DNA of 36,563 nt from Bacillota bacterium (lineage in GTDB: Bacteria; Bacillota; UBA4882; UBA10575): NCBI GenBank assembly GCA_029782135.1, contig JAKOVI010000152.1, positions 1 to 36,563 on the forward strand. The letters are read 5' to 3'. A program made the translations under genes and the position numbers. Of the stretch, positions 1 through 36,563 are shown piece by piece (positions within the stretch are counted from its first letter, which is position 1; every line of letters starts with the position of its first letter). Under the pieces are notes generated by a model. The model was not told where the DNA came from and did not search any database. It was given only the letters and a program-made list of their open reading frames with translations.

Positions 1-650
1 GGCGTCCCGATTGGATTGTATTGGGCGGCGAAATAATAACTGTTTGTTGCTGAATGGTTGAGATGTCCCTCTGTGGTACTGCCGCCGAGGGCGAGCCCCC
101 AATTTTCCCTGGAAACGGTAAGATTAGTCCGTCCGGAAAGAAAGGATCCGGCGCTTAGGGTCAAAGCTGCTCCCGGTTCTCCGGTCAGGTTCGGAATAAT
201 ATTGACCACCCCGCCCAGGGCATTGGCGCCGTAAAGGGCGGATAAGGGGCCCTTTACAATTTCAATTGTCTCAACCCCGGTGAGCGGAAAGCAACTAAGA
301 TCGACGTTCCCGGTACTTCCACCGTGGATGGGTACACCGTCAATCATAATCAGGTTTTGTACAGCCGATGTTCCGTCTAAACTAATGGTAGCCAGCGAAT
401 GCTCCCCACCGTACGTTGAAATCGTAAAGCCTTCGTGGGTCAGGATCTCGGCCACACTTTTGCTCTGGTTCGCCGCGATTTCCTCCTGGTCGATGGTGTA
501 GACCATTCCCGGCGCCTCGGTAATCTCCTGCGGGATTTTCGTTGCGGTTACGACCAGTTCGACATCAAACTGCTCTTCCTCCCCGGCGGCCGCAAAGGAA
601 ACCGCGCAGAGCAGAAGGAGCAGGAGTAAGCTGTGGAATAAGCGTTTCAA
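1..650 (-). CDS. TonB-dependent outer-membrane receptor, BtuB-like (partial, N-terminal 216 aa)
   Basis: Reading the minus strand from a TTG at 648-650 gives an open frame that runs off the left edge, so only the N-terminus is present. A signal peptide (MKRLFHSLLLLLLCAVSFAAA) is followed by a TonB-box-like VVTATK near residue 33. Then comes a plug domain with IDGVPI, VETIEIVKGPLSALYG and ANALGGVVNII, the classic TonB-receptor plug signature, and the first barrel strands. Such receptors import vitamin B12, siderophores or similar ligands across the outer membrane using TonB energy. The cobalamin riboswitch upstream argues for a cobalamin or cobamide substrate. A ribosome site (AAAGGAGG, 661-668) lies about 11 bases before the TTG. 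TonB, ExbB/ExbD and BtuCDF are not in the window. Family sure; substrate inferred from the riboswitch. Confidence 0.9.
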   Translation of the reverse strand, partial: MKRLFHSLLLLLLLCAVSFAAAGEEEQFDVELVVTATKIPQEITEAPGMVYTIDQEEIAANQSKSVAEILTHEGFTISTYGGEHSLATISLDGTSAVQNLIMIDGVPIHGGSTGNVDLSCFPLTGVETIEIVKGPLSALYGANALGGVVNIIPNLTGEPGAALTLSAGSFLSGRTNLTVSRENWGLALGGSTTEGHLNHSATNSYYFAAQYNPIGT

Positions 651-702
651 TATTAAAGAAACCTCCTTTAAAAGTTAAAGATCCGAGCCGGAAGTTTGGC
701 AC

Positions 703-737
703 AAAAAAACCTTTAACCAACAGTGGATTAAAGGTTT
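703..737 (-). terminator. Intrinsic terminator between B12 riboswitch and receptor gene
   Basis: On the minus strand AAACCTTTAA pairs with TTAAAGGTTT and is followed by a run of T. It lies between the cobalamin aptamer and the receptor start, where a transcriptional expression platform is expected. The likely mechanism is that cobalamin binding favours this terminator and shuts off the receptor. The competing anti-terminator was not worked out. Confidence 0.8.
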
Positions 738-792
738 GAGGAAAGATCGATCCATCACCCCCTATCGACCGTAGGTTATGTGATCTACAACT

Positions 793-940
793 TAAGGCAG
801 GTCTCCTGACTCGGGATCAACGCTGCTCGACGCCTTCCCGGCAGCGGCCAGTGGCTTTTGTCAAGCGAGCTCCCCTCTCACAGTGGCGGGACCGTACAGG
901 ATTTGCACCTGTTTCCCTATTAAGCCCAAAGGCACCTTAA
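793..940 (-). promoter_or_regulatory. Cobalamin riboswitch (AdoCbl/B12 aptamer)
   Basis: Read on the minus strand, the segment opens with AAGGTGCCTTTGGGC, continues with AATAGGGAAACAGGTGCAAA and GTACGGTCCCGCCACTGTGA, and closes with GAGTCAGGAGACCTGCC. These are the conserved blocks of the cobalamin riboswitch, including the B12-box region (GCCACTG) and the closing stem (AAGG...CCTT). The order and spacing match the family. It lies between a sigma-A promoter and an intrinsic terminator ahead of a TonB-dependent receptor, so it should repress that gene when cobalamin is plentiful. Exact aptamer ends are approximate. Confidence 0.95.
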
Positions 941-974
941 GAGGTAACTATTTATATTTTATTGTTTGTTTCAA

Positions 975-1003
975 ATTATAATGTTTGGGAGGGAGGAATT
1001 CAA
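975..1003 (-). promoter_or_regulatory. Sigma-A promoter of the B12 riboswitch/receptor unit
   Basis: On the minus strand TTGAAT (998-1003) and TATAAT (975-980) are separated by exactly 17 bases. Transcription would start near 968, about 28 bases before the aptamer. Confidence 0.8.
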
Positions 1004-1040
1004 GCGTGAGAATGGGCTGAAATCTTAATGACGCTCCCCC

Positions 1041-2900
1041 TCACCCGATATTTTCGCCCCCAGCGACGTCGTACTGGACTTTTTGTCCACTTTTGAATTG
1101 TTTGTCGTAGAGCACTTTATATAGCTTATTTGCCTGAAGAAGCTCTTCGTGCTTGCCGGCTTCGACCACTTCTCCATGATTGATGACAAGGATGAGATCG
1201 GCGGCGATGATGGTGGAGAGGCGGTGGGCGATCACAAAACTGGTTCTGGTCTTTAAAAGCGGTTCTAAGGCTTTTTGGATGAGCCCTTCGGAGACGGAGT
1301 CCAAAGCGGAAGTGGCTTCGTCCAGGATGATGATCCGGGGCTCTTTGAGGATCATCTGGGCGAGAGAGAGACGCTGCTTTTCACCGCCGGAGAGTTTGAT
1401 CCCGCGGTTGCCGACCATGGTATCGTAGCCATCCGGCAGCGTCATAATGAAATCGTGGAGATAAGCGGCTTGACAGGCCGCCACCAGTTCGTCTTCGGTC
1501 GCGTCCGGTTTGGCAAACAAAAGGTTCTGGCGGATGGTCCCGTTAAAGATGTAGGGATCCTGCAGTACAATACCGATTTGGCTCCGGAGGGACGCGAGGG
1601 TGACGGCGCGCAGATCGATCCCGTCGATCAGGATCTGCCCGGCGGTCACATCATACAGGCGGGGAATGAGATTGGTAATCGTTGTCTTCCCAGCGCCGCT
1701 CGGCCCGACCAGGGCGACCATTTGGCCGGGTTCAACGGTGAAACTGACATTTTTTAATGTTTCCTGCCGATCATTGTAAGCAAAAGAGACATTTTTAAAT
1801 TCGACCCGGCCCTTGATTGGCGGGAGCGGGAAAGCATCCGGGGCGTCGGTGATCTCGTGCTTTTTATCCAAATAGTCGAAGATCCGCTCAAAAAGGGCGA
1901 GCGAGCGGGTGATATCGATATGAATGTTCGAAAGGCGGGAAACTGGCCCGTACAACCGGTTGAGCATCGTGACAAAGGCAATGATTGCCCCGATCGTAAT
2001 CTCGTCTTTGATGAAAAGATAGCCGCCGTAAAAGTAGATAATCAGCGGTCCGATGGTCGTGAAGATCTGGATCACCATATGAAACCAGCGGCCGGCCAAT
2101 GACTCCTTGATATGTAAGGCAGTGACTTCTTTGTTAACCCGTGCAAAATTATCATAAGCCGTTTTTTCCTTCGTAAAGATTTTAATCAGGGTTGAACCGC
2201 TGATACTTAAGGTTTCTTGGATTAGTTCATTTAATTCCGTCGCTTTTTGCTGGGTCTCCTTGGCGATCCGCCAGCGTACTTTGCCGACCCGGCGCGTAGG
2301 GAAAACGAAGGAAGGAATCACAAACATCCCCACGAGCGCCAACCGCCAATTCATCGAGAGTAAGGCCAGCGCCGTGGAGACCAGGATAAGAACGTTCTGG
2401 AGAATACTAACGATGGTACCATGAAAAACGGAACGGATTCCTTCGGCGTCACTGGTTAACCTGGTAATGATCTCACCCGGTTTGACCGTGGAGAAAAAGT
2501 GCAACGACATGTATTCAAGATGTTGGTATAGTTGATTTTTAAGGTCATAAATGATATGGTTGGTAATCCAGGAATTCAAAAAACTCTCCCCGACGCTGAT
2601 TAACCCGGAAGCCACCGTCACGCCGAACGAAGCCAAAGCCAGTTTCAGTAAAAGGGCAAGGTCCTTTTGGGGCAGGGCTTGGTCGACGATGTTCTTCAGG
2701 AGAAGGGGAGGAACCAACCCTAAAACCGAAGTCGCGGTGACCGCTAAAAAGACAATCAGGATCTGTTTCCAATAGGGGGAAAAATAACTTAAGATCCGGA
2801 AGAGCATCGCTCTGGTAATTGTTGGCCGGACGAAATTCTCCTCATCCAAATAACGCATCCTGCCAAAACCCATCCCCCTGGGCGGCATCATTGGCCTCAC
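1041..2900 (-). CDS. ABC exporter, fused membrane and ATPase domains (MsbA/LmrA type)
   Basis: A 619-aa half-transporter that should work as a homodimer in the inner membrane. The N-terminal six-helix exporter domain covers about residues 30-345. The ATPase domain follows with Walker A GPSGAGKT (399-406), Q-loop Q447, signature LSGGE (503-507), Walker B IIILDE (523-528) and H-loop H559, all intact. Substrates of this family include lipids, lipid A precursors, peptides and drugs; the sequence does not choose, although an MsbA-like lipid role would suit a diderm cell. The start is uncertain: GTG at 2900 is used, but the ATG ATG pair 9-12 bases downstream is equally likely. It lies 85 bases after menG on the same strand and may be co-transcribed. 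Confidence 0.9.
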   Translation of the reverse strand: MRPMMPPRGMGFGRMRYLDEENFVRPTITRAMLFRILSYFSPYWKQILIVFLAVTATSVLGLVPPLLLKNIVDQALPQKDLALLLKLALASFGVTVASGLISVGESFLNSWITNHIIYDLKNQLYQHLEYMSLHFFSTVKPGEIITRLTSDAEGIRSVFHGTIVSILQNVLILVSTALALLSMNWRLALVGMFVIPSFVFPTRRVGKVRWRIAKETQQKATELNELIQETLSISGSTLIKIFTKEKTAYDNFARVNKEVTALHIKESLAGRWFHMVIQIFTTIGPLIIYFYGGYLFIKDEITIGAIIAFVTMLNRLYGPVSRLSNIHIDITRSLALFERIFDYLDKKHEITDAPDAFPLPPIKGRVEFKNVSFAYNDRQETLKNVSFTVEPGQMVALVGPSGAGKTTITNLIPRLYDVTAGQILIDGIDLRAVTLASLRSQIGIVLQDPYIFNGTIRQNLLFAKPDATEDELVAACQAAYLHDFIMTLPDGYDTMVGNRGIKLSGGEKQRLSLAQMILKEPRIIILDEATSALDSVSEGLIQKALEPLLKTRTSFVIAHRLSTIIAADLILVINHGEVVEAGKHEELLQANKLYKVLYDKQFKSGQKVQYDVAGGENIG

Positions 2901-2985
2901 CCCCGGAAAGGTTGATTTGTGTTATTTTATGGTAAGACAATTAGACACAATATTATTTTATAAGGGTTTAGTAAAAAGTCAACAT

Positions 2986-3735
2986 TCAAGGGGATGGACT
3001 TGCGGGCGGGGCGGCCGGTTTAAGGCCGACATGAACGGCGGCGAGTCCCCAGCTTAGTTCGGAGCAGTTAACGTCGCGGAAGCCAATCTCGTGAAAAAGA
3101 TGGGTAATTTCGCGCTGGTGGGGGTAGCTCATCACCGAACAGTGGAGATAAAGGTAGGCCTCCTTGTTTCCGGTCAAAAGCGAACCGATCAGGGGAGGAA
3201 AGGTCGCCATATATAAGTGATATAGCTTATTGAAGAGGGGAAGGGATGGTTTGGCGAGCTCCAAAGAGACGACTTTCCCGCCGGGTTTGAGGACGCGGAA
3301 AAGTTCACGGAGGGTCTGACCGCGATCGGAGACATTCCGTAAGCCATACCCGATCGTGACACAATCAAAGCTCCCGTCCGGAAACGGGAGGGCCATCGCG
3401 TTTCCTTGCACCAGTTGAACAAGGTTTTTTTGGATCAACTCCGCCAAGTTTCTTTCGGCGACCGCCAGCATTTCCGGGGAGAGATCAAGGCCGATTACTT
3501 TCCCGTCCGGTTTGACTTTCGCGGCCAAATCTTTCGTGATCATGCCGGTCCCGCAGCAGACATCCAAAACCCGCTGCCCGGGGGAGGGTGCGGCCTTCTC
3601 CACCATAAACCGGCGCCAGGAATGAAGCCGGCCGAAGCTGACAATGGTATTGACCAGGTCGTAACGGGGGGCAATCGTGCGAAAAATGGAAAAGACCAAT
3701 TCCTCTTTACTGGAGAGAAAGTCGATTGTTCCCAC
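2986..3735 (-). CDS. menG: Demethylmenaquinone methyltransferase (UbiE/MenG)
   Basis: A 249-aa class I SAM-dependent methyltransferase that performs the last step of menaquinone synthesis, C-methylation of demethylmenaquinone. The family N-terminal motif FRTIAPRYDLVN is at residues 18-29. The SAM-binding motif DVCCGTG starts at D58, with an acidic GLDLSPEM strand after it. GYGLRNVSDR and VLKPGGKVVSLE are the UbiE/MenG signatures. Start GTG at 3735; its ribosome site is weak. It implies a quinone-based electron transport chain. An alternative name is ubiE, but menaquinone is expected in Bacillota. The ABC exporter follows on the same strand. Confidence 0.92.
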   Translation of the reverse strand: MGTIDFLSSKEELVFSIFRTIAPRYDLVNTIVSFGRLHSWRRFMVEKAAPSPGQRVLDVCCGTGMITKDLAAKVKPDGKVIGLDLSPEMLAVAERNLAELIQKNLVQLVQGNAMALPFPDGSFDCVTIGYGLRNVSDRGQTLRELFRVLKPGGKVVSLELAKPSLPLFNKLYHLYMATFPPLIGSLLTGNKEAYLYLHCSVMSYPHQREITHLFHEIGFRDVNCSELSWGLAAVHVGLKPAAPPASPSP

Positions 3736-3801
3736 TCCCGCATCTCTTAACTTAAAGAATCCTTTTCATCTATAGCTTCCGCCGCTTTGCGGGGTTTTAT
3801 G

Positions 3802-3840
3802 AAAAAAACTGCCGCCTGGGGAAGAACGGCGAGCGCAGTT
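3802..3840 (-). terminator. Terminator-like hairpin on the minus strand upstream of menG
   Basis: On the minus strand AACTGC pairs with GCAGTT and, inside it, CGCC with GGCG. A three-base bulge interrupts the stem, and a run of seven T follows. No minus-strand gene lies directly upstream, so it is either a leader attenuator of menG or a block to stray transcription. No good promoter was found above it. Confidence 0.45.
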
Positions 3841-3879
3841 GATGAAGGAAAAAAGGAGGAACTGTTTACGAAAAGGAAG

Positions 3880-3908
3880 TTGATTGGGGAGATCTTTTCC
3901 CTTACAAT
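3880..3908 (+). promoter_or_regulatory. Sigma-A promoter of the HAD hydrolase gene
   Basis: TTGATT (3880-3885), 17 bases, TACAAT (3903-3908). The leader of about 100 bases contains an 8-bp hairpin (GAGCCGGA/TCCGGCTC, 3938-3956) with no following T run. Confidence 0.7.
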
Positions 3909-4014
3909 AAGATTCCGGGTCAAGGGAGGGAGGAGTTGAGCCGGAGCGTCCGGCTCGGGAGTGAAGTTAAGAGCAATTCATGCGCTGCGTATGGTTGGAA
4001 AGGAAGGTAATCTC

Positions 4015-4674
4015 ATGCTCGAGGCCGTGCTCTTTGATATGGATGGCGTGTTGATCGACAGTGAACCCTGGCATCTGAAAGCCAACCGCGAACTCTGTGC
4101 CGAGTTGGGATTTCAGCTGCGGATGGAAGAGTATCTCGACTTTATCGGGAAGTCTGCTTCGGAAAAGTGGACATATTTTAAGACAAAATACCATCTGGAG
4201 CCAACCGTTCCGGAACTAGTCGCACGCGAGAACCGGAAGAACATCCAGATGATCCCGGATGATGGGGAAGGACTCGTGCCGGGGGTCTTGCCGTTGTTGC
4301 AAAGCCTCCAGGAAAAAGGGGTGCGTTGCGGGGTGGCCTCCTCCTCGCCGCTTGCTTATATCAACGCTGTTTTGGAGAAATATAAGCTTTTTCCCTTTTT
4401 TCAAGCAGTGGTGACCGGGGAAGAGATGGCGAAGGGGAAGCCGGCGCCCGATATCTTTCTCCATACCGCCAAGCTCTTAGGCGCGCAGCCGGAGCATTGT
4501 GTCGTGATCGAGGATTCGGAGCACGGGGTGAAGGCGGCGAAGGCCGGGGGGATGAAATGCATCGGCTTTAAAAATAAAAACTCCGGGGAGCAGGATCTAT
4601 CCCCGGCGGATTTGATCGTTGATTCCTTGGCGGAGGTTTCCGTCCGGAGCCTGGAATTGTTGTTTCATGATTGA
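4015..4674 (+). CDS. HAD-superfamily phosphatase/phosphomutase (beta-phosphoglucomutase-like)
   Basis: A 219-aa haloacid dehalogenase-like hydrolase. Motif I DMDGVLIDSEP (nucleophile D8, acid D10), motif II VASSSP, motif III with lysine in GKPAPD, and motif IV VIEDSEHG are all present. The helical cap between motifs I and II is the C1 type found in beta-phosphoglucomutase, phosphoglycolate phosphatase and related sugar phosphatases. It should hydrolyse or isomerise a small phosphorylated metabolite in the cytoplasm; the substrate cannot be told. Start ATG 4015 was chosen because GGAAAGGAAGG sits just before it and motif I then begins at residue 8; an in-frame GTG at 3961 has no such support. 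It is a single-gene unit with its own promoter. Confidence 0.88.
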   Translation: MLEAVLFDMDGVLIDSEPWHLKANRELCAELGFQLRMEEYLDFIGKSASEKWTYFKTKYHLEPTVPELVARENRKNIQMIPDDGEGLVPGVLPLLQSLQEKGVRCGVASSSPLAYINAVLEKYKLFPFFQAVVTGEEMAKGKPAPDIFLHTAKLLGAQPEHCVVIEDSEHGVKAAKAGGMKCIGFKNKNSGEQDLSPADLIVDSLAEVSVRSLELLFHD

Positions 4675-4801
4675 TCATCAGCAACGGGGCATAGTTGACC
4701 TTTATGCGAAATTGACCAATACGGGAAAAAGCGGTAGAAGTCAGGAGGTGGCTTTAGTAAGGACGTACTTTGTGTAATGAGATTTTTCCGGGCAAAAGAA
4801 A

Positions 4802-4822
4802 AAATCCGGCTTTGCCGGATTT
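4802..4822 (-). terminator. Terminator of the tRNA-Gly/tRNA-Thr unit (possibly bidirectional)
   Basis: AAATCCGGC pairs with GCCGGATTT around a three-base loop. On the minus strand it is followed by T residues just after tRNA-Thr. On the plus strand TTATTTTTTT follows, so it may also stop transcripts from the HAD gene. Confidence 0.8.
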
Positions 4823-4833
4823 ATTTTTTTAAC

Positions 4834-4909
4834 TGGAGCTGGCGATCCGAGTCGAACGGACAACCTGCGGTTTACGATACCGCTGCTCTGCCGGTTGAGC
4901 TACGCCAGC
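4834..4909 (-). tRNA. tRNA-Thr (CGT anticodon)
   Basis: The 76-nt cloverleaf is complete: acceptor GCTGGCG/CGCCAGC, D arm GCTCAACCGGCAGAGC, anticodon stem GCGGT/ACCGC with loop ATCGTAA (anticodon CGT), and T loop TTCGACT. The 3' CCA is encoded. It is second in a two-tRNA transcript with tRNA-Gly. Confidence 0.95.
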
Positions 4910-4928
4910 GTTTATGATGATAAATTGA

Positions 4929-5003
4929 TGGAGCGGGCGACGGGATTCGAACCCGCGATCCTCGGCTTGGGAAGCCGATGCTCTACCACTGAGCCACGCC
5001 CGC
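4929..5003 (-). tRNA. tRNA-Gly (CCC anticodon)
   Basis: The 75-nt cloverleaf has acceptor GCGGGCG/CGCCCGC, D arm GCTCAGTGGTAGAGC, anticodon stem TCGGC/GCCGA with loop TTCCCAA (anticodon CCC), T loop TTCGAAT and an encoded CCA. First gene of the pair. Confidence 0.95.
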
Positions 5004-5015
5004 TTAGCATATTTT

Positions 5016-5044
5016 ATTTTATGATATTTATCGATGAAAGTCAA
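5016..5044 (-). promoter_or_regulatory. Sigma-A promoter of the tRNA-Gly/tRNA-Thr unit
   Basis: On the minus strand TTGACT (5039-5044), 17 bases, TAAAAT (5016-5021), just upstream of tRNA-Gly. Confidence 0.75.
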
Positions 5045-5124
5045 GGAGAACTTTTTCCAATGGCGTGATCACCAACCGGGAAAAACATCTCGATAAATTT
5101 CTGAAAAAAAGAAGGTAGTTTCGG

Positions 5125-5153
5125 TTGAAAGTAGAATACTCTTTTGTTAGATT
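5125..5153 (+). promoter_or_regulatory. Sigma-A promoter of the ferredoxin gene
   Basis: TTGAAA (5125-5130), 17 bases, TAGATT (5148-5153), about 70 bases before the ferredoxin start. Confidence 0.6.
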
Positions 5154-5222
5154 TAGGCTCACCCTTTGGAAAGTCCTCGCGACAGCTGCAATCGCAGATT
5201 ACTAAGTTAAGGAGGTGTCGAA

Positions 5223-5393
5223 ATGGCTTATAAGATTAGTGATGATTGCATCAACTGTGGAGTATGTGCGTCTGAGTGTCCGGTGGAAGCAATCACTGAG
5301 GGTGATAATATACACGTGATTGATCCGGAAAAATGCATCGATTGTGGAGCTTGCGCCGACGTTTGTCCGGTGGATGCGCCGAAGCCTGAATAA
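5223..5393 (+). CDS. 2[4Fe-4S] ferredoxin, clostridial type (56 aa)
   Basis: A short open frame, MAYKISDDCINCGVCASECP and onward, carries two CxxCxxCxxxCP clusters: CINCGVCASECP (residues 9-20) and CIDCGACADVCP. This is the bacterial-type double [4Fe-4S] ferredoxin, a low-potential cytoplasmic electron carrier for enzymes such as pyruvate:ferredoxin oxidoreductase and hydrogenase. Its length (56 aa) is typical. AAGGAGGTG lies 7-8 bases before the ATG. It forms a single-gene unit with its own promoter and terminator, the usual arrangement for this highly expressed protein. It suggests an anaerobic or fermentative metabolism. Confidence 0.95.
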   Translation: MAYKISDDCINCGVCASECPVEAITEGDNIHVIDPEKCIDCGACADVCPVDAPKPE

Positions 5394-5421
5394 ATCTGGA
5401 GTTCGTTTTCCAGACCAAAAT

Positions 5422-5443
5422 CCCGCCTAACCGGCGGGTTTTT
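5422..5443 (+). terminator. Terminator of the ferredoxin gene
   Basis: CCCGCC pairs with GGCGGG over a five-base loop and is followed by TTTTT, 29 bases after the ferredoxin stop. Confidence 0.85.
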
Positions 5444-5448
5444 GCTTT

Positions 5449-5628
5449 TTATAGCCTTGGCGGCGCGACAAAATCCGGTTCGTCAATCGCTTTCTCTTCA
5501 AGGTATTCAATGATCAGGCGGCGTACCACCTCTGAAATGCTGGAACGTTCATAAAAGGTTAGATGACGAAGTTTCTCATAAGTGTCTTCCTCAATCCGGA
5601 CGTGTAAGTTCTTCCTTTTGCTCCCCAT
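5449..5628 (-). CDS. Ribbon-helix-helix (CopG/Arc-type) DNA-binding protein
   Basis: A 59-aa protein. The N-terminal LHVRIEEDTYEKLRHL has the alternating pattern of the ribbon strand, followed by helix A and by ISEVVRRLIIEYLEE as helix B. That order is the CopG/Arc/MetJ fold, which binds DNA as a dimer and often controls its own promoter. ATG at 5628 was chosen because GAAGGAGA lies six bases upstream; an in-frame GTG 15 bases earlier would overlap that site. No toxin-like gene lies beside it, so this is not an obvious toxin-antitoxin pair. The target is unknown. Confidence 0.75.
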   Translation of the reverse strand: MGSKRKNLHVRIEEDTYEKLRHLTFYERSSISEVVRRLIIEYLEEKAIDEPDFVAPPRL

Positions 5629-5657
5629 GGTCTTCTCCTTCACAAAACCTCACTTGT

Positions 5658-5691
5658 ATTATAACCATTTGCGCAAATTTTATGGCGCAAA
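5658..5691 (-). promoter_or_regulatory. Promoter -10 and tandem GCGCAAA repeat upstream of the RHH gene
   Basis: On the minus strand a perfect TATAAT lies at 5658-5663, about 30 bases before the RHH start. Just upstream the 7-mer TTTGCGC occurs twice (5671-5677 and 5685-5691) with a 14-base period. RHH proteins usually bind such tandem repeats. No good -35 is visible, so an operator for autoregulation is inferred. Confidence 0.4.
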
Positions 5692-5721
5692 GCCTGCCGC
5701 AAACCGTTAGTCCGCATATTT

Positions 5722-6387
5722 TCAATCAAGGATCGAAATGGTCTCGGAAAGTGAGGCATGGATCGCCAGTTTATTCAGGAAATGATCCAGACTCTCGCCG
5801 CACGGAATGAAGATTAAGTCCATTTTAATCTCCGGTTGGTCGGCGGAGATTTCCGCCAGTAAAACGCGGCGGTCAAAAGAGTAGATCTTACTGGCCAACT
5901 GGATAGATTTGAGGACATTGTCAAAGGAAGTGGGCGGCGTCAGCCACCAACGGGTCGGGAGTTCTTCGTGGAGTGTACTCCAGAAGGTATTGATTAAAAT
6001 GTTGGTGATCTCACTGAGCAGGGATTCATCTAATTTGTTGAGGAAAAATTTATGCAAAGGCCGGCGATTTTTCATCGCCATGCTAAGCAGTTCCAGCGCG
6101 GTCTCCCGTGAGAAGCAAAGGTAGAGTTCTCCTTTTAGATCACCGGTGACCCGTGAATGAACGCCCAACTCGACGGTTGTCGTGTGTTCCAAATGTTTAA
6201 TCAGCCAGGTAAAAGGGAGGAAAAAGAAACCGGTTAACTTAAGTTCAAATGGTTGGCCAAAAAAGAAGGAGAATCTTTCTGACAGGGAATGAACTCCTGT
6301 TTGGTAGAGCTTTTCGAGGATACTCACTCCTTGTTCGTTGGCGAGGAGCGAAGAATAAAAAAGACCTTTTTTCGTATTCAGCGCCAT
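5722..6387 (-). CDS. CheC-like chemotaxis phosphatase
   Basis: A 221-aa cytoplasmic protein with no membrane segment. It carries one exact copy of the CheC/CheX/FliY active-site pattern [DS]-x3-E-x2-N-x22-P: S122, E126, N129, P152. In that family E and N position a water that hydrolyses CheY-phosphate. Classic CheC has two such helices; I see one clear copy, so it may be a CheX-like or divergent member. ATG at 6387 was chosen over a GTG nine bases earlier because GGGGTGA is well spaced. It sits alone, away from the flagellar cluster at 20.4-25.1 kb and from any cheA or cheY in the window. Family from the motif; partner inferred. Confidence 0.55.
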   Translation of the reverse strand: MALNTKKGLFYSSLLANEQGVSILEKLYQTGVHSLSERFSFFFGQPFELKLTGFFFLPFTWLIKHLEHTTTVELGVHSRVTGDLKGELYLCFSRETALELLSMAMKNRRPLHKFFLNKLDESLLSEITNILINTFWSTLHEELPTRWWLTPPTSFDNVLKSIQLASKIYSFDRRVLLAEISADQPEIKMDLIFIPCGESLDHFLNKLAIHASLSETISILD

Positions 6388-6570
6388 CAATATCACCCCG
6401 TTAAATAGTCGGTCTTAGTACAGTTCGCTCTTAGCCCCCGAACTCCTTTCCAGAAAATGGGAAGAATTGACCGATTATTCACGAATTATTCTCCCCCGCG
6501 GCCGCCATTTTCCCGAAACTTCTCGGAATTTGTGCACCCATTGCCCGTGGGGTGAACTGGGGGTTGACCA

Positions 6571-6603
6571 AAAACAAAACCCGCCGGTTTGCGTTCCGGC
6601 GGG
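6571..6603 (-). terminator. Terminator of the acyl-CoA synthetase gene
   Basis: On the minus strand CCCGCCGG pairs with CCGGCGGG over an eight-base loop, followed by TTTTGTTTTT. It lies 16 bases after the synthetase stop. The rest of 6388-6619 shows no gene. Confidence 0.9.
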
Positions 6604-6619
6604 CTGAACGGTTTTATGC

Positions 6620-8239
6620 TTAGAATTCTTCTTCCCGTAGGAGGCGGCGGAGAACTTTGCCCACCGAATTACGGGGTAAGGCATCGATGATTTGGATCTT
6701 CGGAACCTTAAACCGGGAAAGGTGGGCGATGCAGTACCGTCTTAATTCCTGGGCAGTGGTCTCGGCGCCCTCTTTGAGAACGACGAATGCTTTCGGCATT
6801 TCACCACGGAGGGGATGTGGAACCCCAACCACCGCGACTTCTTTGACTGCCGGGTGGGTATAGAGAAAATCTTCAACCTCACGCGGGTAGATTTTTTCGC
6901 CTCCCATGATGATCATATCTTTCAGCCGGTCGGCAATATAGAGATAGCCCTCTTCGTCCATCTGGACAAGGTCTCCGGTATGCAACCAACCGTCGGTCAG
7001 CACGAGTTCGGTCTCTTCCGGTTTATTCCAATAACCCTGCATGACTTGGGGGCCCTTGACCCACAATTCGCCAATCTGCCAGGGCTCGGTGATGTCTTCA
7101 CCGCTTTCCGGATCAATGATCCGGATTTGGGTATCGGAGATCGGAACGCCGATACTGCCATGCTTGATCTTGCCATAAATCGGCGTCACGGTAACGATCG
7201 GGGAGGCTTCGGACAGACCGTATCCTTCCACCAGTTTTCCGCCGGTTACCTTTTGGAACTGCTCCTGAATCGCGGGCGGCAGGGGCGCCGAACCACTGAC
7301 GCAGGCGCGGATTGAACTTAAGTCATACTCCTGGTTTTCACGCATCGCAATAGCGGCGTACATTGACGGCACGCCCATGAAGAGGCTGGGCTTGTACTTA
7401 TTAATCGATTGCATGATCTCATTAATATCAAACCGGGTATGGAGGATGATCGAGGAAGCCGTCATCACCGGCGCGATCATGCTGGTGGTCAGTCCGTAAA
7501 TGTGGAAGAAGGGGATGACCCCCAAGAAACGTCCTTCACCTTCTTGGTACACATTTTTGAACCATTCAAAAAACTGCCGCGCATTGGCAATGAGATTGGC
7601 GTGGGTGAGGACCGCACCTTTCGAGCGGCCGGTCGTCCCTCCGGTATACTGTAAATTGGCGATCGATTGGTGATCGATGTTGACCTTTGGATCGGTCGCG
7701 GGCGCTTCGGCAAGCAATTTCTCCAGAGCGAAACGGTTGGCCGTCGTTGGCACAGTGCATTTTTCCGGGGAAAGCAAAGCCGCAATCGACGTGACAATAA
7801 TCTTCAGGTCGGCATCGGCGACCGCTTCGAGGGCAGGCAGTAATTCGGTGCAGGTGATGACGATCCGCGAACCGCTGTCTTTAATAATAAAGGCGAGATC
7901 ATCGCCGCTGAGGAGCGGATTAATGGGGACCACGGCGCCGCCGGCACGCGCAATTCCGAAGTAACCGGTGATAAATTGGGGGCAGTTCGGCAGATAGAGG
8001 CCGACCCGGTCACCGGTGGTGAGACCAAGGCCGATCAGGGCATTGGCCAACCGGGAGACTAATTCATTGAACTCCTGGTAAGTCCAGGAACGATCGGCAA
8101 AAATGAAAGCGGTTTTTTCGGGATATTTCTCCGTTGTCTGGTGTAAAATGTCGGAAAGTGTGACGGCAGGATATTCCAAAGTGGGCGAGACTCCTGGTTC
8201 ATACTGTTTAACCCAGATCGGGGGCAGCCCGTTCTTCAT
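6620..8239 (-). CDS. Long-chain acyl-CoA synthetase (AMP-binding, FadD-like)
   Basis: A 539-aa ANL-superfamily enzyme that activates a carboxylic acid, probably a fatty acid, with ATP and CoA. The AMP-binding P-loop YTGGTTGRSKG is near residues 198-208. GYGLSE is the adenine-contacting motif and GWLHTGDLVQMDEEGYLYI the A5-A7 region. DRLKDMIIMGGEKIYP is the hinge and fatty-acyl signature. The C-terminal PRNSVGKVLRRLL carries the catalytic lysine. Length matches bacterial FadD-type ligases. ATG 8239 has AAAGGAG seven bases upstream. It is a single-gene unit; beta-oxidation genes are not nearby. Chain length is not readable from sequence. Confidence 0.9.
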   Translation of the reverse strand: MKNGLPPIWVKQYEPGVSPTLEYPAVTLSDILHQTTEKYPEKTAFIFADRSWTYQEFNELVSRLANALIGLGLTTGDRVGLYLPNCPQFITGYFGIARAGGAVVPINPLLSGDDLAFIIKDSGSRIVITCTELLPALEAVADADLKIIVTSIAALLSPEKCTVPTTANRFALEKLLAEAPATDPKVNIDHQSIANLQYTGGTTGRSKGAVLTHANLIANARQFFEWFKNVYQEGEGRFLGVIPFFHIYGLTTSMIAPVMTASSIILHTRFDINEIMQSINKYKPSLFMGVPSMYAAIAMRENQEYDLSSIRACVSGSAPLPPAIQEQFQKVTGGKLVEGYGLSEASPIVTVTPIYGKIKHGSIGVPISDTQIRIIDPESGEDITEPWQIGELWVKGPQVMQGYWNKPEETELVLTDGWLHTGDLVQMDEEGYLYIADRLKDMIIMGGEKIYPREVEDFLYTHPAVKEVAVVGVPHPLRGEMPKAFVVLKEGAETTAQELRRYCIAHLSRFKVPKIQIIDALPRNSVGKVLRRLLREEEF

Positions 8240-8448
8240 CAAAAAACTCCTTTCTCTTTTTGGATGGTAGACTTTTCGGTGAATTGGTTGTCTTTATTTT
8301 CTGCTTAAATAAAAAAGATCCTTCTGGAAAATTAAAAATCAACCGTCAAAGAAAGGTAGTTGTCCGTAAATTTTTTGTGCAAAAATGTTTAAATTCCTTC
8401 CAGATTGTAAATACTGATCACAAAGGAATATTCTGGGAGGAAAATAAC

Positions 8449-9213
8449 ATGTTACGCCGTTATCTGTTAAAAATGCTCTTTTCCCTGTTCTTTCTCCTTC
8501 TCTTTACCGTGCGCTATGTTGATCTGAGTTTCAGCCTGGCGTTGGCCACCCATCCGCTGGTCATGGGTTGGGAGGGAACGGGGATTCCGGTGCAGGAGAT
8601 TGAGCTTGAAGGCTGGAAGAAGATCGACCAGCAGTACAATAATGCGACCCAACTGAAAAAGATCGGGACCGAACTGGAGAAGAAGTTAAAATTAAAACTC
8701 GCCGCTCCACCGGTGACCGAGGATGAACTTGATTTCAGCTATGTCAATTTCGCAGGCGAACTGGGGGAGAAAAACCAGGCGATTATTACGCTCCAGTCGA
8801 TTAAAGTTGAAGCCAATACGGCGGAGACCTTTTGCGGCCTTCTTATTAACTTGGATTCCGTCTTGGATTTGGAGGAGACCCTTTCCCTGCTGGACCGGGC
8901 TTGTCAGCCGGTGGTCGGGGCCATCCCGCTCACGATTACCCTCGGCGGGATCTTACCGGGAAGGATCAGCGAAGGGGAGGCTTACAATCTGATGAAATCC
9001 GTCTTCCGCCGTCTGCAAGTGGCTGAGAGTCATGGTCTTTTGGAGCAGGGATATGGAAGGTGGGGCGGTTATTCTGCTTTGCTCGAAGGATCGCCGGTCA
9101 TGAATATTAACGGGAAAAAAGTAAATGTGGAATTTGGTTACCGGTATATTGCCGAGGATGACCTGACATACCTTGCCCTCTCCACCCCGGTCCTTTCCGG
9201 CTTGTATTGGTGA
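8449..9213 (+). CDS. YwmB-like secreted protein
   Basis: A 254-aa protein with an N-terminal hydrophobic export segment (about residues 7-33) and a soluble extracytoplasmic body. The C-terminal part (GRISEGEAYNLMKSVFRRL, then a glycine/serine stretch, NINGKKVNVEFGYRY, and LALSTPVLSGLYW at the end) resembles the YwmB family. That family is conserved in spore-forming Firmicutes, lies beside murA and spoIID in Bacillus, and has no established biochemical role. Start ATG 8449 follows GGGAGG; an earlier in-frame ATG at 8260 would add 63 residues before the signal peptide and is rejected. It precedes the SleB-type hydrolase, which may reflect a shared envelope or spore role. Confidence 0.6.
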   Translation: MLRRYLLKMLFSLFFLLLFTVRYVDLSFSLALATHPLVMGWEGTGIPVQEIELEGWKKIDQQYNNATQLKKIGTELEKKLKLKLAAPPVTEDELDFSYVNFAGELGEKNQAIITLQSIKVEANTAETFCGLLINLDSVLDLEETLSLLDRACQPVVGAIPLTITLGGILPGRISEGEAYNLMKSVFRRLQVAESHGLLEQGYGRWGGYSALLEGSPVMNINGKKVNVEFGYRYIAEDDLTYLALSTPVLSGLYW

Positions 9214-9285
9214 AGGGCGAATAATTGGTTAGTTTCGGCAAAGTTAAAGGATTTTACCGGACGATGCCTAATTTAACCTTTAGGG

Positions 9286-10194
9286 ATGTCCACGAAAAAA
9301 AGCCCGTGCGGGCTACTGTGGCAGGAGGGGTTAAAGATAAAGGCATACGTTACCATCCTTTTAATCTTTGCCGTCTTTTTTTCACTTGCCTTAGGAACAG
9401 AGGCCGCGGTGCAATTTGGTCTGGACTGGAAAGTGACGGAAAAGCCTTCGCCCAGTGCAGCCAAGCTTAATTGGTGGCTCGGTTCCAACTGGGGATTGCG
9501 GACGGTTTATGCTTGGAAGGGCGAGGACTTAAGCCTGGCTTTCGCCTATATTCCGCAAGAAGGTCCCCATTTAAATTCTTATCTTGCCCTGGGCGTCCGG
9601 GATCTGCTGGACCGTACCCAGCTGCCGGTCGGGGAAAAAGTCGAATTGGCTTTGGGTTTGGAGTTAAAATTAGACGGGTTCCAGGAAGGGCTGTCGGCTG
9701 CCCTCGAATACCGGATCGTACCGCGTAATTTGCTCGGTTCGCCGAACCAACTCACCCCGTTTTTCGGTTTGGCGCTCCATTACGCCTTCAGTGCCCGTCC
9801 CCCCGTTACCAACTGGGAGCACGATGATCTTTACCTTTTGGCCAAGTTGATTCAGGCTGAAGCGGACGGCGAACCATATGCGGGTCAAGTCGCTGTCGGA
9901 GCGGTGGTGCTCAACCGCGTCAAAAGCCCGCAGTTTCCAAATTCGATTCGTGAGGTAATCTATCAACCCGGCCAGTTCAGTTGCCTCCCTAAACTGGCGA
10001 CGAACCGGCCGTCCGAGGTCAATTTACAGGCTGCGCGCGATGCTTTGCGGGGGAAAGACCCCTCGCGGGGGGCTTTATTTTACTATAACCCCCGCCTTGC
10101 CTCGCCGGAAGGGGCTAGGTTTTTTGCCACCGCGAACCTGCGGCGGACCGTCCGGATTGGTAACCATATCTTTTTCCGTCCGGCTAGTAACTGA
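9286..10194 (+). CDS. SleB/CwlJ-type cell-wall hydrolase with barrel-like N-terminal region
   Basis: The C-terminal half (about residues 180-302 from ATG 9286) is a SleB hydrolase domain: LAKLIQAEADGEP with the presumed catalytic E192, GQVAVGAVVLNRVKSPQFPN, and VIYQPGQFSC. Such domains cleave spore cortex or vegetative peptidoglycan. Between a hydrophobic export segment (about 18-40) and the SleB domain lie some 130 residues of alternating strands (LSLAFAYIP, VELALGLELKL, LSAALEYRIV, FFGLALHYAFSA), more like outer-membrane barrel sequence than the usual peptidoglycan-binding domain. The start is doubtful: ATG 9286 has a poor ribosome site, while the strong GCAGGAGGGG (9321-9330) points to a start near an ATA at 9337. 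The gene overlaps the PBP gene tail to tail by 11 bases. Confidence 0.8.
   Translation: MSTKKSPCGLLWQEGLKIKAYVTILLIFAVFFSLALGTEAAVQFGLDWKVTEKPSPSAAKLNWWLGSNWGLRTVYAWKGEDLSLAFAYIPQEGPHLNSYLALGVRDLLDRTQLPVGEKVELALGLELKLDGFQEGLSAALEYRIVPRNLLGSPNQLTPFFGLALHYAFSARPPVTNWEHDDLYLLAKLIQAEADGEPYAGQVAVGAVVLNRVKSPQFPNSIREVIYQPGQFSCLPKLATNRPSEVNLQAARDALRGKDPSRGALFYYNPRLASPEGARFFATANLRRTVRIGNHIFFRPASN
9295..9314 (-). terminator. Possible minus-strand terminator inside the 5' end of the SleB gene
   Basis: On the minus strand AGCCC pairs with GGGCT around a four-base loop, followed by seven T. It could stop transcripts reading through from the PBP gene. Its position inside the annotated 5' end supports a later SleB start. 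Confidence 0.4.
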
Positions 10195-12451
10195 AATTCA
10201 GAAGCTCAAGTGGGGGTAAGCCCATCCCGGGCAGCCCCCATTCTTGTTCTTCCCCGCTGATTCCTCCGGTCCCATTGTTCTCCGGTTCCGGCGGGTTTTC
10301 TGTTCCAGGGAAGTTTTCTGTTCCGGGAAGGTTTTCCGTTTCCGGCAGAGTTTCGCCGCCCGCAGCCGGGGGTTCTTGGGTCCGGCCTTTTTTCGGCCAG
10401 GAGGTAAACCAGTGCCAAATCTTAAAGGCGGTGCTGGCCGGGACCTTATCCTCCGCAAAGACTTCCTTATAGGTGTTTTTTGCCGCCCAGGCCGGGACGG
10501 CCTTCCCGGTTACCGGGTCGACATCGGCCCAGATAATTCCCTCCGGTTCCGGAAATGCCCGGACCGGAAGGTTGGCGGTAATGCGTTGCATATAGGTTCC
10601 CCACAGCTGGGCTGCCGTCCCCCCGCCGATGGTACCCTCTTTATAGCGCATCGGTTCTTCCTGGCGGTCGTTGCCGAACCAGACCGCGGTTAAATATTCT
10701 GGAGTATAGCCGATGAACCAAGCATTCGTATAATTAGTGGTGGTACCGGTTTTACCGGCGGCCGGCCGGCCGGGAAGCCGCGCCCGCTGCCCGGTCCCGT
10801 TTTCGATCACATCCTGCATGAGCATGGTCATGATATAGGCGGTTTGGGGCGAAATCACCGGTTGGCCCTTGGCCGGTTTATAGGTTTTGAGCACTTTCCC
10901 TTGCGGGCCGGTGATTTTGGTCAGGGCATAGGGTCTGACGTAGTTGCCCTGGTTGGCGAAGGACGTATAAGCGGCGGCCAGTTCCAAGGGGGTTACGCCC
11001 TTCGTCAACCCGCCCAGAGCCAGTGGCGCATAGCCCAGGTCGTTGGCTTTGCCCTCTTTCACCAAACTCTGGATCCCCATCTTCTCCAGTTGACTGGCGA
11101 CGGTCGCGGTGCCGAGTTGGTCGACCAACTGCACGGCGATGGTATTCACCGATTCGCGCAAAGCCTGCCGGAGCGTGACCTTCCCGCGGAACTTGTGATC
11201 GTTGTTCTCCGGCGTCCATTCTTTCCCGTTGTCCAGGAGATAGGTGACCGGTTGATCTTCCAAAATGGTGGCGGCGGTATAGTTCTGCTCCAGGGCGGTG
11301 GCGTAAACAAACGGTTTCAGGGCTGAGCCCGGCTGCCGGTGGGCTTTGACGCTCCGGTTCAGCGGGCTGGTTGTATAGTCCCGTCCCCCAATCATGGCAA
11401 GGATCCCGCCGGTGGCCGGGTCGAGCGTGACCAGCGCCACTTCCGGTTGGACTTTTGCCGAGTATTGGGGGAGGGTCTTCATTAGCCGCTCTGCTTCCTG
11501 CTGGCAGTTCAGATCCAAAGTCGTATAGATATTGTAACCGCCCCACAGCAGTTCCTCTTCGGTAAAGCCTTCTTCTTTGATCAAGAGATCGCGGAGATAA
11601 TCTAGGAAATAGGCACCGACCGCGGTGGCTTCCTGGCGGGGGACTAGGGTGATATCCTGCTTGACCGCCAATTTATACTGTGCCTCTGTGATCATCTCTT
11701 GTTCCAGCATTTTTTGGAGGACGAGGTCGCGGCGTTTCCGGGCGGTTTCCGGATGTTTGACCGGAGAGTAATTTTCCGGGCTCCGGATGATCCCGGCGAT
11801 TAAGGCTGCTTCCTCCAGTTTGAGGTTGGCGGCGGATTTGCCAAAGTAATAACGGGCGGCTGCCTCCACGCCCATATTGCCGTGGGCGAGGTTGATGCTG
11901 TTTAAATAGAGTTCTAGGATTTCTTCTTTGGTATAAGTCCTTTCAATCAGTAAGGCATAGAAGATATCTTGTAACTTCCGGCTCATCGTCCGGTCGAAAG
12001 TTAACAGCGAAATTTTCGCCAGTTGTTGCGTGATCGTGCTCCCGCCTTGTTTGACTCCCCCGGGCTTGAGCGTCTGGTAAACGGCACGGGCGATCCCGAT
12101 CGGATCAATCCCGAAGTGCCGGTAATAACGGCTGTCTTCGATCGCGATGACCGCCTTTTTGAGATCGGGTGAAATCTTGTCCGCCGGCACCCAGATGCGG
12201 CGGTGGGAAAAGAGGTTACCAATCAGTTGGCCGTTGCGGTCATAAACTTTGGAGACGAAACGCATATTCTCCAGTTTCATCCGGAGATCGCGGGGCAGGG
12301 TAACGGTGGATATGACAAAGCCTAAGATCACCAAAAGCAGAAAGATGGAGAGATAAATAGCGAAGTTCTTTTTTACTTTTGTTTTCTTGAGGTTATTCTT
12401 TTTCTGCTGCAACTGAATCATCTCCGCTTTATTTAATCGCTGATTGTCCAA
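10184..12451 (-). CDS. Bifunctional class A penicillin-binding protein (PBP1a family)
   Basis: A 755-aa peptidoglycan synthase anchored by one membrane helix (about residues 30-50). The glycosyltransferase domain has EDSRYYRHFG with catalytic E105, GGSTITQQLAK (about 136-146) and RTYTKEEILELYLN. The transpeptidase domain has all three serine motifs: S376-x-x-K379, S434-V-N436 and K567-T-G. It polymerises lipid II and crosslinks the stem peptides in the periplasm. The C-terminus carries a short acidic and proline-rich tail with hexapeptide repeats (LPETEN, LPGTEN, FPGTEN, PPEPEN). The TTG start at 12451 has no clear ribosome site; ATG at 12421 is an alternative that keeps the membrane anchor. 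Single-gene unit. Confidence 0.93.
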   Translation of the reverse strand: MDNQRLNKAEMIQLQQKKNNLKKTKVKKNFAIYLSIFLLLVILGFVISTVTLPRDLRMKLENMRFVSKVYDRNGQLIGNLFSHRRIWVPADKISPDLKKAVIAIEDSRYYRHFGIDPIGIARAVYQTLKPGGVKQGGSTITQQLAKISLLTFDRTMSRKLQDIFYALLIERTYTKEEILELYLNSINLAHGNMGVEAAARYYFGKSAANLKLEEAALIAGIIRSPENYSPVKHPETARKRRDLVLQKMLEQEMITEAQYKLAVKQDITLVPRQEATAVGAYFLDYLRDLLIKEEGFTEEELLWGGYNIYTTLDLNCQQEAERLMKTLPQYSAKVQPEVALVTLDPATGGILAMIGGRDYTTSPLNRSVKAHRQPGSALKPFVYATALEQNYTAATILEDQPVTYLLDNGKEWTPENNDHKFRGKVTLRQALRESVNTIAVQLVDQLGTATVASQLEKMGIQSLVKEGKANDLGYAPLALGGLTKGVTPLELAAAYTSFANQGNYVRPYALTKITGPQGKVLKTYKPAKGQPVISPQTAYIMTMLMQDVIENGTGQRARLPGRPAAGKTGTTTNYTNAWFIGYTPEYLTAVWFGNDRQEEPMRYKEGTIGGGTAAQLWGTYMQRITANLPVRAFPEPEGIIWADVDPVTGKAVPAWAAKNTYKEVFAEDKVPASTAFKIWHWFTSWPKKGRTQEPPAAGGETLPETENLPGTENFPGTENPPEPENNGTGGISGEEQEWGLPGMGLPPLELLNFSY
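10275..10350 (-). repeat. 18-bp imperfect tandem repeats in the PBP C-terminal tail
   Basis: About four imperfect copies of an 18-base unit (plus strand GTTCCGGGAAGGTTTTCC and variants) encode the hexapeptides LPETEN, LPGTEN, FPGTEN and PPEPEN. Copy number may vary by slippage. Ends are approximate. Confidence 0.6.
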
Positions 12452-12481
12452 TTTTGATCGTAAAAGAATGTTCTATATACA

Positions 12482-12487
12482 ATTATA
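12482..12487 (-). promoter_or_regulatory. Candidate -10 box of the PBP gene
   Basis: A perfect TATAAT on the minus strand, about 30 bases before the TTG start. The upstream -35 region is poor. Confidence 0.35.
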
Positions 12488-12654
12488 GAGGAGATTGTTT
12501 CGCGAAAGACCGGCGCCGCGGTCTTCCAATTAGTTAATTACTATCATATTTTTCTGTGGATTACCAGTAGTATTGACTGTTAACAGGAATTATTTCTGAC
12601 AAACTTTGAAGAATGTACCTTTCTTGGGTTCTATCCGGAGACTCTGAAACAAAT

Positions 12655-12681
12655 AAAAAAACCCTGTACTTTCGGACAGGG
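12655..12681 (-). terminator. Terminator of the small outer-membrane protein gene
   Basis: On the minus strand CCCTGT pairs with ACAGGG over an eight-base loop and is followed by seven T. It lies about 140 bases after the stop of the barrel gene. The rest of 12452-12822 holds no convincing gene, only this element, the inverted repeat beside it and the PBP promoter region. Confidence 0.8.
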
Positions 12682-12682
12682 C

Positions 12683-12707
12683 TGTGATTATGAATTGCAT
12701 AATCACA
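12683..12707. repeat. Perfect 10-bp inverted repeat, 5-base spacer
   Basis: TGTGATTATG and CATAATCACA flank AATTG. It is AT-rich, lies just outside the terminator stem and has no T run, so it could be a protein-binding dyad or an RNA hairpin in the 3' untranslated region. Function unknown. Confidence 0.5.
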
Positions 12708-12822
12708 ATCAAGAATAACCCAAGATGGTTATGGACCATAATTAGATTATTATTAATTGCGGATAAACACAATTATGCGATTCAATTACAATAACAACTA
12801 GTGGCGGTAGGGGGCTACCTGA

Positions 12823-13290
12823 TTATTTGAAATAATAATGGAGACCGATGCCTAAATCAAGACCGATATCGGGTTCAATTTTGTATAAGGAGCTTACCTG
12901 TTTGTAGGAAGTGTAGGATAGTCCAAGATCGAGCATGAACGCGATATTCTTTAATTCTTTCGGACCGGAGAGATCTAAGGCTTTAAAGAGATAGTACTCA
13001 ACCCCGGCTCCGGCTCCAATGGTAAAGCTTGCGCTGGTTGCACCGGCTTTGGCGTATCCGTAGAGATTATAATTGGCGTTGTTTTGTAAATTGTAGTTTG
13101 CTTTGGCTCCGAGAAACCCCCCGGCGAGGATACCTTGAACGGATAATTCCTTAGAGAGTGCGTATTTGATACTGAGACCGCTATCATAGTACCCGACTCC
13201 TAAGTTTTTAAGGTCCACTGCTGAAACCGAACTGACCATAAGTACGAGTAAAAAGGCTGCGACCAACAATGATAAAAGTTTCTTTTTCAA
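12823..13290 (-). CDS. Small outer-membrane beta-barrel protein (porin-like)
   Basis: A 155-aa protein with a textbook signal peptide (MKKKLLSLLVAAFLLVLMVS, cleavage near SSVSA-V). The mature part of about 130 residues consists of short alternating strands rich in glycine and tyrosine (LGVGYYDSGLSIKYAL, SFTIGAGAGVEYYL, FMLDLGLSYTSY) and ends LGIGLHYYFK, with an aromatic residue near the end as in proteins inserted by BamA. The size suits an eight-stranded barrel. No cytoplasmic or enzymatic motif is seen, and the precise family is unrecognised. Start TTG 13290 has TTGGAGG six bases upstream. It is a single-gene unit with a strong promoter and terminator, so probably abundant. Confidence 0.7.
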   Translation of the reverse strand: MKKKLLSLLVAAFLLVLMVSSVSAVDLKNLGVGYYDSGLSIKYALSKELSVQGILAGGFLGAKANYNLQNNANYNLYGYAKAGATSASFTIGAGAGVEYYLFKALDLSGPKELKNIAFMLDLGLSYTSYKQVSSLYKIEPDIGLDLGIGLHYYFK

Positions 13291-13383
13291 ATTAATCCTC
13301 CAATTTTTTTAAATCTGTTACCGCCACTTATACATTGACAACTGTGAACCTTTATATCTCTATAGAGGAGCCATTGCATCGCT

Positions 13384-13412
13384 ATTATACCATGGCAGCC
13401 AAAAATTGTTAC
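13384..13412 (-). promoter_or_regulatory. Extended -10 promoter of the small outer-membrane protein gene
   Basis: On the minus strand GTAACA (13407-13412), 17 bases, TGGTATAAT with a perfect TATAAT (13384-13389) and the extended TG. A perfect palindrome CTCTATAGAG (13358-13367) lies just downstream near the start of transcription and could be an operator. Confidence 0.65.
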
Positions 13413-13551
13413 AGTAAAGGTACAGTTAAAAGTGATGTTTTTTTATGCTGAGTCCGGCGGAAGGAGATTACGGCGGCGATTAAGAATATATGATTATGTT
13501 TATTTGATCAAGATTTATTGGTAGGGTAGAGGCGCATCGAGAGGTGATTTT

Positions 13552-14340
13552 TTGGTTCAATTAGAAAAACTCCAATCGATCATGGAAGAGTTAGCCCCTG
13601 CTGAACTCGCGGATCAGTATGATGCTCCCTACTTTTTACGCTTGCCGAAACCGAAACTGACCAAAATCGGGGTGTGTATTGATCCTACGGAATATAACTT
13701 GCGTCAGGCCATGAAAGACCGGGTGGATTTGCTGATTACCCATCATCCTTGGCATTACATAAATGAAAACCTGCTGAAAAAAGGCGAGATGGGGGTGTAT
13801 GTGCTCCACAGTCCCTGGTACAAGGCCCCGGAGGGGATTACCGCTACCTTGGCCCGGTTATTGAATCTTAAGGAGGTCACCCACGAGGGGGAGATCGCGA
13901 CGGGGTACCTGGAAATGAGCTTCCGGAACCTCATCTTCTGTTGCCAGCGGCTCCTGCAGACCACAATTACTCCTTATGCCGGTGATCTGAATGCCCAGAC
14001 GCATAAGGTTTTGATCATTTCCGGACCCGGGTTTGCCCCTTATTACCGGCCACTCTGGAATAAATATATCGACCAGGGGTGTGATACTTTTCTTTCTGCC
14101 GAGTTGGGACGGTTCGCTTTGTCCTACCTGACCGGGTTGAAGATTAAGCTGATTGACTTGGGGCACAGTGCGATGGCCCGTCCGGGGATGGAACATCTGG
14201 CTTATCTGCTGCAGAACAGATTGAAAGTCTTCGACTGTGAAGTCTGTTTTTATCCGGATTATCATGCGGTAAACTACCTAACAGGTTCTTTTTATCCGGA
14301 GATCGGGACGGAGCCGGAGGGTCCGTTCAGCGACGGTTGA
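13552..14340 (+). CDS. Nif3-like dinuclear-metal-fold protein, divergent
   Basis: A 262-aa member of the Nif3/YbgI/YqfO family (often labelled GTP cyclohydrolase I type 2-like), lacking the PII-like insert of longer Firmicute members. Visible family blocks are DLLITHHPWHY (H64, H65), VLHSPWYKAPEG, SAELGRF and IDLGHSAMARPGMEHLA (H205). Two residues that usually bind the metals look replaced: the Asp of HTNLD aligns with Y90 and the Glu of HxxxE aligns with A209. Metal binding may therefore be changed or lost. The family's physiological role is unsettled. TTG start at 13552 follows GAGGTGA. It heads a plus-strand series with coaX and hflX. Confidence 0.75.
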   Translation: MVQLEKLQSIMEELAPAELADQYDAPYFLRLPKPKLTKIGVCIDPTEYNLRQAMKDRVDLLITHHPWHYINENLLKKGEMGVYVLHSPWYKAPEGITATLARLLNLKEVTHEGEIATGYLEMSFRNLIFCCQRLLQTTITPYAGDLNAQTHKVLIISGPGFAPYYRPLWNKYIDQGCDTFLSAELGRFALSYLTGLKIKLIDLGHSAMARPGMEHLAYLLQNRLKVFDCEVCFYPDYHAVNYLTGSFYPEIGTEPEGPFSDG

Positions 14341-14442
14341 CGATTGGCCAGACCCGGCGCGGGGTTGGCGTTACCGGTGTAGCGGCGTTTCCGGAGGGAC
14401 AAGCCGGCGGCGGCCGGGAGTCTGGCGGGAGGAGGAGCAGGA

Positions 14443-15273
14443 ATGCTTTTGGTGATGGATGTTGGCAATACCGAAATTGTTCTGGGTTTGTTTAAAGGAA
14501 AAGAACTGGTGGCGGACTGGAAGATCGCCACTGATCAAAATAAGACGCCGGATGAATACGGGATCATGATCCAAGCTTTACTCCGGAACTGCGCCCGGCA
14601 GCGGCAGGGCACCCGGCGCGGCTCTGTGGGCTTAAATCCGGAAGCAGAACGGCCGGGCGAGTTGGTAATTGAGGCAATTATTCTGTCGAGTGTGGTTCCC
14701 ACGTTAACCAAGACCTTTACCACGATGAGCCGGACGTATTTTGGGATCGATCCGCTGGTGGTCGGGCCGGGGATCCGGACCGGTTTGTCGATTGTCTTTG
14801 AAAACCCGAAAGAGGTGGGGGCGGACCGGGTCGTCAATGCCGTGGCAGCCGTTAACCTCTACGGGGCGCCGGTGATCGTCGTCGATTTCGGGACCGCGAC
14901 TACCTTCTGCGCCATTAATGAAAAACGGGAGTATTTGGGCGGCGCGATCTTTCCCGGTTTGGAGATTGCGGCGGAAGCCTTGTTTTTACGGGCATCGAAA
15001 CTGCCTAGGGTCGGCCTGGAGCCGCCGCCGCGGGTGATCGGTAAAAATACGGTCAACAGTATTCAGTCGGGTCTGATCTATGGCTATACGGATTTGGTGG
15101 ATGGCCTGATCCAGCGGATCGCTGCGGAGATGCGTTGCGAGCCGGAAGTAATTGCGACCGGGGGGTTAAGCGGGATCATTGCACCGTATTCGCGCCGGAT
15201 TAAGTTGACCAATCCTGTCTTGACACTTGAAGGTTTACGGATTATCTATGAATTGAATATGCCTGACCATTAA
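14443..15273 (+). CDS. coaX: Type III pantothenate kinase (CoaX)
   Basis: A 276-aa enzyme for the first step of coenzyme A synthesis, phosphorylating pantothenate in the cytoplasm. The ATP phosphate-binding motif MDVGNTE (D6) opens the protein. [17 protein letters not shown] and [14 protein letters not shown] are hallmark blocks, and [15 protein letters not shown] plus VIATGG complete the ASKHA fold. A basic insert around residues 46-65 is unusual but lies in a variable loop. ATG 14443 follows a GGAGGAGGAGC ribosome site. Type III enzymes are poorly inhibited by CoA. Confidence 0.93.
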
Positions 15274-15309
15274 GGCATAGGGTAAAGCATGATGATGGAG
15301 GGTTATTGA

Positions 15310-16545
15310 TTGGTGGGGGCAGATCAAGCGGAAAAGGCGATCATTGTTGGTGCGGAAGAGGACGGTGAACTTGAAGAATTAGCGGGTTTGGTCCATTCCG
15401 CCGGCGGCCGGGTCGTCGGCATGGTCTACTGGCGGAAGGCAAAGCCGGATGCGGCGTATTTTTTAGGAGAGGGCAAACTCTGGGAATTAAAGGACCAACT
15501 CCGGATCAACGAGGCTGATCTGGTTGTTTTTGATGATGAACTGACCCCGGTGCAAATGCGCAATCTGCAAGAGGAACTACAGGTAAAAGTGGTTGACCGC
15601 ACCGGGTTGATCTTGGATATCTTTGCCCAGCGCGCCCGGACAAAAGAAGCGAAACTCCAGGTCGAGAGGGCACAGCTTGAGTACCTCTTGCCCCGGTTGA
15701 GCGGCCACGGGGAAGAGCTATCCCGGCTGGCCGGCGGAATCGGGACGCGTGGCCCGGGCGAGAGTAAACTGGAGTCGGACCGGCGGCGGATTCGCCGGCA
15801 GATCGGGTTGTTGAACCGGCAACTCAAGCAGGTTAAGGCCAACCGCCAGCTCCAGAGGGAAGCCCGTAAGCGTTTGGACTGGCCGGTCATCGCTTTGGTC
15901 GGGTATACCAATGCCGGAAAGTCAACCCTTTTTTCTCTACTCACCGGCGCCGAGGTTATGGTCGCCGACCGCTTATTTTCCACCCTTGACCCGCTTTTCC
16001 GCCGGATTGACTTTCCAAACCAACAGGCAGCCATCCTGATTGATACGGTTGGTTTTATCCGCAAACTTCCGCACCAGTTGGTTGATTCCTTCCGGGCGAC
16101 CCTGGAGGAGATGCACGAGGCGGATCTCCTCTTGCACGTTGTTAATTTAGCCAGTCCATACCTTGAGGAAGAGTACATGGCGGTCACCGGTCTGCTCCGG
16201 GAATTGGGGTTGGAGGAGAAACCGGTGTTCACGGTGCTGAACAAAATGGATCTGGTGAGCAATGAATTTACGGTCTTGCGCGCGCTGAGGAATTATCCGA
16301 ATGCGCTGGCGGTCTCGGCGAAGACCGGCGCCGGGATCGAAGAACTAAAAGGAAAATTGATGGAGTTTTTGTCCTCCCGCGTCTGCCGGGGAAAATTTTA
16401 TATTCCCTTTAGCGAAAGCCGCTATCTCTCCCTTTTTCACGAAAAGGGGAAAGTTTACAAAAAAGAGTTTCAGGAAGCCGGGGTCTACCTGGATGCGGAG
16501 TTGCCACGGATCTGGTTCGAGCGGCTGAGCAGGTTTAAAGCCTAG
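15310..16545 (+). CDS. hflX: Ribosome-associated GTPase HflX
   Basis: A 411-aa GTPase with the HflX N-terminal domain (AYFLGEGKLWEL, FDDELTPVQMRNLQEEL, VVDRTGLILDIFAQRA), the helical linker (QLEYLLPRLSG, GPGESKLESDRRRI) and a G domain: G1 GYTNAGKST, G3 DTVGFIRKLP, G4 NKMD and G5 SAK. HflX splits or rescues stalled ribosomes under stress such as heat. The start is TTG at 15310 after GGAGGG. It follows coaX by 36 bases and is probably co-transcribed; the next gene, spoIID, has its own promoter. Confidence 0.94.
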   Translation: MVGADQAEKAIIVGAEEDGELEELAGLVHSAGGRVVGMVYWRKAKPDAAYFLGEGKLWELKDQLRINEADLVVFDDELTPVQMRNLQEELQVKVVDRTGLILDIFAQRARTKEAKLQVERAQLEYLLPRLSGHGEELSRLAGGIGTRGPGESKLESDRRRIRRQIGLLNRQLKQVKANRQLQREARKRLDWPVIALVGYTNAGKSTLFSLLTGAEVMVADRLFSTLDPLFRRIDFPNQQAAILIDTVGFIRKLPHQLVDSFRATLEEMHEADLLLHVVNLASPYLEEEYMAVTGLLRELGLEEKPVFTVLNKMDLVSNEFTVLRALRNYPNALAVSAKTGAGIEELKGKLMEFLSSRVCRGKFYIPFSESRYLSLFHEKGKVYKKEFQEAGVYLDAELPRIWFERLSRFKA

Positions 16546-16560
16546 ACCAAGACAGAGAAA

Positions 16561-16589
16561 GAATATTCCTCATCCTCCGGGCATAGAGT
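16561..16589 (+). promoter_or_regulatory. Sigma-E-like sporulation promoter before spoIID
   Basis: GAATATT (16561-16567) fits the sigma-E -35 consensus KMATATT fully. After 14 bases CATAGAGT (16582-16589) matches the -10 CATACAHT at six of eight positions. In B. subtilis spoIID is transcribed by sigma-E in the mother cell. It lies about 40 bases before the spoIID ATG. Confidence 0.65.
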
Positions 16590-16630
16590 AGATTGTAATT
16601 CCTTAAATCAATGCAACGGAGGATTTTTTA

Positions 16631-17578
16631 ATGAAACAGGCCTTATGCGGTCTTTTTCTTTCTTTATTTTTTCTCCTTTTTCTGCTTCCTTTGACCTTGA
16701 GTAAATGCGGACCGGCGCCGCAAGGCATTACCGTCCGCCTTTATCTTAAAGAAGCCAAGAAAGTGATCACCCTTGACCTTGAGGAATATATCATGGGGGT
16801 TGTGGCGGCGGAGATGCCGGCCAATTTTCATCCCGAGGCATTGAAGGCGCAGGCTGTCGCCGCCCGGACGGTAACGGTACGCCGCTTAAAACGCTTTGGC
16901 GGACCGGGTTACCCGGCGGTACCGGGAGCGGATCTCAGCGACGATGTTAATGACTCGCAAGCCTGGTTAAGCAAGCAGCAGCTAATCGTGAAATGGGGAT
17001 TCATAAATTTCCTTGGCAACTGGCGCAAGATCGCCGAAGCGGTGGAAGTAACGCGCGGCCAGATCCTTACTTACCAAGGGCAACCGATTGATGCGGTTTA
17101 TCATTCGACCAGCGGCCCGCGGACGGAGGCTTCCGAAGCAGTCTGGGGTGTTGCCCTTCCCTATCTGCGCAGTGTCGAATGCCGGTTTGATCAACATTCG
17201 CCCAAATATAGCCAGGAACAAGCCTTCACTTTAAGCGAGGTCCAGTCCCGACTGCAACTGGGGAAGGTTAGCCCCGCTTCGGCCGGGCGCCCCTTTGTCC
17301 AGATCCTGACCCAGACCGGAAGCGGACGGGTGGAGAGTATCCGCCTGGGCGATCAGGTCTTTTCCGGAACGGAACTCCGCCGGCGGCTGGGCTTAAACTC
17401 CACGTATTTTCAATGCCGGCACGATGGTGAGCGGCTTATATTCAAAACCACCGGTTACGGTCATGGGGTCGGGCTTTGTCAATATGGGGCCGACGGCCTC
17501 GCCAAACAGGGCCGGGACTACCGGCAGATTTTAACTTACTATTACCAAGGGGTACAGCTGAGCAAATTGGCGCCTTGA
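16631..17578 (+). CDS. spoIID: Stage II sporulation protein D, lytic transglycosylase
   Basis: A 315-aa SpoIID/LytB-family protein. SpoIID is a mother-cell lytic transglycosylase that, with SpoIIM and SpoIIP, thins the septal peptidoglycan so that the forespore can be engulfed. After an N-terminal membrane or signal segment (about 3-24) comes LEEYIMGVVAAEMPANFHPE with the catalytic glutamate E61. ALKAQAVAARTV, HSTSGPRTE and GYGHGVGLCQYGADGLA, conserved SpoIID blocks, follow. Length is close to B. subtilis SpoIID. CGGAGG precedes ATG 16631. A sigma-E-like promoter and its own terminator make it a single-gene unit, followed by spoIIQ. Confidence 0.94.
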   Translation: MKQALCGLFLSLFFLLFLLPLTLSKCGPAPQGITVRLYLKEAKKVITLDLEEYIMGVVAAEMPANFHPEALKAQAVAARTVTVRRLKRFGGPGYPAVPGADLSDDVNDSQAWLSKQQLIVKWGFINFLGNWRKIAEAVEVTRGQILTYQGQPIDAVYHSTSGPRTEASEAVWGVALPYLRSVECRFDQHSPKYSQEQAFTLSEVQSRLQLGKVSPASAGRPFVQILTQTGSGRVESIRLGDQVFSGTELRRRLGLNSTYFQCRHDGERLIFKTTGYGHGVGLCQYGADGLAKQGRDYRQILTYYYQGVQLSKLAP

Positions 17579-17632
17579 CAGACCTTTCGCGGGCTGACCC
17601 CCGTTCCATAACGGCACAAACATTGAAAACTG

Positions 17633-17655
17633 CGACTCGAAAGAGTCGTTTTTTT
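17633..17655 (+). terminator. Terminator of spoIID
   Basis: CGACTC and GAGTCG flank a GAAA tetraloop and are followed by seven T. It separates spoIID from spoIIQ. Confidence 0.9.
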
Positions 17656-17828
17656 ATGGCACGGTGAGAGCATTTCCCGCCCCATATTCAGCAAGTATAC
17701 CTCTGGAAATGGAACAAAATTAAGAGGGCTGCCCCTTGCCTCAGGATAAAAAAGGAACAACTGGGAAAACTATCTACAAATCTACAGACCAATGGTCATT
17801 GCTTTGTAACCTGAAGAGGGGTGTGAAA

Positions 17829-18578
17829 ATGAATTTATTCACCATAGGTAAAATGAAGCTCGAAAAGATCTGGGAACAAGGCGGCGCCGGGGTCAAAAAG
17901 TTCTGTGGGCAAGTGATCCACGGCGGCCTTCAGTTTTACCGCAAAAGACGGTTATTGGTGCAGGTCGTCAGCTTTCTCTGCTTGGTCGCGGTTGGTTGGG
18001 TGATTGCCTTCCAACCATGGTTCCAAAAGCAATCTGTCCCTTTGACCGTACCAGAAGCGGAGATTGAGCCGGTCACCCTTTTGACGGAGAAGGTCCTGAC
18101 GCTCCAAAAGGAACTGGCGGAGCTTCGTAAGCAGATCCCGCCGGCGGCGGTACCCGCCAGAAAAGAAGAGGTAAAGGAGTTTTTGTCTTTAAAGTTAACC
18201 CCGCCGGTGCGCGGTGAGGTTGTCCGGCGGAGCGCTTGGGAAAAACGCTATACGGAATGGCGGTATCACCCGGGGGTCGATCTGACTGCGCCGGCCGGTA
18301 CCGCAGTCTTAGCCTGTGCCCCCGGGGTAGTGCAGGATATTAAGGCCGACCCTGTTTTGGGAAGAGTGATCCTCATCGACCATGGACAGGAATGGCAGTC
18401 GCTTTATGGCCATCTCTCCACCGTCCACGTAGTATCGGGGCAGAAGGTTGAAGCAGGGGCGGTTTTGGGACAAGTCTCCGTCTCCACCTGTGGGCCGGAA
18501 CCCGGGATTCACTTCGAACTCCGCCACCAGAACCGTTTGGTTGATCCCCTGGCGATGCTGGGAATCAAAGATGAGTGA
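17829..18578 (+). CDS. spoIIQ: SpoIIQ-like membrane-anchored M23 (LytM) protein
   Basis: A 249-aa protein with one membrane helix (about 41-61), a short coiled-coil-like stretch (about 84-102) and a LytM domain (about 130-240). SpoIIQ is the forespore partner of SpoIIIAH and holds the engulfing membranes together. Position between spoIID and spoIIID supports the name. The metal-site residues H147 and D151 (HPGVD) and H195 (YGHLS) are present, as is H228, but the first histidine of the usual HxH motif is G226. Catalysis is therefore doubtful. ATG 17829 was chosen over a TTG at 17736 because GAGGGGTG precedes it and the membrane anchor is then well placed. In B. subtilis the gene is sigma-F dependent; I could not find a convincing sigma-F promoter. 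Confidence 0.8.
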   Translation: MNLFTIGKMKLEKIWEQGGAGVKKFCGQVIHGGLQFYRKRRLLVQVVSFLCLVAVGWVIAFQPWFQKQSVPLTVPEAEIEPVTLLTEKVLTLQKELAELRKQIPPAAVPARKEEVKEFLSLKLTPPVRGEVVRRSAWEKRYTEWRYHPGVDLTAPAGTAVLACAPGVVQDIKADPVLGRVILIDHGQEWQSLYGHLSTVHVVSGQKVEAGAVLGQVSVSTCGPEPGIHFELRHQNRLVDPLAMLGIKDE

Positions 18579-18673
18579 AGTCCTTTAGACTTGCCACCAC
18601 TATACTTGATTACGCACGAACTGTTTCTCTTATAGCTGGTGCGAATAATGCTAGACTGGCGTTTTTTAGCCGG

Positions 18674-18708
18674 GGCCGAATGGTGTTTCCGGAGAACACC
18701 ATTCGGCC
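18674..18708. repeat. Perfect 14-bp inverted repeat in the spoIIQ-spoIIID gap
   Basis: GGCCGAATGGTGTT and AACACCATTCGGCC flank the seven-base loop TCCGGAG. No T run follows, so it is not an ordinary terminator. It lies in a 390-base gap (18579-18968) in which I find no credible gene; the end of the gap holds the spoIIID promoter. Possibly a structured RNA, or a remnant of an element. Confidence 0.6.
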
Positions 18709-18908
18709 TCCGCGGTAAGTGTAACGGGATGACTAACGGCTTGTGCTTGCCCCGGTCGGCTGATGAAAAGGACTGCTTGGGAACCAATGAGCAACGCAGC
18801 TATCCACGGCTAAGCGCACGGCCGTCTACAATCTGGCGAATAAATAAGCTGCTCCTTACCGATCCTTGCTCCGGCTGCCACGGGTGACGATTTGGAAAAA
18901 GGGTCAGG

Positions 18909-18937
18909 TTATATTGTCACGCTCCCACCCATATAAT
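18909..18937 (+). promoter_or_regulatory. Sigma-E-like promoter of spoIIID
   Basis: TTATATT (18909-18915) matches the sigma-E -35 KMATATT at six of seven. After 14 bases CATATAAT (18930-18937) matches CATACAHT at seven of eight. The spoIIID GTG is 31 bases downstream. B. subtilis spoIIID is sigma-E dependent. The box also resembles a sigma-A -10, but no TTGACA is placed for it. Confidence 0.7.
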
Positions 18938-18968
18938 TTAGTGATTAAAGCAGGGAGAGGGTGGGGGA

Positions 18969-19259
18969 GTGAAAGACCATATTCAGAAAAGAGTGCTTGA
19001 CCTTAGTAGGTTTATTATTAGAGAGAAAGCCACTGTGCGGCAAGCCGCCGGTTATTTCGGAGTAAGCAAGAGCACTGTCCATAAAGATGTCACAGAGAGG
19101 CTGCCGGGGATCAATAAGGTGCTGGCCAAAGAAGTAAAAAGGGTATTAGAAACAAACAAAGCCGAGCGTCATATCAGAGGCGGGGAAGCAACACGCCGGA
19201 AATACCAGACAAAGCTAGAAAAAAGGGAGAAAAAAGGAGGATATTCCAAAATAGTATAG
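18969..19259 (+). CDS. spoIIID: Sporulation transcription factor SpoIIID
   Basis: A 96-aa mother-cell DNA-binding protein that activates or represses many sigma-E genes and helps to switch on sigma-K. The helix-turn-helix TVRQAAGYFGVSKSTVHKDV (about residues 22-41), the following TERLPGINKVLAKEV and the basic RHIRGGEATRRKYQ match the family almost block for block. Length agrees with the B. subtilis protein (93 aa). GTG start at 18969; the upstream GGGAGAGGGTGGGGG supplies the ribosome site. The next gene, mbl, follows by 44 bases, as in Bacillus. Confidence 0.96.
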   Translation: MKDHIQKRVLDLSRFIIREKATVRQAAGYFGVSKSTVHKDVTERLPGINKVLAKEVKRVLETNKAERHIRGGEATRRKYQTKLEKREKKGGYSKIV

Positions 19260-19303
19260 AAATTAATGGTAGTTCTTAATTTACTCCGTGAGGGGGAACA
19301 GGC

Positions 19304-20320
19304 ATGCTGAATCTTTCCTGCGATATTGGAATTGACCTGGGAACGGCTAACATACTGGTTTATGTACGGGGTAAAGGAATCATGGTCCGTGAACCTTCAG
19401 TGGTAGCGCTGGATAAAGAGACGGGAAAGATCCTTGCGGTGGGGGAGGAAGCCCGGCAGATGATCGGGCGGACTCCGGGGAATATCATTGCCGTCCGGCC
19501 GTTGAAGGACGGCGTAATTGCCGATTATGACGTCACAGAAACGATGCTCAAATACTTTATTGAGAAAGTCAGCCCGAAACCGCGACTGTTCCGCCCACAG
19601 GTTGTTGTCTGTATCCCTTCCGGGGTCACCAGTGTGGAAAAAAGGGCCGTTTTGGAAGCGGCCATGCAAGCCGGGGCAAAGAACACCTATCTGATTGAAG
19701 AACCGATGGCGGCCGCGGTCGGCGCCGGGATTGACATCTATGAAGCCAGCGGGAACATGGTGGTTGATGTCGGCGGGGGGACCACCGACATTGCCGTGAT
19801 TTCGTTGGGTGGAATCGTGATCAGTCAGTCCTTACGGATCGGCGGCGACAAGTTTGATGAGGCCATTATCAGGTATATCAAAAAGATGTACAATCTCCAG
19901 ATTGGCGAACGGACAGCCGAGGAGGTTAAGATCCAAATTGGTTCGGCCTATCCGGTCGAGGAAGGGCGGACGATGGAGATCCGGGGAAGAGATTTGGTTT
20001 CCGGCCTCCCCCGGACGATTACATTTACCTCGGCTGAATCTTTCCAGGCGATGGCCGAGCCGATTAACAGCGTAATCGACGGGATCAAAGCAGTCCTTGA
20101 GAAGACACCGCCGGAACTGGCGGCCGACATTCATGACAAGGGGATCACCTTAAGCGGAGGCGGGGCTTTGCTGGATGGCTTCACAAAACTATTAAGTGAA
20201 GAGTTACGGGTGCCGATACATCTAGCAGAAGACCCACTCTCCTGTGTTGTCTTAGGCACCGGCAAGATCCTCGAGAATATCGATAAAAGCAACTTGATTG
20301 TCGGGAAGCGTTCCGTCTAA
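19304..20320 (+). CDS. mbl: MreB-family actin, Mbl type
   Basis: A 338-aa bacterial actin that forms membrane-associated filaments and guides lateral cell-wall synthesis. Phosphate-1 motif DIGIDLGTANILVYV is at the N-terminus. VGEEARQMIGRTPGNIIAVR and PLKDGVIADYDVTE are MreB-family hallmarks, phosphate-2 is VVDVGGGTTDIAVIS, and the adenosine motif is LSGGGALLDG. The place right after spoIIID and before the rod genes is that of mbl in B. subtilis, so I use that name; by sequence alone it could be any MreB paralogue. ATG 19304 follows GAGGGGG. Confidence 0.92.
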   Translation: MLNLSCDIGIDLGTANILVYVRGKGIMVREPSVVALDKETGKILAVGEEARQMIGRTPGNIIAVRPLKDGVIADYDVTETMLKYFIEKVSPKPRLFRPQVVVCIPSGVTSVEKRAVLEAAMQAGAKNTYLIEEPMAAAVGAGIDIYEASGNMVVDVGGGTTDIAVISLGGIVISQSLRIGGDKFDEAIIRYIKKMYNLQIGERTAEEVKIQIGSAYPVEEGRTMEIRGRDLVSGLPRTITFTSAESFQAMAEPINSVIDGIKAVLEKTPPELAADIHDKGITLSGGGALLDGFTKLLSEELRVPIHLAEDPLSCVVLGTGKILENIDKSNLIVGKRSV

Positions 20321-20348
20321 TCGAAGGTTACATACTTTTTTCAAGCAG

Positions 20349-20383
20349 GGCAGGGGGTTTCTTCGCTGCCTTTTTATTTTTTT
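20349..20383 (+). terminator. Terminator between mbl and flgF
   Basis: GGCAG pairs with CTGCC over a 12-base loop, followed by TTTTTATTTTTTT. It should separate the spoIIID-mbl unit from the flagellar unit, although readthrough is possible. Confidence 0.7.
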
Positions 20384-20402
20384 CGAAAGGAGGTGTCTGT
20401 CT

Positions 20403-21140
20403 TTGCTCCGCGGACTATATACTGCCGCCTCAGGGATGAATCTGCAGCTGAGCCGGCAGGATGCGATCGCGAATAATTTAGCCAATATCAATACGGTCGG
20501 TTACAAAAAAGATGAGATGGTGGGGGCTGCTTTCCAGGAAGTGCTTTTCCTGGCCTTAAAGCAAAGGGACGTAACCCCGATTGGCACGCTTTCCCTTGGG
20601 GTGGAGTTGGAAGAGAACTATACGCAACTGACCCCCGGGAATCTACTCACGACGGAGAATCCGCTTGATCTGGCGATTACCGGCGACGGTTATTTTCTGA
20701 TTGACACACCAACCGGGCAGTACTTAACCAGAAACGGGCATTTTAGCAGAGATGCCGAAGGTTACCTGGTAACGACGGAAGGCGATTATGTCTTGGGCGA
20801 GAACGGACCGCTGCAGATGGCCGGAGAAAAGATCATTATCGGGGAAGACGGTAGCATTTATCTTGACGGGGAGTTCAGCGGGCGTTTGTTGATTGTCAGT
20901 CCCGTCGAGGAAGCGACACTGGTCAAACAGGGCAATACGCGCTTTTTGGCGCCGGGAGGGTGGACAAGGCTGGCAAGCCCCATTGTTAACCAGGGTGTTT
21001 TGGAAAACTCGAACGTCAACCCGGTGGAAGAGATGACAAAGATGATCGCGGTGACGCGCGCCTATGAGAGTAACCAGAAAGTGATTGCCGTGATGGATGA
21101 GGTTATGAATAAGATCGCCAATGAACTTGGCAGGGTTTAA
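20403..21140 (+). CDS. flgF: Flagellar rod protein FlgF-like (FlhO)
   Basis: A 245-aa flagellar rod/hook family protein starting at TTG 20403 (LRGLYTAASGMNLQLSRQDA), with a strong AAAGGAGGTG just upstream. The N-terminal rod signature IANNLANINTVGYKKDE, the middle block PLDLAITGDGYFLIDTP and the C-terminal ENSNVNPVEEMTKMIAVTRAYESNQKVI are those of the FlgE/F/G family. The shorter length and partnership with a clear FlgG point to the proximal rod protein FlgF; the B. subtilis gene in this position is flhO. It is exported by the flagellar type III system. It heads the flgF-G-A-H-I-J series. Confidence 0.88.
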   Translation: MLRGLYTAASGMNLQLSRQDAIANNLANINTVGYKKDEMVGAAFQEVLFLALKQRDVTPIGTLSLGVELEENYTQLTPGNLLTTENPLDLAITGDGYFLIDTPTGQYLTRNGHFSRDAEGYLVTTEGDYVLGENGPLQMAGEKIIIGEDGSIYLDGEFSGRLLIVSPVEEATLVKQGNTRFLAPGGWTRLASPIVNQGVLENSNVNPVEEMTKMIAVTRAYESNQKVIAVMDEVMNKIANELGRV

Positions 21141-21239
21141 GAGACCCAACGGGACCGGACCGCATGTCGGAGGTCCCCTGTACAACCGTTGACTGACTGA
21201 GACGGTTTAACCGAATAATTAGTACAGGGAGGAAGCGAA

Positions 21240-22028
21240 ATGATCAGAGCTTTGTGGACGGCCAGTTCGGGAATGACGACGCAACAAACCAATATCGATA
21301 TTATCGCCAACAACCTGGCCAACGTGAATACGACCGGTTTTAAAAAAGCGCGGGCGCAGTTTCAGGATCTCTTGTACCAGACCATCCGGGAGGCCGGGAG
21401 CCTTACTGCGCAGGGGAATATGAACCCGACGGGCCTGCAGATCGGCCATGGCGCCCGGCTCGTTGCGACCAGCAAGTCTTATGCCCCGGGTGATATTGTG
21501 CAGACCGATAACGCGCTTGATCTTGTGATTGAAGGGGACGGCTTTTTCCAGTTGCTCTTGCCGGACGGTTCGATCGGTTATACCCGGGATGGCAGTTTTA
21601 AGTTGGACGGCGAGGGCCGGATCGTCAATAACGAAGGATATCAGTTGCAACCGGAGATCTGGGTTCCGGCCGACGCTACGGACGTGATTGTCAGCTCGGA
21701 CGGGACTGTCAGTGTCCTGTATGCCGGGGAAGATACACCGGAGGAGATTGGCCGGATCGAACTGGTCCGTTTTCTGAACCCGGCGGGGTTAATGAATATC
21801 GGGCGCAATATTGTCAAATACACCAGTGCTTCCGGAGAACCCCAGTACGGCACACCGGGCCTTGACGGTTTTGGTGCGATCACGCAAGGTTTTTTGGAAA
21901 TGTCCAATGTGAAAGTGGTTGAAGAGATGGTCAATATGATCGTCGCCCAACGCGCGTACGAGGTTAATTCGAAAGCCATCCAGGCGGCGGACGAAATGTT
22001 ACAGACCGCAAATAACCTGCGGCGGTAG
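21240..22028 (+). CDS. flgG: Flagellar distal rod protein FlgG
   Basis: A 262-aa distal rod protein. The opening MIRALWTASSGMTTQQTNID, IIANNLANVNTTGFKKARA and FQDLLYQTIREAGS are close to the classical FlgG N-terminus. ALDLVIEGDGFFQLLLPDGS and the C-terminal LEMSNVKVVEEMVNMIVAQR complete it. Length equals that of proteobacterial FlgG (about 260 aa), the form that spans to the outer membrane, which fits the P-ring and L-ring genes downstream. GGGAGG precedes the ATG. The 99-base gap from flgF contains a GGGACC/GGTCCC stem but no T run. Confidence 0.95.
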   Translation: MIRALWTASSGMTTQQTNIDIIANNLANVNTTGFKKARAQFQDLLYQTIREAGSLTAQGNMNPTGLQIGHGARLVATSKSYAPGDIVQTDNALDLVIEGDGFFQLLLPDGSIGYTRDGSFKLDGEGRIVNNEGYQLQPEIWVPADATDVIVSSDGTVSVLYAGEDTPEEIGRIELVRFLNPAGLMNIGRNIVKYTSASGEPQYGTPGLDGFGAITQGFLEMSNVKVVEEMVNMIVAQRAYEVNSKAIQAADEMLQTANNLRR

Positions 22029-22076
22029 TAAACTTTAGGAGCGGTGGAACTGAGTAAACTCCCTTGGGTGGTACGG

Positions 22077-23042
22077 ATGAAAAAGGTAAAGCTTTTGGTT
22101 TGTCTTCTCTGGTGCGGCTGGCTCGTGTTTGGCTTCTCTTCAGCCGGGCGTGCGGAGCAGGAAAAGATGGTCATAACGGTTCCGGCGGAGATCGAAGTGG
22201 CGGCGGAGAAAGTCTATTTGGGCCAGATTGCCCTCCTGGAAGGAGTTCCGCCGGGGGTCCGGGAACAGTTGGACCAGATCTACTTGGGACCGGCCCCGCG
22301 TTATGCGGAAACAACCTGGCTGTACCGGACCAATCTCCAATATGCGCTTGACCGTTCGGGGTTTAGTGGCAAATATGAACTCCAAATGCCGGCCAAAGTG
22401 AAAGTTACTCGCACCGGCCAGCCTTTGACGATGGAGATGTTGCAGGCGGCGATGGAGGCTTATATCACGGAAAAGGCCTCCCCGTACTGGACGGAGTGGC
22501 GGCTTGAACCCAACCGGCTGGCTGAACGGATTATTCCCCAAGGGAAACTTGAGATCCGGCCGGATGGTGAACTGCAAATCAAACCTGGACTGCTCACAGC
22601 CCGTTTACGGATTATCGTTGACGGGAAGGTCTTTACGACCATCCCGGTGACCGGCCGGCTGTTTATCCAGGCGCCGGTCTATATCAGTGCGAAACGCTTG
22701 GCGAGGCATGAGGTACTGACCGCCGACAGCCTGCGCCGTGCGATCCAGGAATTGAAGACCGGACAGGAAATCATCACCCCGCTCGCGCTTGAGCAGTTCC
22801 GGACGGTCCGGGAAATCCCGGCCGGGCGGGTGCTTTCCGTTACGGACCTGCAACCGGTTCCGCTTGTGGAGAAAGGGAGTAAAGTCCGTTTGCTCTTTGA
22901 ACAGCAATCGATCCGGTTGGAACTGTATGTCCAAGCGGAAGAGGACGGTTGGCTTGGCGATCAGATTATCGTGACGAATCCCGGAAGTAATCGCCAATTA
23001 AAGGCTACGGTGATCGGACCGGGCCTGGTGGAGGTGGAGTAA
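22077..23042 (+). CDS. flgA: Flagellar P-ring assembly chaperone FlgA
   Basis: A 321-aa secreted protein with signal peptide MKKVKLLVCLLWCGWLVFGF and a C-terminal SAF-like FlgA domain: VYISAKRLARHEVLTADSLR, REIPAGRVLSVTDLQPVPLV, KGSKVRLLFE and NPGSNRQLKATVIGPG. FlgA is the periplasmic chaperone for polymerising FlgI into the P ring. ATG 22077 was chosen because it starts directly with a typical signal peptide and has GGTGG five bases upstream; a GTG at 22044 (11 residues longer) has AGGAG too close. It overlaps nothing and flgH starts one base after its stop. In monoderm Bacillota FlgA of this type is absent. Confidence 0.88.
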   Translation: MKKVKLLVCLLWCGWLVFGFSSAGRAEQEKMVITVPAEIEVAAEKVYLGQIALLEGVPPGVREQLDQIYLGPAPRYAETTWLYRTNLQYALDRSGFSGKYELQMPAKVKVTRTGQPLTMEMLQAAMEAYITEKASPYWTEWRLEPNRLAERIIPQGKLEIRPDGELQIKPGLLTARLRIIVDGKVFTTIPVTGRLFIQAPVYISAKRLARHEVLTADSLRRAIQELKTGQEIITPLALEQFRTVREIPAGRVLSVTDLQPVPLVEKGSKVRLLFEQQSIRLELYVQAEEDGWLGDQIIVTNPGSNRQLKATVIGPGLVEVE

Positions 23043-23043
23043 A

Positions 23044-23616
23044 ATGAGGCGTAAGTTCTGCCTTTTGCTTATATTATTGTTCTTAATTTTCCCGTCAACC
23101 ATGACGGCCAACTCGCTCTGGACGGAGCGGAGCGGTTCCTACTTTATTAAACCGGTGCGCCGGTTTGCCGTCGGCGAGTTGTTGACGATCATCATTTCCG
23201 AACAGGCGTCGGCCACTTCGCGGACCGGGGCCAATACCGGTGAAGAGAGTTCGTTGGTGGTCGGTCCCGGCGCCGGTGTTTTGACGAACATTCTCCCTTA
23301 TTTGCAGGCATCGGTGGAGAATAACTACGGCGCGTCGGCCGGTACCAATAAAACCGGCAGTTTAAAAGCGCAGTTGACCGTCAGAATTGTCGCGGTTGAT
23401 GAACATGGCAATCTCAGCTTCGAAGGAAGTAAAGAGATCAAAGTGAACGAAGATTTACAGAAACTAACCTTTGTCGGGACGGTGCGGTCGGAAGATGTGC
23501 GGCCGGATAATACGGTTTATTCGACTTATGTCGCGGATGCGCGCATCGATTATCTCGGCAATGATCACGCCACGAAAAAGGGCCTGCTCACCAGGGCTAT
23601 TGACTGGTTGTTCTAA
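23044..23616 (+). CDS. flgH: Flagellar L-ring protein FlgH
   Basis: A 190-aa protein that forms the L ring, the bushing of the rod in the outer membrane. The family blocks NSLWTERSGSYF, RRFAVGELLTIIISEQASA, LKAQLTVRIVAVDEHGNLSF, GSKEIKVNEDLQKLTFVGTV and VRSEDVRPDNTVYSTYVADA are all clear. The signal peptide (MRRKFCLLLILLFLIFPSTM, cleavage near TA-N) has no cysteine at the cleavage site, whereas E. coli FlgH is a lipoprotein; the only early cysteine is C6. The mature protein therefore seems not to be lipidated. The start follows the flgA stop by one base, with GGTGGAGGTGGAG as ribosome site. Confidence 0.95.
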   Translation: MRRKFCLLLILLFLIFPSTMTANSLWTERSGSYFIKPVRRFAVGELLTIIISEQASATSRTGANTGEESSLVVGPGAGVLTNILPYLQASVENNYGASAGTNKTGSLKAQLTVRIVAVDEHGNLSFEGSKEIKVNEDLQKLTFVGTVRSEDVRPDNTVYSTYVADARIDYLGNDHATKKGLLTRAIDWLF

Positions 23617-23635
23617 GAGGCGAGGAGTGGTTGGC

Positions 23636-24751
23636 TTGTTGAAGAGAAAGGGGCTTTTTCTCCTTAGCTTTCTATTGGTGCTCATCTTGAGTGCGCAAGT
23701 TCGCCCGGCGGTTGCCCAAGAGGGTGCGCTGACCGCCCGGATTAAGGATCTGGCGCGTTTACAGGAAGACCGTGCGAATCAACTGACCGGTTTCGGGCTG
23801 GTGGTAGGTCTGAACGGGACCGGCGACCAGCAGGGCTACGCGGTGGAGATGGTCCAAAATTTCCTGGCCCATCACGGTTTTGTCTCAAACGATCCGCGGA
23901 TCAATTTACGCGTGCGGAACGCCGCTGCGGTTGCGCTCTCCGCCACTTTACCCCCGTACCGCCGGAGCGGTGACACCATCGAGGTGACCGTCTCTTCCCT
24001 GGGTGATGCGAAGAGCCTGCAAGGGGGAGTGTTGCTGCAATCGCCTTTAACCGGCGCCGACGGGAAAGTTTACGCGGTGGCGCAGGGACCGGTGGTGGTC
24101 AGTGCTTCTCCGGCCACCGGAAACAGAGGCAACCGGCAAACCGTTAACCAGCCGACGGTTGCGCTTGTCCAGGCGATCGTAGAACGGGAAGTGCCGGTTG
24201 AACGGGAGGAGCACAATGTTTTACGGTGGGTGTTGTTTGAACCCGATTTTTCGACCGCCAGTATGATGGCGCAAGCGATTAACAAGTATTGGGGGGCGGA
24301 GATTGCTTTCCCTGAGAACAAGGCAGACATACGGGTTGAGATCCCGGAGGAGTACCGGCTGAATCCGGTGGAGTTTATTGCCGCACTTGAAACGATACCG
24401 GTCACCCGGGATCATGTTGCCAAAGTTATTGTTAACCCGCGGGCGGGGACGGTCGTCTTTGATGGCAAAGTCCGGATTGCCCCGGTGGCGGTGACACGGG
24501 GGAATATTACCGTCAACGTCAGTAACCAGCCGGGGGTTTCCCAACCCCAGCCGCAATCCGGCGGGCAGGTGGCGGGAAATACACCGGAGGCCCCGGACCA
24601 GGGCCCGCTGGTCGCGCTGACGGCCGGGACAACCCTGGAAGAGATGGTGAGAGCCCTTAATGCAGTTGGCGCCACCCCGCAAGAGATTATCAATCTTATT
24701 ATTGCCATTGAAGAGGCTGGCGCCTTGTATGGAATCCTGGAGATCAGATAA
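23636..24751 (+). CDS. flgI: Flagellar P-ring protein FlgI
   Basis: A 371-aa periplasmic protein that forms the P ring around the rod. After a signal peptide ending RPAVA-Q come the family blocks ARIKDLARLQEDRANQLTGF, GLVVGLNGTGDQQ, NAAAVALSATLPPYRRSGD, IEVTVSSLGDAKSLQGGVLL and VIVNPRAGTVVFDGKVRI. The C-terminal LEEMVRALNAVGATPQEIIN is also typical. TTG 23636 is preferred because AGGAG lies eight bases upstream; the longer in-frame extension would run back through flgH. A proline/glutamine-rich insert near residues 308-330 lies where other FlgI proteins are variable. Confidence 0.95.
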   Translation: MLKRKGLFLLSFLLVLILSAQVRPAVAQEGALTARIKDLARLQEDRANQLTGFGLVVGLNGTGDQQGYAVEMVQNFLAHHGFVSNDPRINLRVRNAAAVALSATLPPYRRSGDTIEVTVSSLGDAKSLQGGVLLQSPLTGADGKVYAVAQGPVVVSASPATGNRGNRQTVNQPTVALVQAIVEREVPVEREEHNVLRWVLFEPDFSTASMMAQAINKYWGAEIAFPENKADIRVEIPEEYRLNPVEFIAALETIPVTRDHVAKVIVNPRAGTVVFDGKVRIAPVAVTRGNITVNVSNQPGVSQPQPQSGGQVAGNTPEAPDQGPLVALTAGTTLEEMVRALNAVGATPQEIINLIIAIEEAGALYGILEIR

Positions 24752-24838
24752 AGATAAACCTGCCAATAACGATGGCGTTGTTGGCGATGACCGCACTACG
24801 GACAACGCCGATTGTCGAAATAGAGGAGCGAAAGCACG

Positions 24839-25126
24839 ATGGAGATGAAAGTCAATCCGGTTCCTTTTTCCGGCCGGACGGTAACTTCACAACCGGTCAA
24901 AGAAGACCAGCAATTAAAAGCAAAGTGCCGGGAGTTTGAAGCAATTTTACTGAAACAACTGGTGGAGGCGATGCAAGGGGAGACCGGGCTTTTTGGCCAG
25001 GGGCTGCAGGGTGATTATTTCCGTAGTCTCTTTGCGGAGGAAATGGCAAAGGAACTGGCGAAAGATCCGGGGATGGGTTTGGCGGAGAGCCTTTACCGGG
25101 CGTTAATGGCGACCCGGCAAGACTAG
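24839..25126 (+). CDS. flgJ: Flagellar rod-binding protein, FlgJ N-terminal domain only
   Basis: A 95-aa protein equal to the rod-capping domain of FlgJ: KCREFEAILLKQLVEAMQ, GDYFRSLFAEEMAKELA and GMGLAESLYRAL. It helps the rod to polymerise. The C-terminal muramidase domain of gammaproteobacterial FlgJ is missing, as in many other phyla where a separate enzyme cuts the wall. GAGGAGC precedes ATG 24839. Last gene of the flagellar series. Confidence 0.88.
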   Translation: MEMKVNPVPFSGRTVTSQPVKEDQQLKAKCREFEAILLKQLVEAMQGETGLFGQGLQGDYFRSLFAEEMAKELAKDPGMGLAESLYRALMATRQD

Positions 25127-25274
25127 CGATCTGTTTGTTTCGCCGCTCAACAGACGATCTTCCGGTCCGCCGGTAACGTTAAATCCATACCAGACGAAAG
25201 GAAAGCAGGGGAACTTCAGAAAAAGTTCGGCGTTTACTTGTTACATAGATCGATCTAAATAAGGGGGATCAATC

Positions 25275-26024
25275 TTGAAAGAAAAAAGACAACCGCTCAC
25301 CTGGCTCACCGGTCTGCTCTTCAGTGAGGATGTCTATAAGCGAATCGGTGCTTATTTATTAACAGGCTTCATCCTTTTTGCGATTGCGTGGGCTATCGCT
25401 TATTTTGCGCTGGGCGAAAGCGTCCTGAAAAACACCCTTTTAGTGGATAAATTATTTGGAATTAAAGGTTCGGCGACGATCGGTGAAAAATGGGAAGCAC
25501 GCCTGGGCGAAACTTTTAAGCTCTTTAAAAAGGAATACAAAACGGAGGACGTCGTTAATAATTGGGGGAATATCCTGCTGGTTACCTTAAAGGTCTTCCT
25601 CCATCATGCCGTCGTTGTTCTGCTCTTCATCTTCCTGTTAAACCGTTTCCGGATTGGCCGTTTTCCGCTCGGCTTGTTCTATTACCTGCTCTATACGGTT
25701 CTGATCGGGATTGTGGTGGGGACCAACTCCTATCCCTATCCGGCACAAGGGTTAACGCGCTTAGGAGCATTGGTTACCTTCTTCCGTTTTGGGTTATGGG
25801 TCTGGTTTTCTTATGGGTTGCTCCTGGCGGCGACGGCCAATTGGACCTGGCTGAAGACTGACTCCTTGCTTGATGATGCCTGGCAGCGAGAGGGTAAGTT
25901 CTGGTCCTGGCCGCACCTGATGAGTGATGAGAAGGAAGTGCTCATTTTCGGGCTCTTGTTCCTGCTGGTCTCCAGCTTTGCGGAAGCAAGGTTGATCGTC
26001 TACTATGGTCGCCATTTACTTTAA
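25275..26024 (+). CDS. Polytopic membrane protein of unknown function (weakly SpoIIM-like)
   Basis: A 249-aa protein with about five hydrophobic segments (roughly 24-46, 100-122, 130-150, 165-185, 215-240) and a charged loop after the first. The pattern NILLVTLKVFLHHAVVV... with LLNRF and a final SSFAEARL is loosely like the SpoIIM/DUF95 fold. If it were SpoIIM, it would complete the engulfment complex with SpoIID, but the match is too weak to name it. ATAAGGGGGATC precedes TTG 25275. It lies 148 bases after flgJ and has its own terminator; no clear promoter was seen. Confidence 0.55.
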   Translation: MKEKRQPLTWLTGLLFSEDVYKRIGAYLLTGFILFAIAWAIAYFALGESVLKNTLLVDKLFGIKGSATIGEKWEARLGETFKLFKKEYKTEDVVNNWGNILLVTLKVFLHHAVVVLLFIFLLNRFRIGRFPLGLFYYLLYTVLIGIVVGTNSYPYPAQGLTRLGALVTFFRFGLWVWFSYGLLLAATANWTWLKTDSLLDDAWQREGKFWSWPHLMSDEKEVLIFGLLFLLVSSFAEARLIVYYGRHLL

Positions 26025-26056
26025 GCTATAGTATAAGGTAAAGCCGGTAAACGCTG

Positions 26057-26084
26057 CACAGCCCGGAACGCCGGGCTGTGTTTT
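26057..26084 (+). terminator. Terminator of the membrane protein gene
   Basis: CACAGCCCGG pairs with CCGGGCTGTG around the loop AACG, followed by TTTT. Confidence 0.85.
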
Positions 26085-26120
26085 GCATATACTATATGTA
26101 CTTAAATTAGTGAGGTTGCG

Positions 26121-26738
26121 ATGGCAGAACATTATTATACGGCACATCCTGAATCGAAGCATGATCCGGGTCAGTTTACGACCATAATTCGGGGCCGGGA
26201 GTTTACCTTTCAAACCGATGCCGGGGTCTTTTCCCGGGCCCGTCTGGACCCGGGTTCGCGCTTGCTGATTGAGAGCCTGGAACTGGCAGGGGTCACTGCG
26301 CCCTTGGATCTGGGCTGCGGGTATGGTCCGGTCGGGCTGGCGATCGCCCGTGAACTGCCCGGCCGGGACGTTTACATGAGCGATCTCAACCAGCGGGCGG
26401 TTGAACTGGCGGCCGTGAATGCGCGCCTTAACGGGATCAACAATGTAGTGATCAAACAGGGGGACGGTTTTACCCCCTGGGCTGAATTGCTGGCCGGCGG
26501 GTTCAAGTTTGATCTGGTTGTGACCAACCCTCCCCTCCGTGCCGGGAAGCAGACCGTCCTGCAACTCTTTCGTGATGCCTATACCCATTTGGCACCTGGC
26601 GGTCAGTTATGGGCCGTCATCCGGACCAGTCAGGGAGCGAAGAGTTATCTCCGGGAGCTGGAAGCGATCTTCGGCTCTGCTGCCGGGGTGGCGATCAAGA
26701 GCGGTTACCGGGTGCTGCGGGCGGAAAAAGCCCATTGA
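26121..26738 (+). CDS. Class I methyltransferase, YbxB/RsmC-like
   Basis: A 205-aa SAM-dependent methyltransferase. HYYTAHPESKHDP and FQTDAGVFSRARLDPGSRLL form the typical N-terminus of YbxB-type proteins, related to the catalytic half of the 16S rRNA guanine-N2 methyltransferase RsmC. Motif I is DLGCGYGP (63-70) and the catalytic NPPLR motif is at 136-140, the signature of N-methylation of an exocyclic amine in RNA, DNA or protein. A target in rRNA is likely but not proven. GTGAGG precedes ATG 26121. Its stop lies within the promoter of the following tRNA. Confidence 0.85.
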   Translation: MAEHYYTAHPESKHDPGQFTTIIRGREFTFQTDAGVFSRARLDPGSRLLIESLELAGVTAPLDLGCGYGPVGLAIARELPGRDVYMSDLNQRAVELAAVNARLNGINNVVIKQGDGFTPWAELLAGGFKFDLVVTNPPLRAGKQTVLQLFRDAYTHLAPGGQLWAVIRTSQGAKSYLRELEAIFGSAAGVAIKSGYRVLRAEKAH

Positions 26739-26763
26739 CTTAACGCAAAATTTGCCGTATACT
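26735..26763 (+). promoter_or_regulatory. Sigma-A promoter of tRNA-Pro
   Basis: TTGACT (26735-26740), 17 bases, TATACT (26758-26763). The -35 overlaps the methyltransferase stop codon. Confidence 0.85.
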
Positions 26764-26776
26764 AATATGTGCTGTT

Positions 26777-26853
26777 CGGGGTGTGGCGCAGCTTGGCAGC
26801 GCGTCTGCTTTGGGAGCAGAAGGCCCTGGGTTCAAATCCCAGCACCCCGACCA
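26777..26853 (+). tRNA. tRNA-Pro (TGG anticodon)
   Basis: The 77-nt cloverleaf has acceptor CGGGGTG/CACCCCG, D arm GCGCAGCTTGGCAGCGC, anticodon stem TCTGC/GCAGA with loop TTTGGGA (anticodon TGG), T loop TTCAAAT and an encoded CCA. Confidence 0.96.
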
Positions 26854-26885
26854 TCTTAAATTGAAGCAGCGGTAAAGGTTTATTC

Positions 26886-26915
26886 TTGACAACCGCCTTC
26901 CTGATCAATTATAAT
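26886..26915 (+). promoter_or_regulatory. Sigma-A promoter of tRNA-Gly
   Basis: Perfect TTGACA (26886-26891) and TATAAT (26910-26915) separated by 18 bases. Confidence 0.85.
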
Positions 26916-26933
26916 CTTATTTGCCCACTAAAT

Positions 26934-27009
26934 GCGGGAATAGCTCAGTTGGCAGAGCGTCAGCCTTCCAAGCTGAATGTCGCGGGTTCGATTCCCGTTT
27001 CCCGCTCCA
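26934..27009 (+). tRNA. tRNA-Gly (TCC anticodon)
   Basis: The 76-nt cloverleaf has acceptor GCGGGAA/TTCCCGC, D arm GCTCAGTTGGCAGAGC, anticodon stem TCAGC/GCTGA with loop CTTCCAA (anticodon TCC), T loop TTCGATT and an encoded CCA. Confidence 0.96.
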
Positions 27010-27022
27010 TTATTCGAATCCG

Positions 27023-27054
27023 AAAAGACTTTCTGACAAGAAAGTCTTTTTTTT
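27023..27054 (+). terminator. Terminator of tRNA-Gly
   Basis: AAAAGACTTTCT pairs with AGAAAGTCTTTT around GACA, followed by more T. Confidence 0.92.
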
Positions 27055-27156
27055 GTGCAGACGTGAGTCTTCTGCAAGCCGGCTAACCCTCCAGTGTCGA
27101 GCGTTTTCATAAGCCAATTTCTAACTTAATCACCTGATGCTTCTTCTTCCTATAAA

Positions 27157-27186
27157 TTGACAAGTTGTTAGTAAAAAGATTATAAT
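27157..27186 (+). promoter_or_regulatory. Sigma-A promoter of the small membrane peptide and secDF
   Basis: Perfect TTGACA (27157-27162) and TATAAT (27181-27186) with 18 bases between. It should drive the 44-aa gene and, with no terminator seen between, secD and secF. Confidence 0.85.
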
Positions 27187-27221
27187 GTTAAAAGGTTGTC
27201 CAGATGGAAGGAGGAGCTGGC

Positions 27222-27356
27222 GTGGGAGAATCTTTGATTGTAACGCTTGTTGTCCTGTTTTATTTCGGATGTTTTTTTATTTTTACCCGAAAAGCGGAAA
27301 AAGAAGTCGAAGAATGGTATGCCGAGAAGGCGAAAACCAGTAAAAAATCCCGCTAA
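27222..27356 (+). CDS. 44-aa single-pass membrane peptide upstream of secD
   Basis: A short open frame beginning GTG at 27222 with AAGGAGGAG eight bases upstream. Residues 4-21 (SLIVTLVVLFYFGCFFIF) form one membrane helix, followed by a charged tail, TRKAEKEVEEWYAEKAKT. The strong promoter and ribosome site support a real gene. It is first in the probable secDF transcript; by position it recalls YajC, but no YajC motif is visible. Family unrecognised. Confidence 0.65.
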   Translation: MGESLIVTLVVLFYFGCFFIFTRKAEKEVEEWYAEKAKTSKKSR

Positions 27357-27448
27357 TTATCTTCAAGCGGAGGCGCTCGAAGCCAGTGGTTGAATCAGCA
27401 AGGAAAGAGTCAGATTTAAAAGGGGAGTAGAGGAAAGGGGGATTTTTA

Positions 27449-28993
27449 ATGACGCGGGCGCTGAAAAACAAGGCCTTGTTCATTTTGGCACTGGTCTTGG
27501 TGGTAACGATCTATGCGATTGTCCCGATCTTTAGCCCGAATTTGAAACAGTTATTCTTTAAAGGACAGGACCCGCTCCGCCGGGGGTTGGACCTGAAAGG
27601 CGGACTGGAAGTCATCCTGGCTCCCGATTACCGTGTGGAAAGCCGGGTTCTCTCCGAGATTCAGACCCATTTACTGAAAGAAATTAAGGAATTTGGGGTT
27701 ACGACCCCGAAAGTCTCTTTTTTAGGGAAGGCGAATGATAATAACCGCTATGAAGGGTTGGTTTTCCAATTTGCCTCCCAAGAGGATGCGGAAAGAGTGC
27801 TACGGGCGAAGGTCATCAAAGATAAATTAACCTGGCGGGCAGGGATTGAGGAAAAGAAGTTGCTCCTGAAGGCAGAACTTTCTCCAACTGAGCCGGGGAA
27901 TTTGCGGGTGGCAATCGAAGAAGATCCGGCCAACTTCCCGGCGGATGCCTTGTACCAGGCGAAGGTGATTATTGAGAACCGGATTAACGCAACCGGCTTG
28001 GCGGAGACAGTTGTCCGCCTGGACCAAAATAAAAACCGGATCGAAGTACAGCTTCCGGGGATTAAATCCCAGGAAGAGGCGGAGAGGCTGATTAAATCGA
28101 CGGGACGGTTGAATTTCCGCCTTAACGACCGGATCGTGATGTTTGGGACCGATTTGGAAGATGCCCAAGCAATGTTTGACTCGGAGAGAGGCGTGCCGGC
28201 CATTCAGCTCCGCTTTGGCAAAGTCGGGGCGAAGCTCTTTGAGCAGATCACGACCGAACATGTGAATGAAATCCTCGCGATTTACCTTGATGAGGATCTG
28301 TTGATGGCGCCGGTGATCTCCGAACCGATTCCGAACGGGAACGCCCAGATCACCCTTGGCAGCGGCTCAACGCTCCAAGATGCGAAGGATTATGCGATCT
28401 TGCTGAAGTCCGGGGCCTTTCCCCTCACCCTCCGTTCGGTGTTTGTGACGCAAGTCGCGCCGACGCTGGGGACGGAAACCGTTCGCTTAAGTCTGATTGC
28501 CGGGGCGATTGGGATCATCCTCGTTTTGTTCTACATGATCTTTAATTATGGGCGGATGGGCCTGGTAGCCGATCTGGCGTTAATCATCTATACACTGCTG
28601 GTTATCGGTTCCTTGGTCGCCTTCCGTGCCGTACTCACGCTGCCCGGAGTCGCCGGGTTGATTCTGGGGATTGGGATGGCGGTCGATGCCAATGTCATCA
28701 TCTTCGAGCGGATCAAAGATGAAAAACGCTCCGGCAAGGTGATGGGTTCAGCGCTAAAGGCCGGTTTTGAGCGCGCATTCACCACGATCGTCGACTCGAA
28801 TGTCACTACCTTGATTGTGGCGGCCGTTTTAAGTTATTTCGGGACCGGACCGGTGAAAGGTTTTGCCGTCACGCTCGCGCTGAGCATTGTGATCAGTATG
28901 TTTACGGCGATTATTGTTTCCCGGACTTTCCTGGAGATTTGGGTCAGCAAATCCCCGGATAAATTCCTGACTAAATATGGGGTTAGGGGGTGA
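27449..28993 (+). CDS. secD: Protein translocase subunit SecD
   Basis: A 514-aa inner-membrane protein that with SecF uses the proton gradient to pull exported proteins off SecYEG. TM1 (about 8-27) is followed by RRGLDLKGGLEVIL, the SecD D1 signature. A large external domain comes next, then five C-terminal helices containing VAGLILGIGMAVDANVIIFE and RIKDEKRSGK, the conserved TM4-TM5 block. GGAAAGGGGG precedes ATG 27449. The stop overlaps the secF start (GTGA), implying translational coupling. SecD and SecF are separate here; in many Bacillota they are fused. Confidence 0.96.
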   Translation: MTRALKNKALFILALVLVVTIYAIVPIFSPNLKQLFFKGQDPLRRGLDLKGGLEVILAPDYRVESRVLSEIQTHLLKEIKEFGVTTPKVSFLGKANDNNRYEGLVFQFASQEDAERVLRAKVIKDKLTWRAGIEEKKLLLKAELSPTEPGNLRVAIEEDPANFPADALYQAKVIIENRINATGLAETVVRLDQNKNRIEVQLPGIKSQEEAERLIKSTGRLNFRLNDRIVMFGTDLEDAQAMFDSERGVPAIQLRFGKVGAKLFEQITTEHVNEILAIYLDEDLLMAPVISEPIPNGNAQITLGSGSTLQDAKDYAILLKSGAFPLTLRSVFVTQVAPTLGTETVRLSLIAGAIGIILVLFYMIFNYGRMGLVADLALIIYTLLVIGSLVAFRAVLTLPGVAGLILGIGMAVDANVIIFERIKDEKRSGKVMGSALKAGFERAFTTIVDSNVTTLIVAAVLSYFGTGPVKGFAVTLALSIVISMFTAIIVSRTFLEIWVSKSPDKFLTKYGVRG

Positions 28994-29901
28994 AGCGCGT
29001 GAAGCTGATGCGTTACCGGAATATCCTTTTTCTCGTTTCGGTCCTGGCCGTCGTCTTCAGCATTACAGTCATCGCGCTCAAAGGGTTAAATTACGGGATT
29101 GACTTTACCGGCGGGACGAATATCCGGTTCCCACTGAAAGAATGGGTTACTTCCAGCGAGGTCATGAAGGCATTGGATACCGACGAGATCCGCCGGCTGG
29201 AGCTTGATTTCGGACCGCCTCAACCGTACAGCTATGTTGATTCCCAAACCGGGCGGCAACGCTATGGTGTCTTAATTACTTCCCGCTTTATGAACGAAGC
29301 GGAACAAGCAGCCGTCATTTCGGCCCTGGAAGCAGCCTTCGGAGCAAGCGGGGACGAATCCGCGCTCCAGATTAACCAGGTGGAGCCGATCATCGGGAAA
29401 GAATTACTGTTGAACGCCTTTTACGCCGTGCTGATCTCCTGGGCCTTAATCCTGGTCTATATGGCGTTTCGTTTTGAATTTAAATCCGGTGTGGCCGGAT
29501 TGCTCGCCCTCATCCATGATGTGCTTTGCGTCATGGGGATCTTTGCGCTGTTAGGGAAGCAGATTGATCTGAACTTTGTCGCGGCCATGCTGACCATTAT
29601 CGGTTATTCCATTAACAATACGATTGTGATCTTCGACCGGATCCGGGAGAACTTGCGGTTTAAAAAGCGCGATCAATCTTTTACCGATATTGCCGACCAC
29701 TCAGTTGTGCAGAGCGTGCGCCGGTCGCTGAACACAACAGCGACGACGGTCCTTCCCGTCTTTGCCCTGTACCTGCTGGGAAGCCCGTCGATCAAAGATT
29801 TCATGTTCGCTTTACTCGTCGGCTTATTGGTTGGTAATTACTCCTCCCTCTTTCTAACCACACCGTTCTGGTCGTTCTGGAAGACCGCCGAAGAGAAATG
29901 A
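28990..29901 (+). CDS. secF: Protein translocase subunit SecF
   Basis: A 303-aa partner of SecD with six membrane helices. TM1 (about 10-29) leads to LNYGIDFTGGTNIRF, the SecF signature, and the C-terminal part has YSINNTIVIFDRIRENLR and SLNTTATTVLPVFAL. GTG 28990 overlaps the secD stop by four bases. A terminator follows. Confidence 0.96.
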   Translation: MKRVKLMRYRNILFLVSVLAVVFSITVIALKGLNYGIDFTGGTNIRFPLKEWVTSSEVMKALDTDEIRRLELDFGPPQPYSYVDSQTGRQRYGVLITSRFMNEAEQAAVISALEAAFGASGDESALQINQVEPIIGKELLLNAFYAVLISWALILVYMAFRFEFKSGVAGLLALIHDVLCVMGIFALLGKQIDLNFVAAMLTIIGYSINNTIVIFDRIRENLRFKKRDQSFTDIADHSVVQSVRRSLNTTATTVLPVFALYLLGSPSIKDFMFALLVGLLVGNYSSLFLTTPFWSFWKTAEEK

Positions 29902-29953
29902 AGAAGGCGGGACGCCAGGCGACAGCGAAAGGTAAATAGGCTGATCCTGCCAG

Positions 29954-29986
29954 AGAAACCCTCTTTTCACCAAGAGGGTTTCTTTA
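29954..29986 (+). terminator. Terminator of the secDF unit
   Basis: AGAAACCCTCTT pairs with AAGAGGGTTTCT over six bases, followed by TT. Confidence 0.85.
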
Positions 29987-30097
29987 TATCCGCCGGTTGT
30001 TGCCGGAAAAACGGGCGGATTCATGGTACGATGGAGGAAACGGTTGGCGAATGCCGAATTGTAAAAACAACCGTTGTGCACGGACGGAGGTGGCTTA

Positions 30098-30442
30098 ATG
30101 CAAATCTTACTCTTGTTGACACTGGTCTTTGCGGTTTTGGTCGCGATTTTTGCCATCCAAAACGCGCATCTGGTGACGATTTATTTCCTAAAATGGCAGT
30201 TTGAAGCCTCATTGGGCTTGATTATCCTGTTTTCCTTATTAATCGGCGCCGTTTTGCTGGGCGTCTTTGATCTCATCAATCAAGCCAAGGTTAAATGGAA
30301 GAAGCCCTGGTGGAGGAGGGAGAAAAAAGAGACGCCGGCGGCGGAAGCAAACAGCGGAACCTGTGAAGCCGGCCCCGAACCGGTAAAGAATGACAAGCAT
30401 GGGAGTGAGCAAGATAACCCCCAAAAGTTGGAAGATCGTTAA
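30098..30442 (+). CDS. LapA-domain (DUF1049) inner-membrane protein
   Basis: A 114-aa protein with two membrane helices (about 2-24 and 41-65) in the DUF1049/LapA pattern: FAIQNAHLVTIYFLKWQFEA and LIILFSLLIGAVLLGV. A basic, tryptophan-rich stretch (KVKWKKPWWRREKK) and a polar tail follow. In E. coli LapA helps to control lipopolysaccharide synthesis; in Bacillota its role is unknown. ATG 30098 follows CGGAGGTGG. The last 53 bases overlap the proposed start of recJ. Confidence 0.75.
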   Translation: MQILLLLTLVFAVLVAIFAIQNAHLVTIYFLKWQFEASLGLIILFSLLIGAVLLGVFDLINQAKVKWKKPWWRREKKETPAAEANSGTCEAGPEPVKNDKHGSEQDNPQKLEDR

Positions 30443-32111
30443 TCATCCTAACGCTTGCGCACGGGTCCTGGTTGAGGAGGCCGGGTTGTCGCCGTTAATC
30501 GCCAAATTGCTGGCGAACCGGCAGATCACAACCCCGGAAGCGGCGCGTGTCTTTTTCAACGGGGGAAAGGAGGATCTCCCTTCCCCTTTTTTACTGAACG
30601 GGATGGAAGAAGCGGTTGCGCTGCTTACGGAGAGCCTGCGCCGGCAAGAAAAGATCCTGGTTTACGGCGACTATGACGTGGACGGGTTAACCTCCGTCGC
30701 CCTGTTCTTGCGGACCTTACGCCGGTATAATACCGGGAATATCATCTATTATCTCCCGAAGCGGTTGGAAGATGGCTACGGTCTACATTTGGCGGCACTG
30801 CAAAAAGCGGTAAACTATGGCTGTACGACCGTCGTTTCGGTAGACTGCGGGATCAGCGCCTATGCGGAAGCGGATTATCTGGCGGAACAAGGAGTCAAAC
30901 TGATTATTACCGACCACCATGAACCCGGGGCCCAAATCCCGCAGGCAACCGCCGTGATCAACCCGAAACTGACTCCTACATACCCCTATCCGGAACTGGC
31001 CGGGGTTGGCGTGACCTTTAAACTGTTACAAGGACTGGCCCACCGGTGGCCGGAACTGGAGGCCGATCTCTGGGCGAATATCGATCTGGTGGCTTTAGGG
31101 ACGATCGCCGATGTGGTTCCTTTATTGGGGGAAAATCGTATCCTCGTCAAAGAGGGGTTAAAAGTACTGGAAAAGACCAGTAACGTTGGGCTGCAGGCCT
31201 TAATGATGCAGGTCGGTTTATGGGGAAAACCGGTCGAATCCTGGCATGTCAGTTACGAGCTGGCTCCGCGCCTGAATGCCTGTGGCCGGTTGGGCGATCC
31301 GGCGGTTGGTCTCCGCCTTTTACTCGAGGCCGACCTGGGACGGGCGCAGAAAGCGGCTATGCTCTTGGCGGAGATGAATAAAAAACGGCAAGCCGTTGAA
31401 GAATTGGTCTTAACAGAAGCAGAGCAAATGCTTGCTGCCGGGGAACCGGGGAAAGTGATCGTGCTGGCCGGTGAGTGGCATCCCGGGGTGATCGGGATCG
31501 CCGCCTCCAAACTGGCGGAGAGGTACTACCGTCCGGTGATCCTGTTGAGCCTTGAAGGGGAGAAGGCGAAGGGTTCGGCCCGCAGCATCCCCGGCTTCCA
31601 TCTCTACCGGGCGCTCACGGAGTGCGCGCCGTATTTAACGAAATTTGGCGGACACGAGGGCGCCGCCGGGTTGGAGTTGGAACGTAACCGCCTGGACGAT
31701 TTCCGGCAGGCGATCAACGCGGTGGCGGAAGCATGGCTGACCGAGGAGATGCTCGTCCCCAGCCTGGAAGTGGAAGAGGTGATTGACGTCCGGGCAGTAA
31801 CCCCTGAATTGTTAAAGGAGATTCAGCGGCTGGCCCCGTTTGGCGCCGGGAATCCGGAACCGGTCCTGGCCTGTAAAAATGTTGATCTCTTCGCTTACCG
31901 GGGAGTCGGGAAAGATGCCAAGCATTTAAAGTTAATCATTGGTGACAAGGAGACCAGCTGCGAGGCGATTGGTTTTCACTTCGGGCCATTGGCCGCCCAA
32001 CTGGAAGGGATTGAACAGATCGATCTGGCCTTTTGTGTAACGTTGAATAACTGGAATAATCAGATGCAACTCGTCCTCAAAGATTTGCAACCGGTGCGAG
32101 AAGTCGGCTGA
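30390..32111 (+). CDS. recJ: Single-stranded-DNA exonuclease RecJ
   Basis: A 573-aa 5'-3' single-strand exonuclease of recombination and repair. The DHH phosphoesterase motifs are intact: YGDYDVDG (D94, D96, D98), VDCG (D152) and DHH (175-177). DHHA1 features follow (ARLNACGRLG-type block near 290, GKVIVLAGEWHPGVIGIAAS, GGHEGAAGLELE). Length is close to E. coli RecJ and lacks the long C-terminal extension of B. subtilis RecJ. The start is uncertain among ATG 30390, ATG 30399 and GTG 30405; none has a good ribosome site, so translation may depend on the overlapping LapA gene. Confidence 0.93.
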   Translation: MTSMGVSKITPKSWKIVNHPNACARVLVEEAGLSPLIAKLLANRQITTPEAARVFFNGGKEDLPSPFLLNGMEEAVALLTESLRRQEKILVYGDYDVDGLTSVALFLRTLRRYNTGNIIYYLPKRLEDGYGLHLAALQKAVNYGCTTVVSVDCGISAYAEADYLAEQGVKLIITDHHEPGAQIPQATAVINPKLTPTYPYPELAGVGVTFKLLQGLAHRWPELEADLWANIDLVALGTIADVVPLLGENRILVKEGLKVLEKTSNVGLQALMMQVGLWGKPVESWHVSYELAPRLNACGRLGDPAVGLRLLLEADLGRAQKAAMLLAEMNKKRQAVEELVLTEAEQMLAAGEPGKVIVLAGEWHPGVIGIAASKLAERYYRPVILLSLEGEKAKGSARSIPGFHLYRALTECAPYLTKFGGHEGAAGLELERNRLDDFRQAINAVAEAWLTEEMLVPSLEVEEVIDVRAVTPELLKEIQRLAPFGAGNPEPVLACKNVDLFAYRGVGKDAKHLKLIIGDKETSCEAIGFHFGPLAAQLEGIEQIDLAFCVTLNNWNNQMQLVLKDLQPVREVG

Positions 32112-32125
32112 AAGGTGAAACCGTG

Positions 32126-34276
32126 ATGACCATTCATGATCTCTTGGACAAAATGAAGAATTACAGCGAAGAGGCCAGGAAGATGGTCCTGGAGGCTTAC
32201 CGTTTTGCGGAGGCTGCCCATAACGGGCAGACCCGTGACTCGGGCGAAGCTTATATCAATCACCCGTTGGCAGTGGCGAATATCCTGGTCGAGATGGGGC
32301 TCGATGCCACTTCCATTACGGCGGCGCTCCTCCATGATGTCGTGGAGGATACCGAGATCAGCCTGGAGGAGATCACCGGGCAGTTTGGCGAGGAAGTTGC
32401 CTCCTTGGTGGACGGGTTGACGAAATTAAGCAAGATCGTCTTCCAGAACAAACAGGAACAACAGATTGAAAACCTGCGCAAGATGTTTTTGGCGATGGCC
32501 AAGGATATCAGGGTCTTCTTGATTAAACTGGCCGACCGGCTGCACAATATGCGTACCCTAAAATATCTTCCGGAAGAACGCCGGAAGAAGATCGCCCGGG
32601 AAACCTTGGAGATCTATGCGCCGCTTGCCCATCGCCTCGGCATGTACAGGCTGAAATGGGAACTGGAGGATATCGCCTTCCATTATCTCGAGCCGGAAAA
32701 GTATTATGAGTTAGTGCAGAAAGTGGCGCAAAAGCGGCCGGAACGGGAGAGCTATATCGAGGAGACAATCAAGATCCTCGAGCAGCATCTGAAGGCGATG
32801 AATATTAAAGCCGAGATTCAAGGACGCCCGAAACATTTCTACAGCATCTACCAGAAGATGAAAACGCAGAACAAGGATTTCTCCGAGATTTATGATTTGA
32901 TGGCCGTCCGGATACTCGTCGATACCATTCAGGACTGTTATGAGGCCCTGGGGGTGGTCCATACTTTATGGAAACCGATTCCCGGGCGGTTTAAAGACTA
33001 TATTGCCGTGCCGAAATCCAATATGTATCAGTCCTTGCATACAACCGTCATGGGTAACCAGGGTGTGCCGCTGGAGATCCAGATCCGGACCCGGGAGATG
33101 CACCAGATTGCCGAGTTGGGGATCGCGGCGCACTGGAGTTATAAGGAAGGGAAAAAGAGCGACGAGGATCTGCTCCAGAAAATTGCCTGGCTCCGGCATC
33201 TCTTGGAATGGCAGGGGGAGACGCGGGATGCGGATGAGTTTTTTGAGAACCTCCGCGTTAACCTGTTTGAGGATGAAGTCTTTGTTTTCACCCCGAAAGG
33301 GGACGTGAAGAGCCTGCCGGCCGGCGCGACTCCGGTCGACTTTGCATACAGTGTCCATACGCACATCGGCCACCGTTGTTTAGGGGCGAAAGTCAACAAC
33401 CGGTTGGTCCCCCTGGATTACCAGTTGAAAAATGGCGATATCGTTCAGATCCTGACGGCGAAACAGGATGCCGGCCCGAGCCGGGACTGGTTGAAGTTTG
33501 TCGTGACGTCGAAGGCGAAGAGCCGGATTCGCCAGTGGTTAAGGGAACAGAGCCGTGATGAGTATATCCTGCTCGCCCGTGAGCAACTGGAGAAGGAGTT
33601 GAAAAAGAGCGGTTACGATCCGGCGGAGTATTTAAAGGCCGAACTCCTGAAAGAGACCGCCGAACGGATGGGGTTTGTCGCCGGCGATGATCTCCTGTTT
33701 GCCGTCGGCGATGGAAAAATCACTCCCCGCGCCGTGATCTCCCGGCTGGTGGCGGAGAAGGAACCGGAAAAGAAGCAACTGCCGGTGTTGCCGGGAGACA
33801 AACCGACGGGAACGCCCGGCGGGGTGAAAGTCCAAGGGGTATCCAACCTTGCGGTCCGGTTTTCCCGGTGTTGTAACCCTGTACCCGGTGACCAGATTGT
33901 CGGGTATGTCACGAGGGGGAAAGGGGTGGCGATCCACCGGGTTGATTGTCCCAGCCTGCCGGCGGATGCGGAACGTTTCATCAAGGTCGAGTGGGATGCC
34001 GAGGAACGGGGGGTCTATCCGCTTACCCTGAAGATTGAGGCGATCGACCGGCGAAACCTGCTGATGGATATTATGAACCAGATGTCATTGATGAAACTGA
34101 ATGTGACGGCGGCGAATATTCACACGGACAAAGGGAGAGCTTATTTAGACTTTACCATTGAAGTCAACCACCTCAACCAGGCCAAGGAGTTAGTGAACAA
34201 GTTAAAGATGGTCAATGGGGTGCAGAACATTTTCCGGGCAACGAAAACAAACAAGAGAAAGAGGATCTCGCAATGA
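32126..34276 (+). CDS. relA: Bifunctional (p)ppGpp synthetase/hydrolase (Rel/SpoT)
   Basis: A 716-aa stringent-response enzyme making and degrading (p)ppGpp. The HD hydrolase domain has [23 protein letters not shown] (H70, D71) and [12 protein letters not shown]. The synthetase domain has [20 protein letters not shown]; the RFKD (RxKD) form is that of bifunctional enzymes, in contrast to the ExDD form of E. coli RelA. A TGS domain ([20 protein letters not shown]), a zinc-finger/conserved-cysteine region (RCCNPVPGD) and a C-terminal ACT domain follow. Start ATG 32126 or GTG 32123, both served by AAGGTG. It overlaps dtd by four bases, as in other Bacillota. Confidence 0.96.
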
Positions 34277-34725
34277 GGGCATTAATCCAACGGGTCAGTT
34301 CCGCCCGCGTGACAGTCGGCGGGGAGACCACCGGCGCGATCGGTCCGGGGTTGTTAATCCTGTTAGGGGTGAAAGCCGGCGATGAGGAACCGGCCATCGC
34401 CTATTTGGTCGAGAAGATTGTCAACTTGCGGATTTTCTCTGATGAACAGGGGAAATTGAACCTTTCTTTACTTGATGTTGGCGGCGAAATTATGGTCGTT
34501 TCCCAGTTTACGCTCTATGCCGACTGCCGGAAGGGACGGCGTCCAAGTTTTCAAGGGGCGGCCCCGCCGGCCGAGGGTGAACGGTTGTATGAACAGTTTG
34601 TCCAGGCTTTACGGGAGAAAGGCCTGAAGGTCGCAACCGGCCGGTTTGGCGCCGAAATGCAGGTGAGCCTGGTGAATGACGGACCGGTTACGATCCTCCT
34701 GGATACCGACGAACTGCGTGGTTAG
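34273..34725 (+). CDS. dtd: D-aminoacyl-tRNA deacylase
   Basis: A 150-aa enzyme that removes D-amino acids and mischarged glycine from t[18 protein letters not shown] opens the protein; SQFTLYAD (S77, T80) and [10 protein letters not shown] are the active-site SQxT and GPVT motifs. Length is standard. ATG 34273 overlaps the rel stop in an ATGA arrangement, so the two are translationally coupled. Confidence 0.96.
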
Positions 34726-34853
34726 GAATGAAAAACCACATTTTGCCAGCCGGATTATGAGTTTAAGTTTTCGGAACTGACTGGTCCGGAAGGCGTTATT
34801 ATAGTTAAGTGCAAAGGGAAAAATAAGAAAAAAAGTGAAAAAGAGGTGATGTC

Positions 34854-36452
34854 ATGCGTCGGCCAGGCGGAAAGGCTTCGGTCATCATGCTCGGGATTTT
34901 CGTGCTCGGGATGAGCTCATGGGTAAGTGCCGGGTTTGTTCCACCAGTGAAAGAGGCGGTAATCTACCCGAATAACCTTGCTTTCCTGGTACGTGAAGGG
35001 GAGGTCAATCTGGTGAATGGCGAATGCGTCCTTGATTTCCTGCCCCCCGCTCTTCAGGGAAGCCTGAGTGTGTATGCTCCTCCTGCTTCCGGGTTGATTT
35101 TGGATCAAGTAATTACTTTCCAAGAAGAGGTCGGAAGCGAACAACCCGTACATAAGCTTGGCGAGGTCTTTCAGTTAAATATCGGGAAACCGGTCGAACT
35201 GAACACCGGCGGTGAAGTGGTCAGCGGGGTCATCAAGGGTTTCATCGAACCGTCCTATCTCGTCCTTACGGTTTACAACGAAGAGAGTGGCGCCGGCGAA
35301 GGCGGAACGACTGGTGGAAAGGGAGTAACGGCGGACGAGGTATACGCGCTTGATCTGATCACTTCTTATCGCTTCCTGGAGCCGGTTGCCCTTACCCGGC
35401 AGCAGACGGAGTATGCCGGTAAAATCAAAGCGCTGTTTAAAGGGGCTGCCGCCCAGGGTTCATACCCGGTGGGGATCAGCTATTTACAGCCCGGCCTTTC
35501 TTGGAGTCCGGAGTATACCATTAACCTCCAGGCGGAGAATTTGGGCGAGATCTCCTTCAGTGCGGTGGTCTGCAATAATACGAATGATGATTTGGTGGGC
35601 GCCACCATTTATTTGGCGCCGAACCGTCCGCTCTTTCCCCGGGTGCCCTCACCGCTCGTCATCTTTGCCCCGGAGGAGCCGGTGATGTATGCCCGGGGCG
35701 AACTGAGTGTGATGGGGGTAAAAGCCCGCGACAGCATGGAATTTAGTCCCGGAGTTGAGCTTGATGACTTTACCTCATTGATGATGTACAAGTTAGGCGA
35801 GATCACGATGTATAAGAAGGGTGAAGTCACCCTCAAAAAAGGTGAGCGGATGCTCTGGCCCATCTTTAACCGGTGGGCAGTGAAAACCGAACCCCTTTAC
35901 CGCTTGTCCCTCGCCCGCTCCCTCTACGCGAACGAAGTGGCCAAAGAACCGGTCTGGAAAGTCTACCGGATCTATAATAATTCGACCATCCCTTGGTTCG
36001 AAGGGAAGGTCATGCTGATGATGCAGAACCGGCCGTTGGGTGTCGGAACCCTTCCCTATATTACGCCGGGGCAGAGTGGCGAACTCCGGGTGATGACCGA
36101 CCAGGAGATCAAAGCGGATGTTACGGAGACCGAATTTGAGCGGGTCCAAAGTGCACTGGTCTTTCAAGGGACCGAGTATTCCTTTGTCCGCATTAACGGT
36201 GAGATTGAACTGGAGAATACAAAAAACGAGGCAGTTATGATTAAGATTACATATCTGCTTCCCGGTGAAGTCAGCGCCGTGGGAGAGGGAGGAAAAGCGG
36301 TGAAAAAGGCGACTTTACAAGCAGGACCCAACCCTTCCTCGGAGATTACCTGGGAGTTCCTGCTCCCGGCACAAAGCAAACGCAAATTGACTTATACCTA
36401 TCAGACCTATTTACCGGCCAGTGAGAAAGTAACCCTTGACATAGGTCGCTAA
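34854..36452 (+). CDS. Secreted DUF4139-like protein
   Basis: A 532-aa protein with an N-terminal signal peptide (about 1-26, ending WVSA-G). EAVIYPNNLAFLVREGEVNL and CVLDFLPPALQGSLSV form the N-terminal strand-rich part. SYLQPGLSWSPEYTINLQAE with AVVCNNTNDDLVGATIYLAP resembles the DUF4139 domain of mucoidy-inhibitor-type proteins. No enzyme motif or cysteine anchor is seen and no role is established. GAGGTGATGTC precedes ATG 34854. The stop lies inside the promoter of tRNA-Leu. Confidence 0.65.
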   Translation: MRRPGGKASVIMLGIFVLGMSSWVSAGFVPPVKEAVIYPNNLAFLVREGEVNLVNGECVLDFLPPALQGSLSVYAPPASGLILDQVITFQEEVGSEQPVHKLGEVFQLNIGKPVELNTGGEVVSGVIKGFIEPSYLVLTVYNEESGAGEGGTTGGKGVTADEVYALDLITSYRFLEPVALTRQQTEYAGKIKALFKGAAAQGSYPVGISYLQPGLSWSPEYTINLQAENLGEISFSAVVCNNTNDDLVGATIYLAPNRPLFPRVPSPLVIFAPEEPVMYARGELSVMGVKARDSMEFSPGVELDDFTSLMMYKLGEITMYKKGEVTLKKGERMLWPIFNRWAVKTEPLYRLSLARSLYANEVAKEPVWKVYRIYNNSTIPWFEGKVMLMMQNRPLGVGTLPYITPGQSGELRVMTDQEIKADVTETEFERVQSALVFQGTEYSFVRINGEIELENTKNEAVMIKITYLLPGEVSAVGEGGKAVKKATLQAGPNPSSEITWEFLLPAQSKRKLTYTYQTYLPASEKVTLDIGR

Positions 36453-36464
36453 AGGTTGTATAAT
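36436..36464 (+). promoter_or_regulatory. Sigma-A promoter of tRNA-Leu
   Basis: Perfect TTGACA (36436-36441) and TATAAT (36459-36464) with exactly 17 bases between; the -35 lies within the last codons of the preceding gene. Confidence 0.9.
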
Positions 36465-36478
36465 TACTTATGCTGAAC

Positions 36479-36563
36479 GTGCCCAGGTGGCGGAACTGGC
36501 AGACGCGTACGTTTGAGGGGCGTATGGGCAACCGTACCGGTTCAAGTCCGGTCCTGGGCACCA
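36479..36563 (+). tRNA. tRNA-Leu (GAG anticodon)
   Basis: An 85-nt class II tRNA with acceptor GTGCCCA/TGGGCAC, anticodon stem TACGT/GCGTA and loop TTGAGGG (anticodon GAG), a long variable arm, T loop TTCAAGT and an encoded CCA that is the last triplet of the window. Confidence 0.93.

Follow-up and report, generated by a model that had tools for sequence, protein, structure and literature searches.

A sigma-E-type promoter upstream of spoIIID in a Bacillota genome, its conservation among relatives, and a sigma-H-type element before mbl

The stretch of DNA analyzed here (the window) comprises 36,563 nucleotides (contig JAKOVI010000152.1 of assembly GCA_029782135.1), and the genome of the source organism, a Bacillota bacterium, amounts to 2.38 Mb in 163 contigs. 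Profile searches identified the product of the gene that starts at position 18969 as SpoIIID, with TIGR02844 (132.8 bits, against a cut-off of 111.5) as well as with PF12116, so that the gene downstream of the promoter-like element at 18909-18937 is a member of the sigma-E regulon. Upstream of it lie spoIID and a gene for an M23 peptidase, and downstream mbl, followed by flgF/flgG. The features on which the analysis was centered are given below, in order of position.

16561-16589: sigma-E-type site before spoIID, GAATATT-N14-CATAGAGT, matching the consensus at 13 of 15 positions
16631-17578: spoIID, upstream of spoIIID (TIGR02870, over cut-off)
17736-18578: spoIIQ-type gene for an M23 peptidase, far below the cut-off of the SpoIIQ model
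18909-18915, plus strand: -35 element TTATATT, with an ATA core at 18911-18913 followed by N16 and CATA
18916-18929, plus strand: spacer of 14 bases
18930-18937, plus strand: -10 element CATATAAT, in which TATAAT is embedded at 18932-18937
18943-18947, plus strand: expected transcription start region, about 6-10 nt past the -10
18953-18968, plus strand: ribosome-binding region GGGAGAGGGTGGGGGA, read from the sequence
18969-19259, plus strand: spoIIID, 96 aa, GTG start at 18969 (TIGR02844, PF12116)
19236-19262, plus strand: sigma-H-type promoter that reads towards mbl and overlaps spoIIID at its 3' end, with the sequence GGAGGATAT-N11-ATAGAAA
19304-20320, plus strand: mbl, MreB/Mbl family (PF06723, 494.9 bits)
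20347-20383, plus strand: probable intrinsic terminator after mbl, between mbl and flgF, with a 7-bp stem (20347-20353/20366-20372) and a T-rich tail

Between the spoIIQ-like gene and spoIIID there was also a 19-bp inverted repeat without a T-tail (18669-18713; -33.4 kcal/mol, z -5.59), of which no second copy was found in the genome. Genes for the FlgA chaperone, the L-ring protein FlgH, the P-ring protein FlgI and a rod-binding protein followed mbl-flgF-flgG at 22044-25126, and the presence of FlgA, FlgH and FlgI in the gene content suggests that this spore-former has an outer membrane.

The element upstream of spoIIID has the layout ATA / N16 / CATA given for sigma-E promoters in PMC3789822: the ATA of the -35 stands 16 nt before the CATA at 18930, the -10 CATATAAT is of the CATA type, and the start codon of spoIIID is located 31 nt past its end. 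From the expected start region, the predicted spoIIID transcript would have a leader of about 22-26 nt, in which folding revealed no notable structure. A preliminary description of the window, made from the letters alone, had proposed a sigma-E-type promoter at this place, with 13 of 15 consensus positions matched and a spacer identical to that of the spoIID element. Its sequence, coordinates and 14-base spacer were exact, the value of 13/15 was recovered when counted against what we take to be the sigma-E consensus (KMATATT / CATACAMT), and the spoIID site does have a spacer of 14 bases.

The preliminary description had further argued that two such matches at two sigma-E genes make chance less likely. 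Three sites of at least 13/15 (spacers 13-15, both strands) were counted in the window, whereas the average over 40 first-order Markov resamplings was 0.6; by simple arithmetic, the latter rate puts the chance of such a site in a given stretch of 100 nt on the correct strand at approximately 0.0008. Two of the three were those before spoIID and spoIIID, each having the 14-base spacer; the remaining one, at 8433 on the minus strand, had no evident role, and because it reached 13/15 too, a score of 13/15 by itself is no proof. When the pattern KMATATT-N14-CATAYAMT was searched over the 2.38 Mb of the genome with at most one mismatch, four matches were obtained, against one for the reversed-pattern control. 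Only the one at spoIIID preceded a clear sigma-E gene, another was placed before a spoVT-like gene (by eye), and the other two before genes without an evident sporulation role. The real weight for the site comes from its conservation and from a matrix trained on other genes.

In order to assess conservation, spoIIID was searched in 41 genomes and found in 39 of them (G015 and G018 were without a match); in G028 it was represented by a weak fragment only, which was dropped, leaving 38 upstream regions for analysis. Additional named loci were the best 80 of 547, for a total of 118 loci, and after removal of 10 of these with identical 60-bp upstream DNA, 108 regions were retained, 15 from the family and 93 from outside it. 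Among the 15 family genomes, the eight columns of the -10 CATATAAT were all invariant. The mean frequency of the commonest letter was 0.895 in the -35 (4/7 columns invariant), 0.79 in the spacer (5/14 columns invariant) and 0.843 in the ribosome-binding stretch at 18955-18968, against a background of 0.61 over 181 far-upstream columns and 0.60 over the 18 columns just upstream; at third codon positions of spoIIID it was 0.627.

Outside the family, pattern counts in the 93 regions, which include the best 80 of 547 loci, were compared with those in four shifted control regions (n = 91-93). CATA was present in 91/93 (17-68 in controls), yet this tetranucleotide alone is not telling, since it was present in 68/93 of the coding-sequence control. 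The longer patterns are telling: ATA-N15-17-CATA was found in 24/93 and ATA-N16-CATA in 13/93 (0-1 in controls for both), and CATAYA in 57/93 (0-2 in controls), with 46 of these 57 occurrences placed 36-45 nt upstream of the start codon. In this same set, 69 of the 93 loci were without the ATA-N15-17-CATA pair in the tested stretch of at most 98 bp, so that, outside the family, the -35 varies far more than the -10. In G020 and G022 the best site lay farther off, approximately 135 nt upstream of spoIIID.

These counts also bear on the possibility that the element is a vegetative promoter, read by sigma-A as TTATAT, 17 bases and TATAAT. The TATAAT inside CATATAAT, at 18932-18937, is a perfect -10 for this sigma factor, separated from TTATAT by 17 bases, and it is kept in 15/15 family genomes. 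However, TTATAT agrees with TTGACA at 3/6 positions, where at least 4/6 were asked for, and the site was absent from the output of the sigma-70 scan. In the regions from outside the family (again including the best 80 of 547), TATAAT was found in 8/93, against 1-7 in controls, as compared with 57/93 for CATAYA, a conserved motif that includes a C unneeded by sigma-A. Given, moreover, that the gene downstream is a sporulation regulator, we consider a sigma-A promoter very improbable at this site.

Some local arrangements were noted by eye in the aligned regions. In G004 (L024), the spoIIID promoter and the ribosome-binding site were separated by an inserted GC-rich hairpin. In five loci from Desulfosporosinus and Sulfobacillus (L058, L064, L072, L096 and L100), a terminator-like hairpin with a T-run ended near the expected spoIIID -35, and terminator and spoIIID promoter seem to overlap there.

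Other sigma-E genes showed the same kind of motif. In many relatives, CATA-type sites separated by 13-14 bases from an A/T-rich -35 occurred before spoIIIAA, spoIVA, spoIID and yabP, while in others they were missed; the sites resembled the spoIIID site in the CATA of the -10 and in spacer length, whereas the -35 and the right half of the -10 varied by gene. The corresponding sites of the own genome scored 11 (spoIIIAA), 11 (spoIVA), 13 (spoIID) and 11 (yabP) of 15 against the Y-relaxed consensus, and the second-best places in the same 450-bp stretches reached 10-11 of 15, so that the own-genome sites of spoIIIAA, spoIVA and yabP are credible because of their alignment or likeness with relatives and not because of their score.

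A weight matrix was built from sites of spoIIIAA, spoIVA and yabP, selected with regular expressions that presuppose a site of the general sigma-E form. These expressions gave a site in 13/18 spoIIIAA, 15/19 spoIVA and 7/17 yabP regions, and 34 of the 35 sites were used, the spoIVA site of G006 (13-base spacer) being left out. The training sites came from related genomes and were unweighted; no spoIIID or spoIID sequence was included, and the spoIVA region of the own genome contributed no site. With this matrix, the spoIIID site was the top match in the window (20.71, with a runner-up of 17.23 at 12525), and its score was reached in 0/20 Markov resamplings (shuffles); the spoIID site ranked ninth in the window (11.31). 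The runner-up match, at 12525-12552 on the plus strand, reads TCCAATT-N13-CATATTTT, and no plus-strand ORF of at least 60 aa starts between it and 13552.

These results can be set against the explanation that the match before spoIIID arose by chance and that the gene is transcribed solely by read-through from upstream genes. Such an explanation could draw on the 0.6 matches of 13/15 expected per window, and on the terminator scan, which listed no plus-strand terminator between the spoIIQ-like gene and spoIIID. It is, however, at odds with the conservation of the element in 15/15 family genomes while its flanks have diverged, with the placement of CATAYA at 36-45 nt from the start codon in 46/57 occurrences outside the family (best 80 of 547 included), and with the first rank given to the site by a matrix derived from other genes, and its probability appears close to negligible.

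With regard to the sigma factor involved, SigE, SigK and SigH were all found to be encoded in the genome by profile search. SigE (TIGR02835, 407 bits, over cut-off) carries the motif GISQSY, SigK (TIGR02846, 331.9 bits) carries GISRSY, and SigH was over the cut-off of its model. According to PMC3789822, Gln in SigE goes with ATA and Arg in SigK with AC in the -35. In our reading, the Q of GISQSY is the equivalent -35-reading residue, and on that basis the genome that carries the promoter would also encode a SigE with the corresponding glutamine.

A promoter recognized by sigma-K, or shared by sigma-E and sigma-K, would have a counterpart in the P2 promoter of C. difficile sigK, which is assigned to sigma-K and has CATATAAT (PMC3789822). 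The AC that goes with sigma-K was nevertheless not present 15-18 bases before CATA here, and in the known cascade SigK comes into play later than SpoIIID (PMC3789822), which makes a role of sigma-K at this site highly improbable.

Control of spoIIID by sigma-E is known in both B. subtilis and C. difficile (PMC3789822, PMC4474612). The mapped sigma-E promoter of C. difficile spoIIID is given as ATA-N16-CATATATA, “as observed in B. subtilis”, and expression of the gene fell 25- and 800-fold when sigE was mutated (PMC3789822). That promoter and the present one share the gene, the ATA-N16-CATATA layout and a SigE with Gln at the -35-reading position; they differ in the end of the -10, which is TA in C. 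difficile and AT here, and in that the former was mapped and genetically tested, whereas the latter is deduced. Counting against a sigma-E assignment, spoIIID of C. perfringens is described in the same paper as not being under sigma-E (PMC3789822). In B. subtilis, a sigma-E promoter located upstream of usd and spoIIID also serves mbl during sporulation (PMC4474612), and the promoter proposed here for spoIIID may likewise serve mbl; in contrast to B. subtilis, where usd lies between promoter and spoIIID (PMC4474612), a small upstream reading frame of the usd type was absent between promoter and spoIIID, since the 31 nt from the -10 to the start codon leave no room for it.

Based on its sequence, its position, its conservation, the presence of SigE and SigK and the occurrence of the same motif at sigma-E genes of relatives, the 29 bases at 18909-18937 are very probably the sigma-E promoter of spoIIID. 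The promoter is a known kind of element in its known place, and the assignment made in the preliminary description gained support from family conservation, from the matrix derived from other genes and from the genome-encoded SigE. After formation of the sporulation septum, mother-cell RNA polymerase with SigE would read ATA at the -35 and CATA at the -10, and transcription would start near 18943-18947, giving rise to a short-leader mRNA for SpoIIID. Mbl may be encoded on the same mRNA, reached by sigma-E read-through by analogy with B. subtilis (PMC4474612), and this spoIIID-mbl mRNA would end at the probable terminator near 20347-20383. SpoIIID would then, in the role known from the literature, tune the sigma-E regulon and help to turn on sigK, with mother-cell compartment and timing in the source organism presumed to be as in the known systems. 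Judging from this promoter, a Firmicute lineage with a suggested outer membrane has kept the spoIIID switch of the mother cell that is known from B. subtilis and C. difficile. The case also illustrates that a promoter call from raw sequence is checkable by conservation.

The stem of the probable terminator after mbl folded with -12.6 kcal/mol (z -3.06), and 2/200 shuffles folded as well as it did. By eye, G003, G008 and G010 showed a stem of other letters at the corresponding position; in G004 the aligned stretch lacked one, and G012 was without DNA there. The stem at 20347-20383 was absent from the output of a simple terminator scan restricted to loops of 3-8. Read-through from the sigma-E promoter into the flagellar genes was set aside because of this probable terminator.

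A site for autoregulation by SpoIIID at its own promoter was also sought, with WWRRACARNY assumed by us as the consensus of the SpoIIID box. Within 120 nt upstream of spoIIID, no box of at least 9/10 was detected in 13/15 family genomes, and G012 and G003 had a single match each, in both cases at the distal end of the stretch, the two matches differing from one another; with 13/15 genomes lacking a box, such a site was rejected as a conserved feature. The spoIVA sites of G001, G002 and G007 (three genomes scanned) did carry a SpoIIID-box-like sequence, TAGGACAAAA (9/10), over the -35, which the spoIIID promoter is without. This fits with B. subtilis, where SpoIIID represses spoIVA (PMC517825).

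Conservation was likewise observed at the other end of spoIIID. The DNA of its last codons over AAAGGAGGATATTCC was invariant, third positions included, in the alignment of 15/15 family genomes, and in other classes related blocks were located either at the spoIIID end or beyond it. The block reads as a sigma-H promoter, for which the consensus is given as RNAGGAWWW and RNNGAATWW (PMC8510167). Scored against RNAGGAWWW, N11-12 and RNNGAAT, the element at 19236-19262 matched at 15/16 positions, and its counterparts at 15 or 16/16 in 15/15 family genomes, with G003, G008 and G010 having GGAGGATAT-N11-GTAGAAT. Matches of at least 15/16 within 170 bp were found in 15/15 family regions, against 0/15 in the control, and in 50/91 regions from outside the family (including the best 80 of 547; 2/93 loci with too little DNA were dropped), against 0-3 of 90-91, three control regions being used in all. 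The best match was taken anywhere in the 170 bp, and some of the 50/91 lie off the aligned block. Among the outside loci (best 80 of 547 included), a score of 15 was reached in 53/73 where mbl follows spoIIID and in 4/18 otherwise, the searched lengths differing between the two groups.

In the window alone, matches of 15/16 to sigma-H numbered 6, near the chance level given by 30 Markov resamplings (mean 3.6), and the site before mbl is therefore credible only because it is conserved. The pattern AGGAWWW-N11/12-RNAGAAW gave 33 matches in the own genome, against 11 for the reversed control. Fifteen chosen matches were inspected: one was located before the gene for Spo0A (TIGR02875, 314.7 bits) and others before genes that by eye resemble obg, fusA and yidC, several of the 15 lying inside open frames. 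In C. difficile, spo0A and fusA1 have sigma-H promoters (PMC7438776). The P2 promoter of B. subtilis mbl is described as sigma-A (PMC4474612), whereas the element before mbl here looks like sigma-H; no report of sigma-H control of mbl was found in a limited search of the open-access literature.

We lean slightly towards regarding spoIIID-mbl as an old two-promoter sporulation cassette, in which sigma-E (18909-18937) would serve spoIIID in the mother cell and sigma-H (19236-19262) would serve mbl as sporulation begins, this second promoter being ancestral in many Firmicutes and the sigma-A mbl P2 of B. subtilis derived. If this is true, the decision to sporulate would be linked, through a sigma-H promoter of mbl, to an actin-like cytoskeleton gene. 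This sigma-H-type promoter is a more interesting lead than the spoIIID promoter.

Elsewhere in the window, a cobalamin riboswitch was detected on the minus strand at 779-954 (127.7 bits).
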